From assembly GCF_003479605.1 (NCBI RefSeq), contig NZ_QUHR01000008.1:73035-137034 (forward strand): DNA of 64,000 nucleotides. Direction: 5' to 3'. The notes beneath the pieces are model-generated. The model was not told the origin of the DNA. It ran no database searches and saw only the letters and a list, made by a program, of their open reading frames with translations. This stretch comes from Roseburia sp. AF12-17LB. Its GTDB lineage: Bacteria; Bacillota; Clostridia; Lachnospirales; Lachnospiraceae. The position numbers and the translations under genes are program-made. Shown piece after piece: positions 1 to 64,000 of the stretch (the first letter of the stretch is position 1; every line of letters begins with the position of its first letter).

Positions 1-1254
1 CGGCACTGCTATCTTTACATATTCTTTGGTATATCCGGTAAAATATACATTTCCTGCGATTTCATCGGTTTCTTCTAATAATATTTCTTCCGGTCTGCCA
101 ACATAATACTCCCGGAATTCTTCTGACATTTCCTGTGCCAGTGCCAAAAGCACCTTACTGCGTTCTGTCTTCACCTGTTCTGGCACCTGATCCGGCATCA
201 CTGCTGCCTTCGTACCTTTGCGCTTGGAATACTTGAAAATATGCATCTCATAAAAATGAATCCGCTCTAAGAATTCCTTTGTTGCCTCAAATTCTTCCGC
301 TGTTTCTCCCGGGAATCCTACGATAACATCTGTGGTAATTGCCGGATGGGTAAAATATTTCCGAATCAGCTTACAGCCTGCTTCATAAGTGGCTGTATCA
401 TATTTCCGGTTCATCCGCTTTAAGGTTGCATCGCATCCGCTCTGCAGGGACAGGTGAAAATGCGGACAGATTTTTTCTAATTTTGCCAGCTTTCTCACAA
501 AATTCTCATCGATGATTCCAGGCTCCAAGGAACCCAGACGAATCCGGCGGATACCTTCTACTTTATGCACTTCCTGAATCAGATGTAAAAGATTATCTCC
601 ATGGTCTAATCCATAGGAACTTAAATGGATTCCGGTCAGTACCACTTCCTTACAGCCATTTGCTGCAAGTGTCTCCACTTCACGCACGACCTCTTCTGCC
701 TTACGGCTTCTGATTCTACCTCTCGCATATGGAATAATACAATATGTGCAGAACTGGTTGCAGCCATCCTGCACCTTTAAGAAAGCTCTGGTATGTTCTT
801 CCGTCCGGCTGATAGACAGTGCTTCATATGCTCTGCCTTTTTCATTAATATCGCAGATATTTTCCTTCCAGTCATCCACTCCTTCGGTTTCTTCGTTTGC
901 ATTTTTCTTCTGGTTCATACAGTTTTCAATAAGCTCCACCAGTTCATGTTTCTTGTCATTTCCGATAATGATATCCACGGATAAATCCCTTGCTGCTTCT
1001 TCCGATGAAGTCTGGACATAACAGCCGGCAGCGACAACGATACTGTCCGGATTTTCTTTTTTTGCTTTATGAAGCATCTGGCGGGATTTCCGGTCTGCCA
1101 TGTTGGTTACCGAACAGGTGTTAATCACATAGACATCCGCCTGTTCCGTAAAAGGAACAATCTCATAACCTGCCTGTTCTAATAACTGCTGCATAGCCTC
1201 CGTCTCATATGCGTTCACCTTGCATCCCAAATTGTGCAATGCTGCTTTTTTCAT
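1..1254 (-). CDS. mtaB: tRNA t6A37 methylthiotransferase MtaB, C-terminus cut by window edge
   Basis: This radical SAM enzyme adds a methylthio group to N6-threonylcarbamoyladenosine at position 37 of tRNAs that read ANN codons. My translation of the minus strand starts MKKAALHNLGCKVNAYE, the typical N-terminal UPF0004 (MTTase) opening with a cluster-binding Cys. The central radical SAM motif CNQFCTYC (CxxxCxxC) follows at about residue 160, then SLQSGC and DVIVGFPGET. The frame stays open to base 1 (418 codons), so only the last few dozen residues, including most of the TRAM domain, are missing. The start is the ATG at 1252-1254. The HPr-like gene diverges from it. The family call is secure, and the MtaB subgroup is favoured over MiaB by the short N-terminus. 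Confidence 0.93.
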   Translation of the reverse strand, partial: MKKAALHNLGCKVNAYETEAMQQLLEQAGYEIVPFTEQADVYVINTCSVTNMADRKSRQMLHKAKKENPDSIVVAAGCYVQTSSEEAARDLSVDIIIGNDKKHELVELIENCMNQKKNANEETEGVDDWKENICDINEKGRAYEALSISRTEEHTRAFLKVQDGCNQFCTYCIIPYARGRIRSRKAEEVVREVETLAANGCKEVVLTGIHLSSYGLDHGDNLLHLIQEVHKVEGIRRIRLGSLEPGIIDENFVRKLAKLEKICPHFHLSLQSGCDATLKRMNRKYDTATYEAGCKLIRKYFTHPAITTDVIVGFPGETAEEFEATKEFLERIHFYEMHIFKYSKRKGTKAAVMPDQVPEQVKTERSKVLLALAQEMSEEFREYYVGRPEEILLEETDEIAGNVYFTGYTKEYVKIAVP

Positions 1255-1276
1255 TCGATTTTTTCCTCACTTCTAG

Positions 1277-1305
1277 TTGACTTTTACCTCCAAAGAAGTT
1301 ACTAT
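1277..1305 (+). promoter_or_regulatory. Sigma-A-type promoter of the HPr-like gene
   Basis: The -35 box TTGACT (1277-1282) and the -10 box TACTAT (1300-1305) are 17 nt apart. They lie 38 nt upstream of the start codon at 1344, which has AGGAGG at 1331-1336. The call comes from consensus and position only. Confidence 0.6.
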
Positions 1306-1343
1306 TAAGAAAAAGTATTTATAGCAACCAAGGAGGTCTTACT

Positions 1344-1574
1344 ATGAAAACAGTTCAAATTTCATTAAACTCAATCGATAAGGTGAAATCCTTCGTAAAC
1401 GCAATCACACAGTTCGAATTTGATTTCGACTTAATCTCTGGAAGATACGTTATCGATGCTAAATCTATCATGGGTATCTTCAGCTTAGATTTATCCAAAC
1501 CAATCGACTTAGCAATTCATGCAGAGTCTAATCTGGATGAGATTATGGAAGCATTAAAACCTTATCTTGTATAA
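1344..1574 (+). CDS. HPr-like (PtsH/Crh family) protein lacking the phosphocarrier histidine
   Basis: A 76-residue protein with the length and pattern of the HPr fold. The stretch KSIMGIFSLDLSKPIDL aligns with the regulatory Ser46 region of HPr (KSIMGVMSL...). The N-terminal active-site loop of HPr (GLHARPA) is absent: the corresponding stretch reads SIDKVKSFVNAITQ and has no His. It therefore cannot act as the classical PTS His carrier. By analogy with Bacillus Crh it might be a regulatory HPr paralogue phosphorylated at the serine, but that is inference. The start is the ATG 7 nt after AGGAGG. It is monocistronic, with its own promoter and a strong terminator. Confidence 0.8.
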   Translation: MKTVQISLNSIDKVKSFVNAITQFEFDFDLISGRYVIDAKSIMGIFSLDLSKPIDLAIHAESNLDEIMEALKPYLV

Positions 1575-1597
1575 TTGAATTGATGTAAATGAATTGG

Positions 1598-1625
1598 GGG
1601 GATTGCGAAAGCAATCCCTTTTTTT
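1598..1625 (+). terminator. Rho-independent terminator of the HPr-like gene
   Basis: The perfect stem GGGATTGC/GCAATCCC (1599-1606 with 1611-1618) has a GAAA tetraloop and is followed by seven T. It begins about 25 nt after the stop codon. Confidence 0.9.
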
Positions 1626-1634
1626 ATTTGTGCA

Positions 1635-1660
1635 GGAACCCGCTACGCTGTGCGGGTCCC
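1635..1660. other. Hairpin between the convergent HPr-like gene and thiI
   Basis: GGAACCCGC (1635-1643) pairs with GCGGGTCCC (1652-1660) with one mismatch. No clear T-tract follows on either strand, so a terminator role is uncertain; it could still insulate the convergent genes. Confidence 0.4.
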
Positions 1661-1682
1661 TTATTTAATTCCGTTTCTATAT

Positions 1683-1775
1683 ATTGCTCTGCTTTTATAT
1701 ATTATCTGTTTCTACGTAATATTCTGCTTCTAAACAGCATTCTATTTCTATTCACACTACTCTGCTTCTACGTGA
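1683..1775 (-). repeat. Degenerate ~18-bp tandem repeat running out of the thiI 3' end
   Basis: About five units built on ATTCTGCTTCTA plus roughly six variable bases follow one another on the plus strand. They start near 1683, 1701, 1720, 1738 and 1756. The last unit is the end of thiI itself (coding for HVEAE and the stop) and the others lie downstream of the stop codon. The period near 18 nt keeps frame (six codons). Confidence 0.55.
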
Positions 1776-2944
1776 ATCACTTCTACCGTATCAATTGCAG
1801 TCTGCATCAGGTCATCAATCTTCTCTTCTAACTTTGTTTCAGATTTCTTGATGTATTCAATGTTCGGTTTGGTAACCGGATGCTTTGCCACAAAAATGGT
1901 ACAGCAGTCTTCAAACGGCTGGATAGATGTCTCATAGGTATCAATTTTTTCTGACACTTCTACGATTTCCTGCTTGTCAAATCCAATCAATGGGCGGTAT
2001 ACCGGCATGGTACATACTTCATTGGTTGCCGCTAATGACTGCATAGTCTGGCTTGCAACCTGTCCGATACTCTCTCCGGTAATCAGTCCTAAACAGCGGT
2101 TTTCTTTAGCAAAATGCTCTGCCAGTTTCATCATATAGCGGCGCATGATAATGGTAAGCTCCTCATGTGGACATTTCTCATAAATATAAAGCTGGATATC
2201 GGTAAAATTCACTACATGAAGATTGATAGGTCCGCTGTATCTTGCTACCAGTTTTGCCAGATCCACTACCTTCTGTTTTGCACGTTCTGAAGTATATGGC
2301 GGTGCATGAAAATAAGTTGCGTCCAACGCTACTCCACGTTTTGCAATCATATAACCTGCTACCGGACTGTCGATTCCGCCGGATAATAATAACATGGCTT
2401 TTCCGTTAGAACCTACCGGCATTCCACCCGGTCCCGGAATTTCCTTGGAATAAATATTGATAAGGCTTCTGATTTCAATGCAGACCATAACCTCCGGGTT
2501 ATGCACATCTACCTTGCTCTCCGGGAACGCATCTAAGATTTTTCCACCCAGTTCAGCATTGATTTCCATGGAATCAAGAGGATAATTCTTTCTTGCTCTC
2601 CTTGCATTTACTTTAAAGGTAAAGTTCTTTTCCGGATATTCTTTACCCAGATAATCTACCACTGTCTCCGCTAATTTATCGAAGCCTTCATCCTCTACCT
2701 GAAGTAATGGACAGAATCCTACAATACCAAATACACGGCTTAATGCTTCTACGGTCTCGTCATAATCATAGTCATCAGATACTACATTGACATAGATTCT
2801 TCCCTGCTCTTTGGTTACTTCAAACTCGCCCTCTGCTGTCTTTAACGCATGGCGGATCTGCTCCATTAACATATTTTCAAAAATGTAGCGGTTCTTTCCC
2901 TTTACTCCGATTTCTCCATATTTTACCAGAAATGATTTATACAT
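1757..2944 (-). CDS. thiI: tRNA 4-thiouridine synthase ThiI
   Basis: ThiI adenylates U8 of tRNA and transfers sulfur to make 4-thiouridine; in many bacteria it also feeds sulfur to thiamine thiazole synthesis. The 395-residue protein has the N-terminal ferredoxin-like and THUMP domains (residues 1-165, including FKVNARRARKNYP). These are followed by a PP-loop ATPase domain with the signature LLLSGGIDSPVAGYM near residue 185. It ends without the rhodanese domain of the E. coli enzyme, which is the usual short Firmicutes form. A cysteine desulfurase gene lies 17 nt upstream in the same operon and is the probable sulfur donor. Short tandem repeats extend from its 3' end. Confidence 0.95.
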   Translation of the reverse strand: MYKSFLVKYGEIGVKGKNRYIFENMLMEQIRHALKTAEGEFEVTKEQGRIYVNVVSDDYDYDETVEALSRVFGIVGFCPLLQVEDEGFDKLAETVVDYLGKEYPEKNFTFKVNARRARKNYPLDSMEINAELGGKILDAFPESKVDVHNPEVMVCIEIRSLINIYSKEIPGPGGMPVGSNGKAMLLLSGGIDSPVAGYMIAKRGVALDATYFHAPPYTSERAKQKVVDLAKLVARYSGPINLHVVNFTDIQLYIYEKCPHEELTIIMRRYMMKLAEHFAKENRCLGLITGESIGQVASQTMQSLAATNEVCTMPVYRPLIGFDKQEIVEVSEKIDTYETSIQPFEDCCTIFVAKHPVTKPNIEYIKKSETKLEEKIDDLMQTAIDTVEVIHVEAE

Positions 2945-2961
2945 ATGATTTCCTTTCTCTT

Positions 2962-4128
2962 TTAATGTCTTGTATATTTCTTCAGTACCGGAAGCAGTTC
3001 TCCCAGTACTTCTAATGTGTAATCAATCTCTTCTTCCGTTGTATGCACACTGAAGGAAAAACGCAGTGTGGAATCCAGAAGATTTTCCTTTAAATGAATG
3101 TTTCTAAGTGTCTTACTGCCCTTCTGCTTACCTGCATGATTGTTCGAAGAACAGGCAGAACCGGAAGATACATAAATCCCCCTGTCTTCCAGTGAATGTA
3201 ATAATACTTCACTTCGGATTCCTTCAAAGCTGACGCTAACGATATGTGGTGCAGAATCCTCTCCGGTCTTTCCATTTACATGGGTTCCTTCCAGCCTTTC
3301 GATTCCGTTGATAAAACGCTGCTTTAATCCGTAAAGATGCGCTCTCTTTTCATCGAGATTCTCATAGATTTCTTCTGCTGCTTCTCCAAGACCTGCAATT
3401 GCCGGTACATTTTCCGTTCCGGAACGCATTCCCTTCTGCTGTCCACCGCCTAATATCAGCGGCTTTAATTTCGTCTTTTCCTTCACCCAGAGGAATCCGC
3501 TTCCCTTTGGCCCATGAATCTTATGTCCGCTGACGGAAAGCATGTCTATGCCAAGCTTCTTTGGATAGATATACATTTTTCCATAAGACTGGATTGCATC
3601 TACATGAATCAGTGTAGCCGGATTCTTTTTCTTAATAAGCTCTGCAGCTTCTGCAACCGGCTCGATGGCTCCGATTTCATTATTTACCTGCATCATGGAA
3701 ACAAGAATAGTCTGTTCCGTTACTGCTTCTTCTAATTCTTCCAGTGAAATAATTCCATTCTCATCCACAGAAAGATAAGTAATGTCAAAGCCCTGCTCCT
3801 TTAAGAATTCCATTGGATTCTCTACGGATGCATGTTCAATGGATGTGGTTATAATATGATTTCCCGCTCTGCGGTTTGCCATTGCAGCACCGATAATCGC
3901 AAGGTTATTTGACTCCGTTCCACCGGATGTAAAGATGATTTCTTTTTCTGATACTCTTAATGTTTTTGCTATTTTCTTCTTTGCAGTCTCAACAAATCGT
4001 TCTGCCTCAATTCCTTTCATATGAAGGGAAGATGGATTGCCATAATCCTTCGTCAGAAGGTCTACCATTAACTGACACGCCCGGTCACTGCAGCGGGTGG
4101 TCGCAGAATTATCCAGATATGCTTCCAT
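2962..4128 (-). CDS. Cysteine desulfurase, NifS/IscS family
   Basis: A PLP enzyme that takes sulfur from cysteine as a protein-bound persulfide. The 388-residue sequence starts MEAYLDNSATTRCS, carries the PLP-lysine motif SVSGHKIHGPKGSGF near residue 200, and has the mobile-loop catalytic cysteine in SSGSACSSNNHAG near residue 325. It sits directly upstream of thiI, the arrangement of the dedicated NifZ-ThiI pair in Bacillus, so delivery of sulfur to ThiI is its most likely job. A role in general Fe-S assembly cannot be excluded, as no iscU or suf genes are visible here. Confidence 0.93.
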   Translation of the reverse strand: MEAYLDNSATTRCSDRACQLMVDLLTKDYGNPSSLHMKGIEAERFVETAKKKIAKTLRVSEKEIIFTSGGTESNNLAIIGAAMANRRAGNHIITTSIEHASVENPMEFLKEQGFDITYLSVDENGIISLEELEEAVTEQTILVSMMQVNNEIGAIEPVAEAAELIKKKNPATLIHVDAIQSYGKMYIYPKKLGIDMLSVSGHKIHGPKGSGFLWVKEKTKLKPLILGGGQQKGMRSGTENVPAIAGLGEAAEEIYENLDEKRAHLYGLKQRFINGIERLEGTHVNGKTGEDSAPHIVSVSFEGIRSEVLLHSLEDRGIYVSSGSACSSNNHAGKQKGSKTLRNIHLKENLLDSTLRFSFSVHTTEEEIDYTLEVLGELLPVLKKYTRH

Positions 4129-4158
4129 ACTTTTCTACACTTTCTTACTGTTTTTTCG

Positions 4159-4899
4159 TTATATACGGCTCTCTAATTGCAGCATCAGCATGGACATCAT
4201 GCAGATACCTGCTGTATCTGTCCGAAGTATTCTTCTTCCTAAGGAAATGGACTGCATGGTCTCTCTTGCTTTTGCAATCTCTTCCTCTGCAAATCCGCCT
4301 TCCGGTCCTATCATAATGCTGATACTCTTCCCCGGTTCGATTTGCTCTAATACTGTCCTGGTTCCTTCCATGCCATTTTCATTTTCATAAGGCACTAAGC
4401 GGATATCACAGTTTTCTGCCAGCTTTAAGGCTTCCTTGAAAGATACTACTTCATGAATCTTTGGAATGATACTGCGCTTTGACTGTTTTGCTGCAGTCTC
4501 TGCCTGCGCCTGCCATTTTTGTACCCGTTGTGCTGCCTTTTTTCCTTCCAGCTTTACCACACAGTATTTCATGTCTACCGGAATGATTTCATAGACACCA
4601 AGTTCTACTGCCTTTTCAATCACCGTTTCCATCCGATCTCCCTTCGGCAGTGCCTGAAATAAATAGATTTTAGACGGAAGCTCGGTTCCTTCTTCGTCCA
4701 CAGATACTATGTCTGCCTGCACGAAATTTTCTCCGGTTTCTGCAATCTTACAAAAATAATTGCCACCTTCCCGGTCACTGATGCGAATCGTCTCTCCGAT
4801 TTTCATACGCAGTACATTCCGGATATGATTTACATCGCTTCCGGTTATGGTAACATATTCTTTGCCCACCTGGCTTTTTTCAACAAAAAACTGATGCAT
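4159..4899 (-). CDS. rsmE: 16S rRNA m3U1498 methyltransferase RsmE
   Basis: A SPOUT-class methyltransferase that methylates N3 of U1498 in 16S rRNA. The 246-residue protein begins MHQFFVEKSQVG, with the N-terminal PUA-like domain ending around residue 75. The trefoil-knot SAM-binding motifs IGPEGGFAEEEI and SLGRRILRTDTA are near the C-terminus, as expected for RsmE. It lies 5 nt downstream of prmA, so both modify ribosome components from one transcript. Confidence 0.95.
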   Translation of the reverse strand: MHQFFVEKSQVGKEYVTITGSDVNHIRNVLRMKIGETIRISDREGGNYFCKIAETGENFVQADIVSVDEEGTELPSKIYLFQALPKGDRMETVIEKAVELGVYEIIPVDMKYCVVKLEGKKAAQRVQKWQAQAETAAKQSKRSIIPKIHEVVSFKEALKLAENCDIRLVPYENENGMEGTRTVLEQIEPGKSISIMIGPEGGFAEEEIAKARETMQSISLGRRILRTDTAGICMMSMLMLQLESRI

Positions 4900-4904
4900 C
4901 TATT

Positions 4905-5861
4905 TTACCTCTGATTTTTCCGTGCAGTTACATTGACCCATTCGCCCTGATGGTTGACTTCTAAGATTTCAAAGCCTGCCTGCTCTAAAGCTTCTTTTAC
5001 TTCGTTTTCTTTAAAATCAATAATTCCGGAAGTAATAAGCACTCCCTGCTCTTTCGCACACTGATAAAGTGCCGGTGCCATCGGAATAATAATATCCGCT
5101 AAAATATTCGCTACGACCAGATCATAACCTGTGCCAATCTTTTCCTGAAATGCTTTATCGTCAATCAGGTTTCCAACATAAAATTCACCTGAATTTTCTG
5201 CCAGATGATTGACTGTCATATTTTCATGAGTTGATGTGATACAATCTCCATCCACATCCGTACCCACTACGCTGCCTGCACCAAGCTTTAATGCTGCAAT
5301 GGATAAGATTCCGCTGCCGCATCCTACATCCAGAACACGCTCGCCCTCTTTTAAATATTTACGAATCTGGCGGATACAAAGCTGTGTTGTCTCATGCTTT
5401 CCGGTTCCAAAGGAAATACCCGGGTCAATCTCGATTAAGAATTTATTTTTATCCTCTTCCTTTAATGGTTCCCAGGTTGGTTTGATTAAAATATCATCGA
5501 TATAAAAAGACTGAAAAAACTGTTTCCAGTTATTAATCCAGTCAATATCCTCGGTCTGGCTGGAGGTAATATCTCCGCTTCCGATTTCTACCATGCTTCT
5601 TAACTGCTCTAAACCAATGCGGACTGCCTTTAAAGTCTCGGTATGGTCTTCGCCTGCCTCTAAATAAAAGCTGACTTTGCTTTTTCCTTCGTCTGGTGGA
5701 AGCTCCGGCGGAAAATCAATAAACATTTCTCCTGTTTCTTCTTTCGTCAATGGTACATTATCTTCGATTTCAATTCCTTCAATGCCATTTTCTGATAACA
5801 TCATGCTGATAAAATCCTCAGCTTCTGTTGTTGTATCTATTGTATATTTATCCCATTTCAT
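4905..5861 (-). CDS. prmA: Ribosomal protein L11 methyltransferase PrmA
   Basis: A SAM-dependent methyltransferase for ribosomal protein L11. The 318-residue protein has the L11-recognition N-terminal domain, then the Rossmann motif I VLDVGCGSGILSIAALKLGA near residue 178 and the catalytic-site stretch VVANILADIIIP near residue 250. It is the first gene of the operon prmA-rsmE-cysteine desulfurase-thiI, with a promoter directly upstream. In Clostridia prmA-rsmE often follows dnaJ; here a J-domain gene and a terminator lie between them. Confidence 0.96.
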   Translation of the reverse strand: MKWDKYTIDTTTEAEDFISMMLSENGIEGIEIEDNVPLTKEETGEMFIDFPPELPPDEGKSKVSFYLEAGEDHTETLKAVRIGLEQLRSMVEIGSGDITSSQTEDIDWINNWKQFFQSFYIDDILIKPTWEPLKEEDKNKFLIEIDPGISFGTGKHETTQLCIRQIRKYLKEGERVLDVGCGSGILSIAALKLGAGSVVGTDVDGDCITSTHENMTVNHLAENSGEFYVGNLIDDKAFQEKIGTGYDLVVANILADIIIPMAPALYQCAKEQGVLITSGIIDFKENEVKEALEQAGFEILEVNHQGEWVNVTARKNQR

Positions 5862-5893
5862 AGTTTCTGCTCCTGTTCTTATCTTAACCTTCT

Positions 5894-5922
5894 ATTATAA
5901 AAAGCAAACATTTTAATCTTAA
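5894..5922 (-). promoter_or_regulatory. Promoter of the prmA operon
   Basis: On the minus strand TTAAGA (5922-5917), a 17-nt spacer and a perfect TATAAT (5899-5894) lie about 32 nt upstream of the prmA start. Confidence 0.6.
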
Positions 5923-6024
5923 CATAGCTTTTTATTTTTCGCAACTGTAAGGGAATCAACGGCAACCAGCAGACAGCTTCTTTAGATACATAGCGACGCC
6001 TATGCATGTCTGGTAACACAAAAA

Positions 6025-6052
6025 CAGCGGAACATATTTCTTCTGCCCGCTG
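6025..6052 (-). terminator. Weak terminator after the coiled-coil J-domain gene
   Basis: On the minus strand CAGCGG and CCGCTG (6 bp, 16-nt loop) are followed by TTTTTG, about 50 nt after the stop of the gene at 6102. The long loop makes this a tentative call. I see nothing else in 5923-6101. Confidence 0.4.
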
Positions 6053-6101
6053 ATTTTCCTGTTTATTGCTATGTCATTGCTGTGCTATTATTGCAATCTT
6101 A

Positions 6102-6632
6102 TTACTGATATTTTACTTCCAGTTTCTGCATCAGCACCTGATATTCCCGGTTAATTTCCTGAATGGTACCGGTGTCTCCATTGAGATTATCCGGATGATA
6201 TATTTTAATCAAATCCTTATAACGCTTCCGCAATGATTTTTCATTGCCCACGCCCATAAAGAACATTTCTCCCTTCACCACATTGGATGATTGGTTTCTA
6301 TTCTCCTGTTCAAATTCATGTACTCTGCTGTAAAAGTCTCTCTGACGCTCCATTTTCTGCTTTTCGGCAGCAAGTTTCTGAAGTTCACTTTCTAATATTT
6401 TCCACTTCATGTCAAAAAGATGCTGTTCCCGCTTCATCCGCTCCTGTTCAAGATTCTTCTCCATCTCGAATTTCCGCTTCTGACGTTCTAACTCCCTCTG
6501 ATGGTGTTCCATCTCGCGTTTGGAATTTTCCAGTTCTCTCCTTGTATGTTCCAGTTCCACAGTCTGCTGAAAACACCATTTATCAAACTGTGCTGCATCC
6601 TTCTTAATCACAGCGCTGTTATGCTGCTTCAT
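6102..6632 (-). CDS. Coiled-coil protein with a C-terminal J-like domain
   Basis: About 176 residues. Residues 20-115 are a long, highly charged coiled coil rich in E, R, K and Q. The C-terminal 45 residues resemble helices II and III of a J domain: SLRKRYKDLIKIYHPDN, with the HPD tripeptide, then INREYQVLMQK. J domains stimulate Hsp70, so it may recruit DnaK, whose operon lies just upstream, but only part of the domain is recognisable. I chose the ATG at 6632 because AAGGAGAG lies 7 nt before it; the frame stays open 21 nt further upstream to another ATG without a ribosome site. Confidence 0.7.
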   Translation of the reverse strand: MKQHNSAVIKKDAAQFDKWCFQQTVELEHTRRELENSKREMEHHQRELERQKRKFEMEKNLEQERMKREQHLFDMKWKILESELQKLAAEKQKMERQRDFYSRVHEFEQENRNQSSNVVKGEMFFMGVGNEKSLRKRYKDLIKIYHPDNLNGDTGTIQEINREYQVLMQKLEVKYQ

Positions 6633-6705
6633 AAATCTCTCTCCTTGTCTCATAAACGGTTGCCTAAATCAACATATGGTTACAAAAAACTTATGAATCA
6701 GAAAC

Positions 6706-6734
6706 AGTATACAATATGTTGTCACAAAATGCAA
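6706..6734 (-). promoter_or_regulatory. Possible promoter of the coiled-coil J-domain gene
   Basis: The minus strand reads TTGCAT, 17 nt, then TATACT, about 75 nt upstream of the start at 6632. The -35 match is poor. Confidence 0.35.
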
Positions 6735-6832
6735 CAACGAGAAACTCACTTTTGCAGTTTTCCCGAATTATCACAATACTCAACTACGAGAAACACGCTT
6801 TGCGAGTTTCTCGAGTTATCGCGGTGCTCGCC
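6733..6832. repeat. Diverged direct repeat with a hairpin, downstream of dnaJ
   Basis: Two ~46-nt segments begin ACGAGAAAC (near 6736 and 6786) and continue with related sequence through ATTATC/GTTATC and ACTC/GCTCG. The second copy also contains the inverted repeat CGAGAAAC/GTTTCTCG (6787-6794 with 6806-6813). It lies in the gene-poor 6654-6869 stretch. Its function is unknown. Confidence 0.45.
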
Positions 6833-6869
6833 AAATCTGCAAGCATGCGATTTTTCTCGCTACTCGCGT

Positions 6870-6905
6870 AAAAAAAGCTGCCTCCATTTTTCAGGAAACA
6901 GCTTT
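6870..6905 (-). terminator. Rho-independent terminator of the hrcA-grpE-dnaK-dnaJ operon
   Basis: The minus strand forms AAAGCTG...CAGCTTT (6905-6899 with 6880-6874), extended by TCC/GGA, and runs into seven T. It starts 7 nt after the dnaJ stop codon. Confidence 0.88.
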
Positions 6906-6912
6906 ATCATTT

Positions 6913-8088
6913 TTATAAATCATCGAAGGACTCTTTAATTTTTCCCATAAATCCCTTTTTCTTTTTCGTGCCTGCCGCACCATTCTGTGTCTTTAATGAA
7001 TTACCGGTCTCTGCATCAAACTGGCGCAGTGCCTCTTTTGCAGCTTCATTTAATCCGGTCGGGACCTGAACCACAAGTGTAACATACTGGTCACCACGGA
7101 CTGCCTTGTTACGCAGGGATGGGATTCCTTTTCCTTTCAGACGGATTCTGGTGTCGGTCTGTGTACCAGGTTTTACTTCGTAGACCACATCGCCGTCGAT
7201 GGTTGTAATTCTTACTTCTCCGCCCAATGCTGCCTGTGCAAAACTGATTGGTGCTGTTGAATATACATCCATGCCCTGTCTCTGAAGGATTGGATGGCGG
7301 GATACTACTACTTCTACCAGAAGATCTCCTCTTGGTCCGCCATTTACCCCCGGCTCACCTTTTTCACGGATTCTTACACTCTGACCGTTATCAATTCCGG
7401 CAGGAATGCTGACCTTAATCTTCTTCCTGCTGGCAATGTAGCCGGTTCCACGACAGTCCGGACATTTGTCACGAACAATTTTACCGCTTCCGTTACATTC
7501 CGGACAGGTCTGTACATTCTGTACCATACCAAATAAGGACTGCTGGGTATATACCACTTTTCCTTTTCCCTGACATTTGCTACAGGTCTCCGGACTGGTT
7601 CCCGGCTTCGCTCCTGTACCATGACAGGTCTTACATTCATCCTTTAATACTAAATCAATTTCTTTCTCACAGCCAAATGCTGCCTCTTCAAATGTAATTC
7701 TGACACTGGCACGTACATTGGCTCCCTTCATCGGTCCGTTGCTGCTGCTGCGTCTTCCGCCGCCAAAGAAATCTCCGAAAATGTCTCCAAAGCTTCCAAA
7801 AATGTCTCCCATATCCATACCTGAGAAATCAAATCCGCCTGCTCCGCCGGCACCTCCATCAAAGGCTGCATGGCCAAACTGGTCATACTGTTTTCTCTTC
7901 TCCGGGTCGCTCAGTACTGCATATGCTTCAGATGCTTCCTTGAATTTCTTTTCTGCTTCTTTATCCCCCGGGTTCATATCCGGATGATATTTCTTGGCAA
8001 GGACACGATATGCTTTTTTTATTGCTGCGTCATCTGCGTTTTTATCAACGCCTAAGACCTCGTAATAGTCTCTTTTCTGTTCTGCCAT
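6913..8088 (-). CDS. dnaJ: Chaperone DnaJ (Hsp40)
   Basis: The DnaK co-chaperone, 391 residues, with all type I parts. These are the J domain ([19 protein letters not shown], with the HPD motif in [11 protein letters not shown]), a Gly/Phe-rich linker at residues 72-110, a zinc domain with four CxxCxGxG-type repeats ([36 protein letters not shown]), and the C-terminal substrate-binding domain. It is the last gene of the heat-shock operon and is separated from dnaK by a 77-nt spacer with a strong hairpin. Confidence 0.98.
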
Positions 8089-8113
8089 AATCTATTCCCT
8101 CTTTACCGTTTGT

Positions 8114-8142
8114 AAGGGTTGACAGTAAAACTGCCAACCCTT
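8114..8142 (-). other. RNA hairpin between dnaK and dnaJ
   Basis: The 13-bp stem 8114-8126/8130-8142 has a 3-nt loop. Its only mismatch in the plus-strand reading (A8122 with C8134) becomes a U-G pair in the minus-strand transcript, so the stem is fully paired in the mRNA. No T-tract follows, so it is more likely a processing, stability or partial-attenuation element than a terminator. Confidence 0.6.
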
Positions 8143-8165
8143 TCTACTGCTTTTTATCTGTAGAA

Positions 8166-10058
<1,893 letters not shown>

Positions 10059-10064
10059 CTATGC

Positions 10065-10718
10065 TTAATTCGCTACTTTTACCATGCTATGTCTGATTAC
10101 ATTTTCTTTGTACTTGTAACCTTTCTGTAACTCCTCGGCTACTACATTCTCACCGAGTTCTTCATCTTCCACATGCATTACTGCATTATGGAGATTCGGG
10201 TCAAACTCCTGACCGGCTGCTTCAATCGGTGTTACACCAACCTCTGTCAGCACTGTCATCATCTGCTTATAAATCTTATCCATACCTTCTACGAAGCCAT
10301 TGTTTTTGTCTTCTTCCGGTACAGCTGCAAGCCCTCTTTCAAAATTGTCGATAACTGGAAGGATTTTCTCTAAGATTGCGCTGGCTCCCATGTCATACAT
10401 CTGGCTCTTTTCCTTTTCCGTTCTCTTACGGAAGTTTTCAAATTCTGCCATCTGACGTTTCAGCCGGTCGGTTAAATCTTCAATCTGTTCGTCCTTCTTA
10501 TCTTTCTTGTCTTTCTTTTTAAAGATACCTTTCTTTTTCTCCTCATCTTCTTTCTCTATTTCTTCCGGTTCAGATTCGGTATCTTCCGTTTTTTCTTCTG
10601 CCTCAACTTCTTTTTCTTCTGAGGCGGTATTCTGTGCTTCTTCCTGCTTTTTTGCATCCTCTGCTTCTAAGTCTTCTAATACTTCCTCAAGCACTTCTTC
10701 TTTCTTTTCTTCTGCCAC
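10065..10718 (-). CDS. grpE: Nucleotide exchange factor GrpE
   Basis: GrpE releases ADP from DnaK. The 217-residue protein has a long, very acidic Glu/Lys-rich N-terminus (about residues 1-75), the dimerising coiled coil (DRLKRQMAEFENFRKRTEKE) and the C-terminal beta domain (GQEFDPNLHNAVMHVEDE). The start appears to be GTG at 10718, with AGGTGG 7 nt upstream. It lies 20 nt after hrcA. Confidence 0.97.
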   Translation of the reverse strand: MAEEKKEEVLEEVLEDLEAEDAKKQEEAQNTASEEKEVEAEEKTEDTESEPEEIEKEDEEKKKGIFKKKDKKDKKDEQIEDLTDRLKRQMAEFENFRKRTEKEKSQMYDMGASAILEKILPVIDNFERGLAAVPEEDKNNGFVEGMDKIYKQMMTVLTEVGVTPIEAAGQEFDPNLHNAVMHVEDEELGENVVAEELQKGYKYKENVIRHSMVKVAN

Positions 10719-10738
10719 TTCCTTACCACCTTTCTATG

Positions 10739-11782
10739 CTATTCTTTCTTCGGCTTATCAAATATGCCTTCTAGTTGTGATTTCAAATTTTTCAGATTAT
10801 CCATGACGTTCTCATAATCCATACGCTTCGGTCCGATAATTCCTATCGTTCCCTTCACGCCTTTACCAAGTTCATAGGTAGCTGTTACCACACTGCAGTC
10901 CTTCATGGTCTGAATTGGAGATTCATCTCCTATATAAACCTGTATGCCGTTCTCCTCATTGCTGAGGTTATCCGTCACCAGACTTACTAACTGTTTCTTC
11001 TCTTCTAACGCATCTAAAAGCTCTCCTGCTTTCTGCGAATCCGATAACTCCGGATATTTTAAGATATTCGTTGCACCGCTGGTATATATCTCCAAATCCT
11101 CGTCTTCGCTGATTGCTTCTGCTACTGCATCCAATACATCACTGATGACTTTGGAATGGATACCGGCTTTCTCTTTCAACACTGCTATGGTGCCCAGATT
11201 AATCTGATCTAATGACAATCCATTTAAATGTGTATTCAAAAGCATGTTAAGTTTTAACATATGCTCATTATCTATCGGCTCTTCTATCGGAATCATCTTA
11301 TTTTTCACAAGATTGCCTTCCAATACGACAACTGCCAGAATATGTTCATCATCCACATTGGATAACTGGATGAACTTCAGGCTGTTGTGGTGATACTGCG
11401 GTGCTGTTATCATGGTGGTGTAATTCGTGTTGTTCGCCAACAGCTTTGCCACCTGCTGCAATACCTGTTCCATCTTCTCCGTATGTTCAATTACGAACTC
11501 TTTCATATCGGATACTTCTTTGTCCTTCTCTGCAATCAGATTATCTACATAGAAGCGATATCCCTTATCGGATGGAATTCTTCCTGCCGATGTATGTGGC
11601 TGCAAAATATATCCCATCTCTTCCAAGTCCGACATCTCATTCCGGATTGTTGCGGAACTTAAGTTCAAATCCGTATACTTGGAAATGGTTCTTGAACCAA
11701 CCGGCTCACCTGTTTCCAGATAGTTGCGAATGATTGCATTTAAGATTTTTGTTTTTCTTTCATCTAATTCGTTCTCGTTCAT
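10739..11782 (-). CDS. hrcA: Heat-inducible transcription repressor HrcA
   Basis: The repressor that binds CIRCE; GroEL is known to keep it active in Bacillus. The 347-residue protein has an N-terminal winged helix (KILNAIIRNYLETGEPVGSR, then LSSATIRNEMSDLEEMGYI) followed by the GAF-like dimerisation domain. First gene of hrcA-grpE-dnaK-dnaJ. A perfect CIRCE palindrome overlaps its transcription start, so it is autoregulated. A second CIRCE at 45894 precedes htpG and is a likely further target. Confidence 0.98.
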   Translation of the reverse strand: MNENELDERKTKILNAIIRNYLETGEPVGSRTISKYTDLNLSSATIRNEMSDLEEMGYILQPHTSAGRIPSDKGYRFYVDNLIAEKDKEVSDMKEFVIEHTEKMEQVLQQVAKLLANNTNYTTMITAPQYHHNSLKFIQLSNVDDEHILAVVVLEGNLVKNKMIPIEEPIDNEHMLKLNMLLNTHLNGLSLDQINLGTIAVLKEKAGIHSKVISDVLDAVAEAISEDEDLEIYTSGATNILKYPELSDSQKAGELLDALEEKKQLVSLVTDNLSNEENGIQVYIGDESPIQTMKDCSVVTATYELGKGVKGTIGIIGPKRMDYENVMDNLKNLKSQLEGIFDKPKKE

Positions 11783-11852
11783 TCACGTTCTCCTGAAAAT
11801 GAAACTTTTATAGGTATTTGAAAAAGCTTTTTGTACTGCTTTTTCTTAGTTG

Positions 11853-11879
11853 TTAGCACTCAACTTGAAAGAGTGCTAA
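11853..11879 (-). promoter_or_regulatory. CIRCE operator (HrcA binding site) of the hrcA operon
   Basis: TTAGCACTC, a 9-nt spacer and GAGTGCTAA form a perfect match to the CIRCE inverted repeat. It begins 13 nt downstream of the -10 box, covering the transcription start and early leader, which is the classical repressing position. Confidence 0.97.
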
Positions 11880-11892
11880 TTTCTATGTACTT

Positions 11893-11921
11893 AAGATAGC
11901 ACCATTCGTTTTTTTTGTCAA
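11893..11921 (-). promoter_or_regulatory. Sigma-A promoter of the hrcA operon
   Basis: The minus strand reads TTGACA (11921-11916), a 17-nt spacer and TATCTT (11898-11893), immediately upstream of CIRCE. Confidence 0.85.
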
Positions 11922-11967
11922 CAGCATTTTATAATTTTATATTTTCTTTAGATTTGTTCTGATTCAA

Positions 11968-11984
11968 TGCGGTTCAACACCGCA
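11968..11984 (-). other. Small hairpin after hemW
   Basis: The 6-bp inverted repeat TGCGGT/ACCGCA has a 5-nt loop and lies 4 nt past the hemW stop. No T-tract follows on the minus strand, so termination is uncertain. Confidence 0.3.
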
Positions 11985-11988
11985 CTAC

Positions 11989-13176
11989 TTAATCCAGTAA
12001 AAACTGGGCGAGTACATAGTTGCTGATGTCCATGCCATGGTCGCTGAGCTTTATTACACCGGCTTTTTTCTCGATTAAGTCCTCTTCCTGAAGCTGGTTT
12101 AAGACTTCGCCATATACTGCTTCTATTTCCACGCCAAAAGTCTCTTTGAATTCTGTTCTTGTAACTCCCTTTAACATACGCAGGCCTAAAAACATGAATT
12201 CTTCCATCTGGGCATGGCGGCTGATTGCATCTGCACTCTCATGGAGATTCAATGCCGGTACTCCATCTATTTCCTTCGCCGAAATATTACCACATGCTTT
12301 GATATACGCTTCAATCTCTCTTATATTACTGTAGCGTACTTCTCCAATCAGGGAAGCCGCCCCAAGTCCTACCCCAAGATACGGTACCCGCTTCCAGTAT
12401 CCGATATTATGCCTTGCCTCTTTCCCCGGCTTTGCATAATTGGATACTTCATAATGCTCATAACCTGCCTCTGCAAGAATCTCCTGAGTCTTTTTATAAA
12501 TTTCATACTCCGTCTCTTCAGATGGCAGATGTTCTGTCGGCTTTCCGGCTTCCCGGAGCACTGCCTCGAATTTATATTTCTCATAAAATGGTGTTCCCTT
12601 TTCGATAATCAGGGAATAGGCTGAAATATGCTCCGGTTTTAATGCTATGACACGCTTTAAGCTGGTGACAAATTTCTCCGTACTCTGATAAGGCAGGGCA
12701 CTCATCAAATCAACGTTGATATTTTCAAATCCACATCTTCTGGCACATTCATAATTCTCCAAGAACTGCCGGTAAGTATGGATTCTTCCTAATATCTTTA
12801 ATTCATCATCAAAGGCAGACTGTAACCCTATGCTGAGACGGTTAATGCCTGCTTCTTTATAGGTAAGAAGTTTTTCCTCATTTAAAGTTCCGGGATTACA
12901 TTCTATGGTAATCTCTGCATCTGCTTCCACCTCAAAGCTTACCTGAATCTGTTTTAAAAGAAGTGCGATATATTCCGGTGCTAAAAGAGACGGTGTTCCG
13001 CCCCCTATATATATAGTAGAAAGAGCCGGACGTCCCATTGTCTGTCCGTAATATCTGATTTCATGCAAAAGAGCACCCACGTAGCGGTTTTGTAACCGCT
13101 CGTCCGCAGGTGCTGATAAGAAATCACAATATTCACATTTTCTTACACAAAAAGGAATATGCACATAAAGTTCCAT
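11989..13176 (-). CDS. hemW: HemW, radical SAM heme chaperone (HemN-like)
   Basis: A 395-residue protein with the radical SAM motif CVRKCEYCDF (CxxxCxxC) at residues 10-20, then IYIGGGTPSLL, SIGLQSAFDDELKILGR and the C-terminal HemN domain. HemW proteins insert heme into target enzymes; they were long annotated as coproporphyrinogen III dehydrogenase but lack features needed for that reaction. It sits 17 nt downstream of lepA, the common lepA-hemW-hrcA order of Firmicutes. Confidence 0.93.
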   Translation of the reverse strand: MELYVHIPFCVRKCEYCDFLSAPADERLQNRYVGALLHEIRYYGQTMGRPALSTIYIGGGTPSLLAPEYIALLLKQIQVSFEVEADAEITIECNPGTLNEEKLLTYKEAGINRLSIGLQSAFDDELKILGRIHTYRQFLENYECARRCGFENINVDLMSALPYQSTEKFVTSLKRVIALKPEHISAYSLIIEKGTPFYEKYKFEAVLREAGKPTEHLPSEETEYEIYKKTQEILAEAGYEHYEVSNYAKPGKEARHNIGYWKRVPYLGVGLGAASLIGEVRYSNIREIEAYIKACGNISAKEIDGVPALNLHESADAISRHAQMEEFMFLGLRMLKGVTRTEFKETFGVEIEAVYGEVLNQLQEEDLIEKKAGVIKLSDHGMDISNYVLAQFLLD

Positions 13177-13193
13177 CTATGTTCTCCTGTCAT

Positions 13194-15005
13194 CTATTTC
13201 TCATCTAACTTCAGTACACTCATAAATGCTTCCTGTGGAATCTCTACATTTCCCACCTGACGCATACGTTTCTTACCTTCCTTCTGTTTCTCTAACAGTT
13301 TACGCTTACGGCTGATGTCACCGCCGTAACATTTTGCCAGCACATCTTTTCGCATTGCTTTTACTGTCTCACGGGCAATTACCTTGCTTCCAACGGCTGC
13401 CTGAATCGGGATTTCAAATAAATGTCTCGGAATCTCTTCCTTTAACTTCTCACACATCTTTCTTCCACGCTCATAGGCGGTATCCTTAAATACAATAAAG
13501 GAAAGAGCATCCACTTCTTCTTTATTAATAAGAATATCCAGCTTCACAAGCTCTGACTGCTCATAACCCTTCATCTCATAATCAAAGGACGCATATCCTT
13601 TAGAACGGGATTTCAATGCGTCAAAGAAATCATAAATAATTTCATTTAACGGAAGGTCATATTTAATAACTGCACGGGTCTGCTCAATATATTCCATACT
13701 CTTATAGATACCACGGCGTTCCTGGCACAAATCCATAATGGCACCTACATATTCGGATGTCACCATAATTTCTGCTGCAACCATCGGCTCTTCCATATAT
13801 TCGATTTCGGATGGATCCGGAAGATTGGATGGGTTTGTCAATTCTATCATGGTACCATCAGTCTTATGTACCCGGTATACAACGCCTGGTGCTGTCGTTA
13901 CTAAATCAAGATTAAATTCTCTCTCTAACCGCTCCTGAATTACCTCCAAATGAAGCAGTCCCAAGAAACCACAGCGGAAACCAAAGCCCAATGCAATGGA
14001 AGTCTCCGGTTCAAACTGTAAGGCTGCATCATTTAACTGTAATTTTTCCAAAGCGTCACGAAGATCCGGATATTTGGCTCCATCTGTTGGATATAATCCA
14101 CAGTATACCATCGGATTAACTTTCTTATATCCCGGCAATGGTGCATCACAAGGACGCTTTGCTTCTGTTATGGTATCACCCACACGGGTTTCTTTCACAT
14201 TCTTAAGGCTGGCAGTAATATAACCTACCATTCCGGCTTCTAACTCATCACATGGAATGAACTGTCCGGCTCCGAAATATCCTACTTCTACTACATCTGC
14301 TTCTGCTCCGGTTGCCATCATGCGGATGGTTGTCCCCGGTTTTACGGAACCTTCCCGGATTCTGCAGAATACAATAACACCTTTATAAGCATCATACACA
14401 GAATCAAAAATCAACGCCTGAAGAGGCGCTTTGGCGTCCCCTTTTGGTGCCGGTAATTTATGCACAATCTGCTCTAATACTTCTTCCACATTCAACCCTG
14501 TTTTGGCAGAAATCCGTGGTGCATCCTGTGCCTCAATTCCAATCACATCTTCAATTTCTTCTACTACTTCTTCCGGCCTTGCACTCGGCAGATCAATTTT
14601 ATTAATGACTGGAATCACTTCCAGATCATGGTCTAATGCCAGATATACATTGGCAAGGGTCTGTGCCTCAATTCCCTGTGCCGCATCTACTACCAGCACT
14701 GCACCGTCACAGGCAGCAAGACTTCTTGATACTTCATAGGTAAAGTCCACATGTCCCGGTGTATCAATCAGATTGAAAATATATTCTTCTCCGTCTTTGG
14801 CATGATATATAGTACGGACTGCCTGGGACTTAATGGTAATTCCACGTTCCCGCTCCAAATCCATATTATCTAAAACCTGCGCCTGCATTTCGCGGCTGGT
14901 CAGAAGCCCTGTCATTTCGATAATACGGTCTGCAAGGGTTGATTTACCGTGGTCAATATGGGCAATGATACAAAAATTACGAATCTTACTCTGGTCGATT
15001 GACAT
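13194..15005 (-). CDS. lepA: Elongation factor 4 (LepA)
   Basis: A ribosome-bound translational GTPase of 603 residues. G motifs: [21 protein letters not shown] and [11 protein letters not shown]-like domains follow, including [19 protein letters not shown]. The LepA-specific C-terminal domain ends [20 protein letters not shown]. It lies 4 nt downstream of an SGNH acyltransferase gene and upstream of hemW. Confidence 0.98.
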
Positions 15006-15009
15006 ATAT

Positions 15010-15897
15010 TTACTCCTTCTTTATTCCATGTTTCAAAAGGAAATCCGTCCACAGGGAATAATATTTTCCCAGCAGGTGAATCTCATCATAAGTATATTCC
15101 GGATTCAGATTTCCTGTTTCGTCAGTCACTACTTCATTTACATCAATATAAAATATATCGTGATTATTTGCAAGCATTGCAATTCTGTCATTCCGTTCTT
15201 TGATTGCCGGATTATTAAAAATCGGGTCGGTCTCTGACTTTTCCTGTTTTACATACATAATGCCCTGTAAGAAAATCAGTGCATCCGGCTGTAATTCCCG
15301 GATATGATTGACAGCTTCTTCATATTTTTTCATAAAGCTGTCTACTGTACCGGTTCCCATTTCGTTGATTCCAATCATCAGATAGACTTTACCAAACTGA
15401 TGCTCGCTTAATGCTTCTTCAACGGTAATCTTCGCGCCGTTTTCCTCGACAATCGGCGTATCAAACATATCATAGACCGTAAGTCCGATACTGGCATAAT
15501 AAGTTGCATTATCCCAGCCGCCATAATCCCTTAATCCAACGGTTCTGGAATCTCCGATAAATACCGCATCATCAAAATAATCCTGGGTTACATCGGTAAA
15601 AGTATAAGTCTTATCCTCTTCTGCCTCCGTATCTGCAACTGCTTCTGTTGCTTCTTCCGTTGCCGGCTCCTCTTTGTCAGCATATACGCTTTCCAAATCC
15701 TCCTCCGGTTCTGCCTTATCCCATGGCAGAATGCCCTCTTTGGATGCCTGCATCATGCCAGCCACCGCCGGAACCTTCGGCCAGTCCTTATTATATTCTT
15801 TATATGCGCCCTTTGTTCCGGCTAATGCGACACCACTTACCAGTAGCATACTGATTGCCGTAACAATAAGAAGCGGACATTTCTTCCATTTCTTCAT
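15010..15897 (-). CDS. Membrane-anchored SGNH/GDSL-type hydrolase or O-acetyltransferase
   Basis: 295 residues with one N-terminal membrane segment (residues 8-27), an acidic low-complexity linker (about 55-95), then an extracytoplasmic SGNH fold. The catalytic Ser is in [15 protein letters not shown] near residue 115, block III is [10 protein letters not shown], and the Asp-His pair is in [14 protein letters not shown] near the end. It directly follows an MBOAT gene (12-nt gap). Such pairs (AlgI/AlgX, PatA/PatB, DltB/DltD) move acyl groups across the membrane onto extracellular glycans. The target polymer is unknown. Confidence 0.85.
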
Positions 15898-15909
15898 GGC
15901 AGCCTCCCA

Positions 15910-17244
15910 TTAAAAACTAAAATACATAAACGGATTGTTCAGTCCATTTGCAATCTGATAAATACAAATCCATAATACAACAAACAAAATTGCTTTCATC
16001 CACCACTTCTTCCAGCATTTTTTTAATATCTTATCCATAAAAGGAAGTGATACCACGAATGCCAATAGGAAAAACACTCCATAGGTTCTGCCGTATTTCA
16101 GATAATCGCCTGCATTGACTGCGATTCCAGTTCCAAAGAACGGGAACAGTCTTGCAAAATATACTTTCAAATCAGATAACTTCGTAATTGCAAACACGAC
16201 CCAGGTCAGAGGGATTACAAACCAGATGTAAAGGTGTGCCAGCCATCCATGTTTCTCTAAAAAATTTCTGATTACAAATCGTTCCAACGCAATAAATACA
16301 AATAAAATCAAGCCCCATAATGGAAAATTAATGGTAGAGCCATGCCACATTCCGGTTACAACCCAGACAATCAGCAGATTGAAAAATGTCCACGCATTTC
16401 CCTTCCGGTTGCCTCCCAAGGGAATATATAAATAATCACGGAACCATCTTCCCAGTGTAATGTGCCACCGGCGGTAAAACTCAGACACTGTCCTGGAACG
16501 ATACGGATGGTCAAAGTTCTTCGGCAAATCAAACCCAAGCATCTCTCCGATTCCGATTGCCATCAGGGAATATCCCTGGAAATCAAAGAATAACTGTGCA
16601 GAATAACCGAATGCTCCCATCCACGCTAACGGTGTGGAAATACTCTCAAAGCCAATGCCCTGAATATCACGCCAGAGAATTGCCAGATGATTTGCAATAA
16701 TTACTTTATATCCCAATCCTATGATAAAAAGAGTCAGACCATGTTCGATTTTCTCCAGACGGATTGGATGTTTCTTTAACTGCTCTGCCATATTGGCAAA
16801 CTGGGCAATCGGTCCGGATATCAGCTTTGGGAACAAAAGGATATAAGTTCCATACTCCAGATAATCCCTCAACGCTGCTGTTTTCTTCTTATAGACATCC
16901 AGCACATAGGAAAGCATGGTAAAAGTATAAAAGCTGATTCCAAGCGGAAGCGACAATCTTGTATACTTAAATATACACAATAATCCGATATTATAGCAAA
17001 GCAAAATCACAAGCATGGTATTTCTGCTGCTCTTCCTTCTTATATGATCCATCAGTAATACCAGAATATAGTTCAGACTCATGGAAAACAGTAAAAGAAG
17101 TGCATCCTTCCAGCTTCCCATGGCATAAAATACCAGACTTCCAAAGAAAAGTACCGGATTTTTATACTTTACCGGTACCAGATAATATATAATAAGAAAA
17201 ATCGGCAAAAACCGAAATAAAAATTCTAAGCTTGAAAATTCCAT
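15910..17244 (-). CDS. MBOAT family O-acyltransferase (AlgI/DltB-like)
   Basis: A polytopic membrane protein of 444 residues with about ten hydrophobic segments. The MBOAT core is clear: FYRRWHITLGRWFRDYLYIP and the conserved histidine in GMWHGSTINF. It opens EFLFRFLPIFLIIYYL, like AlgI. It probably passes acetyl groups to the SGNH protein encoded 12 nt downstream, for O-acetylation of a surface or spore-associated polysaccharide. It has its own promoter but sits between spoIIP and lepA. Confidence 0.92.
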   Translation of the reverse strand: MEFSSLEFLFRFLPIFLIIYYLVPVKYKNPVLFFGSLVFYAMGSWKDALLLLFSMSLNYILVLLMDHIRRKSSRNTMLVILLCYNIGLLCIFKYTRLSLPLGISFYTFTMLSYVLDVYKKKTAALRDYLEYGTYILLFPKLISGPIAQFANMAEQLKKHPIRLEKIEHGLTLFIIGLGYKVIIANHLAILWRDIQGIGFESISTPLAWMGAFGYSAQLFFDFQGYSLMAIGIGEMLGFDLPKNFDHPYRSRTVSEFYRRWHITLGRWFRDYLYIPLGGNRKGNAWTFFNLLIVWVVTGMWHGSTINFPLWGLILFVFIALERFVIRNFLEKHGWLAHLYIWFVIPLTWVVFAITKLSDLKVYFARLFPFFGTGIAVNAGDYLKYGRTYGVFFLLAFVVSLPFMDKILKKCWKKWWMKAILFVVLWICIYQIANGLNNPFMYFSF

Positions 17245-17285
17245 GATAACTCCATATCTTTCGTTTTATTTTACGCATCTCTTTT

Positions 17286-17313
17286 ATTATATAAGAAATG
17301 CAAGTGATTTCAA
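17286..17313 (-). promoter_or_regulatory. Promoter of the MBOAT-SGNH-lepA-hemW unit
   Basis: The minus strand reads TTGAAA (17313-17308), 16 nt, TATAAT (17291-17286), about 40 nt before the MBOAT start. Confidence 0.6.
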
Positions 17314-17360
17314 TGTGTTTTTCCAAAAAAGTTATTACATTTTCATTACGAAATATTTTT

Positions 17361-18674
17361 CTAATTTTCTCCATGCAGCACTCTGTTCAAAAGGTCTGCC
17401 AGTGGAACCATGGCATTGCGTGCCTCCTCCTGCGTGTTAGTATAGGAACCCATTTCGATCAAAAGATATTTCTCTTTAAAATGCATATTATACCGGTATC
17501 CTTTTAAATAAATCGGGCGGGTAAGATTCGGATAATACTCTGCCGCTGCAATCTGCATCTGCAGGGAAAAAGCAAGATTCCCGGTAAGGTTTGGATTATT
17601 GAGATAAGAAATATCTCCTAACGCTTTTGTCCGGCTCAGTCCGTTAAAGAACATAATCGGTGCCATCTGCACCCCGTTTACCTCCCGCACCATATGCTTA
17701 TCCACTGCATCACGATGTAAATCTATTACCACTTCTATGCTCGGATTCTCTGTTAACAGTTGCTCAATGGGTCCCTCCGCATTGGCATAGGCGTGATCTC
17801 TGTCTCCCACATCATACTGTCCCATATGATGCATGACCTGAAATCCATATTTTTCCTGTAACAGGCTGGTAAGATATTCCCCTGTTCCCATAACGCCCGT
17901 CATTACATCATTTGGGTCGGAATCTGCAAACATTTCCTGGGAATGGGTATGGTAAATCAGAATCTGTGGCTGGTCTGCCGGCGTTTTTATGGTTAAATCC
18001 ATATTTAACAATTCTTCTGCATTTAACTGACTGCTATTGATGGTTGTTGTATTGTCCACCTGATAAAAATTCTGAATCAGATAATCAAAATCATTTAATT
18101 TTTCTCTTGGAATCTCCACCAACGGCTGAGAGCTGACTGCTGTATGATCCGGGGCTGCCGGCTGCTCTGCCGCTTCTGCTGCCGCATCTGCTCCTGCCTG
18201 CGCATTTTCCTGCTCCATTTCTGCCACTATGCAGTCCTGATTCTCTCTGCTGGCTGCCTCCGCCATCTGCTTAGCCTCTACTTCCGCTTCATCTTTTCCT
18301 TCCAGTGCAACAATCTCTTCTTCTGAAAGGCTGCTCTCAATTGCCGTATCATAAGTCCTTATGGTATCTGCATATCCGATAAGTGGTATCTGGTCTGTCA
18401 CTTTTTCCAGCAAAAAATCACTCAGTGTCTGTTCCTGCCTGCCCTCTGCCATATAGGCAACAGTCGGAATATACTGTCTGGTCATGGACATGGATATCTC
18501 ATTTTGTATATAAGAAAAAAAACGTTTTGCCAGTGTTTCCCTTCCGGTTCCCGCTTTCACCATAAGAAAAAATGCATACAACAGAAAAAGTGCAATAGCA
18601 GACTGCCTGTACCATTTTTTTCGCTTCCTGACCAGTTCCGTTTTTCCCTGATATCTTTGCCCATAGACTCTCAT
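17361..18674 (-). CDS. spoIIP: Stage II sporulation protein P (SpoIIP)
   Basis: A peptidoglycan amidase/endopeptidase of the DMP engulfment complex, made in the mother cell during sporulation. 437 residues: one N-terminal membrane segment (about 25-43), an Ala/Glu-rich variable region (about 120-185), then the SpoIIP catalytic domain with the zinc-ligand motif IYHTHSQEMF near residue 240, DVGDRDHAYANAE and VVIDLHRDAVDKH. AGGAGG precedes the ATG by 10 nt. It lies downstream of gpr, the usual gpr-spoIIP order in Clostridia and Bacilli. Confidence 0.95.
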   Translation of the reverse strand: MRVYGQRYQGKTELVRKRKKWYRQSAIALFLLYAFFLMVKAGTGRETLAKRFFSYIQNEISMSMTRQYIPTVAYMAEGRQEQTLSDFLLEKVTDQIPLIGYADTIRTYDTAIESSLSEEEIVALEGKDEAEVEAKQMAEAASRENQDCIVAEMEQENAQAGADAAAEAAEQPAAPDHTAVSSQPLVEIPREKLNDFDYLIQNFYQVDNTTTINSSQLNAEELLNMDLTIKTPADQPQILIYHTHSQEMFADSDPNDVMTGVMGTGEYLTSLLQEKYGFQVMHHMGQYDVGDRDHAYANAEGPIEQLLTENPSIEVVIDLHRDAVDKHMVREVNGVQMAPIMFFNGLSRTKALGDISYLNNPNLTGNLAFSLQMQIAAAEYYPNLTRPIYLKGYRYNMHFKEKYLLIEMGSYTNTQEEARNAMVPLADLLNRVLHGEN

Positions 18675-18734
18675 GCTGCCAGCACCTCCTGTTCTGCCAT
18701 AGCAAACACTATATTCTATGCAGCTTCTGTCCCT

Positions 18735-19682
18735 TTAGAACCGGGAGAATGCCAGATTCAGTCCCTCTGATATGGTATAGCTCAGCCTTTTTACCGCTTC
18801 ATCAATATCTTTTGGGGTTACAAACATTGCATTCAAATGTGGAGATAAAAGTTCTCTTGCCAGCTCATGCTTTTCAATTTCATCCAGACCTGCCAGCCCA
18901 TTTCCCACACTTTTTAGCTGCGCTGACTCCCGCATGGCTCCGATTAAGTCACTCATGGTATCTGAAACTATCGTTGCGGCATCTACTACGGTAGGAATTC
19001 CTATGGCAATTACCGGAATTCCCATGCTTTCTTTATTAATGGCGTGCCTGTGATTGCCCACACCGGAACCGGGATTGATTCCGGTATCCGTAATCTGGAT
19101 GGTACGGTTCAGACGCTTCACGCTGCGGGCCGCCAGTGCATCCACCACAATTACAATATCCGGTTTCGTCTCTTCAATGACTCCCCGGACAATCTCTCCT
19201 GATTCCATGCCGGTCTGTGCCATTACGCCCGGCACAATTCCGCTTATCTGGCTCCTCACCTTATTTCCAAAGGCATATTGTCCATATTCCTTGATAATGT
19301 GCCTGGTAATCATCATATTATCTACTACATAAGGTCCTAATGCATCCGGTGTCACTTCCCGGTTACCAAGACCCACTACCAATATCTTGAGTTCTTCTTT
19401 TTTCCCCGGCAGCATGGTTTCAATCACTTTTGCCAGCTGCCCGGACACTTCTCTGTGATAATCCTCATCTTCTTCCATCATGTCCGAAGCCTCAATGGTA
19501 ATATAGGTTCCCTTCGGTTTTTTCATTGCCTTTGCTCCGTTTTCTGTGTCAATGAACACTCTTGTAATCATGATTTCCGGTGAAATTCTCTCCTCATCTA
19601 CCCGTACTCCCTTTACTTCAATATGATCTTCATCAAATTTTTCTCTCGTCTCTAATGCGAGGTCTGTTCTTATCTGAAACAT
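18735..19682 (-). CDS. gpr: Germination protease Gpr
   Basis: An aspartic-type protease, made as a zymogen in the forespore, that degrades small acid-soluble spore proteins on germination. My start gives 315 residues beginning MFQIRTDLALETREKF. Family motifs include LVVGLGNREVTPDALGP, SGIVPGVMAQTGMESGEIV, DALAARSVKRLNRTIQ and GINPGSGVGNHR. The ATG at 19682 has AGGAAG 7 nt upstream; the frame extends 10 codons further to a TTG with no ribosome site. It diverges from rpsT, as in B. subtilis. Confidence 0.96.
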   Translation of the reverse strand: MFQIRTDLALETREKFDEDHIEVKGVRVDEERISPEIMITRVFIDTENGAKAMKKPKGTYITIEASDMMEEDEDYHREVSGQLAKVIETMLPGKKEELKILVVGLGNREVTPDALGPYVVDNMMITRHIIKEYGQYAFGNKVRSQISGIVPGVMAQTGMESGEIVRGVIEETKPDIVIVVDALAARSVKRLNRTIQITDTGINPGSGVGNHRHAINKESMGIPVIAIGIPTVVDAATIVSDTMSDLIGAMRESAQLKSVGNGLAGLDEIEKHELARELLSPHLNAMFVTPKDIDEAVKRLSYTISEGLNLAFSRF

Positions 19683-19757
19683 AGCTTCACTTCCTGTAAA
19701 CAATTTTTCCAAATAAATTTTCTTTATTATTTTTTACATTTTTTCTCCAAATATGTA

Positions 19758-19786
19758 TTGACAGATGCAAATATGTGGGATAAACT
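19758..19786 (+). promoter_or_regulatory. Promoter of rpsT
   Basis: TTGACA (19758-19763), 17 nt, TAAACT (19781-19786). The predicted leader before rpsT is about 80 nt. Confidence 0.8.
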
Positions 19787-19874
19787 AACATGGTATGTTT
19801 ACATTAGAACGTCCGTGTCCGGCTTTAATGAAACAACCAAAAACAATAAAACAATCATATTGGAGGTGTACAGG

Positions 19875-20138
19875 TTGGCTAACATTAAATCTGCTAAGAA
19901 AAGAATTCTTGTAAATCAGACCAAAGCTGATAGAAACAAAGCTATTAGATCAAAAGTTAAAACATCTATTAAGAAAGTAGACGCTGCAATCGCTGCAAAC
20001 GATAAAGAGGCTGCTGCTGCTGCATTAGTTGCTGCAACATCTGAAATCAACAAAGCTGCTACTAAGGGTGTTTATCACAAGAACACTTCTTCCAGAAAGA
20101 TTTCACGCTTAAACAAAGCTGTGAACAAAATGGCATAA
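19875..20138 (+). CDS. rpsT: 30S ribosomal protein S20
   Basis: An 87-residue basic, helical 16S rRNA-binding protein: (M)ANIKSAKKRILVNQTKADR at the start and SRKISRLNKAVNKMA at the end. The start codon is TTG at 19875, 8 nt after GGAGG (19862-19866). An upstream extension in frame would overrun the promoter and does not resemble S20. It is monocistronic, with a strong promoter and terminator. Confidence 0.97.
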   Translation: MANIKSAKKRILVNQTKADRNKAIRSKVKTSIKKVDAAIAANDKEAAAAALVAATSEINKAATKGVYHKNTSSRKISRLNKAVNKMA

Positions 20139-20170
20139 TTGCCGGAAGAGCATAGATTATAAACGATTAT

Positions 20171-20213
20171 AAAAAAGAACGTTTCGTACCGTCATTCGAA
20201 ACGTTCTTTTTTT
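20171..20213. terminator. Bidirectional terminator of rpsT and holA
   Basis: The perfect 10-bp stem GAACGTTTCG/CGAAACGTTC (20177-20186 with 20197-20206) is flanked by an A-tract on the left and seven T on the right, so it can end transcripts from both sides. The A-tract side serves holA, whose stop codon is at 20212. Confidence 0.92.
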
Positions 20214-21189
20214 ATGCACTGTATTTTACAATCAGAAGTTCTACGGCTAACTGATCTGCCATTCTTCCCGTCTTGACATCCTCTTCTGCCTGTCCGCAGT
20301 CTTCAATTGCTTCCTTTAACTGATTTATTTTAAAAGCTCCTGCCTGCCGAAGATTCTTCTGCACTGCAAAGCTTGGCATCCCTGCAGTCTTTGCAATACT
20401 GACAGCAGGATATCCTTTTGCTGACATGCTTTTTATCAAAAGCAGATTCTGGAACTGTCTTGCAATCAGGAACAAAATCCGCATGGGTGCTTCCTTTAAT
20501 GCCAGTAAATCGTAATATAAGTCCAAAGCCTTCTTCTGATTCTTAGCAGAGATGGCATCAATCATTTCAAAGATTTTATTTTCCGTCTGTCCGGTACAGA
20601 TTGCCTCTACATCTGCCGCAGCAATTTCCGTCTTATCCAATGTATAACAGATAAGCTTTTCTAATTCCTTATCAATATTTTCCATATCGGAACCGGTCTT
20701 TGACAGGAAAAGCTGCATCACGGACTGGGTAATTTTCTTCCCTTCCCTCTGGATTCTGCCCAGTATCCAGCGAATCAGCATATCTTCCTTCGGGGTCTCA
20801 AATTCTACGGCACTTCCAGCCCTGGATGCCGCTTTAAATAATTTGGAACGCTTATCCACTTCTTCTTCCACAAAAACAAAGCAGGTGGATTCCGGCACCT
20901 GGCTCATATATTCTGCCAGATCATCACAGCTGTTTTTAAAGAAGCCACTGTTTTCCACCAGAATCATACGCTTTTCTTTAAAGAATGGCAGTGTCTCCGA
21001 TAAATCAATCAGTTCCTTTGGATTAATATCCTTTCCCTCATATGCCGAAAAATTCATCGTATCATCCGGCTCTACCAGTGCATGTTTTAGCTTATCACGA
21101 TACTGCCGTTTCAGATAGTCTTCCGTTCCATATAAAAGATATACGTTTTTTAATTGTCCCATTTTAATGTCATTATCTATTGTTTTCAT
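20212..21189 (-). CDS. holA: DNA polymerase III delta subunit HolA
   Basis: A clamp-loader subunit that opens the beta sliding clamp. 325 residues with the N-terminal RecA-like fold (NVYLLYGTEDYLKRQYRDKL), an AAA lid and the C-terminal collar domain (QLKEAIEDCGQAEEDVKTG). It lies 43 nt downstream of comEC, the conserved comEC-holA order next to rpsT in Firmicutes. Confidence 0.94.
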   Translation of the reverse strand: MKTIDNDIKMGQLKNVYLLYGTEDYLKRQYRDKLKHALVEPDDTMNFSAYEGKDINPKELIDLSETLPFFKEKRMILVENSGFFKNSCDDLAEYMSQVPESTCFVFVEEEVDKRSKLFKAASRAGSAVEFETPKEDMLIRWILGRIQREGKKITQSVMQLFLSKTGSDMENIDKELEKLICYTLDKTEIAAADVEAICTGQTENKIFEMIDAISAKNQKKALDLYYDLLALKEAPMRILFLIARQFQNLLLIKSMSAKGYPAVSIAKTAGMPSFAVQKNLRQAGAFKINQLKEAIEDCGQAEEDVKTGRMADQLAVELLIVKYSA

Positions 21190-21232
21190 AAAGGATATTA
21201 TACTATATTTTTACTTCTTTATCAAAGTATAC

Positions 21233-23695
21233 TTACCGAAAGCTGTGAATTGTGATCCTTCCCTTTTCCTCTTCCAGCGAAATCTGACCGCCTTCCATCG
21301 TATCAAAAATTTCTGCCGAAGCTTCTTGTAATCGATTTATAGTCTCCTGATGAGGGTGTCCATATCGGTTGTTTTCCCCACAGGAAATCAATGCCAGTTC
21401 CGGCGAAAGTGCTTTTAAAAATTTTTCTGTCGAGGAATACTTTGAGCCATGATGTCCTACTTTAAGAAAATCTACTTTCCACAACCGCTGCTTTTCTAAG
21501 AGCCAATTTTCTTCTGCTTCTCCGGCATCTCCGGTAAATATCCCGGAAATATATTTCGTCTGATAGAGCAATATCATGGATTTTCCATTCTCATCCTCTG
21601 CCTGATACTCTCCGTCCGGAAGGAGGCAGCTTATGGTATCCTCGCCACTTCTTATGCAATCTCCTTCTTTCATATATACGATGGGAATGTTTCTCCGCTC
21701 TACCAGTGCACATATGCTCTGATAATTCTTTACATCCGGCTGTTTTCCAGGCAATATAATATTTTCAACAGAATACTCCGTCTCAAGAACTTCTAACAAT
21801 CCGTTCACATGGTCTTCGTCATAATGGCTTATAAACCAATAATCTATCTTCGTGATTCCATTACTTTTTAGAAACGGCAAAATCCGATACGTTCCCACCT
21901 TAGACACATCAGTGCTTCCGCCATCCAGAAAAAGATTGGTATCTTCCCCCAGTCGTACATAGATGCCATCTCCCTGCCCCACATCAAGAACTGCCATAAG
22001 ATGATTACTCTTTACCGGACGAAGAACCAGAAGTAACACCACGCTTCCAATCAAAACAATCGGAAACTTTCTAAGGAGTATATTTGTATTTCTATTCCCA
22101 TCTCTGTTTCCGCTTTTCTTTGTCCGTTTTTTTATCAGCAAGCAGGTGGCTGCAAGCATCAGATAATAGAATATGATGCGCTGTATCGGCCACTGTCCTA
22201 CTATCTTCGTAGCTCCCGGGAGCCGGCTGCACCAGCTGACTCCAACATAAATTCCGTCCAGCAATAATTCCAACATCATGATTACCGGTCCCGCAAACAG
22301 CCTTCCTACAACAATTTTTTCCATACACATGAGCAATGTTGCAGCTATCCCGTTTATTAAAACTGCGCTTAACAAGGAAACTATCAGTAGATTCAGAATC
22401 AAAGCATAGACCGGCACTTCATAATAATAGTATGCCACCAGTGGAAGTGTTGTAAGTTGAACGGAAAGCGAAACTAAAAAGTTCTGCCGGATTTGCCGTT
22501 TCCATATTTCCCGTATTTTATTTACCGCCTTATCGCCTGTTTTCCGTTCCTGTGTTTGCTGTTTTTGCTCCCTTGGAAACAACTGTCCAATACATTTTGC
22601 CACTACTACCACACCAAGAATTGCAGCTACCGAAAACTGGAGTCCTGCATTTTCAACCAGATACGGGTTTTTCCATAAAAGCACCAGCACTGCCACAGAA
22701 AGAGCGGTTCTGCTATCATAGCTTCGCCCGGACAGCTTGGCTGCCATAAGAAGTGCAAACATAATCCATGCCCGGATAGCAGATATTCCCATCCCGGTCA
22801 TTTTCACATAACAGAACAAAAATACAACCGCTGCCGTACAGGCACAAAGAGAATTTCCTTTTTTTCTAAGAAGTCCATAACAGAACAGTCCAATGCAGGA
22901 AATATGCATTCCACTGATTACCAGCACATGGCTTGCTCCTGCCTGTTGAAAGACTGTTGAAACTTCCTTTTCCAAAAGTTCTTTATCTCCTAAAAGCATT
23001 GTTCCAAGAATCCCAGCATTTCTTTCCGATAAATCATTTATATAATCTTCTTTTAATTTTTCTTTTATCATAAATAATTTCTCTGCCAGTACATCTTCTC
23101 TTCCATATTCCCCACAAATCCTTTCGGCATCAAAATGATAATCCATATTCAGACTGTGATAATATTGAAATTCATCATAATTACCATCATTGGCAGCGCG
23201 ATTCAGTTGTCGGATATTTCCTTCTAATACAATGGTTGTTCCAATACGACACGATTGGTCAGATGGTTCTTGCTTCAGTCGAACCAGGACAGAATTGGTT
23301 TTATAGGTTTTATCTCCAATCCGTAAGAAAACATGATTAAGATATAATCTTGTCTGATTGTTTTTTCGTTCTTTTTTCTCTATCTTCCCCTGTAAAATTG
23401 TCTTTTCATTTTCCGTCTGCCAGCCTCTGGAAGCATCTGTTTCTACAGAAAGGCTGGTCTCCTGCTCTTTTAAAATCGTCTCAATGGTATAGCTTTGCTG
23501 CTGCACATACCAGATTCTTGCAATTCCCAGCAGAAAAAATCCTATTCCAAGTACCGCTGTAAACCGGTATACCCTCCGTTTTCTTTGCCGCAGGGCATAC
23601 AGCAGATACATCTGACACCCTGCCACAAAGCTGATAAGGATAACTTTTATGACCGTCGGAACAGATAGGCAGACAATAATACCACACAGGAACAA
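21233..23695 (-). CDS. comEC: ComEC/Rec2-type DNA uptake channel protein
   Basis: A membrane channel that passes single-stranded DNA into the cell in competence. At least 820 residues: N-terminal membrane segments, the DUF4131 region, the Competence domain (VLVISGMHISCIGLFCYGLL) with many helices, and a C-terminal metallo-beta-lactamase-like domain (LDVGQGDGIYVRLG, HYDEDHVNGL, GHHGSKYSS). The coordinates use TTG at 23695, but the real start is probably upstream. The frame continues up through IKRPLCYGTIL, which looks like the usual MKRPLC opening, with AGGAGGGG at 23746-23739 and only ATT (23728) or ATA (23725) as start. Confidence 0.92.
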   Translation of the reverse strand: MFLCGIIVCLSVPTVIKVILISFVAGCQMYLLYALRQRKRRVYRFTAVLGIGFFLLGIARIWYVQQQSYTIETILKEQETSLSVETDASRGWQTENEKTILQGKIEKKERKNNQTRLYLNHVFLRIGDKTYKTNSVLVRLKQEPSDQSCRIGTTIVLEGNIRQLNRAANDGNYDEFQYYHSLNMDYHFDAERICGEYGREDVLAEKLFMIKEKLKEDYINDLSERNAGILGTMLLGDKELLEKEVSTVFQQAGASHVLVISGMHISCIGLFCYGLLRKKGNSLCACTAAVVFLFCYVKMTGMGISAIRAWIMFALLMAAKLSGRSYDSRTALSVAVLVLLWKNPYLVENAGLQFSVAAILGVVVVAKCIGQLFPREQKQQTQERKTGDKAVNKIREIWKRQIRQNFLVSLSVQLTTLPLVAYYYYEVPVYALILNLLIVSLLSAVLINGIAATLLMCMEKIVVGRLFAGPVIMMLELLLDGIYVGVSWCSRLPGATKIVGQWPIQRIIFYYLMLAATCLLIKKRTKKSGNRDGNRNTNILLRKFPIVLIGSVVLLLVLRPVKSNHLMAVLDVGQGDGIYVRLGEDTNLFLDGGSTDVSKVGTYRILPFLKSNGITKIDYWFISHYDEDHVNGLLEVLETEYSVENIILPGKQPDVKNYQSICALVERRNIPIVYMKEGDCIRSGEDTISCLLPDGEYQAEDENGKSMILLYQTKYISGIFTGDAGEAEENWLLEKQRLWKVDFLKVGHHGSKYSSTEKFLKALSPELALISCGENNRYGHPHQETINRLQEASAEIFDTMEGGQISLEEEKGRITIHSFR

Positions 23696-23776
23696 TATCG
23701 TTCCATAGCATAAGGGGCGTTTTATAATTTCGATATAACCCCTCCTAAATATTTTTCTAAGATGTTTCTTCTTAAT

Positions 23777-23808
23777 ATGTTGCTTATAAGATATGTTACT
23801 TATAAGAT
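23777..23808. repeat. Tandem 16-bp repeat between gerMN and comEC
   Basis: Two adjacent copies of ATGTTRCTTATAAGAT (23777-23792 and 23793-23808) differ at one base. Each contains the palindrome CTTATAAG. More degenerate copies of TTCTTAA/CTAAG type flank them. Confidence 0.6.
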
Positions 23809-23829
23809 ACTTCTTCTTAAGACCTTCTA

Positions 23830-24792
23830 CTAAGGTGTCTCTTCTGTTTGTGCTTCTGTAGATACCGTCTCGTTCTCATCTGCACTTACCACATAGTCAA
23901 GGTTCCGTTCATAAAGCTGGTCTAATGCAAAACTATCCCGGTAAACACCGCTGGTCTTTCCATTTACAGAAATCTGCACCTTACTAATGGTTGAAATCTC
24001 CGATAAAGAGTCTACAATAGAATAAATGACAATTGGCTCCTGTATTTCATAATTCTGATTCAGGAACGCCTCATCTAATGTAACATAGCAGATTCCATTG
24101 GTTGTCGTAACATTGACAAGATTTGTTCCTTCCGGAAGTGGTGCTTTCAAATTCTTATCATCCGGTCCCTTTAAAAGATTCTCCATAATCAGTTTTTCCA
24201 AGGAAATGTTACTGCTATACTGTACTTCTTTTTCGCATTCTACCAGTCCGTTTCCATCAGCATTTGCATAATATAAATGTAATGTTGTTGTCTGAATGGA
24301 ATTAATCTGTTTTCCCGGATTCTCAACAAAGCTTTCTTCTGTCATCAGTCCGATTACATTATCCCGGCTGTCTGCCAACGGTGCATCTCCCACATAAAAA
24401 GATACATATTTTACATCCGGAAGCTGTACCAGTGTCTTTACCACTGCTGCCCGGCACAACACCTCATCCGTAGACTGCATTTTGGAATAATTATCATTAA
24501 AGTAAAGAAACAGCTGATTGCTTTCCAGTGACCAGTCTGTAATTGTAACATCACCAGGAACCGGTTTCTGATACTCCACGCTATCCGTATTGGTGCACAA
24601 CGCATCTAAAAGAGTGGATATCATGTCCTCTGTCTTGCCCTCTTTTAAATCATATGGCTGCTCTACCACTTTTGTTTTTTCTTTATTCAGATAATAAATA
24701 TAATACGCCGGGTCATCTGTCTCCTGTCTGCCACACCCTGTGAACAGCGATACCAGAAGGATAAAACTCAGCCATCCTGCAATTTTCTTCAT
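23830..24792 (-). CDS. GerMN-domain lipoprotein
   Basis: About 320 residues beginning MKKIAGWLSFILLVSL, with a lipobox LFTGC ahead of the mature Cys. Two GerMN (sporulation/germination) domains follow: about residues 45-165 (VEQPYDLKEGKTEDMIS, LYFNDNYSKM) and 170-300 (LHLYYANADGNGLVE, VTLDEAFLN). I chose ATG 24792, with AGGAGG 6 nt upstream overlapping the end of the histidine kinase gene; the frame continues to a TTG at 24810. Co-transcription with a WalRK-like pair suggests an envelope-surface role, possibly linked to signalling. GerM of B. subtilis acts in sporulation. Confidence 0.85.
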   Translation of the reverse strand: MKKIAGWLSFILLVSLFTGCGRQETDDPAYYIYYLNKEKTKVVEQPYDLKEGKTEDMISTLLDALCTNTDSVEYQKPVPGDVTITDWSLESNQLFLYFNDNYSKMQSTDEVLCRAAVVKTLVQLPDVKYVSFYVGDAPLADSRDNVIGLMTEESFVENPGKQINSIQTTTLHLYYANADGNGLVECEKEVQYSSNISLEKLIMENLLKGPDDKNLKAPLPEGTNLVNVTTTNGICYVTLDEAFLNQNYEIQEPIVIYSIVDSLSEISTISKVQISVNGKTSGVYRDSFALDQLYERNLDYVVSADENETVSTEAQTEETP

Positions 24793-24802
24793 GCCAGACC
24801 TC

Positions 24803-26251
24803 CTAGGCAATGTAATTCAGCGGAATCCGCACAGTAAAGAGCGTTCCCTCACCCTCTGTACTAAATACCTTAATTGCACCACGGTGCATTAATATTGCAT
24901 TTCTTGTAATGGCAAGTCCAAGTCCGGTTCCACCTATTTCTCTGGAATGGGACTTGTCTACGCGATAGAATCTTTCATAAATATGCTCTAAGGAATCCTC
25001 CGGAATACCGATGCCGGAATCCTCTACCTTAAGATAGAAATACTGATAATCTGCATTCAGGGACACATGTACCCAACCGTCTTCCTTATTGTATTTGATT
25101 GCATTTTCCACCAGATTGGTAATGGCAAGCGTCAGCTTTACCTCATCAATTTCTGCTGTAACAGGCCGGAAACTTTCCAACACCAGATCTACATGCTGTT
25201 TTTCCGCAATCGGTTTTAATCTCTTTAAAATTAAATCCAGCATCTCATTGATGTTAACTGACGTGATATTCAAATCTGATGCAGACTTGTCCATCTTAAC
25301 CAGCGAGAGCAAATCATTAATAATTTTATTTTCACGTTCAATTTCATTTCCAATGTCTAACATAAATTCACGATACAGTTCTACCGGAACATCTTCCTGT
25401 CCATTCAGTGAGTCTGCCAGTACCTTCATAGAAGTAAGCGGTGTTTTCAGCTCATGGGACACATTGGACACAAATTCCTGTCTGGAGTCATCCAGCATCT
25501 TCATTCTGCTATAAAGTTTATTAAATTTTTCCGAAATCTGAACTGTTTCAGAATAATCCTTAATCATCAGCTCCCCATCACTGGTTCCATATCCATTCTG
25601 AATCTCAGCAATAGAGGATGCCATATTCTTCAACGGGTTTGTCAGACGAACGGATAAAAATACGCTGACTGCAAACAGAAAAACTGCCCCGAAAATCTGA
25701 AGCACTAATGCAGCATTTCTCATATATTCCAGATTGGCAAGAATACTATCTGTCGAAACACTGATAAGAAGCACTCCGATAATACTCTTCTCCCCTGACT
25801 CTACGTTATCTGTAGTCAGCGGAATCGTCATTTCCACATAATGATTATCCACATCATAATTCATAGAATCCTCACCGCGGAATGACTTTATGACTTCTTC
25901 TGAAATAATTGTTTTATCGGTATCCAGATCATAAGTATCTTTTATAATATGAAAAGAAGAATCTATCACAAGAATTCTTCCATCATAAACACGTGACATC
26001 TGCTGCAGCTGTGAAGTGATGCTTTCCGACTCCGCTCCATTGATATAATCTGTGGAGACCATCTGGTTTGCAAGAATCTTTGCCTGACCAATTACATCTA
26101 CACTCCGGTTAGAAACCGCATGTTTCTCATACGCAGTTAAAATTCCGGTCCGGATTAAAATTCCGGTCAAAATACCAATCAGCATAAAAAGACAAATCAG
26201 CCGGAATTTCATGCTTTTCAAAAAATTGCGAATACCTTTTTTTCTATTCAT
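24803..26251 (-). CDS. Membrane sensor histidine kinase, WalK-like
   Basis: 482 residues: an N-terminal helix (about 15-35), an extracellular sensor domain, a second helix (about 180-200), HAMP, then the HisKA motif FVSNVSHELKTPLTSMKVLA (phospho-His near residue 265). The HATPase_c domain has N box NLVENAIKYNKEDG, DSGIGIPEDSLEHIYERF and GGTGLGLAITRN. It is encoded 33 nt after its response regulator. The RTVDVH-type regulator and general architecture suggest the cell-wall WalRK system, but no PAS domain is obvious. A GerMN lipoprotein follows. Confidence 0.93.
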   Translation of the reverse strand: MNRKKGIRNFLKSMKFRLICLFMLIGILTGILIRTGILTAYEKHAVSNRSVDVIGQAKILANQMVSTDYINGAESESITSQLQQMSRVYDGRILVIDSSFHIIKDTYDLDTDKTIISEEVIKSFRGEDSMNYDVDNHYVEMTIPLTTDNVESGEKSIIGVLLISVSTDSILANLEYMRNAALVLQIFGAVFLFAVSVFLSVRLTNPLKNMASSIAEIQNGYGTSDGELMIKDYSETVQISEKFNKLYSRMKMLDDSRQEFVSNVSHELKTPLTSMKVLADSLNGQEDVPVELYREFMLDIGNEIERENKIINDLLSLVKMDKSASDLNITSVNINEMLDLILKRLKPIAEKQHVDLVLESFRPVTAEIDEVKLTLAITNLVENAIKYNKEDGWVHVSLNADYQYFYLKVEDSGIGIPEDSLEHIYERFYRVDKSHSREIGGTGLGLAITRNAILMHRGAIKVFSTEGEGTLFTVRIPLNYIA

Positions 26252-26284
26252 AAGTCTGTACCTTCATCCTCTGCTATATCGCTG

Positions 26285-26974
26285 TTATTTCTGATAGAAA
26301 TAACCTACACCCCATTTCGTATGCACATATTTTGGCTCACTCGGATTCGGTTCAATCTTCTCACGCAGTCTACGCACATGAACATCCACCGTTCTGACAT
26401 CGCCCGGATATTCATAACCCCATACCAGATTCAGCAGATTCTCACGGCTGTATACCTTATTCGGATTCATAACAAGAAGCTCTAACAAGTCAAATTCCTT
26501 GGCTGTCAGATTAATCTCTCTTCCCTGGACAAACAGTCTGCGGCTCTCACAGTCTAATTTTAAATCGCCGCTCTCTATCACTTTGGAATTTTCTTCCTTC
26601 GGTTCACTGGCAGCAGTTCTTCGCATAATTGCTTTGATTCTGGCTTTCACCTCAAGAATATTAAACGGCTTGGTGATATAATCATCTGCACCATATTCCA
26701 GTCCTAAGATTTTATCCATATCATCGCCTTTTGCTGTCAGCATGACGATTGGCATATTAGAAAACTCCCGGATTGCCTGACACACTTCAAATCCATCCAT
26801 CTTCGGAAGCATGATATCCAGTAAAATCATATCAAACTTATTCTCCTGTGCCAGATGCAGTGCCTCTTCACCATCATACGCACAGGTTACTTCCATTCCA
26901 TCCTGTTCCAATGAAAAACGGATTCCTTTCACTATTAATTTTTCGTCGTCCACAACCAGAACTTTTTTTGCCAT
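26285..26974 (-). CDS. OmpR/PhoB-family response regulator, WalR-like
   Basis: 229 residues. The receiver domain has acidic residues in VLVVDDEKLI, the phospho-acceptor Asp in MILLDIMLPKMDGF and the Lys in MLTAKGDD. The C-terminal winged helix (YSRENLLNLVWGYEYPGDVR, TVDVHVRRLREKIEPNPSEP) closely resembles WalR (YycF), the essential regulator of wall hydrolases. It lies 8 nt after comEA and upstream of the kinase. Assignment to WalR is inference from sequence likeness. Confidence 0.94.
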   Translation of the reverse strand: MAKKVLVVDDEKLIVKGIRFSLEQDGMEVTCAYDGEEALHLAQENKFDMILLDIMLPKMDGFEVCQAIREFSNMPIVMLTAKGDDMDKILGLEYGADDYITKPFNILEVKARIKAIMRRTAASEPKEENSKVIESGDLKLDCESRRLFVQGREINLTAKEFDLLELLVMNPNKVYSRENLLNLVWGYEYPGDVRTVDVHVRRLREKIEPNPSEPKYVHTKWGVGYFYQK

Positions 26975-26982
26975 TTTACACC

Positions 26983-27558
26983 TCAGTTAACCATTATATT
27001 ATCTTTTATTTTTTCAAAAACGCCATTTTTAATTCCGGGAATATTCATTAAATCTTCAATGGTCTGAAATGCGCCATTCTTTTCCCGGTAAGAAATAATT
27101 GTCTCAGCTTTTGATTCTCCAATTCCGGAAAGTGTCATAAGCTGTTCCTTTGATGCAGTATTCAGATTAATTCTGCCATCCTCCGGCTCTGCTGCCGAAT
27201 CAGCACTCCCTGTCTGCTGCAAAAGGTAAGTTTCCTGATCCGGCACCTTTATCATCTGTCCGTCAACAACCGGTTCTGCCTGATTGAGTGCCTCTTTTGC
27301 TGCAGCATCCTTTAAGCCTCCTGCCAGTTCTAATACATCGCAGACCCTGGCTCCTTCTGCCACTTCATATACCCCCGGGTGCACTACCTCACCACAGACA
27401 TATACATAACAAGAAGCCGGCGGGCATAAGACAGCTTCTGTAACCTCTTCACTCTCCATTTGCGTATCCGGCTCAAAATATACGGTATCTTCTTTTCCAC
27501 ATGCCGTATATATAATCCCACAATATAAAGCCAGAGCTAATAACCCGACTTTTTTCAT
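26983..27558 (-). CDS. comEA: ComEA-like DNA-binding protein (SLBB plus helix-hairpin-helix)
   Basis: 191 residues from the ATG at 27558 (AAGGGAG 8 nt upstream; a GTG lies three codons earlier). An N-terminal hydrophobic stretch ending YTACG looks like a lipoprotein or membrane anchor. A SLBB domain follows (CYVYVCGEVVHPGVYEVAEG), then tandem HhH motifs (INLNTASKEQLMTLSGIGES, FQTIEDLMNIPGIKNGVFEK). ComEA binds incoming double-stranded DNA at the cell surface for ComEC. Here the two are separated by a two-component pair and a GerMN lipoprotein in one probable operon. Confidence 0.9.
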   Translation of the reverse strand: MKKVGLLALALYCGIIYTACGKEDTVYFEPDTQMESEEVTEAVLCPPASCYVYVCGEVVHPGVYEVAEGARVCDVLELAGGLKDAAAKEALNQAEPVVDGQMIKVPDQETYLLQQTGSADSAAEPEDGRINLNTASKEQLMTLSGIGESKAETIISYREKNGAFQTIEDLMNIPGIKNGVFEKIKDNIMVN

Positions 27559-27621
27559 CCGTATCACTCCCTTACATAAATTCTGTTATGCAAGAAAGTC
27601 CCCTAATGCTTACTGTTTTCT

Positions 27622-27650
27622 ATTTTAACGAAAATTTGCCCTTTATACAA
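27622..27650 (-). promoter_or_regulatory. Promoter of the comEA operon
   Basis: The minus strand reads TTGTAT (27650-27645), 17 nt, TAAAAT (27627-27622), about 60 nt before comEA and directly after the stop of the solute-binding-like gene. Confidence 0.55.
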
Positions 27651-27664
27651 GTAGTATTTTCAAA

Positions 27665-28810
27665 TTATTCCTGCGGCAGGCTTCCACCATTCCACAGTGC
27701 CTTCATCTGCCTTGTAAATTCTGACCAGAACTCACCTGCATTTGCAGCATCCGGTACCAGCTGGCTGTTCTGATACTGCATAAAAGCTGCCTGTTCTGCT
27801 TCATCCCGGCTGGCACCTTCATCTGTAGAAATATGACCCGTCATTGCATGCAGGGTATCCACTTCTTCTTTTTCTATAAAAGCAGCAAAATCAGCCGCCA
27901 TATCTTTTTCCCCCGAAAATTCATTTACCAAAAGGATCCCCGTTCTGGCAACCCCCTGCATCGGTGTGGTATCGTCTAACATCGGCAGCCCGCAAACGCC
28001 ATAATTTTCTGCTGTCATCTTATTTAAATCATCAGAATCAATGATTGCACACAAAGATGCTCCCTGATTAAAATTCTCCACTACCTGATTTCTGTCAATT
28101 TCATCCGTATCAATCCCCACGGTTTCTGAAAGGTTTTTAAAGAAAGTTAATTCATCATTATATTTTTCTCCATATGTAGTCAAAAGGGCATAGTCCGTCT
28201 CATTCCATTCCACTTCAGTCCCCACAAATGGATAATCATAAAATCCATCTGCCACATTCCATTCCAGCAGATTTCCTACACCTTCTCCTAAAAGGTTATT
28301 CTGTCCATAGTCTAAAATTTCCGAAATGCTCTCCGGTGCTTCCGGAAAATTCTCTTTCTGATATACCATCACCAGTGTATCAAAAAACAATGGGTATTCT
28401 TCTTCCGTTGCAACACCATATAAATACGCCTTGTTTTTTGCATCATTCCAGGCAAGATACAAATCCGGATAGTCTTCTTCCGTCATCGTTGCATCATAAA
28501 TCTGTTCAAGATAAGATTCCTCATCTACATAACGGATTCCCACTGCGATACCGGTTTTGGCATAGTAATCCACTGCACACTGTTCAAAATAATTCCTGCA
28601 GTCTGCATCGCTGTACCAAAAGGATAGCTCCTTTTGTGCTGCTTCATATGCTTCTTTTGTTTCCTGCTCAGATGTTATCTGCTCTTTTCTATCTGTTTTT
28701 AACTCTGTTTTGCCAGTTTCTTTGCTGCTGTAAAATGCAGCCGCTGACAGCAGGATAACTCCCACTGCCAGCGTTGTTGTTTCTATAATTTCCTTTGTTT
28801 TCTTTTTCAT
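27665..28810 (-). CDS. Orphan extracellular solute-binding-like protein
   Basis: 381 residues: an N-terminal membrane anchor (about 10-27) without a lipobox Cys, a charged linker, then a fold resembling family 1 solute-binding proteins (ELSFWYSDADCRNYFEQ, YPDLYLAWNDAKNKAYLYG, MQGVARTGILLVNEFSGE). It starts 9 nt after argD and is therefore the last gene of the arginine operon. No permease or ATPase gene is nearby. It may serve a remote transporter or act as a ligand sensor. Substrate unknown. Confidence 0.7.
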   Translation of the reverse strand: MKKKTKEIIETTTLAVGVILLSAAAFYSSKETGKTELKTDRKEQITSEQETKEAYEAAQKELSFWYSDADCRNYFEQCAVDYYAKTGIAVGIRYVDEESYLEQIYDATMTEEDYPDLYLAWNDAKNKAYLYGVATEEEYPLFFDTLVMVYQKENFPEAPESISEILDYGQNNLLGEGVGNLLEWNVADGFYDYPFVGTEVEWNETDYALLTTYGEKYNDELTFFKNLSETVGIDTDEIDRNQVVENFNQGASLCAIIDSDDLNKMTAENYGVCGLPMLDDTTPMQGVARTGILLVNEFSGEKDMAADFAAFIEKEEVDTLHAMTGHISTDEGASRDEAEQAAFMQYQNSQLVPDAANAGEFWSEFTRQMKALWNGGSLPQE

Positions 28811-28819
28811 ATACCCTGC

Positions 28820-30013
28820 CTATATACGATCCAGTACTTTTTTCAATTTCGATATCATTTCATCCACATGCTCTTTTTCAATCACAAGCGGCGGCACCAT
28901 ACGAATTACATCTGCGCCAGCGGTTATAATAATTAAGCCTTCTTTTAACGCATCTGTTGCGATGCTTCCAACCGGTTTTGTGCTTACGAGTCCCTGCATC
29001 AGTCCCATGCCACGGCGGGCTGTAATAAAATCATATTCTTCTACCAGCTTATCCAGTTCTGTCTCCAGATACTGTGCGATTTCTTTTACATGGTCTGTAA
29101 GCTTTAATTCTTCAAATAAGTCCATTACCTTACTGACCGCTGCTCCGACAAACGGATTACCTCCATATGTGGTTCCATGGTCACCCGGTGCAAGTGATTT
29201 TTCTGCCACATGTTCTGTCATGGCAAAAGCTCCTACCGGGACACCACATCCCAATGCCTTGGCACTGGTCATAATATCCGGTTTAATCCCATAATGCTGC
29301 CATGCAAACATTTCTCCGGTTCTTCCCATTCCACACTGGATTTCATCTAAAATAAGAAGAATATCTTTTTCTTTGCAGAGTGCAGAAATCTCTTTCATAA
29401 AGGATTCCTCTGCCGGATAAATACCGCCTTCTCCCTGCACGGTTTCAAAGATAATGGCACATGTTTTTTCCGTTACCTGTGCTTTCACACTTTCAATATC
29501 ATTAAAATCTGCAAATTTCACACCACCACAGAGTGGCTCAAACGGTTCTCTGTAATGGGCATTTCCGGTTACTGATAATGCTCCCAGGGTTCTTCCATGG
29601 AAGGAATGGTTCATGGCAATAATCTCATGGTCTGCATGACCATCTCTGGTATAGGCATATTTTTTTGCTGCCTTAATTGCTCCCTCAATGGCTTCTGCTC
29701 CACTGTTGGTGAAGAAAACCCTGTCCATTTTGGAAACTTTTAAGAATTTTTCTGCAGCTTCCATAATCGGGACATTATAATAAAGATTTGAAGTATGTGT
29801 AATTTTATCAATCTGGTCTTTCAATGCCTGCTTATAAGCTTCATTGCTGTATCCTAACGCTTCTACCGCAATGCCTGCCGCAAAATCAAGATACTTCTTT
29901 CCATCGGTATCATAAAGATATACGCCCTCACCATGATCTAATACCAGTGGGAAACGATTATAAGTATGTAATAATGCTTTATCTTCACAATCCATATATT
30001 CCTGTTTATTCAT
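28820..30013 (-). CDS. argD: Acetylornithine aminotransferase ArgD
   Basis: A PLP enzyme that converts N-acetylglutamate semialdehyde to N2-acetylornithine. 397 residues with class III aminotransferase motifs: [45 protein letters not shown] and the PLP-Lys region in [16 protein letters not shown]. The ATG at 30013 overlaps the argB stop by 8 nt, and its AGGAGG lies inside the end of argB, so the two genes are translationally coupled. Confidence 0.96.
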
Positions 30014-30905
30014 GATAAAATTTTTCCTCCTCATCTCCTAAAATTGCTGTTCCGATTCCTCGGTTTGTAAAGATTTCCAGTAACAGACAATGTGCAATTC
30101 TACCATCTAAGATATGTACTCTGGACACACCATTTTCAATGGCATCGATACAGTTATTTAATTTTGGAAGCATTCCGCCGCCAATATAACCATCTTCAAT
30201 CAGCTTGTGTGCATCTGAAATCTTAAGTTCGGAAATCAGTGTAGATTTATCATCCGGGTCTTTGTATACACCTTCAATATCTGTAAGGAATGCAAGTTTT
30301 TCCGCCTGTACGGCACGGGCAATTGCACACGCTGCATCATCCGCATTGATATTGTAAGTATCATAATTATCATCAAGACCTACCGGGCAGATAATCGGCA
30401 GGAAATCTTTTTCGAGAAGATCATATAAAATCTTTGGATTTACTTCCTTAACTTCACCCACATACCCGATATCCTGTCCATTGGATAATTTCTTATTTAC
30501 CTTCAGCAGTCCACCATCTTTACCGCTGATACCTACTGCGTTCACGCCAAGCTTTTCTACCATCTGAACCAGTGATTTATTGACTTTTCCAAGAACCATT
30601 TCTGCAATTTCCATGGTAGGTGCATCGGTTTTACGAAGTCCATTGATAAATTCCGGCTCCATTCCGGCTTTTGCAACCCATTTGCTGATTTCCTTACCGC
30701 CACCATGAACGATAATCGGTTTGAAACCAACCAGTTTTAAAAGAGTTACATCCTGGATAACGCTCTGCTTTAACTCTTCATCTACCATTGCACTTCCGCC
30801 GTATTTTACTACGATAATTTTGCGGTTGAAACGCTGGATATATGGCAATGCCTCAATTAATACCTCAGCTTTTTTCAATATTTCCTGCATACTGTTTTCT
30901 TCCAT
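30006..30905 (-). CDS. argB: Acetylglutamate kinase ArgB
   Basis: Phosphorylates N-acetylglutamate. 299 residues from the ATG at 30905: [53 protein letters not shown], and a C-terminal AINGxx-type ending. A C-terminal allosteric segment is present, but the long N-terminal helix of arginine-sensitive kinases looks short. The frame is open 18 codons further up to a TTG; I prefer 30905 because AAAGGAAAGAGG lies about 9 nt before it. Confidence 0.95.
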
Positions 30906-30970
30906 CTGACCAATCCTCTTTCCTTTTCTTAAAAAATCTTTTTTCGTATATTTTTTCAATCAAATCTTTT

Positions 30971-32194
30971 TTAAGAACGATAATCCGCATTTATTTTAAT
31001 ATAATCATAGGTCAAATCACAGCCCCATGCTGTTGCACAGGCTTCACCCATCTTCATATCTGCAATGGCAGTTACTTCTTTTTCAGATAAAATCTTAGTT
31101 GCCTCTTCCTCGGAATAATCTACGGCAACACCATCTTTGATAATCATCAGCTTGCCGGCTGCACTTTCAAAGTAAAGGTCAACCTGCTCCGGATCAAATT
31201 CCACGCCGGAATAGCCCAATGCACATAGGATTCTTCCCCAGTTAGCATCATGTCCAAAGATTGCAGCCTTGGTAAGGCTTGATGTTACTACGGATTTGCT
31301 TAAGATAACCGCATCTTCTTTGGATGCCGCATGCACTACTTTTACTTCAAATAAAGCAGTTGCGCCTTCGCCATCTCCTGCCATCATCTTAGCCAGTGCT
31401 TCATTGACATAATAAAGTGCTTCACAGAATGTTTCGTAATCTTCATTCTTCTCTTTGATTTTTTCATTGCCTGCAAGGCCATTTGCCAGTACCAGGCAGG
31501 TGTCGTTGGTGGAAGTATCTCCATCTACGGAAATCATGTTATAAGTATCTGTTACGGTACTGCTCAGTGCTTCCTGCAACATTTCTTTTGAAATTGCCGC
31601 ATCTGTTGTGATAAAGCTTAACATGGTACACATATTCGGATGAATCATGCCAGAGCCTTTACACATTCCACCGATGGTAACCTTCTTACCGAAAAGTTCT
31701 ACCTCCACTGCAGCCTCTTTCTCATGGGTATCTGTTGTCATAATAGCAAGTGCTGCATTATGTCCACTAGTTAAATCACCACTTAATTTTTTACTCATCT
31801 GTTCCACACCGGCACAGATACGGTCAATCGGAAGCTGTTTTCCAATCACTCCTGTGGATGCCACAAGAACTGCATCCTCTGGGATATCCATTAACTCTGA
31901 AGTTTTCTTTGCGGTATCTTTGCAATATCCTAATCCTTCTGTTCCGGTACATGCATTGGCAATTCCGGCATTTACTACAACTGCCTGTGCAAATGCACTG
32001 TTCTTTACAATGTCCTTATCCCATTTTACCGGTGCTGCCTTTACGACATTTGTCGTAAATGTTCCGGCAACTGCACATGGCTCTGTGGAATAAATCATTG
32101 CCATATCTGTTCTGTCTTTATACTTAATACCTGCTGCTGTGGATGCAGCCTGAAAACCTTCTGCTGCGGTAACACCGCCTTCTACTTTTTTCAT
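30971..32194 (-). CDS. argJ: Bifunctional ornithine acetyltransferase / N-acetylglutamate synthase ArgJ
   Basis: Recycles the acetyl group from acetylornithine to glutamate and can also use acetyl-CoA. 407 residues: MKKVEGGVTAAEGF at the start, and the self-cleavage site in GMIHPNMCTMLSFITTDA, where the Thr before MLS becomes the N-terminal nucleophile of the beta chain. The start at 32194 has AGGAGG 6 nt upstream; an upstream in-frame extension has no ribosome site. Its presence means the pathway is the cyclic acetyl-recycling type. Confidence 0.96.
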   Translation of the reverse strand: MKKVEGGVTAAEGFQAASTAAGIKYKDRTDMAMIYSTEPCAVAGTFTTNVVKAAPVKWDKDIVKNSAFAQAVVVNAGIANACTGTEGLGYCKDTAKKTSELMDIPEDAVLVASTGVIGKQLPIDRICAGVEQMSKKLSGDLTSGHNAALAIMTTDTHEKEAAVEVELFGKKVTIGGMCKGSGMIHPNMCTMLSFITTDAAISKEMLQEALSSTVTDTYNMISVDGDTSTNDTCLVLANGLAGNEKIKEKNEDYETFCEALYYVNEALAKMMAGDGEGATALFEVKVVHAASKEDAVILSKSVVTSSLTKAAIFGHDANWGRILCALGYSGVEFDPEQVDLYFESAAGKLMIIKDGVAVDYSEEEATKILSEKEVTAIADMKMGEACATAWGCDLTYDYIKINADYRS

Positions 32195-32257
32195 AATATG
32201 CCTCCTGTCCTGCTTTCCTCTGTCTTTTATCTTAAGCTGTCTGCTTTCCAAATTTAT

Positions 32258-32719
32258 TTATGGATTAAATACAGTTACATTTTCTGGATTCAAATCAAAT
32301 TCATAATAATTCATATCCTTCCGGAATGTCCAGCCCATATTCTTCCAGAATCCATTGCCCAGCTCATTACTGGTAAATGCCACCAGATTTACTTTGTTGA
32401 TGCCCTCTTTTTTCAATGCTTCCATTGCCATCATTGCCATTGCTTTTCCAATACCATGTTTCCGGTAATCCTCATGGACGCATACATGATAAAAGCATCC
32501 TCTTCTTCCATCCTGTCCGCAAAGAATAGCTCCTACGATTTTTCCATCCATACATGCCACAATACTGGTGTCCGGATTTCTTCGGATAAAACGTTTCACA
32601 TTTTCTTCCGAATCATCAATGCTCCGGATGCCAAATCCGTGAATGCTCATCCAGAGTGCATGGACTTCATTAAAATCGTCTTCTTTCATTGTTCTTAATA
32701 TATATGTAGCTTCTGCCAT
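32258..32719 (-). CDS. GNAT family N-acetyltransferase inside the arginine operon
   Basis: 153 residues with the acetyl-CoA-binding motif VHEDYRKHGIGKAMAMMAME and a C-terminal NLVAFTSNELGNGFWKNMGW block. It lies 12 nt after argC and upstream of argJ. The location suggests action on an arginine-pathway compound, perhaps priming N-acetylglutamate synthesis; the substrate cannot be read from the sequence. It has no amino-acid-kinase domain, unlike classical ArgA. Confidence 0.88.
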   Translation of the reverse strand: MAEATYILRTMKEDDFNEVHALWMSIHGFGIRSIDDSEENVKRFIRRNPDTSIVACMDGKIVGAILCGQDGRRGCFYHVCVHEDYRKHGIGKAMAMMAMEALKKEGINKVNLVAFTSNELGNGFWKNMGWTFRKDMNYYEFDLNPENVTVFNP

Positions 32720-32731
32720 ATTCTCTCCTGC

Positions 32732-33787
32732 TTACGGGAACATCGGTACCAGTTCGAGACCTTCCGATTCCTTTAATCCAAATAATAAATTCATATTCTG
32801 AACCGCCTGACCGGCTGCTCCTTTTACCAGATTATCCAGCGCACCCATCATAATCACTCTTCCGGTACGCTCATCTACTACAAAGTTCACATCTACATAG
32901 TTGCTTCCTTCTACCCATTTGGTTTCCGGGCACACACCATCCTCTAATACCCTGACGAATTTCTCGTTCTTATAATATTTTTCATAAGCTGCACGAATCT
33001 CTTCTTTGGATGGATAACTTCCGTCTGCTTTCTTTACCAGTGATGCGTACTCTGTTGCTAAGATACCACGGTTCATCGGAACAAGATGTGGTGTAAAGCT
33101 GATGGTAATCTCTTTTCCGGCTGCATAACCTAACTGTTCTTCAATTTCCGGTGTGTGTCTGTGGGTTGCCACGCCATATGCCTTCATATTTTCATTTACT
33201 TCACAGAACAGATTATTGACCTTTGCTCCACGTCCTGCACCGGAAGTACCGCTCTTTGCATCCACAATCAATGTATTGGCATCAATCAGTCCCTCTTTTA
33301 CCAACGGATATGCGGTTAAAATAGAACAGGTGGTATAGCATCCCGGGTTGGCTACCAGTCTTGCATTTTTCACCTTTTCACGATTGATTTCGCAAAGTCC
33401 GTAAACGGCTTCTTCAATAAACTGTGGACTCTTATGCTCAATTTTATACCATTTTTCATAAGTAGCCACATCTTTAATACGGTAATCTGCGCTCAAATCA
33501 ATTACCTTTGTCTCGGATAAAATCTTCTCATTCAATACAGAGCCAAGGAAACCCTGCGGTGTTGCTGTAAAGATAACATCCACCTGCTTTGCCAGCTCTT
33601 CTATATTATCATCGAGGCAGGTATCCTCTACGATTTCAAACATATTACGGTAAACATCTGCATACTTCTTATCTATATAACTTCTGGAGCCATACCACTT
33701 AATCTCTACGGAAGGATGTCCCATAAGAATTCTTACCAGTTCTCCTCCTGCGTATCCGGTTGCTCCGATAATTCCTGCTTTAATCAT
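32732..33787 (-). CDS. argC: N-acetyl-gamma-glutamyl-phosphate reductase ArgC
   Basis: NADPH-dependent reductase, third step of ornithine synthesis. 351 residues from the ATG at 33787: MIKAGIIGATGYAGGELVRI (Rossmann), catalytic Cys in VANPGCYTTCSIL near residue 148, and HTPEIEEQLGYAAG. First gene of the operon argC-GNAT-argJ-argB-argD-SBP. Its promoter overlaps an ArgR-box-like palindrome. The frame extends 18 codons upstream, but into the ribosome-binding region, so the shorter start is better. Confidence 0.96.
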   Translation of the reverse strand: MIKAGIIGATGYAGGELVRILMGHPSVEIKWYGSRSYIDKKYADVYRNMFEIVEDTCLDDNIEELAKQVDVIFTATPQGFLGSVLNEKILSETKVIDLSADYRIKDVATYEKWYKIEHKSPQFIEEAVYGLCEINREKVKNARLVANPGCYTTCSILTAYPLVKEGLIDANTLIVDAKSGTSGAGRGAKVNNLFCEVNENMKAYGVATHRHTPEIEEQLGYAAGKEITISFTPHLVPMNRGILATEYASLVKKADGSYPSKEEIRAAYEKYYKNEKFVRVLEDGVCPETKWVEGSNYVDVNFVVDERTGRVIMMGALDNLVKGAAGQAVQNMNLLFGLKESEGLELVPMFP

Positions 33788-33845
33788 TTTTACATCTTCT
33801 TTCTTCTTAAGATTATGGCACACATGGAATTTACATGCCATTTAC

Positions 33846-33863
33846 AGTGCATAATTATACATT
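33846..33863 (-). promoter_or_regulatory. ArgR-box-like operator overlapping the argC promoter
   Basis: The core TGCATAATTATACA fits the ARG-box pattern TGNATWWWWATNCA exactly. It covers the -10 box of the argC promoter, which would give arginine-dependent repression. No argR gene is in the window. Confidence 0.65.
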
Positions 33864-33882
33864 CGTTTTATTCATTATGCAA
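33854..33882 (-). promoter_or_regulatory. Promoter of the argC operon
   Basis: The minus strand reads TTGCAT (33882-33877), 17 nt, perfect TATAAT (33859-33854), about 60 nt upstream of argC. Confidence 0.6.
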
Positions 33883-33964
33883 GTACTATTTTCTGTTTTC
33901 ACGCTTTTTCAGTTAATTTATGATTCTATAAGTCTTCTTTTATTAATATATTATCCGTTTTTTA

Positions 33965-33999
33965 TACATAAATATGTACCCTTTGTATATAATTATGCA
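33965..33999 (+). promoter_or_regulatory. Two further ARG-box-like palindromes between argC and argG
   Basis: TACATAAATATGTA (33965-33978) and TATATAATTATGCA (33986-33999) resemble ARG boxes, with two and one deviations from the core pattern. Together with 33846 they suggest ArgR acts on both divergent promoters. The rest of 33842-34102 is AT-rich, with no gene seen. Confidence 0.5.
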
Positions 34000-34031
34000 T
34001 TTTTATAAGCAGATTATGTATATTTTTTCGC

Positions 34032-34060
34032 TTGCGTATTTATTTTTTTTGTTGTATATT
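34032..34060 (+). promoter_or_regulatory. Probable promoter of argG
   Basis: TTGCGT, 17 nt, TATATT, about 42 nt upstream of the ATG at 34103. The -35 is weak, which fits an activated or regulated promoter. Confidence 0.4.
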
Positions 34061-34102
34061 AGTCCTAGTTAAAAAACATCTGAAGAAAGGATACCTATTA
34101 TT

Positions 34103-35329
34103 ATGAAAGAAAAAGTTGTTTTAGCGTACTCTGGTGGACTTGATACAACCGCTATCATCCCATGGTTAAAAGAAAATTATGATTATGAAGTAATCTGCTG
34201 CTGCGTTGACTGCGGACAGGGTGAAGAGCTGGACGGTCTTGACGAAAGAGCAAAATTATCCGGTGCAACCAAATTATATATTGAAGATATTACAGATGAA
34301 TTCTGTGATGACTATATTGTTCCATGTGTTCAGGCAGATGCCGTATATGAGAACAAATATCTCTTGGGAACTTCTATGGCTCGTCCTGGTATTGCCAAGA
34401 AGTTAGTTGAAATTGCACGAAAAGAAAATGCTGTTGCTATCTGCCACGGTGCAACCGGTAAGGGAAATGACCAGATTCGTTTCGAGCTTTCTATCAAGGC
34501 ACTTGCTCCTGATATTAAAATTATTGCTCCTTGGCGTGATGACAAATGGAAAATGGATTCCCGTGAATCCGAAATTGAATACTGTAAAGCACATGGCATT
34601 CATCTTCCATTCTCTACTGACCAGAGCTACAGCCGCGACCGTAACTTATGGCACATCAGCCACGAAGGTCTTGAGTTAGAGGATCCTGCAAATGAGCCAA
34701 ACTATGACCACCTTTTAGTTCTTGGTGTTTCTCCGGAAAAAGCTCCGGATGAGGGCGAATATGTAACCATGACCTTTGAAAAAGGTGTTCCTACTGCTGT
34801 TAACGGAAAGAAAATGAAAGTTTCCGATATCATCCGTGAATTAAACCGTTTAGGCGGCAAACATGGAATCGGTATCATCGATATCGTAGAAAACCGTGTT
34901 GTTGGCATGAAATCCCGTGGTGTATATGAAACTCCTGGCGGAACTATCCTGATGGAAGCACATCGTCAGTTAGAGGAACTCGTATTAGACCGTGCTACTA
35001 TGGACGTAAAAAAAGATATGGGCAATCGTATGGCTCAGATTGTTTACGAAGGAAAATGGTTCACACCTTTACGTGAAGCAGTTCAGGCATTCGTTGAGTC
35101 TACCCAGGAATATGTAACCGGTGAAGTAAAATTCAAACTCTACAAAGGAAACATCATCAAAGCCGGAACAACTTCTCCATACTCTCTCTACAGTGAGTCA
35201 CTGGCAAGCTTTACAACCGGAGACCTTTATGATCACCATGATGCAGATGGATTCATCACACTGTTTGGTCTTCCATTAAAAGTTCGTGCTATGAAAATGC
35301 AGGAATTAGAAAAAAATAACCAGAAATAG
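34103..35329 (+). CDS. argG: Argininosuccinate synthase ArgG
   Basis: Joins citrulline and aspartate using ATP. 408 residues: [20 protein letters not shown] (PP-loop), [30 protein letters not shown] and [15 protein letters not shown]. It diverges from the argC operon. The usual partner argH does not follow; a terminator and a MocR gene do. GAAAGGA lies about 12 nt before the start. Confidence 0.98.
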
Positions 35330-35354
35330 AATTTTCTAACGCAATATAGAATGT

Positions 35355-35402
35355 AAAAAAGGCATTACATTCGACAGCCGCCGATATGTAATGTCTTTTT
35401 TA
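35355..35402. terminator. Bidirectional terminator between argG and mocR
   Basis: The 10-bp stem GGCATTACAT/ATGTAATGTC (35361-35370 with 35386-35395, one G-T) is flanked by an A-tract and a T-tract, serving both convergent genes. Confidence 0.85.
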
Positions 35403-36809
35403 TTTATCCAGAATCTCTCTTAATACAGCAAGACCCTGTTCCATTTCATCTTCTGTCAGATTACCATATCCAAGCACCAGTGTCGGAACTTTCTTTTCCT
35501 TTGGCTTTTGAATCACATATTCACCCAGTCCATGAATTTCAATATGCTGCTCTCTCGCCTGCTCTACCACTTCTTCTTCCTTCCACTTCACATCCAGTTC
35601 TACCAATACATGCAGGCCGGCATTATCACCGTAAATGCGGCAGACCCAGTCTTCCTGCTTTAAAAGACGCATAAAAGTATCATGCTTATTCTTATAGTTA
35701 TTACGCATACGGTTCAGATGCCGTTCAAAATGCCCTTCTTCCATAAAATGGCACAATACTTCCTGACTGTTCCGCGGCACCGTACAGGCATAGAAACCGC
35801 AGGAACTGTGGTACCGCTCCATCAGGGAATGGGGCAATACCATAAAACTGATTCGAAGAGAAGGTGCAATACTTTTTGAAAAAGTTCCTATATAAATCAC
35901 ATGCTCTCCGGTATCATTTCCCCACAAAGCCGGAATCGGCTTTCCTTTATAACGGAACTCACTATCGTGGTCATCTTCTATGATATAACGTTCTTCTCCT
36001 TCAGACGCCCACTGTAAAAGTTCCAGCCTTCTTCGCAGCGGCATGACATTTCCCAACGGGAACTGATGGGATGGCATGACATAAACCATATCCGGATTTT
36101 CTTTCCGGATAGCCTCCATACAAATTCCATCTTCATCAATTTCTTCTGCCAGCACCCGATATCCCATATTACAGAAAGTATAATATGCCTGCAAATAAGT
36201 ATAATTCTCCATTGCCACTTTCTTATCCCGCCCCATAATCTGAGCTAACAATAACAGAAGATACTCATTACCGGCACCAATAAGAATCTGTTTTTCATCG
36301 CAGACTACCCCTCTCGCCTGATAGAGATAGCGGCTGATTGCCATTCTAAGATTCAGTTCTCCCTTTGGATTTCCCGAAAGCAATAAATCCGGGTTATCCT
36401 CCGGCACTACACTCTTATGCATCCGATACCATATTCCATAGGGAAAATGCTTCCGGTCAATCTCATAAGGAGAAAAACTGATTTCATACTGCTTTTTCTG
36501 CCGCTCCATGAGTCTTCCCTCTTCTGGCTTTTCCTGTCCACGGCTCAGCTGATACAGCATGCTGATATCGCATACAAAATAGCCTGCACAGGGTTTTGGT
36601 TCAATATAACCCTCTGCTGTAAGCTGTTCATATGCCAGTTCCACGGTACTCCTGCTGATTTGCAGATTTTTGGCCATAAAACGAGTAGACGGTAATTTTT
36701 CCCCCGGGAAAATCTTACCGTCTGCTATATCCTTACGAATATATTCGTAAATCTGCTCATAAAGTGCGCGTGGAGAATCCGGCTGTAAATCAATCCATAA
36801 TTCCTTCAT
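35400..36809 (-). CDS. MocR/PdxR-type GntR regulator with aminotransferase domain
   Basis: 469 residues from the ATG at 36809 (AGGTGG 8 nt upstream; a GTG four codons earlier abuts the previous stop). The N-terminal GntR winged helix (LYEQIYEYIRKDIADGKIFP, LQISRSTVELAYEQLTAEGY) is followed by a fold-type I aminotransferase-like domain with the PLP-Lys motif YIGTFSKSIAPSLR. Relatives control vitamin B6, GABA or taurine genes using PLP as effector. No pdxS/T or such target is adjacent; it is the last gene after glnS and a DUF2225 gene. Confidence 0.92.
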   Translation of the reverse strand: MKELWIDLQPDSPRALYEQIYEYIRKDIADGKIFPGEKLPSTRFMAKNLQISRSTVELAYEQLTAEGYIEPKPCAGYFVCDISMLYQLSRGQEKPEEGRLMERQKKQYEISFSPYEIDRKHFPYGIWYRMHKSVVPEDNPDLLLSGNPKGELNLRMAISRYLYQARGVVCDEKQILIGAGNEYLLLLLAQIMGRDKKVAMENYTYLQAYYTFCNMGYRVLAEEIDEDGICMEAIRKENPDMVYVMPSHQFPLGNVMPLRRRLELLQWASEGEERYIIEDDHDSEFRYKGKPIPALWGNDTGEHVIYIGTFSKSIAPSLRISFMVLPHSLMERYHSSCGFYACTVPRNSQEVLCHFMEEGHFERHLNRMRNNYKNKHDTFMRLLKQEDWVCRIYGDNAGLHVLVELDVKWKEEEVVEQAREQHIEIHGLGEYVIQKPKEKKVPTLVLGYGNLTEDEMEQGLAVLREILDK

Positions 36810-36821
36810 CCCGTTATCCAC

Positions 36822-37673
36822 CTATCGGTTTTTCTTAAGCTCTTTTAAAATAATTTCTTTTAATTCCAAGGATTTATCCTTAATCTTACGATTTGCACTT
36901 GCGGAACTCAAAACACGGCTTAAGCATTTTGATGTTACATCATACTGCTTATAATGGAATGCCATATTTGCAAGAAGATAATCCATCGTACTCTGATCCA
37001 TTCCACAAATCGGGAACATCTCTGTACTTACTGCCTTCATCATGCCATCATAGGCCTCTTTATAGAAAGATTCCTCTTCCTGTCTGCAGGCTGCTGCCTC
37101 TTCTTTTTTACCGGCAGTCTCTAATTCCTCTGCTTTGGTGCGAAGCAACCATGCAAGAATCAGACAGTTATATGCTTTTTCACTGGTTCTCGCTTTCTTT
37201 ACCATCGAATTAAACAGGGATAACTTATGCATTTCAATTGCCTTATCATAATCCCATGTTGCATCGTCAGATGGTGCCTGCGGATGAAAATTCCGGCTAA
37301 TCTGTTCCTTAATCAATTTAATCTGACCCATGGTAATATGTTCAAAATAACGATTCAGAGAAGTATATCCGCAATTCGGGCAGGATGCCACATCATATTT
37401 CAAAGAATCCACATACTGCTGTCTCGGTCTCAAATCTGCATCCGGCTCCAATCGCTTCACCTTACCGGCTTTTACCATTTTCGTCTTAAATTCTTTATCA
37501 CATACCGGGCAGCGCACGGTCTTATCTAAAAGGAAATCCTCTTCCTTTGGCTGTGCTACGGCTGTTTCTACTTTTTCTTTTGTTTTCTTTTCTGTTGCTT
37601 TCTCATCGGCATAAAGGTCTGTACTGTCAGTTGCCTTTATTCCGAATTTTTCCAATCCAGCAAATAAATTCAT
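36822..37673 (-). CDS. DUF2225 family protein
   Basis: A 283-residue cytoplasmic protein: an acidic/lysine-rich N-terminus (about 15-45), a metal-binding type pair of CxxC motifs (CPVCDKEF near residue 55, CPNCGYTSLNRYF near residue 98), then a helical, TPR-like region with MKAVSTEMFPICGMDQSTM. The family is widespread in Firmicutes with no established function. It lies 15 nt after glnS. Confidence 0.85.
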   Translation of the reverse strand: MNLFAGLEKFGIKATDSTDLYADEKATEKKTKEKVETAVAQPKEEDFLLDKTVRCPVCDKEFKTKMVKAGKVKRLEPDADLRPRQQYVDSLKYDVASCPNCGYTSLNRYFEHITMGQIKLIKEQISRNFHPQAPSDDATWDYDKAIEMHKLSLFNSMVKKARTSEKAYNCLILAWLLRTKAEELETAGKKEEAAACRQEEESFYKEAYDGMMKAVSTEMFPICGMDQSTMDYLLANMAFHYKQYDVTSKCLSRVLSSASANRKIKDKSLELKEIILKELKKNR

Positions 37674-37688
37674 ATCTATTCCTCCACT

Positions 37689-39359
37689 CTACTGCTGAGC
37701 TGGCAGTTTATAAGAACTCTTTAGTGAAACGATGCGGTTAAATACCAGTGCATCTTCTTTTGAATCTTTCGCGTCTACGCAGAAATATCCCTGTCGTACA
37801 AACTGGAAGCTGTCATATCCTTTTGCATCTGCAAGACCTGGCTCTACATAGCACTCTTTTAATACGGTAAGAGAATTCGGATTTAAGTTCAGGCTTCCGT
37901 CTTCGTTATATACGCCCAACTCTTCGTCCACAATATTTTCGTATAATCTTACCTCTGCTTTCACTGCGGTTGGTGCTGCTACCCAGTGAATGGTTCCTTT
38001 TACCTTTCTTCCATCCGGGCTGTTTCCGCCTCTGGATTCCGGGTCATAGGTACAGTGAATCTCTGTCACTTTTCCGTTCTCGTCTTTTACAAAGCTGTTG
38101 CATTTCACAAAATATGCATGCATCAGACGCACTTCGTTACCCGGGAACATACGGAAATATTTTCTCGGCGGTTCTTCCATGAAATCTTCTCTGTCAATGT
38201 AAAGTTCTCTTGCAAACGGAACCTTACGGCTGCCTAGAGCTTCATTTTCCATATTATTGACCACATCAAAGTATTCTATCTGATCTTCCGGATAATTGTC
38301 AATAATAACCTTAATTGGATCTAATACTGCCATCACGCGGGAACGTTTTAATTTCAAATCCTCACGGATACAATATTCTAACATTGCATAATCTACCGAA
38401 CTGTTTGCCTTGGAAACGCCGCACAGCTCTACGAACATTTTAATAGACTCCGGTGTAAAGCCTCTTCTTCTCAAAGCGGCAATGGATACCAGACGCGGGT
38501 CATCCCATCCATCTACAATATGTTCCTCTACCAGCTTCTTAATGTAACGCTTACCGGTTACCACATTGGTAAGATATAATTTTGCAAACTCAATCTGCTT
38601 TGGTGGATTCTCATACTCTAACTCACGGACAACCCAGTCATATAAAGGTCTGTGGTCTTCGAATTCCAGCGTACAGATAGAATGTGTAATTCCTTCAATG
38701 GCATCCTCGATTGGATGTGCAAAATCATACATCGGATAAATGCACCACTTATCTCCTGTATTCTGATGGGTCATATGTGCCACACGGTAAATAACCGGGT
38801 CACGCATATTCATATTTGGAGAAGCCATATCAATTCTGGCACGCAATACCTTCTCACCGTCTGCATACCTGCCATCTTTCATTGCTTCAAACAGTTCTAA
38901 GTTCTCTTCTACACTTCTACCGGCTGACGGATCTTCTTTTCCCGGCTCCTTTAAGGTTCCGCGGTACTCGCGCATCTCTTCTGCGCTTAAGTCAGAAACA
39001 TATGCTTTCCCTTTCTTAATCAGTTTTACAGCTGCTTCATACATCTGATCAAAATAATTGGATGCGAAAAACAATCTGTCGCCCCAATCCGCACCCAGCC
39101 ATTTAATATCCTCTTTGATTGACTCTACGAATTCGCTTCGCTCTTTGGTCGGATTGGTATCGTCAAAACGCATATTAAATAAGCCGTTATATTCCTGTGC
39201 AAGTCCATAATTTAAAAGAATAGATTTGGCATGTCCGATATGCAAATAGCCATTTGGCTCCGGTGGAAATCTGGTATGCACCGTTTTGCAATGTCCTTCT
39301 GCTAAATCTTTGTCAATAATCTGCTCAATAAAATTCTTGGAGACAGCTTCGTTTTCCAT
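37689..39359 (-). CDS. glnS: Glutaminyl-tRNA synthetase
   Basis: Charges tRNA-Gln directly. 556 residues from the ATG at 39359, with AGGAGG 8 nt upstream. Class I HIGH motif in [20 protein letters not shown], then [49 protein letters not shown] and the C-terminal anticodon beta-barrels. The KMSKS loop is degenerate ([13 protein letters not shown] where E. coli has VMSKRKL). Many Firmicutes lack GlnRS and use GatCAB, so the gene marks a lineage with the direct route. No T-box leader is seen; the predicted 5' leader is only about 35 nt. Confidence 0.95.
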
Positions 39360-39399
39360 TTTGTCTTCCTCCTGGGTTCGTTTCTTCACTAATATATCT

Positions 39400-39428
39400 A
39401 TTATAAAGTCAAACGTCCGCTAAATCAA
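39400..39428 (-). promoter_or_regulatory. Promoter of the glnS-DUF2225-mocR operon
   Basis: The minus strand reads TTGATT (39428-39423), 17 nt, perfect TATAAT (39405-39400). Confidence 0.65.
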
Positions 39429-39443
39429 TAACGATTTTTGGAG

Positions 39444-39469
39444 TTCCGTCAAAATGTTCCGTCAAAATG
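39444..39469. repeat. Perfect 13-bp tandem repeat upstream of the glnS promoter
   Basis: TTCCGTCAAAATG occurs twice in direct tandem (39444-39456 and 39457-39469), beginning 16 nt upstream of the -35 box. Confidence 0.7.
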
Positions 39470-39492
39470 TTGTCCGGTCGCATTTTCCTTTT

Positions 39493-40353
39493 CTAGCTGT
39501 GCTTAATATGCTGATGGGTAAACAGATGATCCTGACAATATTCGTAATTACCATCGCACTTGGAGCAGAAACGGAATTCCAGGTTTGGATCATCCAGTTC
39601 AGTCCTTCCGCAGACTGCACATTTATGCTTTGTCACCATGCCGCCTCTCCTCGGCTCCCGCATCTGAGCCTTAAATACCTGCTTCCGGTGAATTTCCTTC
39701 GGGGATACCCTTCTGTAATTTCTGGTAGACAGGAAGAAAATCAGGAAATTTAAAATAGACATAATGATAGCAATTCTTCCGCCCCAGCTGGTTAAAATCA
39801 GATTAATCGCAATCAGTACTGCATATACCACTGCCATCCACTTCATTTTTACCGGAATAATAAAGAACAGTAAAATCTGCATTTCCGGATACATGACCGC
39901 AAAGGCAAGGAATATGGTCAGATTGATATAATTCGTAGTGAAAGTAAGGCTTGAAATCAATGAAATTGTTTCTAAGCTTCCTGTTCCGGCTGCTGCATAT
40001 ATTCCATATAAAATAAACGCTCCGATTACGGTAAATAACATTCCGCCGAAAATATAAACATTAAAACGGAATGTGCCCCAGCTCCGTTCCAGTGCAGAAC
40101 CAAGCTGATAATAAAGAAGCGCCATAATCAGCAGTGAGAATACTCTGGTGTCTGTCGGCATCAGAATCCAGGTAATCAGTCTCCACACCTGTCCATGCAG
40201 AATGTGATAAGGGCTTAAGGTCAGCATCAACATAAAGTTCGGATTTACCGTATAAATCACAAATCCGATGCAATATGCTGCAATCAGATAAATCATCAGA
40301 TTCGGGATGGCGTATTTTCCAATTTTGCGCTCCATTTTATTCAAAAAATTCAT
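39493..40353 (-). CDS. Rhomboid-like membrane protein with C-terminal zinc ribbon
   Basis: About 286 residues with six hydrophobic segments in the first 200. Rhomboid-type features include ILHGQVWRLITWILMP and LGSALERSWGTFRFNVYIFG. I cannot find the GxSG serine motif or the paired catalytic His, so it may be an inactive (pseudoprotease-like) member. After the membrane part come a basic linker and a Cys/His cluster: CAVCGRTE, FCSKCDGNYEYCQDH and a His-rich tail, probably binding zinc. I chose the ATG at 40353; another lies four codons upstream. Confidence 0.75.
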   Translation of the reverse strand: MNFLNKMERKIGKYAIPNLMIYLIAAYCIGFVIYTVNPNFMLMLTLSPYHILHGQVWRLITWILMPTDTRVFSLLIMALLYYQLGSALERSWGTFRFNVYIFGGMLFTVIGAFILYGIYAAAGTGSLETISLISSLTFTTNYINLTIFLAFAVMYPEMQILLFFIIPVKMKWMAVVYAVLIAINLILTSWGGRIAIIMSILNFLIFFLSTRNYRRVSPKEIHRKQVFKAQMREPRRGGMVTKHKCAVCGRTELDDPNLEFRFCSKCDGNYEYCQDHLFTHQHIKHS

Positions 40354-40399
40354 ATTACACCTCATATTTCATAAATTAGTTTATTGCAATCTGTCTACT

Positions 40400-40429
40400 A
40401 TTATAGAAGTATCCCCAAAGATTTGTCAA
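40400..40429 (-). promoter_or_regulatory. Consensus promoter of the rhomboid-like gene
   Basis: The minus strand reads perfect TTGACA (40429-40424), 18 nt, perfect TATAAT (40405-40400), about 45 nt before the gene. Confidence 0.8.
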
Positions 40430-40505
40430 CGACACTAGGACTTCTTCATAAAAATTTCAGATTCACCACTATTTCTAAACAATCCATAAATTCTTTTATT
40501 AGGAA

Positions 40506-40534
40506 TTGTTTTTTGAAAAATACTGTCGTATAAT
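40506..40534 (+). promoter_or_regulatory. Promoter of the giant activase gene
   Basis: TTGTTT (40506-40511), 17 nt, perfect TATAAT (40529-40534), about 70 nt before the ATG at 40604. The divergent promoter lies about 80 nt away. Confidence 0.55.
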
Positions 40535-40603
40535 GGATTTTGTTTTGGAATTTATGAAACACATTATTAATATGAAGTAACAGACTAATACAGGGTGATT
40601 ATT

Positions 40604-43600
40604 ATGGAAAACAAAAATCTTAACAAACTGGGAATAGACATCGGTTCCACAACCGTTAAAATTGCTGTTCTTGGAAAAAATAACGAGCTGCTGTTTGCAG
40701 ACTATGAAAGACATTTTGCCAATATCCGTGAAACCTTAACGGATTTATTAAAAAAGGCATTTGATAAGCTTGGGAATTTAAAGCTGGCACCGATGATTAC
40801 CGGTTCCGGCGGACTTACCCTTGCCAAACATCTTGGCATTCCGTTTGTGCAGGAGGTTATTTCCGTATCTACTGCCTTACAGGACTATGCGCCACAGACT
40901 GACGTTGCCATTGAGCTTGGTGGTGAGGATGCCAAAATTATTTATTTTGAAGGTGGTAATGTGGAGCAGCGTATGAATGGTATCTGTGCCGGTGGTACCG
41001 GTTCCTTTATTGACCAGATGGCATCTTTGATCCAGACAGATGCATCCGGTCTGAATGAGTATGCCAAAAATTATGATGCCATCTATCCGATTGCTGCACG
41101 ATGCGGTGTATTTGCAAAAACCGATATCCAGCCATTGATTAATGAAGGTGCTACCAGAGAGGACTTATCTGCTTCTATTTTCCAGGCAGTCGTAAACCAG
41201 ACCATCAGTGGTCTTGCCTGTGGAAAACCAATCCGTGGTCACGTTGCTTTCTTAGGTGGACCACTACACTTCCTTTCTGAATTAAAGGAAGCTTTCATCC
41301 GTACCTTAAAACTGGATGATGAACACATTATTGCACCGGAAAATTCCCATCTGTTTGCAGCCATTGGTTCTGCATTAAATTATAAAGAAGATGTCACTTA
41401 CGATTTATCCGATATTTTAGACAAATTGTCTTCTGATATTAAAATGGAATTTGAAGTAGCCCGTATGGAGCCTCTTTTTGCAACCCAGGCTGACTATGAC
41501 GCCTTTACTGCCCGTCATAACGGACACAATGTAAAGACAGCGGACCTTTCTACTTACAAAGGAAACTGCTATCTTGGAATTGATGCCGGTTCCACCACAA
41601 CCAAAATTGCACTGGCAGGAGAAGACGGTTCTCTTCTCTATTCTTTCTATAGCAGCAACAACGGAAGTCCTCTGGCTACTGCAATCAAATCCATCAAGGA
41701 AATCTATTCCTTATTACCGGCGGATGCACATATTGTACACTCCTGCTCCACCGGTTATGGAGAGGCTTTATTAAAAGCTGCCCTTATGTTGGATGATGGT
41801 GAGGTAGAAACCGTTGCCCACTACTATGCAGCGGCATTCTTTGACCCGGATGTAGACTGTATCTTAGACATCGGTGGTCAGGATATGAAATGCATCAAGA
41901 TTAAGAACCAGACCGTTGACAGTGTTCAGTTAAATGAAGCCTGCTCTTCCGGATGCGGTTCCTTTATCGAGACTTTTGCAAAATCATTAAATTACAGTGT
42001 GCAGGATTTTGCCAAAGAAGCTTTATTTGCTGAAAACCCAATTGACCTTGGAACCCGTTGTACCGTATTTATGAATTCCAAGGTAAAACAGGCTCAGAAG
42101 GAAGGTGCAAGTGTTGCTGATATTTCCGCCGGTCTTGCTTATTCCGTTATCAAGAATGCTCTTTTCAAGGTTATCAAGCTTTCCGATGCAAAGGATTTAG
42201 GTGAGCATATCGTAGTTCAGGGTGGAACCTTCTACAATGATGCGGTACTCCGGAGCTTTGAAAAAATTTCCGGCTGTGAAGCAGTAAGACCTGATATTGC
42301 AGGAATCATGGGTGCTTTTGGTGCTGCTTTAATTGCAAGGGAGCGTCATGAGGAAGGTTACCAGACTTCCATGCTTTCCATTGATGAAATCAATGCACTG
42401 ACCTTTGATACCAAGCTGACCCGCTGTCAGGGATGTACCAACCACTGTCTTTTAACCATCAACCGTTTCTCCGGCAACCGTTCCTACATTACCGGTAACC
42501 GTTGTGAACGTGGACTTGGCAAAGAAAAGAATAAAGAAAATATTCCAAACCTTTTTGAATATAAGAATGAACGGCTTTTTGCTTATCCTCCACTGAAGAA
42601 AGAAGAAGCCGCCCGCGGAACCGTAGGACTTCCGAGAGTATTAAATATGTATGAGAATTACCCATTCTGGGCAACCTTCTTTGCAGCTTTAAAATTTGAA
42701 GTAGTGCTCTCTCCACAGTCAACCAGAAAGATTTACGAGCTGGGTATTGATTCCATTCCAAGCGAGTCCGAATGTTATCCGGCCAAGCTTGCCCACGGTC
42801 ATGTATCCTGGCTGATTCAGCATCAGGTAGATTTCATTTTCTACCCATGTATTCCTTATGAAAGAAATGAATTCCCGGATTCTAACAATCACTACAACTG
42901 CCCGATTGTTACATCCTATGCCGAAAATATCAAGAATAATGTAGATGAAATTACTTCAGGTCAGGTTCGTTTCTTAAATCCGTTTATGGCATTTACCAAC
43001 CTTGACGTTCTGACCGAGCAGTTAGTACATACCTTTACCGAAGAGTTCTCCATTCCGGCAGAAGAAATCAAAGCTGCCGCGAAAACTGCATGGCAGGAGC
43101 TTTCCAATGCCAGAGAGGATATCAAGCACAAAGGAGAAGAAACTTTAGCATATTTAAAAGAGACTGGAAAACGTGGTATTGTACTTGCCGGCCGTCCATA
43201 TCATGTAGATCCGGAAATCAACCATGGTATTCCGGAACTGATTAATTCCTATGGTCTAGCTGTACTTACAGAGGATTCCGTAGCACATCTCCATGAAGTA
43301 GAGCGTCCGCTTATTGTTATGGACCAGTGGATGTACCACTCCAGACTGTATGCTGCAGCAAACTTTGTAAAGACACGGGATAATCTTGATTTAATCCAGT
43401 TGAATTCCTTCGGTTGTGGATTAGATGCCGTTACAACAGACTGCGTCAATGACATTTTAAGCAAATCCGGCAAGATTTATACCTGCCTGAAAATCGATGA
43501 GGTAAATAACTTAGGGGCTGCAAGAATCCGTATCCGTTCTCTTCTTGCTGCTATCCGTGTCAAAGAAAAACGTCATGAAAAACGTACCATCGTTCCTGCT

Positions 43601-44851
43601 AACTTTAACCGTGTAGTATTTACCGAAGAAATGCGTGACAGTTACACAATTCTCTGTCCGCAGATGTCACCGATTCATTTCGAACTCTTAGAGCCTGCTT
43701 TCCAGGCTGCCGGATATCATCTGGTTGTACTTGATAATGATAACCGCGACTCTGTGGATGTGGGATTAAAATATGTAAATAACGACGCCTGCTACCCTTC
43801 CCTTATGGTTGTCGGTCAGATTATGAGTGCTGTTATGTCCGGAAAATATGACATGACAAAGACTGCAATTTTAATCTCCCAGACCGGTGGTGGATGTCGT
43901 GCCAGCAACTATATCGGTTTCATCCGCCGTGCCTTGGAAAAAGCCGGTTATAAAGACGTTCCGGTTATTTCCATCAACTTAAGCGGCTTAGAGAAGAACC
44001 CTGGCTTTAAATTTACACCACAGCTTATCCAGCACGGTCTTTATGCCTTAGAGTTTGGCGATATTTTCATGCGCTGTCTCTACCGCACCAGACCTTATGA
44101 GGAAGTACCTGGTTCTGCCAATGCACTTCATGAGAAATGGAAGGAACGTGTCATTGCATTTATTTCCAGGAAGGGCTTTGTCTCCCACCGGAAATACAAG
44201 AAGATGTGTCGTGAAATCATCCGTGACTTCGACCGTCTTCCGATGAAAGACATTAAGAAACCTAAAGTTGGTGTCGTTGGTGAGATTCTGGTTAAATTCC
44301 TTCCAGCCGCAAATAATTATCTGGTAGACTTACTGGAGTCCGAAGGTGCTGAGGCTGTTGTTCCTGACCTTACCGACTTCCTGCTCTACTGCTTCTATAA
44401 CCAGAACTTTAAAGCAGAACACCTTGGCATGAGCAGGAAATCCGCAAGAGTCTCAAACCTCGGTATCAAATTCTTCGAATGGCTCCGTTCCGCTGCCCGT
44501 GACGAATTTGAAAAGAGTGAACACTTTGATCCACCTGCCCACATTGAAACACTGGCAAAATATGCTTCTGAGATTGTATCACAGGGTAACCAGACCGGTG
44601 AAGGCTGGTTCTTAACCGGCGAAATGTTAGAGCTGATTCATACCGGGACCAATAATATCGTATGTACACAGCCATTTGCCTGTCTGCCAAACCATGTGGT
44701 TGGTAAAGGTGTTATCAAGAAGCTGCGTCACCAGTACCCTCTTTCTAACATCGTGGCTATCGACTATGACCCGGGTGCCAGTGAGGTTAACCAGTTGAAC
44801 CGTATCAAACTGATGCTCTCTACTGCCAACAAGAACCTTGCAAAGGATTGA
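40604..44851 (+). CDS. Giant fused 2-hydroxyacyl-CoA dehydratase activase-like protein
   Basis: 1415 residues. Two complete BcrA/BadF/HgdC-type ATPase modules in tandem: [15 protein letters not shown] near residue 5, with cluster cysteines in [11 protein letters not shown] and [11 protein letters not shown]; and [15 protein letters not shown] near 325, with [12 protein letters not shown] and [13 protein letters not shown] Cys-rich hinge [11 protein letters not shown] (about 607) leads into a DUF2229-type region and a C-terminal half resembling dehydratase subunits ([28 protein letters not shown]). Activases use ATP to inject an electron into 2-hydroxyacyl-CoA dehydratases. The family is common in anaerobes but its own substrate is unproven. 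The ATG at 40604 has AGGGTG 6 nt upstream. Confidence 0.9.
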
Positions 44852-44858
44852 TTCTTTT

Positions 44859-45815
44859 ATGCAAACAATGACGATTATTGTACCCTGCTATAACGAAGAA
44901 GAAGCACTTCCGTATTTTTACGAAGAGATTTCAAAAATCAGACAACAGCTTACAGAGATTTCTCTTAAGCTGCTGTTTGTCAATGATGGCTCAACGGACA
45001 ATACTCTTACCATCCTAAAAAAGCTTGCTTCTTCCGATAACAGTGTATATTATATTTCCTTTTCCCGTAATTTTGGAAAAGAAGCGGCTATTTATGCCGG
45101 TCTGAAAAATTCAACCAGTGATTATACTGCCATTATGGATGCAGATTTACAGGATCCCCCATCCCTGCTTCCTTCGATGCTTCATGCCATCCGGGAAGAA
45201 GGCTATGATTCGGTTGCCACACGACGGGTAAACCGCAAAGGAGAACCGCCTGTCCGCTCTTTCTTTGCCCGGATGTTCTATAAGCTTATCCGCAAAATGT
45301 CCGATACAGATATCGTAGATGGTGCCAGAGATTTCCGGTTGATGAACCGTCCTTTTGTGGATGCGTTGTTAGAATTAAATGAATACAACCGCTTTTCCAA
45401 GGGGTTATTTGGCTGGGTCGGTTTCCGTACCAAATGGATTGAATTTGAAAATACAGAGCGGATTGCCGGAGAAACCAAATGGTCTTTCTTCCAGCTGGTC
45501 CGCTACTCCTTAGACGGAATGATATCCTTCTCTACCGCTCCGTTGAAGCTTGCATCCTTTACCGGAATGTTTATGTGTATCATTTCCTTCCTTGCCATTA
45601 TCTTTATTATTGTAAGGCAGCTTTTATTCGGTGGCTCCGCTTTCGGCTGGCCATCCATGGCATGTATCGTTATCTTTATCGGAGGTATCCAGCTTCTGTG
45701 CATCGGAATCTTAGGTTCCTACCTTTCCCGCACTTATATGGAGGTCAAAAAACGGCCTATTTATATCTGCAAGGAAAGCAATTTAAGCCCAGATAAAGCT
45801 GTTAAATCTGAATGA
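44859..45815 (+). CDS. GtrB/DPM1-like family 2 glycosyltransferase
   Basis: 318 residues: a cytoplasmic GT-A domain (IIVPCYNEEEALPYFYEE, FVNDGSTDNTL, MDADLQDPPS) and two C-terminal membrane helices (about 230-255 and 265-290), the layout of bactoprenol-phosphate glucosyltransferases. It would load a sugar on undecaprenyl phosphate for transfer outside the cell. It starts 7 nt after the giant activase and ends before a strong terminator, so the two are co-transcribed, with no obvious functional link. Confidence 0.92.
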   Translation: MQTMTIIVPCYNEEEALPYFYEEISKIRQQLTEISLKLLFVNDGSTDNTLTILKKLASSDNSVYYISFSRNFGKEAAIYAGLKNSTSDYTAIMDADLQDPPSLLPSMLHAIREEGYDSVATRRVNRKGEPPVRSFFARMFYKLIRKMSDTDIVDGARDFRLMNRPFVDALLELNEYNRFSKGLFGWVGFRTKWIEFENTERIAGETKWSFFQLVRYSLDGMISFSTAPLKLASFTGMFMCIISFLAIIFIIVRQLLFGGSAFGWPSMACIVIFIGGIQLLCIGILGSYLSRTYMEVKKRPIYICKESNLSPDKAVKSE

Positions 45816-45852
45816 AAAAATGATTAAAAAGAAAGTTTATAAACTTTTAAGA

Positions 45853-45893
45853 AATCCGCAACGTCCAATAAATACTGGTGTTGCGGATTTTTG
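45853..45893 (+). terminator. Terminator of the activase-glycosyltransferase operon
   Basis: The perfect 10-bp stem AATCCGCAAC/GTTGCGGATT (45853-45862 with 45880-45889) is followed by a short T-run. The htpG CIRCE element starts immediately after it. Confidence 0.88.
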
Positions 45894-45920
45894 TTAGCAC
45901 TCTTTTTTAAAGAGTGCTAA
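45894..45920 (+). promoter_or_regulatory. CIRCE operator upstream of htpG
   Basis: TTAGCACTC, 9 nt, GAGTGCTAA: a perfect CIRCE. It lies just upstream of the -35 box rather than at the transcription start. It implies that HrcA controls htpG, which in B. subtilis is not an HrcA target. Confidence 0.95.
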
Positions 45921-45927
45921 TTTTCTA

Positions 45928-45954
45928 TTGACTTTTAAATTTGCAAAGTATAAT
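45928..45954 (+). promoter_or_regulatory. Promoter of htpG
   Basis: TTGACT (45928-45933) and perfect TATAAT (45949-45954) are 15 nt apart; shifting the -10 to TAATAT (45951) gives 17 nt. CIRCE ends 7 nt upstream. Confidence 0.6.
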
Positions 45955-46031
45955 ATTTCTATTAGGATTTGTAGTCTGACACTACAAAATAAAACAAGAA
46001 ATTATATAGAGAAAGAAAAGGAGTGTTTTAA

Positions 46032-48143
46032 ATGAGTAATAAACATGGAAATTTATCAATTAGCAGCGATAACATTTTTCCGATTATAAAGAAATGGATG
46101 TATTCCGATCATGATATTTTCTATCGTGAACTGATTTCCAATGGCTGTGATGCCATTACCAAATTAAAGAAGCTGGAAATGATGGGAGAATATACCCTTC
46201 CAGCCGATTATAAGCCTGAAATCCACGTTATTGTCAACCCGGACGATAAAACCCTTACCTTCATTGATAACGGTCTTGGAATGACCGCTGATGAGGTAGA
46301 AGAATATATCAACCAGATTGCCTTCTCCGGTGCTACTGATTTTCTGGAGAAATACAAAGATAAAGCCAATGAAGACCAGATTATCGGTCATTTCGGACTG
46401 GGCTTCTATTCCGCTTTCATGGTTGCAGATGAGGTTCACATTGATACCCTTTCTTATAAAGATGGTGCTACTGCTGTTCACTGGGAATGCGATGGCGGCA
46501 CAGAATTTGATATGAAAGACAGTGACCGTACCGAAGTCGGCACCAAAATTACTCTTTTCTTAAACGAAGATGCTTTGGAATTTGCCAACGAATATCGTGC
46601 AAGAGAAGTCATTGAGAAGTACTGCTCTTTCATGCCGGTACCAATCTATCTGACCAAGGCAAATGCCGAGCCACAGTATGAGACTATCCAACCGGAAGAT
46701 AAATTAGATACCGATACTGTCATTGAAACAATCGTGGAAGAAGCAAAAACTGAAGAAAAAGAAAATGAAAATGGCGAAAAAGAAGTCGTAGAAGTATCTC
46801 CAAGAACCGAAAAGCTTAAGATTTTAAAACGTCCGGTTCCATTGAATGATACGAACCCACTGTGGACTAAGACTCCGAGCGAATGTACCGATGAAGAATA
46901 CAAAGCTTTCTACCGTAAAGTATTTATGGATTATAAAGAGCCTTTATTCTGGATTCACCTGAATATGGACTATCCATTTAACTTAAAAGGTATTCTGTAC
47001 TTCCCGAAGATTAATACGGAATACGATTCCATCGAAGGAACTATTAAATTATATAATAATCAGGTATTTATCGCAGATAATATTAAGGAAGTGATTCCGG
47101 AATTCTTAATGCTCTTAAAGGGCGTGATTGACTGTCCTGACCTTCCGCTTAATGTTTCCCGTAGTGCTCTGCAGAACGATGGCTTTGTAAAGAAGATTTC
47201 CGATTACATCAGCAAAAAAGTTGCAGATAAATTAATCGGTATGTGCAAGACCGAAAAAGAAAGCTACGAAAAATACTGGGATGACATCAGCCCATTTATC
47301 AAATTCGGCTGCTTAAAAGATACCAAGTTCTGTGACAAGATGAATGATTACATTCTCTTTAAGAACTTAGACGATAAGTACCTTACTCTTCCGGAGCTTC
47401 TGAAAGAAGACGAAAAAGCAGAAAAAAATACGGAAGGAAATACCGAAGATACAAAGGCTGAAGATACCGCTTCAGACAATGTGTCTGATGCTGATAAGAC
47501 CGCTGATACTGCTTCTGACTCAGAAGAAAAGGATGAAAGAAAACCGATTTACTATGTTACCGATCCGGTTCAGCAGGGACAGTATATCAAGATGTTCAAG
47601 GAACAGGGCATGGATGCAGTTATCTTAAATCACAATATCGATACCTCCTTCATCAGCCAGTTAGAGCAGCGTAATGAGAAATTCAAATTCATGCGAATCG
47701 ATGCAGACCTTACCGATTCCCTGAAAGAAGAAAATGCTGAAGAGACTAAAGAGACTGAAGAAACACTGTCCAAAGTATTCAAGGATACTTTAAAGAATGA
47801 TAAGCTTACGATTAAAGCTGCCAAACTGAAAAATCCCGACATTGCTTCTGTTATTACTCTCTCCGAGGAAGGCAGACGTATGCAGGATATGATGAAAATG
47901 TATGCCATGAATGGCATGGGCGGTATGGATACTTCCATGTTTGCGGCAGACCAGACACTGACCTTAAATACCAGTCATCCTCTGGTCCAGTACATCTTAA
48001 ATCACAAAGATTCCGAGCATGTACCAATGTTCTGTCAGCAGCTTTACGATTTAGCTGTTTTAAGCAACCAGCCATTATCCGTAGATGCTATGACAAAATT
48101 CATCCAGCGTAGCAACGATATCATGATGCTGTTGGCAAAATAA
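46032..48143 (+). CDS. htpG: Molecular chaperone HtpG (Hsp90) with acidic insertions
   Basis: ATP-dependent chaperone of 703 residues, against about 625 in E. coli. The N-domain has YRELISNGCDAITKL, IDNGLGMTADEVEEYI and IGHFGLGFYSAFMVAD; the middle domain has LNVSRSALQNDGFVKKI. The extra length is largely two charged segments: a linker of about 25 residues between the N and middle domains (about 235-258, Glu/Lys-rich) and a Glu/Asp/Ala/Thr-rich insertion at about 459-505. AAAGGAG lies 8 nt before the ATG. Expression is probably under HrcA through the upstream CIRCE. Confidence 0.97.
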   Translation: MSNKHGNLSISSDNIFPIIKKWMYSDHDIFYRELISNGCDAITKLKKLEMMGEYTLPADYKPEIHVIVNPDDKTLTFIDNGLGMTADEVEEYINQIAFSGATDFLEKYKDKANEDQIIGHFGLGFYSAFMVADEVHIDTLSYKDGATAVHWECDGGTEFDMKDSDRTEVGTKITLFLNEDALEFANEYRAREVIEKYCSFMPVPIYLTKANAEPQYETIQPEDKLDTDTVIETIVEEAKTEEKENENGEKEVVEVSPRTEKLKILKRPVPLNDTNPLWTKTPSECTDEEYKAFYRKVFMDYKEPLFWIHLNMDYPFNLKGILYFPKINTEYDSIEGTIKLYNNQVFIADNIKEVIPEFLMLLKGVIDCPDLPLNVSRSALQNDGFVKKISDYISKKVADKLIGMCKTEKESYEKYWDDISPFIKFGCLKDTKFCDKMNDYILFKNLDDKYLTLPELLKEDEKAEKNTEGNTEDTKAEDTASDNVSDADKTADTASDSEEKDERKPIYYVTDPVQQGQYIKMFKEQGMDAVILNHNIDTSFISQLEQRNEKFKFMRIDADLTDSLKEENAEETKETEETLSKVFKDTLKNDKLTIKAAKLKNPDIASVITLSEEGRRMQDMMKMYAMNGMGGMDTSMFAADQTLTLNTSHPLVQYILNHKDSEHVPMFCQQLYDLAVLSNQPLSVDAMTKFIQRSNDIMMLLAK

Positions 48144-48163
48144 AAGTTCAAGAAGAACTACCC

Positions 48164-48198
48164 AAAAGGGAATCTGATTTTCATCAGATTCCCTTTTA
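48164..48198. terminator. Bidirectional terminator between htpG and the prsA-like gene
   Basis: The perfect 15-bp stem AAAAGGGAATCTGAT/ATCAGATTCCCTTTT (48164-48178 with 48183-48197) has a TTTC loop. It begins about 20 nt after htpG. Confidence 0.92.
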
Positions 48199-48228
48199 TA
48201 GTTGCCAGCGGCAGATTCTGTAGATTTT

Positions 48229-48261
48229 TTCTACTATTGTTCTACTATTGTTCTACTCTTC
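48229..48261 (-). repeat. Tandem 11-bp repeat spanning the prsA-like stop codon
   Basis: On the plus strand TTCTACTATTG occurs twice in tandem (48229-48239, 48240-48250), followed by a related third unit TTCTACTCTTC (48251-48261), which contains the stop codon and last codons of the gene. Confidence 0.65.
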
Positions 48262-49242
48262 TAACTGGTAATATTTATCCAGCACTTCAAAAAAACTGTT
48301 GGTGGTTATGGTTCCGTCTGTTTTAAGTTCCAGTTCATCCCAGGCTTTTTCATTGAGGCTCGAAGATAAGTCTGCCACAAAAGCATCATATTCGTCATTA
48401 AACGCTTCTTTCTCACGCTTTTTAACAATCTTATCCTTATTTGCATCCGTCAGCTCCTGATTGAATTTATTGATGCACTTGATAAAATAATAACCATCCT
48501 CTGTCGCAATGCTTCCTGATATTTCATCATCATTTAAGTTAAATGCAATATCCTCTACTTCCTTTGGCATCTCATCTCTTCCAAAGGTAATATCAATCTG
48601 GGCAGCCTCATTATAATCTGCTGCTACTGTCCGGAAATCCTCTCCATTTGCCAGTCTGGATGCCACCTCTCCTGCACGGTTCTGATCCTTTACATAAATC
48701 TGCTGTGCTTCCATGACCCTTGCTTCATCATCACTGACTTCCTCATTGACACCGGTTGTTAAAGATGTATACACCTTGCTTGCCAGTGCATAATTCTCAT
48801 AGAGTTTCTCTATGGTTGCCTCACTGACATCCATATAACTTTTTTCCTCTTCATTCAATGACTCATAATATTCTTTTGCAGCTAGCTTCAGATTGGTCTT
48901 TTCCTCTTTACTTAAAGTAATTTCCTTCTGCTCTGCCAGCTGGTCCATGCAGATTACCCGGGTCATTTCCGATAATGTAACGTCCTTCACATACTGCTCT
49001 AAATCATCGGTCTGATACTGCTGTTCCCACAAATCGATTCCATAGACATTTCCATATAGATTCTGGTAGTTACAAAGATATACCTTGGCTTCTGCCAAAG
49101 ATACCTTTTCATGCTCTATCTTAAAAACTTCATTAGCAGATAATCCTGTTGTAAATACAATGTCAGTTTTTCCAAGACTGCATCCACCAAGCAATACGGA
49201 AATGCTTAAGACCACTGCGGCAATTTTACTCTTTCGTCCCAT
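48253..49242 (-). CDS. PrsA-like foldase lipoprotein (parvulin-type peptidyl-prolyl isomerase)
   Basis: 329 residues: signal peptide MGRKSKIAAVVLSISVLLGG with lipobox LLGGC, a SurA-like helical N-domain, then a parvulin-like domain (YVKDQNRAGEVASRLANGED, FRTVAADYNEA, EDGYYFIKCINKF) and a helical tail. Such proteins help secreted proteins fold at the outer membrane face. Last gene of the maf-86aa-flavoprotein run, 47 nt after the flavoprotein gene. Confidence 0.86.
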   Translation of the reverse strand: MGRKSKIAAVVLSISVLLGGCSLGKTDIVFTTGLSANEVFKIEHEKVSLAEAKVYLCNYQNLYGNVYGIDLWEQQYQTDDLEQYVKDVTLSEMTRVICMDQLAEQKEITLSKEEKTNLKLAAKEYYESLNEEEKSYMDVSEATIEKLYENYALASKVYTSLTTGVNEEVSDDEARVMEAQQIYVKDQNRAGEVASRLANGEDFRTVAADYNEAAQIDITFGRDEMPKEVEDIAFNLNDDEISGSIATEDGYYFIKCINKFNQELTDANKDKIVKKREKEAFNDEYDAFVADLSSSLNEKAWDELELKTDGTITTNSFFEVLDKYYQLEE

Positions 49243-49289
49243 GAATTTTCTTCCTTTTCTTATTCGAAAACCAATTCTTTGGTATGCTT

Positions 49290-50693
49290 TTATGCTTCAA
49301 GACTCTTTAATATACTTCTTGCCACGCTGATTCCGTTTGCAGATGCCTGCTGTAATCCTCTGGTTACACTTGCACCATCACCAATGGCGCGCAGACCTTT
49401 AATGCTGGTTTCAAAATCTTTGTTGACAACAACTTTATTGGAATAGAATTTTACTTCTACACCATAAAGTAATGTTTCATCACTGGCAATACCAGGTGTA
49501 ACCTTATCCAGTGCCTCTAACATTTCTTCGATATCTACCATAATACGATGTGGAAATACCAGTGATAAATCTCCCGGCACTGCATCCTTTAAGGTTGGAA
49601 TCAGATTGTTTCTCGCCAGGCGTTCCTCTGTAGTTCTTCTGCCCCGCTTAAAGTCACCAAATGTCTGTACTAAAATTTTGCCATCACAAAGCATGTTGGA
49701 AAGCTGTGCAATCTGCTTACCATACTCAATCGGAGTCTTAAATGGCTTGGTAAAGTTCTTGGATACCAGCAATGCAAAGTTGGTATTATTTGTTTTCATA
49801 TCTTTCGACTTGTAAGCATGTCCATTTACAACCGCAAGTCCGTCATCATAATATTCGGTTGCTACTTCACCGGATGGGTTTGTGCAGAAAGTACGCACTT
49901 TATCGTCAAAGGTTGGTGTATGATAAACCAGTTTTGCTTCATAAAGGTTTGTATTTAAGAAATCCATAACCTCATCACGCACTTCCACACGGACACCGAT
50001 ATCAACCGTACCTACCTTTGTTTCAATCTCTTTTTCCTTACAGATATGTGAGAACCAGTCTGCGCCTTCACGTCCTACTGCGGAAATGATTTCTTTCGCA
50101 TAATATGTATCTCCCTTTTCTGTTACAGCACCGGTTACGGCATTGTTTTCTACCAGAATATCCGCTACCATGGTATTAAAGAGAATCTCCACACCAAGGT
50201 CTAATAAATGTTTCTGCAGACGGGCATAAATCTTATATCCTTCTTCTGTTCCAAGGTGTCGAATCGGACACTCGATTAATTTTAAATTGGCATTGATTGC
50301 TTTTCTACGAATCTCACGGATTTCTTTTTCCTTATCCACACCATAGACATTAGTGTCTGCACCGAATTTCAGATAAATATCATCCGATTCTTTAATTAAG
50401 GATAATGCTTCTTCATATCCTAAGATTTCCGGCAGATTGCCACCTACATCCGGTGATAATGATAATTTACCATCTGAGAATGCTCCCGCTCCGGCAAATC
50501 CTGTTGTAATCGAACACGGCTGACATCCTACGCAGACCTTTGTCTTACGCTTCGGGCACTGGCGTTTCTCAATGCTTCTTCCCTTTTCTATCATGAGAAC
50601 CTTTAAATCCGGTCTCTTTTCCTTTAATTCATAGGCACAGAAAATTCCGGACGGACCTGCACCGATAATGATTACATCATAGTTATTGCTCAT
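49290..50693 (-). CDS. FAD-dependent oxidoreductase of the COG2509 type
   Basis: 467 residues with the dinucleotide-binding start NYDVIIIGAGPSGIFCAYEL and a Cys-rich stretch CPKRKTKVCVGCQPC near residue 50, then GFAGAGAFSDGKLSLSPDVG and a C-terminal FAD motif LRAIGDGASVTRGLQQASAN. These are uncharacterised dehydrogenases; the cysteines might bind an Fe-S cluster or be redox active. It lies 18 nt after a small acidic protein gene. Confidence 0.9.
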   Translation of the reverse strand: MSNNYDVIIIGAGPSGIFCAYELKEKRPDLKVLMIEKGRSIEKRQCPKRKTKVCVGCQPCSITTGFAGAGAFSDGKLSLSPDVGGNLPEILGYEEALSLIKESDDIYLKFGADTNVYGVDKEKEIREIRRKAINANLKLIECPIRHLGTEEGYKIYARLQKHLLDLGVEILFNTMVADILVENNAVTGAVTEKGDTYYAKEIISAVGREGADWFSHICKEKEIETKVGTVDIGVRVEVRDEVMDFLNTNLYEAKLVYHTPTFDDKVRTFCTNPSGEVATEYYDDGLAVVNGHAYKSKDMKTNNTNFALLVSKNFTKPFKTPIEYGKQIAQLSNMLCDGKILVQTFGDFKRGRRTTEERLARNNLIPTLKDAVPGDLSLVFPHRIMVDIEEMLEALDKVTPGIASDETLLYGVEVKFYSNKVVVNKDFETSIKGLRAIGDGASVTRGLQQASANGISVARSILKSLEA

Positions 50694-50711
50694 ATTTAAT
50701 ACCCCTTTCGT

Positions 50712-50972
50712 TTACGCTTCTACCACCAGATATCTGCCATCTGGCAGTGAAAATACTTCTTCTGCTTCTTCAATTTCATGATTACTCATTCCGGATACAT
50801 CCGCACCGCTTTCGTCTAAGAACTGTTTTACTTCTTTGATGCTGTCACAGATAACCGCCATACAGTCCTCTAAAAACGCTTCTGCCTCTTCTAAACTGTC
50901 TGCCACATTTTCATCAAATAACTGTGACTGATGCTCCAAAAAGTAATTCAGACATACCTCATCGTATTCCAT
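50712..50972 (-). CDS. Small acidic protein of unknown function
   Basis: 86 residues, strongly acidic and mostly helical: MEYDEVCLNYFLEHQSQLFD, EEAEAFLEDCMAVICDSIKE, ending VFSLPDGRYLVVEA. I do not recognise a named domain. It sits 18 nt from both maf and the flavoprotein gene, so it is translated from the same transcript. Three cysteines are spread along it with no metal motif. Confidence 0.75.
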   Translation of the reverse strand: MEYDEVCLNYFLEHQSQLFDENVADSLEEAEAFLEDCMAVICDSIKEVKQFLDESGADVSGMSNHEIEEAEEVFSLPDGRYLVVEA

Positions 50973-50990
50973 TTATTCTTTCCTCCTGTT

Positions 50991-51596
50991 TTAAGAAAAT
51001 TTATACACATCAATACCTAATTGTTTTAATTCCTGATAAATCCGGGCAATCGGCAGACCTACTACATTGTTGTAATCACCTTCAATTTTTTCGATAAATG
51101 CAGCTGCTTTTCCCTGAATTCCATATGCACCTGCTTTATCCATCGGTTCCCCGGTATCTATATAACGGTTCAGTTCCTCATCTGTAACCGGATACATGGT
51201 TACTTTCGTACATTCATAAAAACTGTATTGCACTTTCTTTCCATCCTCCCGCATCCAGAGCGAAACTCCGGTATAAACTTCATGGATACTTCCGGAAAGT
51301 CCTTTTAACATTGTAAATGCATCCTCCCGGTTCTTCGGTTTACCCAGCACTTTGCCATCCTTTACCACGACGGTATCTGCTCCGATTACCAGACTGTCCT
51401 GTTCTCCTACTTTGGCTTCTATCATCTTTTCATAAATTTCTCCCGCTTTCTGCTTCGCCAGATTCATGACAATCTCAGAAGGCGTATCTCCCACCTGCTT
51501 TTCTTCTCCCTGTGCCGGAAATACCAGAAAGGTAAGTCCAAGCTGCTCTAAGAGTTCTTTTCTTCGTGGGGAAGCTGATGCTAAAATTATTTTCAC
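50991..51596 (-). CDS. maf: Maf nucleoside triphosphate pyrophosphatase
   Basis: 201 residues beginning MKIILASASPRRKELLEQLG, with the signature GADTVVVKDGKVLGKP near residue 75 and the C-terminal NVVGLPIARIYQEL. Maf enzymes hydrolyse dTTP/UTP or modified nucleotides and affect septum formation in Bacillus. Its promoter lies at the edge of the long inverted repeat upstream. Confidence 0.95.
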   Translation of the reverse strand: MKIILASASPRRKELLEQLGLTFLVFPAQGEEKQVGDTPSEIVMNLAKQKAGEIYEKMIEAKVGEQDSLVIGADTVVVKDGKVLGKPKNREDAFTMLKGLSGSIHEVYTGVSLWMREDGKKVQYSFYECTKVTMYPVTDEELNRYIDTGEPMDKAGAYGIQGKAAAFIEKIEGDYNNVVGLPIARIYQELKQLGIDVYKFS

Positions 51597-51616
51597 GTTT
51601 TTTCTCCTTGTGTTCC

Positions 51617-52132
51617 GGTATATTATAAGTGAGTGGATGAAACGGTTAATAGAAAAGTTTTTACGTCTAAAGGCATTTGCTTTAACCTTTGAAATGCCGA
51701 AGTTCTAAGGCATATGTTTTCCTTTTTTCTATAAATACAGTCTTTCCAATGTTTGACAGACACATTGCACGGTTCGCTGCCTGCGGATACATGAATAGGC
51801 TTGTTAGGGGCACTTAGAATTTCGTCTGCAACCAGGCAACGCTGGTACAGGGATGTACCAGCGAGGCACAGATGAACACGGATGTGAATTTGTGCCGGTT
51901 GCCAGACGAAGTTCATATATTAGCCGAAATTCTTAGTGCCCCTTACAGGCGTATGCGGTATCCGCAGACAACGGACAGTGCGACGTGTCAGTCCAAGCGA
52001 CGGAAAGACAGTTTATCATCAAGGAAAACATACGCCTAAGAACTGCTGGTATTTCAAAGAAACTAAAACAAATGCTCTTCATACGCAAAAACTTTTCCTA
52101 TTAACACTTTCCCTCCCATCACTTATGACACC
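51617..52132 (-). repeat. Long imperfect inverted repeat with branched centre (structured RNA or MITE-like element)
   Basis: This gene-free stretch holds a ~515-nt near-palindrome. The left arm from 51617 and the reverse complement of the right arm from 52132 share long blocks: ATAAGTGA, GTTAATAG, AAAAGTTTTT, TTTGAAAT, TATGTTTTCCTT, GTCTTTCC, CTGCGGATAC and GGGGCACTNAGAATTTCG (about 70% identity by eye over ~190 nt). The centre closes with TTCGTCTG+CAACC against GGTTG+C+CAGACGAA (51821-51833 with 51897-51910) and encloses two hairpins: GCTGGTACA/TGTACCAGC with a GGGA loop (51841-51862) and GGCACA/TGTGCC (51865-51896). It fills the whole space between the addA stop and the maf promoter. No transposase and no clear target-site duplication are seen. 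Confidence 0.85.
51622..51649 (-). promoter_or_regulatory. Possible maf promoter in the end of the inverted repeat
   Basis: The minus strand reads TTAACC (51649-51644), 16 nt, perfect TATAAT (51627-51622), about 25 nt before the maf start. Both boxes lie within the last bases of the repeat arm. Confidence 0.5.
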
Positions 52133-55100
52133 TTATACTTCAATTGCCTGATTCAGCCGGAAGGAATAAAGATACTTCTCCTTCACCGGAAGCGGGAATA
52201 TCCGTTCTAACGCTTCTGCATATAAATCCAGCTGTTCTTTATACATATCCCGCAGCCTTGTGGCACTATCTACCCGGTCTGTCTTATAATCAAGCAGTAC
52301 AATTCCATCTTCTTCCACCCAGAAAACATCTATGATTCCCTGGATTAAAACCATCTCTTCTTCCATCTCATGATTTCCCATGACAAACGGCTTCTCGCGG
52401 AACAAATCATCCCGCATTGCAGCTGCTTTCATACGGGGTGCAAGCTGCGATTTTAAGAATAATTCCACGGATGGTATACGGATTAATTTTTGCATATCCT
52501 CAGATACTTTACCCATTTGTACCAGTCCTGTCAACTGCTTTTTTATATTTTCTGCAAATTCATCGGAACGATCCGGCATTTTCGTAAAATCATAACATTC
52601 CATCAGACGATGCATGGCTGTTCCACGCAGTGCTCCCTGATTTACTTCTGCTTTTCCTTCCATAAATGCCGGGACATATGGGGTAGATACTTCTTCTAAG
52701 AATTTCGGTGTAACATCCTCTTCTTCCTTTGCTGCAAGCTCCCTCATTGCCCGGTGTTTTAATTCCGATACAGAATATTTTGTCACCAGATGAATGGCAT
52801 CCGGGTGCGGATACTGATAGGATAACTGTTCCTTTATCTTTTCATACAGAGTATCCGAAACTTCCTTCGCCTGCTGCACACGCTGCCTCAATGACACATG
52901 CTCTGTAATCTGATGAGCCGCCTCGTCCTCTAACATGCTCCATGGTGTCACATAGGAAACTTTATCCCAGTTGCCGCTGGCGGCTGCCGATGGAAGAATC
53001 CACTCCAGAAAGGTCTTTGCTTCTGCCCGCTCCTTAAAATTAAGAGCTTTTCGGTTACTTCCGCAATAAATTTCTCTTATCTGCTGCAGCATTTCTTCAT
53101 CCTTGATATAACCGGTTATAATTAATTTTTCTTTGGCTCTTGTAAATGCCACATATAAGACACGAAGCTCCTCGCCAAGGCTTTCTAATTCTGTCTGCCT
53201 TGCAATTACCTTCTTAAAAAATGCAGGTACTTTTATCCGCCGGTCTTCCTCAATAATATCAAGTCCAACTCCAAGGTTCGGATGCAGTATCATCTTGCTG
53301 CGGCTGTCCTGCTTATTAAAGGATTTGCCCATTCCACTGACAAAGCAGACCGGAAATTCCAATCCCTTACTCTTGTGTATACTCATTATATTTACTGCAT
53401 CTTCATTTTCACCCACAAGTTCTGCTTCCCCAAAGTCCACATCATACTTCTGCAGCTCATCAATGTATCTTATAAAATGATAAAGTCCGCGATAACTGGT
53501 TTTCTCATATGCAATAGCTTTCTCTGACAGCATATGAAGATTTGCAAGTCTCTGTCTGCCCGCCGGCAATGCCGATGCATATCTGGCATATCCCGTTTCC
53601 TTCAATACCTTCTGCAGCAGTTCGTGCATTGGTATATCCATGGTCTGTCTACGAAGTTTTTTATATGTTTCGGAAAAACGTTTTAATTTTGCCCGCATGT
53701 CTTCATCCGCTGTTGATTCTTTTTCTGTCAGCTCTTCTTCCGCTTCCAAAAACATCTTTACGCACTGATGATACGGCTTGTCCTCTGCCAGTAACCGGAG
53801 TCTTGCAAGCTGCTCATCGGAAAGACCTGCCATTGGGGATTTTAATACTGCTGCCAGTGGAATATCCTGTCTTGGATTATCTAATATCCTAAGATAATTT
53901 AATACCGTCCTGATTTCTAATGTGGAAAAATATCCGGTTCTTGAAACCGTATGTGCCGGAATTCCATTGGCATTTAAAACCTCTGCAAAAAGGTCCGCCC
54001 ATTCACTTAAACTACGCAGTAAAATTACAATATCGCCATAGCGGACTTTCCGGAATTCTCCGGTTTCTTCGTCTACCACTTCTTCTTTGCCTACCATCTT
54101 CCGAATCCGGTCTGCAATTAATTTTGCTTCCAGTTCCTGCTTTGAAATCCGCTGTTTTGTTCCCTCTTCCAGTTCCTGTGTAGTTGTAAGAAGAATCTCA
54201 CTGTCAAAAGCATCCTCTTTCTCGCCCGCCGGATAATCTGCACCACAATACAATGCCGCCTCATCGGTATAATCCACACCACCAAGATTCCGTTTCATAA
54301 TCTGATAGAAAATATCATTGGTAAAAGTAAGCACCGTATCTCTGCTTCGGAAGTTCTTATGCAGATCAATCCGCTGGCAGGGTGCATCTGTTGTCTCATA
54401 AGTATCAAACTTTTCCATGAAAAGCTCCGGTCTCGCCAGACGAAAACGGTAAATACTCTGTTTTACATCTCCTACCATAAAGAGGTTATTCTGTCCCACA
54501 GCCTCTCTTGAAATTGCCCGGAGAATCGTCTCCTGCACATAGTTGCTGTCCTGATACTCATCAATCATAATTTCTTCATAGGCATTCTGAAATTCTTTTG
54601 CTGTCTCCGTTGGTTTCCCGGTCTCCTCCTCCACCAATATCTCTAATGCAAAATGCTCAAGGTCTGAGAAATCCACCAGATTCTTATCCTGCTTTCTTTC
54701 TGTGAAAGCATCGATAAAACGCTCCGTCACTTCAGCTAACGCTTCTGCTGATGGATGCACCAGAGTGAGCTGCTCTAAAATTTCCTGAAAAGTAAGGGCA
54801 AAGCAGTCACTTTTTAACTTTCCGATTCCATCCTTAAGCTTCTTACGTTCTGTCTTTACCTGCTCCTGCTTTTCCGGACTTCCGATATAATCCTTTGCTC
54901 TTCCTAATGTTGCAAATTTACATTTTCCTAATTCTTCATAAAAAGCCTGATAAGTATCGCAGGAAAGCAATTCTTCCATCAGCTTTGCATCCTGCTCACA
55001 GGCGTCCTCATACATGTAAGGACCGTCTGCATCCTGACAAAGTTCATGATAATGCTCTGCCTGCTCTAAATAGCCCTTTACCATCTGCTTCCCATATTCT

Positions 55101-55750
55101 ACCGTCATTTCAATAAAAGGCGCCTGTTCTAATTCCTGCTCTGTTTTTATCTCATAGCAGCTTAACGCTTCCCGAAGCCACTGCTTCGGCCATGGATAAC
55201 TCTGTGCATAGGAATAAAGTTTAAAAATCATATCCCGCACCGGTGCATCACTTCTACTGGTTCCATAACAGGAAATGAGATGCAAAAAACCCGGATGTTT
55301 TCCTTCATAACACTGTTCAAACAATCCGGTCATTACATCTTCCCGAAGAAGCTTTAACTCGCCTTCATCTCCAATCCTGAAATTCGGCTCCAGACCGATT
55401 TCATGAAAATGATTCCGAAGCACATAAAGGCAGAAACTGTCTATGGTAGTAATCTGCGCATTCTGCACCAGTGCAGCCTGCTGCTGTAATCTCACATCGG
55501 AAGGATTCTCCTGCAATGCCTTTTCCAAGGCTTTTGCTACACGCTCTTTCATCTGGGCTGCCGCCGCATTGGTGAAGGTTACCACCAGAAGATGGTCAAT
55601 ATCTACCGGATGCTTCTTATCCAATACCAGCTCTTTGATTCTCTCTACCAGTACGGCTGTCTTTCCGGAACCTGCTGCCGCAGACACTAAGATATTACGG
55701 TTTCTTAAATCAATGACCTGCTGCTGTTCTTTTGTCCATGTCATTCCCAT
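52133..55750 (-). CDS. addA: ATP-dependent helicase/nuclease subunit A (AddA)
   Basis: UvrD-type helicase and nuclease of the AddAB double-strand-break repair enzyme. 1205 residues: Walker A LVSAAAGSGKTAVLVERI near residue 23, motif II in IMIDEYQDSNYVQETIL, SIYRFRLARPELF, MSIHKSKGLEFPVCFV, EELRVLYVAFTRAKEKLIIT, and a C-terminal RecB-type nuclease with VLLDYKTDRVD. It starts 3 nt after addB, whose end provides the AAGGAGG site. The inverted repeat begins directly after its stop. Confidence 0.97.
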   Translation of the reverse strand: MGMTWTKEQQQVIDLRNRNILVSAAAGSGKTAVLVERIKELVLDKKHPVDIDHLLVVTFTNAAAAQMKERVAKALEKALQENPSDVRLQQQAALVQNAQITTIDSFCLYVLRNHFHEIGLEPNFRIGDEGELKLLREDVMTGLFEQCYEGKHPGFLHLISCYGTSRSDAPVRDMIFKLYSYAQSYPWPKQWLREALSCYEIKTEQELEQAPFIEMTVEYGKQMVKGYLEQAEHYHELCQDADGPYMYEDACEQDAKLMEELLSCDTYQAFYEELGKCKFATLGRAKDYIGSPEKQEQVKTERKKLKDGIGKLKSDCFALTFQEILEQLTLVHPSAEALAEVTERFIDAFTERKQDKNLVDFSDLEHFALEILVEEETGKPTETAKEFQNAYEEIMIDEYQDSNYVQETILRAISREAVGQNNLFMVGDVKQSIYRFRLARPELFMEKFDTYETTDAPCQRIDLHKNFRSRDTVLTFTNDIFYQIMKRNLGGVDYTDEAALYCGADYPAGEKEDAFDSEILLTTTQELEEGTKQRISKQELEAKLIADRIRKMVGKEEVVDEETGEFRKVRYGDIVILLRSLSEWADLFAEVLNANGIPAHTVSRTGYFSTLEIRTVLNYLRILDNPRQDIPLAAVLKSPMAGLSDEQLARLRLLAEDKPYHQCVKMFLEAEEELTEKESTADEDMRAKLKRFSETYKKLRRQTMDIPMHELLQKVLKETGYARYASALPAGRQRLANLHMLSEKAIAYEKTSYRGLYHFIRYIDELQKYDVDFGEAELVGENEDAVNIMSIHKSKGLEFPVCFVSGMGKSFNKQDSRSKMILHPNLGVGLDIIEEDRRIKVPAFFKKVIARQTELESLGEELRVLYVAFTRAKEKLIITGYIKDEEMLQQIREIYCGSNRKALNFKERAEAKTFLEWILPSAAASGNWDKVSYVTPWSMLEDEAAHQITEHVSLRQRVQQAKEVSDTLYEKIKEQLSYQYPHPDAIHLVTKYSVSELKHRAMRELAAKEEEDVTPKFLEEVSTPYVPAFMEGKAEVNQGALRGTAMHRLMECYDFTKMPDRSDEFAENIKKQLTGLVQMGKVSEDMQKLIRIPSVELFLKSQLAPRMKAAAMRDDLFREKPFVMGNHEMEEEMVLIQGIIDVFWVEEDGIVLLDYKTDRVDSATRLRDMYKEQLDLYAEALERIFPLPVKEKYLYSFRLNQAIEV

Positions 55751-55753
55751 TTC

Positions 55754-58700
55754 TTAAAAAACCTCCTTCATGCGTTCATAGATTTCCTCGGAAGATAATT
55801 CTTCCAACCGCCTTACTTCATATCCCGGAATCTTTTTATCAAATCCACAGACCGCAGCATATGGACAATAATCACAGCTGCTCCGGTTCTTTAATAGATA
55901 CGGATTCACCTCTGTATTTCCCTTTAAAATAGCATTTCCAGCTTCTGCAATCCGATAGCTGGCATAATCCGCAATCAGCCTAAATTCTTCCTTGTCCACA
56001 GCCTTATCGCTCTTTCGCACCGTTCCGTCCTTATTTACAGAAATCGGAAGGACATTGGATTTACCGGAAAGTTCCACATCCATGGCACGGTAAATATCAT
56101 CCTCTGTATTTACCACTCCATCCAGACGTAAATTTTCCAATATCTTTCTTCGAATCTCTTCTTCAGATTCACTACCGGTTCCTTCCACCATCGGATCATC
56201 AATATGATAGTAGAACATACCTGCCGGCACTATCTCTTTTGCCGGATTTTGCTTTGCAAATAATTCCATGGCTGCATTCATATAAACCACAAGCTGAAGC
56301 TTCAGGCCATGGTACAGAGATAGCAGTTCAAAACCGGTATTACCGGATTTATAATCAATAATCTTTACATATAACTTATCTTTGTCTTCATAAGTATCAA
56401 TACGGTCAATTCTTCCCTGGAGCCGCATATGCTCTTCTTCACTGAGTTTAAAATTCACTGCATTTAAATCATCCGCATAGGAAAATCCCACCTCAAACTG
56501 CGATGGTTCAAATTTTCCCTGACGAATCTGGCTGGTCAGTGCCCAGATGGTCCGTGCAAAAATCTTTTTCATCTTTGCTACCTGATAACGGTTTGCCGCT
56601 GTATCTGCCATGGCTGCATTTCCACTGGAAGCAATTGCTTCTTCCATTGCCCGCTCCATAAGCTGTTTTTGTGCTTCTTCTGTAATATCAAACCAGCTAT
56701 AGGATGATTCTTTCAGATACCGGCTATAATTTTCCAATGCCTGATGATAGATATTTCCCATATCCGCCATACGGAATTCAAAGAGTTCCCGTTCCTGTAA
56801 ACGCAGTCCATAAGTCAGGAAATGGGCACAGGCACAGGCTGCATACTGTTCCAACCGCGTAACACTGTTCTTTAACTCATTTCCATAAAGAGCCTTTGCC
56901 ACAGTTCGGCTGATTGGCTCTGCATGATATTTAAGCTCTGCTGCATCAAGAATAGCTTTTACCTGCTCCCGATATGCCGGTTCCTCTTCATACCAGTGCA
57001 GCAAAGCCTGCCAGAGTACTTCCTTCTCATCATTCCACCCGGCATCTTCCTGATACAGTCCCTCTAACAGAAATGCCATGCTGCTCTCCGGTGTTACCAG
57101 TGTTTCATCAACCTGTTCTCCCGTTATCAGCTCTGCTTTTAACCCCGGGAACAGTCCCTCAATCATATGAATAAAATAGGACGGGCGCTTTGCACTTCCA
57201 TCACTGCCTACCCTTGCATAGGTAAGATAAAGTTTTTTCGATGGCTTTGTCACTGCAAGATAAAGGTAAAAACGCTGGATAAAAACACGTTCCCTTGCTG
57301 TAGGAGCCAGTTCCATATGATTTTTCGCAAGTTCTTCTCTTTCCAGCTGGGAAATGATGCCGCCACGATTATCGGATTTTGGCACAATACCATCATTGAC
57401 TCCCACGATAAATAATACTTTTATATCATCAAGACGGGTTCTTTCGATATCACCAATCATCACGCAGTCATAGCCACCCGGAATCACGCCTACTTTGGCA
57501 GCTTCAAAGCCAGCCTCTAAGACCTTGGCATATTCGGATATGTCCATGACTTCATCACCCAGAAGCGTTGCCATCTTATCCAAAATATCCATTACAATGC
57601 GATAAATCTGTGCATATTCCTTTGCCTTGGCTAAGTCCTTCGCCTCTTTATACTGATTCTCCCGGTATTTTAACTGCTGCTCTATCTGTAAGGACACAAT
57701 AAACTGATAGAGTGCTGTCGTGCATTCCCGTACGGTAGCACCTTTTTTATGAAATACAGCCGCCAATTCCGAAAATGGCTCCATTACACGGATCCGGAGT
57801 TCATTTAAAGCTTCTAAATCTTCTTCCGCAACCTCATGGGTGGTATAAATAAATCTTGCCTCCCATTTTTTCTTTCCACGGATGCCTGCTGCCAGTACAT
57901 AATTTTCCAACAGGTCAATCTCATCCTCACTGATTTGGGATAATCCACAGCGCAGATAACGGAACATTGCTTCCTCCGAAAAATTGTCCTCGATTACCTG
58001 CAAAAGAGACCGGACAAATTCCAAAAATGGATGCAGTAAAATATTTTTCGTTGTATCTAAGAAAAACGGAATGCCAAACTCCTCCATAATCTGCGGCACA
58101 TAGCTTCCATACTCTTCTATGGCACCGGAAATAATGGCAAAATCCCGGTAGCGGTATGCTCCGGTATGCACCAGCCTTGCAATCTCTTCTGCTGCATACT
58201 GCAGTTCTCTTCTTGGATTTGGCAGGGATAAAATCTCTATGCCTTCTTTGATTTCTTTCTCATCCTTCTTTTCGTAGCTATGATGTCTGGTACGAAACAG
58301 ATTCTGCTCTAAGAACCGTAGTACCGGTGCCTCCCGGAACCGGTCAGCTTTGGGATTCTTTAATACCACCGGCTCTGTTACTTCAAAATGCTTCTCTTCC
58401 GCCATTTTCATTAGGCTGGCTACCGTCTTCTTACTCATGGCAAACAGCTCCTGCATATCATGATAAGAATAAATATCCTCTGCCGGGTCAATGGTTACTG
58501 TCACATATATATCTGATACAATTCCCATCAGGCGGTACAGCACGTTATTCTGAATCGGTGTAAATCCGGTAAATCCATCGAAAACCAGCACGGCATCCTG
58601 TAAAAGCTTTGATTCCTCTGCCATATCACAGAAGGCTTCTAAAACTTCTTCAGCAGTAATATACATCCCGGAAATTGCACTTCGAAAACCCCGGTACATG

Positions 58701-59182
58701 GTCAGGATATCCTGCAGTTTATAGGAAAATGCCGGTGGCATATTCTGTTCTTCAATAAATGTTTCCAAAGTATCCGGATCGATATTATACTGTGTCAGCT
58801 CTGATATCAGGGACTTCACTTCACTGATATATCCCATCTTTTTCATATTTCCCTGCATGACACATAAATCATCCATCCGCTCTTCGGCAACCTTACGCAA
58901 TACAAGGTTTTTCCCGGTCTCCTCTAAAACTGCCATATTCGTCTTTCCTAATTCGTCGAAAATACGATATGCCAGTCGCTGGAAGCTGACCACATCTATA
59001 TTCATAATACTGTTTTTTTCCTGTAACCGAACAAGTTCACGCTGCGTCTGCATCGTGAACTGTTCCGGTACTACTACATAATAATTTTTCTTTAAATTCT
59101 TCTGAGCTTCTTTGACTGTTTTGCGGAATACATAGCCTGACTTTCCGCTTCCAGCACTGCCCAGCACAAATTGCAGTGCCAT
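55754..59182 (-). CDS. addB: ATP-dependent nuclease subunit B (AddB)
   Basis: 1142 residues: degenerate helicase core with Walker A FVLGSAGSGKSGYVFRK, and a nuclease domain with VKIIDYKSGNTGFELL. Four cluster cysteines are visible: one in YAACACAHFLTYGLRL (about residue 790) and three in CDYCPYAAVC near the C-terminus, matching the known Fe-S staple of AddB. Together with AddA it resects broken ends for RecA. It begins 1 nt after the LacI-type gene. Confidence 0.96.
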   Translation of the reverse strand: MALQFVLGSAGSGKSGYVFRKTVKEAQKNLKKNYYVVVPEQFTMQTQRELVRLQEKNSIMNIDVVSFQRLAYRIFDELGKTNMAVLEETGKNLVLRKVAEERMDDLCVMQGNMKKMGYISEVKSLISELTQYNIDPDTLETFIEEQNMPPAFSYKLQDILTMYRGFRSAISGMYITAEEVLEAFCDMAEESKLLQDAVLVFDGFTGFTPIQNNVLYRLMGIVSDIYVTVTIDPAEDIYSYHDMQELFAMSKKTVASLMKMAEEKHFEVTEPVVLKNPKADRFREAPVLRFLEQNLFRTRHHSYEKKDEKEIKEGIEILSLPNPRRELQYAAEEIARLVHTGAYRYRDFAIISGAIEEYGSYVPQIMEEFGIPFFLDTTKNILLHPFLEFVRSLLQVIEDNFSEEAMFRYLRCGLSQISEDEIDLLENYVLAAGIRGKKKWEARFIYTTHEVAEEDLEALNELRIRVMEPFSELAAVFHKKGATVRECTTALYQFIVSLQIEQQLKYRENQYKEAKDLAKAKEYAQIYRIVMDILDKMATLLGDEVMDISEYAKVLEAGFEAAKVGVIPGGYDCVMIGDIERTRLDDIKVLFIVGVNDGIVPKSDNRGGIISQLEREELAKNHMELAPTARERVFIQRFYLYLAVTKPSKKLYLTYARVGSDGSAKRPSYFIHMIEGLFPGLKAELITGEQVDETLVTPESSMAFLLEGLYQEDAGWNDEKEVLWQALLHWYEEEPAYREQVKAILDAAELKYHAEPISRTVAKALYGNELKNSVTRLEQYAACACAHFLTYGLRLQERELFEFRMADMGNIYHQALENYSRYLKESSYSWFDITEEAQKQLMERAMEEAIASSGNAAMADTAANRYQVAKMKKIFARTIWALTSQIRQGKFEPSQFEVGFSYADDLNAVNFKLSEEEHMRLQGRIDRIDTYEDKDKLYVKIIDYKSGNTGFELLSLYHGLKLQLVVYMNAAMELFAKQNPAKEIVPAGMFYYHIDDPMVEGTGSESEEEIRRKILENLRLDGVVNTEDDIYRAMDVELSGKSNVLPISVNKDGTVRKSDKAVDKEEFRLIADYASYRIAEAGNAILKGNTEVNPYLLKNRSSCDYCPYAAVCGFDKKIPGYEVRRLEELSSEEIYERMKEVF

Positions 59183-59183
59183 A

Positions 59184-60194
59184 TCAGATTCCTCCTACTG
59201 ATTCTCCTACCAAAAGTTCCCCATTGATAATCACACGCTCCACCAGCGTTGTCTTAGGCTGCTCGATTCTCTGTACCAGACGTTTTACGGCCTCTTCCCC
59301 AATCTTTCTGGTATTCTGCCGTATAGTCGTAATCTTTGGACTCATCATCTGGGATACTTTTGTTCCATCAAAACCTGCAATAGAAATATCATCCGGTACT
59401 TTAAGTCCCATTTCATCAATTACATTAATCCCACCAATTAATGCTGTATCATCCGGGTAGAGAATACAGGTCGGCGGGTCAGGCAGATTTAAAAGTTCCC
59501 TGGTTGCCTTTGCCACAAGCCTGGTATCTAAATATTCTCCTTCCTTTAAGTAGTCATCCGGAACATTCAGATTAAAGCTCTCCATTGTCTGGAAAAAGCT
59601 GGTCAGACGATCTCTGGTAACAGCCGAATGTTTTTCCCCATAAATGTATGCAATTTTCCGGTGTCCCTTGGAATAAATATAACGTACCAGTTCATTCATC
59701 CCTTTTACATTATTAGAAGAAACAACCGTGCAGTTGTGATATACATAATCCACAGTAACAATCGGAATATTACTCTGCAAAAGTTCCTGTACCTCCGGTT
59801 CATCAAACCTGGCACACACAATTCCAACTCCGTCAAAATTCCGGTATTTGCAGTGTTCAAGATATGACATCTTATGATTCACATGCTCATTATTAATAAA
59901 AGTGATATCATAGCCTAATTCTTCCGCCTTTTCTTTAAATCCATTTAAGATGCCAGAGAAATATTCATGGGTAAGCCCTCTTCCGGCCTCCTCTTTAAAA
60001 AGTACTCCTAAGTTATAAGAACGGTTCGTCTTTAATGCCCTTGCTGCCGCATTCGGAAAATACCCCATCTCCTGTGCTGCTTCTTTAATCCGTATCCTGG
60101 TCTTCTCTCCAATATCGCTATGTCCATTCAACGCTTTACTTACTGTTGCCGTTGAGACACCACAACGCTTCGCTACGTCCTTTAATGAAACCAT
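59184..60194 (-). CDS. LacI-family transcriptional regulator
   Basis: 336 residues: N-terminal HTH with hinge (SLKDVAKRCGVSTATVSKAL, GYFPNAAARALKTNRSYNLG) and a periplasmic-binding-like effector domain (GVGIVCARFDEPEVQELL, ISIAGFDGTKVSQMMSPKIT). No sugar operon is next to it, so target and effector are unknown. It abuts addB by 1 nt, which suggests co-transcription. AGGAGG lies 6 nt before the ATG. Confidence 0.93.
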   Translation of the reverse strand: MVSLKDVAKRCGVSTATVSKALNGHSDIGEKTRIRIKEAAQEMGYFPNAAARALKTNRSYNLGVLFKEEAGRGLTHEYFSGILNGFKEKAEELGYDITFINNEHVNHKMSYLEHCKYRNFDGVGIVCARFDEPEVQELLQSNIPIVTVDYVYHNCTVVSSNNVKGMNELVRYIYSKGHRKIAYIYGEKHSAVTRDRLTSFFQTMESFNLNVPDDYLKEGEYLDTRLVAKATRELLNLPDPPTCILYPDDTALIGGINVIDEMGLKVPDDISIAGFDGTKVSQMMSPKITTIRQNTRKIGEEAVKRLVQRIEQPKTTLVERVIINGELLVGESVGGI

Positions 60195-60238
60195 TTCTTT
60201 CCTCCTGTTTTATCCCCGTATCCACTCTTCTGCAGATA

Positions 60239-60832
60239 CTATAGCTCAATTCCGACTGCCTCTTTTGCCAGCCGGTCTGCTTCTTCATTTCCTTCTACTC
60301 CTGAGTGCCCTTTTACTTTTACAAAATGAAGTGTAATTTTATCCTTTATGCCCTGAATATAGTCATAATAAGCAATGGTCCCTTTCTTATTCCGTTTCCA
60401 TGCTCCTGTTGCCCACATTTCAATACCCATATAGTCATAATATATCGTAAGCTCTGCCAGTCCAAGTTCCACTGCCTTCTCAATGGCAGCCATGCTTCCT
60501 AATACTTCTCCTGCCACATTATGCATGGATACCATTTCTTCTTCCGATCCTGAGCCCTGCAGCACTTCTTTTTTCCCATCTGCCATCAGAAAGCCGCCAT
60601 ATCCGTATACCTTAGTTGCAATATTATAAGAGCCATCCACAAAGGCATAATTTTCCGGCTCTTTTTCTACTGTCTGCTGCTTCTGACCGATATATTCTTC
60701 TGCCGCTTCCCTTGTTGGAAAGCTTTTAAATTCTGCTCCCGGAAAACCATCGGTCTGCTGCTTACACATATCCCAGCTCATATAAATACCCGGTTTCTTT
60801 CCTTTTCGGACTGCATAAAACTTTGCTGCCAT
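60239..60832 (-). CDS. Ribonuclease H with N-terminal viroplasmin domain
   Basis: 197 residues. An RNA/DNA-hybrid-binding caulimovirus viroplasmin domain (KFYAVRKGKKPGIYMSWDMC, FKSFPTREAAEEYI) precedes a type 1 RNase H domain with carboxylates in YAFVDGSYNIAT, GEVLGSMAAIEKAVELG, IYYDYMGIEMWATGAW and GHSGVEGNEEADRLAKEA. It degrades RNA in RNA-DNA hybrids. Confidence 0.95.
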   Translation of the reverse strand: MAAKFYAVRKGKKPGIYMSWDMCKQQTDGFPGAEFKSFPTREAAEEYIGQKQQTVEKEPENYAFVDGSYNIATKVYGYGGFLMADGKKEVLQGSGSEEEMVSMHNVAGEVLGSMAAIEKAVELGLAELTIYYDYMGIEMWATGAWKRNKKGTIAYYDYIQGIKDKITLHFVKVKGHSGVEGNEEADRLAKEAVGIEL

Positions 60833-60937
60833 TCTTCTTCCTCTTACTATCTTTTATTTCTGTGAATTTTCTTCTTTTCTTAACTTACATCATTAGCTCT
60901 ATTTTACCATTTTTCCCTTCGAATGGCTAGGACAAGC

Positions 60938-61615
60938 TTAGGATTCGTAACGATATTTTCCAAAGAAATGATTGTATACTGCAATTACTCTTCCCACTCC
61001 AAGTACTGACAATAGTGTACCGGCTCCAATCCCGATAATTTCTCCCTTTATAATAAGTCCAGCGATACAGGTTATCGTAACGTTACACACATCAAAGCAG
61101 TTTTTGGTAAACCCTACCGACTTTCCGGTAAAGTCTGCAATTGCCTGTACAATTCCATCTCCCGGATTTGGTATGATACGCATATTTAAAGACATTGCGG
61201 CTCCTACACCTGTCAATATGATTGCCAGTATCAAAAGCATCAAACGTGCCGGAATGCTGCCCCAGAATGTACCTGCACAGTCTTTGGCATATTCAGGAAC
61301 GAATCTTGCAAAAAGGTTCATAAACCGGGTAAATACAATACTAAGTGGTATCTGCAGAATATCCAAAAACAGGCGTTTTACATATTCTCCTTTTTTGCGC
61401 CGGATGGTATGTAATATCATTTCTATCAATACAAAAATGCTATATAAAATCAGCGTCATATTGCCCAAATTCATTCCACTGATTACCGATACACTGTATG
61501 CTACCGAAATAATCGGAGATACGCCAAGTCCCGTCTTGGTATTTAATATAATTCCCATGGCAAGTAACAGTAATCCTGCCACATATACGATTCCTCTGTT
61601 TATTTTCTTTTGCAA
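60938..61615 (-). CDS. YczE/YitT-like integral membrane protein
   Basis: 225 residues with five to six hydrophobic segments, an N-terminal GLLLLAMGIILNTKTGLGVS signature and NMRIIPNPGDGIVQAIADFT near residue 150. These match the YczE/YyaS family of putative membrane transporters or receptors. Function unknown. It lies between a DUF3877-like gene and rnh. Confidence 0.83.
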   Translation of the reverse strand: MQKKINRGIVYVAGLLLLAMGIILNTKTGLGVSPIISVAYSVSVISGMNLGNMTLILYSIFVLIEMILHTIRRKKGEYVKRLFLDILQIPLSIVFTRFMNLFARFVPEYAKDCAGTFWGSIPARLMLLILAIILTGVGAAMSLNMRIIPNPGDGIVQAIADFTGKSVGFTKNCFDVCNVTITCIAGLIIKGEIIGIGAGTLLSVLGVGRVIAVYNHFFGKYRYES

Positions 61616-61651
61616 CTTCTCTTCCTCTTTTCTTTTATCATAAAATAGTTC

Positions 61652-62194
61652 TTACTCTACACTTTCAGAAAACAAATCCCGGTAATCCTCCGGCATAAAA
61701 CGATGATAGATGATATGGCAGCCTTCGTCCTTAAAGCAATAATAATAGGAATCCTCTCCGCTTTCAAAATAAATGAGATAGTCAAAATCCTCTGTCTCAA
61801 TTTTCTCAAAATGTATCTTCTCGCCGGTTCCTAAGAACAGCTTATGGATGTCCTCTATGGTGCAAGGATGTGTCTGCAGCAGAGCCACCAGCTTTTTAAT
61901 AAAAGAATTTCCACTTCTTTTTTCATGCACATATTCTGCACCTTCTTCCGGCACTACAAAACAAAAGCGGTCCTTGTTTCTGCTGATTTCTACTCTGCCA
62001 AGCCGTATTCCTGCTGCTTCATAAAATTCTTTTTCCAATTCTTCCGTTGATTTTCCACCCACTTCTTCTCCTAAGAAATGTTTTAAGGAACTTAAAGGAT
62101 AATATAACCGGATTTTTTCTTTCCGGTATCCAAGCTTTACCTGCTCCTCCTGTATGAAATCCATAATTCCTTTTTCTAATCTGCTATAATCCAT
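61652..62194 (-). CDS. DUF3877-like protein
   Basis: 180 residues from the ATG at 62194 (AGGAG 6 nt upstream; an in-frame upstream extension has no ribosome site). MDYSRLEKGIMDFIQEEQVK, KIRLYYPLSSLKHFLG, and an acidic aromatic-rich C-terminus (EDSYYYCFKDEGCHIIYHRF). I recall this pattern from a Lachnospiraceae family of unknown function (DUF3877). No signal peptide. Confidence 0.7.
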   Translation of the reverse strand: MDYSRLEKGIMDFIQEEQVKLGYRKEKIRLYYPLSSLKHFLGEEVGGKSTEELEKEFYEAAGIRLGRVEISRNKDRFCFVVPEEGAEYVHEKRSGNSFIKKLVALLQTHPCTIEDIHKLFLGTGEKIHFEKIETEDFDYLIYFESGEDSYYYCFKDEGCHIIYHRFMPEDYRDLFSESVE

Positions 62195-62288
62195 TGTATG
62201 CTCCTTTAAACGTGGAAAAACAGAACCACCTTTCGACGATTCTGTTTCATGCTGATACAAAGTAAGCTTTGCCCACTTTGCTCAGTTT

Positions 62289-63164
62289 CTATTCTGCATT
62301 GATATACTCATAATCCCGGTCTAACTCAATTGCCACACTTCCATCATTGATTGTGCCATCATATGTATGTGCTTCATCTGTTCCAAGACCCTTTACAATT
62401 CCATTTTCATATTCTTCTGCGGTACGCTGTGTCTGTAATACGAACAGCAGTCCCTTATATTCTGCCGGTGCTGTTACTTTATAAGTCTCTTTTATTTCAT
62501 AGTAAGTCACCATCGGATACTCACTGCCATCCTCTACCATCCAGTCACCAAATGTTGTCTCTGTATCTTCTGTGGCTGCCACCTGATATGTTGTGCCGGC
62601 ACAAGCCACTTCTGCCATCATAGCCATGGAACTGTCTGTTGCAGCTACATGCTGCGGCAACACCATTCCGGTAGTTGCATCCACGAGGCTGATGTCTTCA
62701 TATTCGATATAAGCTTCTGCATCCGTCTGTATGCCATTCCACGGAATCTTTGCAGATAAAGTAACCGTATAAACTGTATTTCCTTCTTCGTCTGCCTCAG
62801 TACGATTCCAGCTTATCTCATACTCCGCCTGATTTAAATGATTGGTAAAATCAGATGCCTGCACAAAGGTCTCACCATCCATGGTTCCTGCCATATTGTA
62901 TACATTGACATTTTTTATCACAGCGGTATTCTCTTCGGTTTCCATTTTGTGCTGATACATACCGGATAAAACATACCAGGTATCTTCCTTAAGATTTCCC
63001 TGTGCCTCTGTCTCCGTCTCTGTGGCATGGAGCCCTTCCACTGCTTCTGTTTCTGTATTTCCTGCTGCTTCCTTGTCTGTATCTTTCTCCTTTGGTCCGC
63101 ATCCATCCAGCATTCCTAATACGACAATGCAAATCAAAGCTGCCGCCCATATTTTCTTCTTCAT
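62289..63164 (-). CDS. Secreted lipoprotein of unknown function
   Basis: 291 residues from the ATG at 63164 (AAGGAG 6 nt upstream; the frame extends 8 codons further). Signal peptide KKKIWAAALICIVVLGMLDG followed by Cys (lipobox LDGC), then a Thr/Glu/Ala-rich linker (about 25-60), and a beta-rich domain with WNRTEADEEGNTVYTVTLSA and YEDISLVDATTGMVLP. No recognised domain. It probably sits on the outer face of the membrane. Confidence 0.78.
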   Translation of the reverse strand: MKKKIWAAALICIVVLGMLDGCGPKEKDTDKEAAGNTETEAVEGLHATETETEAQGNLKEDTWYVLSGMYQHKMETEENTAVIKNVNVYNMAGTMDGETFVQASDFTNHLNQAEYEISWNRTEADEEGNTVYTVTLSAKIPWNGIQTDAEAYIEYEDISLVDATTGMVLPQHVAATDSSMAMMAEVACAGTTYQVAATEDTETTFGDWMVEDGSEYPMVTYYEIKETYKVTAPAEYKGLLFVLQTQRTAEEYENGIVKGLGTDEAHTYDGTINDGSVAIELDRDYEYINAE

Positions 63165-63244
63165 TTCCTGCTCCTTCACTCTATCCATAACACAATATAT
63201 TCATTCTTATCCCCGCATGCGATTGGTTGCACACGGACTTTACG

Positions 63245-63273
63245 ATTATACCGTAGATGAAGGGGAAGTGCAA
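63245..63273 (-). promoter_or_regulatory. Promoter of the lipoprotein gene
   Basis: The minus strand reads TTGCAC (63273-63268), 17 nt, perfect TATAAT (63250-63245), about 80 nt before the ATG at 63164. Confidence 0.65.
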
Positions 63274-63322
63274 GGAGTTAATAGAAAGATAATTGTGGTA
63301 TATACTCTGTAGTTATATTTAG

Positions 63323-63369
63323 CAAAAAACAGCCACCAATCGTTAGATTTGAAACCTAACTTTTGGTGG
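63323..63369 (-). terminator. Terminator downstream of the small HTH gene
   Basis: The minus strand forms CCACCAA...TTGGTGG with an inner GTTAG/CTAAC stem (63369-63333), followed by CTGTTTTTT. It closes the unit that starts near 63741. Confidence 0.8.
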
Positions 63370-63455
63370 TGGCACACAATAACCTCTCCTGTATTACTTT
63401 TATATTATTCTTTATAAATTATTCCAATATATTCCCATAATAATTTTGGGCTAAC

Positions 63456-63692
63456 TTAAAAATCGTATTGAGATGATTCTTTCCCTTCATAACTACCATT
63501 TGGGATTGTTTTCTTAAATGCAACTCCAATCGGCAAAATCCCCCTTATTATTCCCTGCCGAATAAACTGCTGGTCTTTTCCCATTAGTTTAGCAACTTCT
63601 ATAATAGGAACATTCTTACCTGAAAACTCTGGAAGAATATAATAGATTTTATTATTAAACTTATTAGTTTGCTCCTGTGTTTCCTGTTCCAT
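63456..63692 (-). pseudogene. Small excisionase/HTH-like gene with an in-frame stop
   Basis: 78 codons are open from the ATG at 63692 (GAGGTGA 6 nt upstream). VPIIEVAKLMGKDQQFIRQG and GILPIGVAFKK resemble small HTH proteins of phages and conjugative elements. After SSQYDF the frame meets TAA, yet continues VSPKLLWEYIGI, which looks like the normal family ending (YxVSPKxxxEYxG). A single change of a Tyr codon to TAA would explain this. It may be a truncated but working gene, a pseudogene, or a readthrough product. Confidence 0.6.
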
Positions 63693-63741
63693 ATGTGCTC
63701 ACCTCATCTATATATTCTACTTCTTCAAATAGTATTTCCAA
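63664..63741 (-). CDS. Possible 25-residue leader ORF overlapping the HTH-like gene
   Basis: TTG start at 63741, 8 nt after AAGGGAG (63756-63750), encoding (M)EILFEEVEYIDEVSTYG and seven more residues, ending inside the HTH-like gene in another frame. The good ribosome site and the overlap suggest translational coupling. It is acidic with no domain, and coding status is uncertain. Confidence 0.4.
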   Translation of the reverse strand: MEILFEEVEYIDEVSTYGTGNTGAN

Positions 63742-64000
63742 TTGAATTTCTCCCTTTTTACAAAAGTGTGTCTGATGCATACTAACTCATTTTTATTCGC
63801 TTTCCCACACTTTTATTCATTTTCTATTCATTTCTTACTAATGGGTATTCTTTTTTACTCTAAGTTGTCGTGCAATTTATTAAATTTGAATTTTGAAAAA
63901 GCCAGCACCTTGAATGGACTGGCTCTTTCAATGTCTCCTGTAATTGACAAACTTGAATTTATCTATTAACTCTCTTAACTTTCCCCTATTTTCAAGGCTT
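63742..64000. other. AT-rich end region, probably the edge of a mobile element
   Basis: Apart from the ribosome site of the leader ORF and one terminator, no gene is visible. On the minus strand a short open end (KFKFVNYRRH then TGA, ending near 63930) precedes that terminator, but an in-frame stop lies only about 20 codons before it, so I do not call a gene. Confidence 0.4.
63895..63924 (-). terminator. Terminator of an upstream minus-strand unit
   Basis: AGCCAG and CTGGCT (63924-63919 with 63905-63900) with a ~13-nt loop and TTTTTC after the stem on the minus strand. Confidence 0.6.

What the first reader, a model, noticed from the sequence alone, without database searches (positions are those of the whole stretch)
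51617..52132. A 0.5-kb near-palindrome with a branched core between addA and maf
The sequence shows arms of ~190 nt, about 70% alike by eye, closing on a 13-bp stem that encloses two hairpins, one a perfect 9-bp stem with a GGGA (GNRA-type) loop. In my hand alignment, transition differences that keep a G-U pair in the minus-strand transcript (about 13) outnumber those that do so in the plus strand (about 6). That would fit selection on an RNA read in the addA-to-maf direction, though the GNRA loop is on the plus strand. It matches no RNA class I recognise. Alternatives are a MITE-like insertion or an old inverted duplication.
Basis: partly seen in the sequence, partly recalled or inferred. Interest (0 to 1): 0.75.

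Follow-up and report, generated by a model that had tools for sequence, protein, structure and literature searches.

The report
Dispersed palindrome carrying CsrA-type RNA hairpins
The half-kilobase near-palindrome belongs to a family of DNA repeats, dozens per genome in close relatives, whose centre is a known but unexplained RNA (TwoAYGGAY) shaped like a binding site for the regulator CsrA, so it may be part of a genome-wide sponge for that regulator.

Summary
The palindrome is real: arms 51625-51790 / 51958-52126, 132 of 162 aligned columns complementary. It is not an unknown RNA: its core (51792-51957, plus strand) is Rfam RF01731 TwoAYGGAY, 98.2 bits, gathering score 43, in the same Rfam clan as E. 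coli CsrB. It is also a dispersed repeat: at least 41 matches in the nearest genome held. It lies between addA and maf in the window and that genome, but in 0 of 7 other congeners, where the gap is 13-52 nt. Copies are near-palindromes. The core covaries as RNA, its stem wobbles favour the plus strand 73:11, and it changes less than its flanks (1.7% vs 6.0%). Orientation to genes is mixed, and at 5 of 16 paired sites the core is inverted in place. Of 65 carriers 62 encode CsrA, of 332 non-carriers 148; flagellin tracks equally well. Best reading: a MITE-like repeat whose centre binds one CsrA dimer and may titrate it. CsrA binding was proposed before (PMC4333381); the dispersed, invertible palindrome and the CsrA co-occurrence seem new. 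Expression, binding and a transposase are unshown.

The parts
51625..52126 (.). whole near-palindromic element between addA and maf (both genes on the minus strand)
   Evidence: arm alignment; no room for it at the same junction in 7 of 7 other congeners
51625..51790 (.). left arm; outer arm sequence varies between copies but stays complementary to the right arm of the same copy
51958..52126 (.). right arm
51792..51957 (+). conserved RNA core, TwoAYGGAY (RF01731), 98.2 bits, full model 1-168
51839..51863 (+). hairpin 1, 10-bp stem, GGA loop; 51845-51856 GTACAGGGATGT equals the CsrA SELEX consensus RUACARGGAUGU
51865..51896 (+). hairpin 2 with the second GGA loop, 51876-51885 ACACGGATGT
51800..51824 (+). 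5' side of the core closing stem, with a CUUAG stretch kept in many copies
51925..51948 (+). 3' side of the core closing stem
52133..55750 (-). addA, upstream neighbour; its stop codon lies 6 nt from the element
50991..51596 (-). maf, downstream neighbour; a ribosome-binding-site-like AAGGAG stays between element and start codon

Best explanation
It is one copy of a dispersed, MITE-like, long near-palindromic repeat whose conserved centre is the TwoAYGGAY RNA. SHOWN: the Rfam family; many copies per genome in relatives; arms that vary between copies but pair within a copy; plus-strand RNA-level constraint on the core; mixed orientation to genes; in-place inversions; strong co-occurrence with CsrA (and with motility). 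INFERRED: plus-strand transcripts present two GGA hairpins 29-30 nt apart that one CsrA dimer bridges, so the copies together act as a distributed CsrA sink beside the FliW-CsrA-flagellin switch; the long arm helix stabilises the RNA and, as DNA, gives the terminal inverted repeats by which the element spread and through which its core flips.
For: RF01731 at 98.2 bits, same clan CL00106 as CsrB. The 23 G001 copies in a tree of 58, with the window's, form one clade, 100/99, though the bootstrap had not settled. addA-maf gap about 540 nt in window and G001, 13-52 nt in the 7 other congeners. Covariation: core 510 two-sided-change cells against 167 shuffled, slid controls 89-126; inner arms of 24 copies (23 of G001 and the window's) 130 against 42, slid 27-39. 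Core-stem wobbles 73:11, p 2e-12, copies not fully independent. Core 25 of 1493 sites changed between nine orthologous pairs, flanks 468 of 7838, p 2e-14. ACANGGANGT in 45 of 58 cores against 0.0026 per shuffled core; GGA spacing 29-30 nt in 52 of the 55 cores with two such sites, inside the 10-63 nt bridging range (passage of PMC7652899). CsrA in 62 of 65 carriers against 148 of 332 non-carriers, p 4e-16. G001 has CsrA next to FliW, FlaG and a flagellin-like gene.
Against: No target-site duplication signal in 66 copies and no larger element with one common G001 end motif in 158 kb of G001 plus the window, so transposition is not shown. The unoccupied addA-maf sites are in genomes whose Maf is only 56-63% alike. 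No clean empty site was found between close genomes; the candidates proved to be larger indels or remnants. Flagellin tracks carriers as well as CsrA does (64 of 65 against 149 of 332), so the CsrA link may reflect motility or lifestyle; neither test is corrected for kinship. Five of 58 copies lack GGA in one loop (L008, L009, L019) or both (L007, L023). Three carriers have no CsrA match: G199, G350, G389, with 1, 1 and 6 scored copies; G350 is a one-contig assembly, 99% complete, without flagellin too. Arm wobbles at 30-110 nt favour the minus strand (114:57), which plus-strand selection does not explain. No promoter or terminator excess.
Confidence: 0.55

Rival explanations
1. A purely selfish MITE-like repeat: the RNA core serves the element (for instance its own spread or its tolerance by the host), not the host.
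For: Dispersed copies, lineage-wise clustering, indifferent orientation, truncated or core-less remnants at some sites.
Against: Core changes much less than its flanks between orthologous copies and covaries as RNA, which a dead repeat would not; a living selfish element could show both.
Confidence: 0.25
2. A cis-regulatory RNA of the neighbouring gene, as Rfam's type label says.
For: Rfam type 'Cis-reg'; the copies read lie between ORFs, some in 5' regions.
Against: Of 59 entries with both neighbours called (68 examined, orthologous pairs counted twice) 19 are sense, 15 antisense, 15 divergent, 10 convergent; at 5 of 16 paired sites the core is inverted in place. Weinberg 2010 scored cis-regulation 'n'.
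Confidence: 0.07
3. A DNA-level device (cruciform, recombination or nucleoid site) whose function needs the palindrome, not an RNA.
For: Arms lack plus-strand wobble bias and show a minus excess at 30-110 nt; in-place inversions show that the arms recombine or switch template.
Against: Core wobbles 73:11 on one strand and GGA kept in both loops of 53 of 58 copies point to RNA.
Confidence: 0.1
4. A one-off inverted duplication with no relatives.
For: None beyond the palindrome itself.
Against: At least 41 matches in one genome and relatives in 58 of 334 genera sampled.
Confidence: 0.01

Closest known systems
TwoAYGGAY RNA motif (Rfam RF01731; Weinberg et al. 2010, PMC2864571, one passage seen)
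   Same: Core sequence and fold, two GGA-loop hairpins on a closing stem; full-length model match
   Different: Rfam models 168 positions; here the helix runs on to about 500 nt, and the motif is the centre of a dispersed, invertible repeat
CsrB-type CsrA-sequestering sRNAs (RF00018, clan CL00106)
   Same: GGA in hairpin loops within the ACA..GU context; same Rfam clan; occurs with CsrA
   Different: Two sites per copy in dozens of dispersed copies, against many sites in one or two RNA genes (recalled); in FliW-bearing Clostridia; binding untested
MITEs and palindromic bacterial repeats such as ERIC, NEMIS, RUP (recalled)
   Same: Short, dispersed, terminal inverted repeats, no gene of its own seen
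   Different: No target-site duplication or partner transposase found; strongly conserved, covarying RNA core
LhrC multicopy sRNA of Listeria (PMC4132741, listing and abstract start only)
   Same: One sRNA in several copies per genome
   Different: Not known to me as a palindromic repeat (recalled)

Membership tests
TwoAYGGAY RNA (RF01731) | covariance-model score above the gathering threshold over the full model | tested here: met
   98.2 bits against 43, model 1-168
TwoAYGGAY RNA (RF01731) | two GGA-loop hairpins of the AYGGAY type | tested here: met
   51839-51863 and 51865-51896; loop 2 reads ACGGAU, loop 1 AGGGAU, one base off the name's Y
CsrA-binding sRNA (CsrB type) | GGA hairpins fitting RUACARGGAUGU | tested here: met
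   exact 12-mer in 6 of 58 cores, the window's among them; ACANGGANGT in 45 of 58
CsrA-binding sRNA (CsrB type) | host encodes CsrA | tested here: met
   62 of 65 carriers; nearest genome has CsrA beside FliW; the window's own genome is not held
CsrA-binding sRNA (CsrB type) | binds and sequesters CsrA in the cell | not testable with these tools
   needs a binding assay or CLIP
CsrA-binding sRNA (CsrB type) | expressed as an RNA | not testable with these tools
   no RNA-seq at hand; no promoter or terminator excess
MITE | many dispersed copies with terminal inverted repeats and no gene of their own | tested here: met
   an inverted pair in 69 of 70 entries, the other cut by a contig end; copies
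MITE | target-site duplications | tested here: not met
   longest flank repeats like mismatched-flank controls in 66 copies, one 13-nt exception; age may have erased them
MITE | mobilised by a transposase of an autonomous relative | tested here: inconclusive
   no larger element with one common end motif in 158 kb of G001; the rest of the genome was not searched
cis-regulatory RNA | fixed orientation to the regulated gene | tested here: not met
   mixed orientations; five in-place inversions

The most novel reading that the evidence does not exclude
TwoAYGGAY is a mobile CsrA sponge: a transposable palindrome that has amplified CsrA-dimer binding sites to dozens per genome in motile, FliW-bearing Clostridia, giving these bacteria an sRNA arm of Csr control, with dosage set by copy number.
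Probability: 0.35. Interest if true: 0.8.

Novelty: new variant of a known kind. Interest (0 to 1): 0.6.

Why it matters
It gives a little-explained Rfam family an anatomy, a genomic behaviour and a likely partner. A passage of PMC7652899 says that whether FliW and sRNAs act together on CsrA in any species remains to be determined; gut bacteria with FliW, CsrA and dozens of candidate CsrA-binding RNAs would make that testable. It would also be a case of a host regulator's binding site being spread genome-wide by a repeat, and it suggests that the Rfam label 'Cis-reg' for RF01731 is wrong.

Tried and rejected
Target-site duplications: longest direct repeats between left and right flanks of 66 copies were like those between mismatched flanks, with one 13-nt exception, L050. 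Empty sites between close genomes: the L059 and L070 sites in G008 lack the element, but within 700-800 bp indels; the G001 C19 case is a 2.15-kb indel with two copies and two ORFs; the C36:33570 site holds a truncated copy in G001 and what look like the two ends alone in the relative; the L052 site holds a core-less palindrome in G008. Autonomous partner by one common G001 end motif: none. Plasmids: no match. 'Phages': 17 records matched, all listed as Bacteriophage sp. from human fecal samples; the five I opened are marked UNVERIFIED, and ten ORFs beside the element in three of them all gave cellular metabolic or housekeeping Pfam families, so I read these stretches as bacterial. That the arms evolve fast was considered and dropped: orthologous arms change less than flanks. 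Twelve loci were first oriented wrongly; this was corrected before the wobble, tree and inversion counts; the plus-strand BLAST was superseded, which used both strands.

Dropped rows: wobble-by-distance and motif counts use 58 of 70 entries (69 loci and the window), leaving out 12 orthologous or contig-edge copies; one search used all 70. Alignment A1 holds 50 copies, A2 24. L027 was fetched but not used. In the addA-maf count the gaps of three minus-strand loci print as negative and are 25, 49 and 52 nt; in four more distant genomes where both genes were found the gap is 25, 51, 87 and 1610 nt, the last not examined. The 16 paired sites: eight G007/G008 pairs and window/L035 in the same orientation, L046/L251 and C19:26062 the same, five inverted. 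L054/L068 is cut by a contig end; C36:37848 also holds a different copy. Left out: L060, whose G008 counterpart is damaged (same strand). The pairs are those I came upon, not a random sample. The neighbour calls rest on bare ORFs.

Full report
WHAT IS THERE. The near-palindrome lies at 51625-52126 between addA (52133-55750, minus) and maf (50991-51596, minus). Its arms pair in 132 of 162 aligned columns, far beyond shuffles, and both strands fold about 20 standard deviations below shuffles. The core, 51792-51957 on the plus strand, is Rfam RF01731 TwoAYGGAY at 98.2 bits, gathering score 43, over the full model; it was the only match over a gathering score in the 64-kb window. Two hairpins carry GGA loops; hairpin 1 holds GTACAGGGATGT at 51845-51856, which equals the CsrA SELEX consensus RUACARGGAUGU (passage of PMC7652899).

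A DISPERSED REPEAT. The window's own genome is not held. The nearest genome, G001, is probably Lachnospiraceae isolate RUG115: its maf contig and that of the named record have the same length, 146,548, and the same 97% match (identity inferred). Matches at E<=0.001 occur in 10 of 61 genomes (G001 and relatives), 65 of 397 of the family and 51 of 398 of the phylum (over the cut-off in 10, 63 and 34). Of 70 entries read (69 loci and the window), 69 show inverted arms running on from the core; the other is cut by a contig end. Arms reach about 30-86 nt beyond the core in nearly all G007/G008 copies (one is cut by a contig end) and up to about 230 nt in G001. Outer arms differ between copies but pair within a copy. 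In a tree of 58 cores the 23 G001 copies and the window form one clade (100/99; bootstrap not settled), which speaks for amplification within that lineage.

INSERTION AT addA-maf. In window and G001 the gap is about 540 nt; in the seven other congeners searched (G002-G008) it is 13-52 nt, too short for the element. The window and G001 copies are orthologous, with 93.8% and 97.2% identical flanks. An AAGGAG before the maf start stays outside the element.

RNA OR DNA? The core behaves as a plus-strand RNA. In 50 copies 510 cells have two-sided compensatory changes against 167 in shuffles and 89-126 in slid controls. In the core stem plus-strand wobbles outnumber minus-strand ones 73:11 over 58 copies, and the direction holds in each genome group. 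Between nine orthologous pairs the core differs at 25 of 1493 sites, arms at 46 of 1375, flanks at 468 of 7838. The inner arms of G001 copies also covary (130 cells against 42), but arms show no plus-strand wobble bias and, at 30-110 nt, a minus excess (114:57). Shared ancestry of copies may inflate it; I leave it unexplained.

NOT CIS-REGULATORY. Neighbouring ORFs, called crudely, lie sense, antisense, divergent and convergent 19, 15, 15 and 10 times among 59 entries with both sides called (68 examined, orthologous pairs counted twice). More striking, at five of 16 paired sites in related genomes the core is inverted in place: flanks match end to end (83-99% in 400-nt stretches) while the core lies on the other strand. 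The change-over points differ from site to site and lie within the arms or at their ends, which fits recombination or template switching between arms rather than a site-specific recombinase. At one of the five (C36:37848) the copy itself also differs (core 153 of 165, flanks 97%). At two further sites one genome holds a core-less palindrome or only the two ends.

THE CsrA LINK. TwoAYGGAY was proposed to bind CsrA on motif grounds in PMC4333381 (passages), and it shares clan CL00106 with CsrB. Added here: ACANGGANGT occurs in 45 of 58 cores (0.0026 per shuffled core), and the two GGA sites lie 29-30 nt apart in 52 of the 55 cores with two, within the 10-63 nt range that one dimer bridges. GGA is kept in both loops of 53 of 58 copies; L008, L009 and L019 lack it in one, L007 and L023 in both. 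Ten copies have a first loop one base shorter. Among 397 genomes CsrA occurs in 62 of 65 carriers and 148 of 332 non-carriers (p 4e-16). Flagellin does as well (64 of 65 and 149 of 332), so motility is a confounder; neither count is corrected for kinship, though carriers span 58 of 334 genera. In G001 csrA sits with fliW, flaG and a flagellin-like gene.

HOW IT MOST LIKELY WORKS. Plus-strand RNA from many copies presents paired GGA hairpins that hold CsrA dimers; the arms make a long helix that protects the core and in DNA form the inverted repeats of the element. The RNA core, its constraint, its dispersion and its inversions are shown; expression, CsrA binding, titration and a transposase are inferred. 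A purely selfish reading remains open.

LITERATURE. TwoAYGGAY and RF01731 gave 7 and 4 papers in the library. I saw passages of PMC2864571, PMC11701678, PMC4333381, PMC11661157 and PMC7657543; none of these passages calls it a repeat or mobile. PMC2864571 scores it 'RNA y, cis-reg n, switch n'. Its supplementary text was not open to me and could say more. Searches for MITE with CsrA, palindromic repeats in Lachnospiraceae and related terms listed nothing on it by title or abstract start. The library lacks most subscription papers, so the claim of novelty is only that wide.

Noticed in passing
L258:13571-13890 and L262:15470-15570; L180 about 1290-1500: Truncated, core-less or ends-only remnants at sites where a relative has a fuller TwoAYGGAY element, suggesting deletion of the hairpin core or of one arm.
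   Followed up: partly
L256:3824-5976: A 2.15-kb stretch in G001, absent from a relative, with two oppositely oriented TwoAYGGAY copies and two ORFs that I read by eye as methyltransferase-like and TetR-like; it may be a composite unit.
   Followed up: partly
phages collection, MT8354xx-MT8374xx records: Records listed as 'Bacteriophage sp.' from human faeces that look like chromosomal contigs of Lachnospiraceae near G001 in the stretches examined.
   Followed up: partly
G016:C47:139778-140356 and G016:C33:53805-54433: Pairs of TwoAYGGAY copies in opposite orientation about 240-300 nt apart; the copy of each pair that I read (L007, L023) lacks GGA in both loops.
   Followed up: no
L052 left flank: The element lies directly after what looks like an intrinsic terminator (stem and T-run); perhaps a target preference.
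   Followed up: no
window 51649-51622, minus strand: A promoter-like TTAACC-16-TATAAT (10 of 12) at the element's maf-side end, pointing at maf; 2 such sites found in the region against 1.4 expected, so it may be chance.
   Followed up: no
arms of copies, 30-110 nt from the core: Excess of minus-strand over plus-strand wobbles (114:57 over 58 copies), opposite to the core; unexplained.
   Followed up: partly
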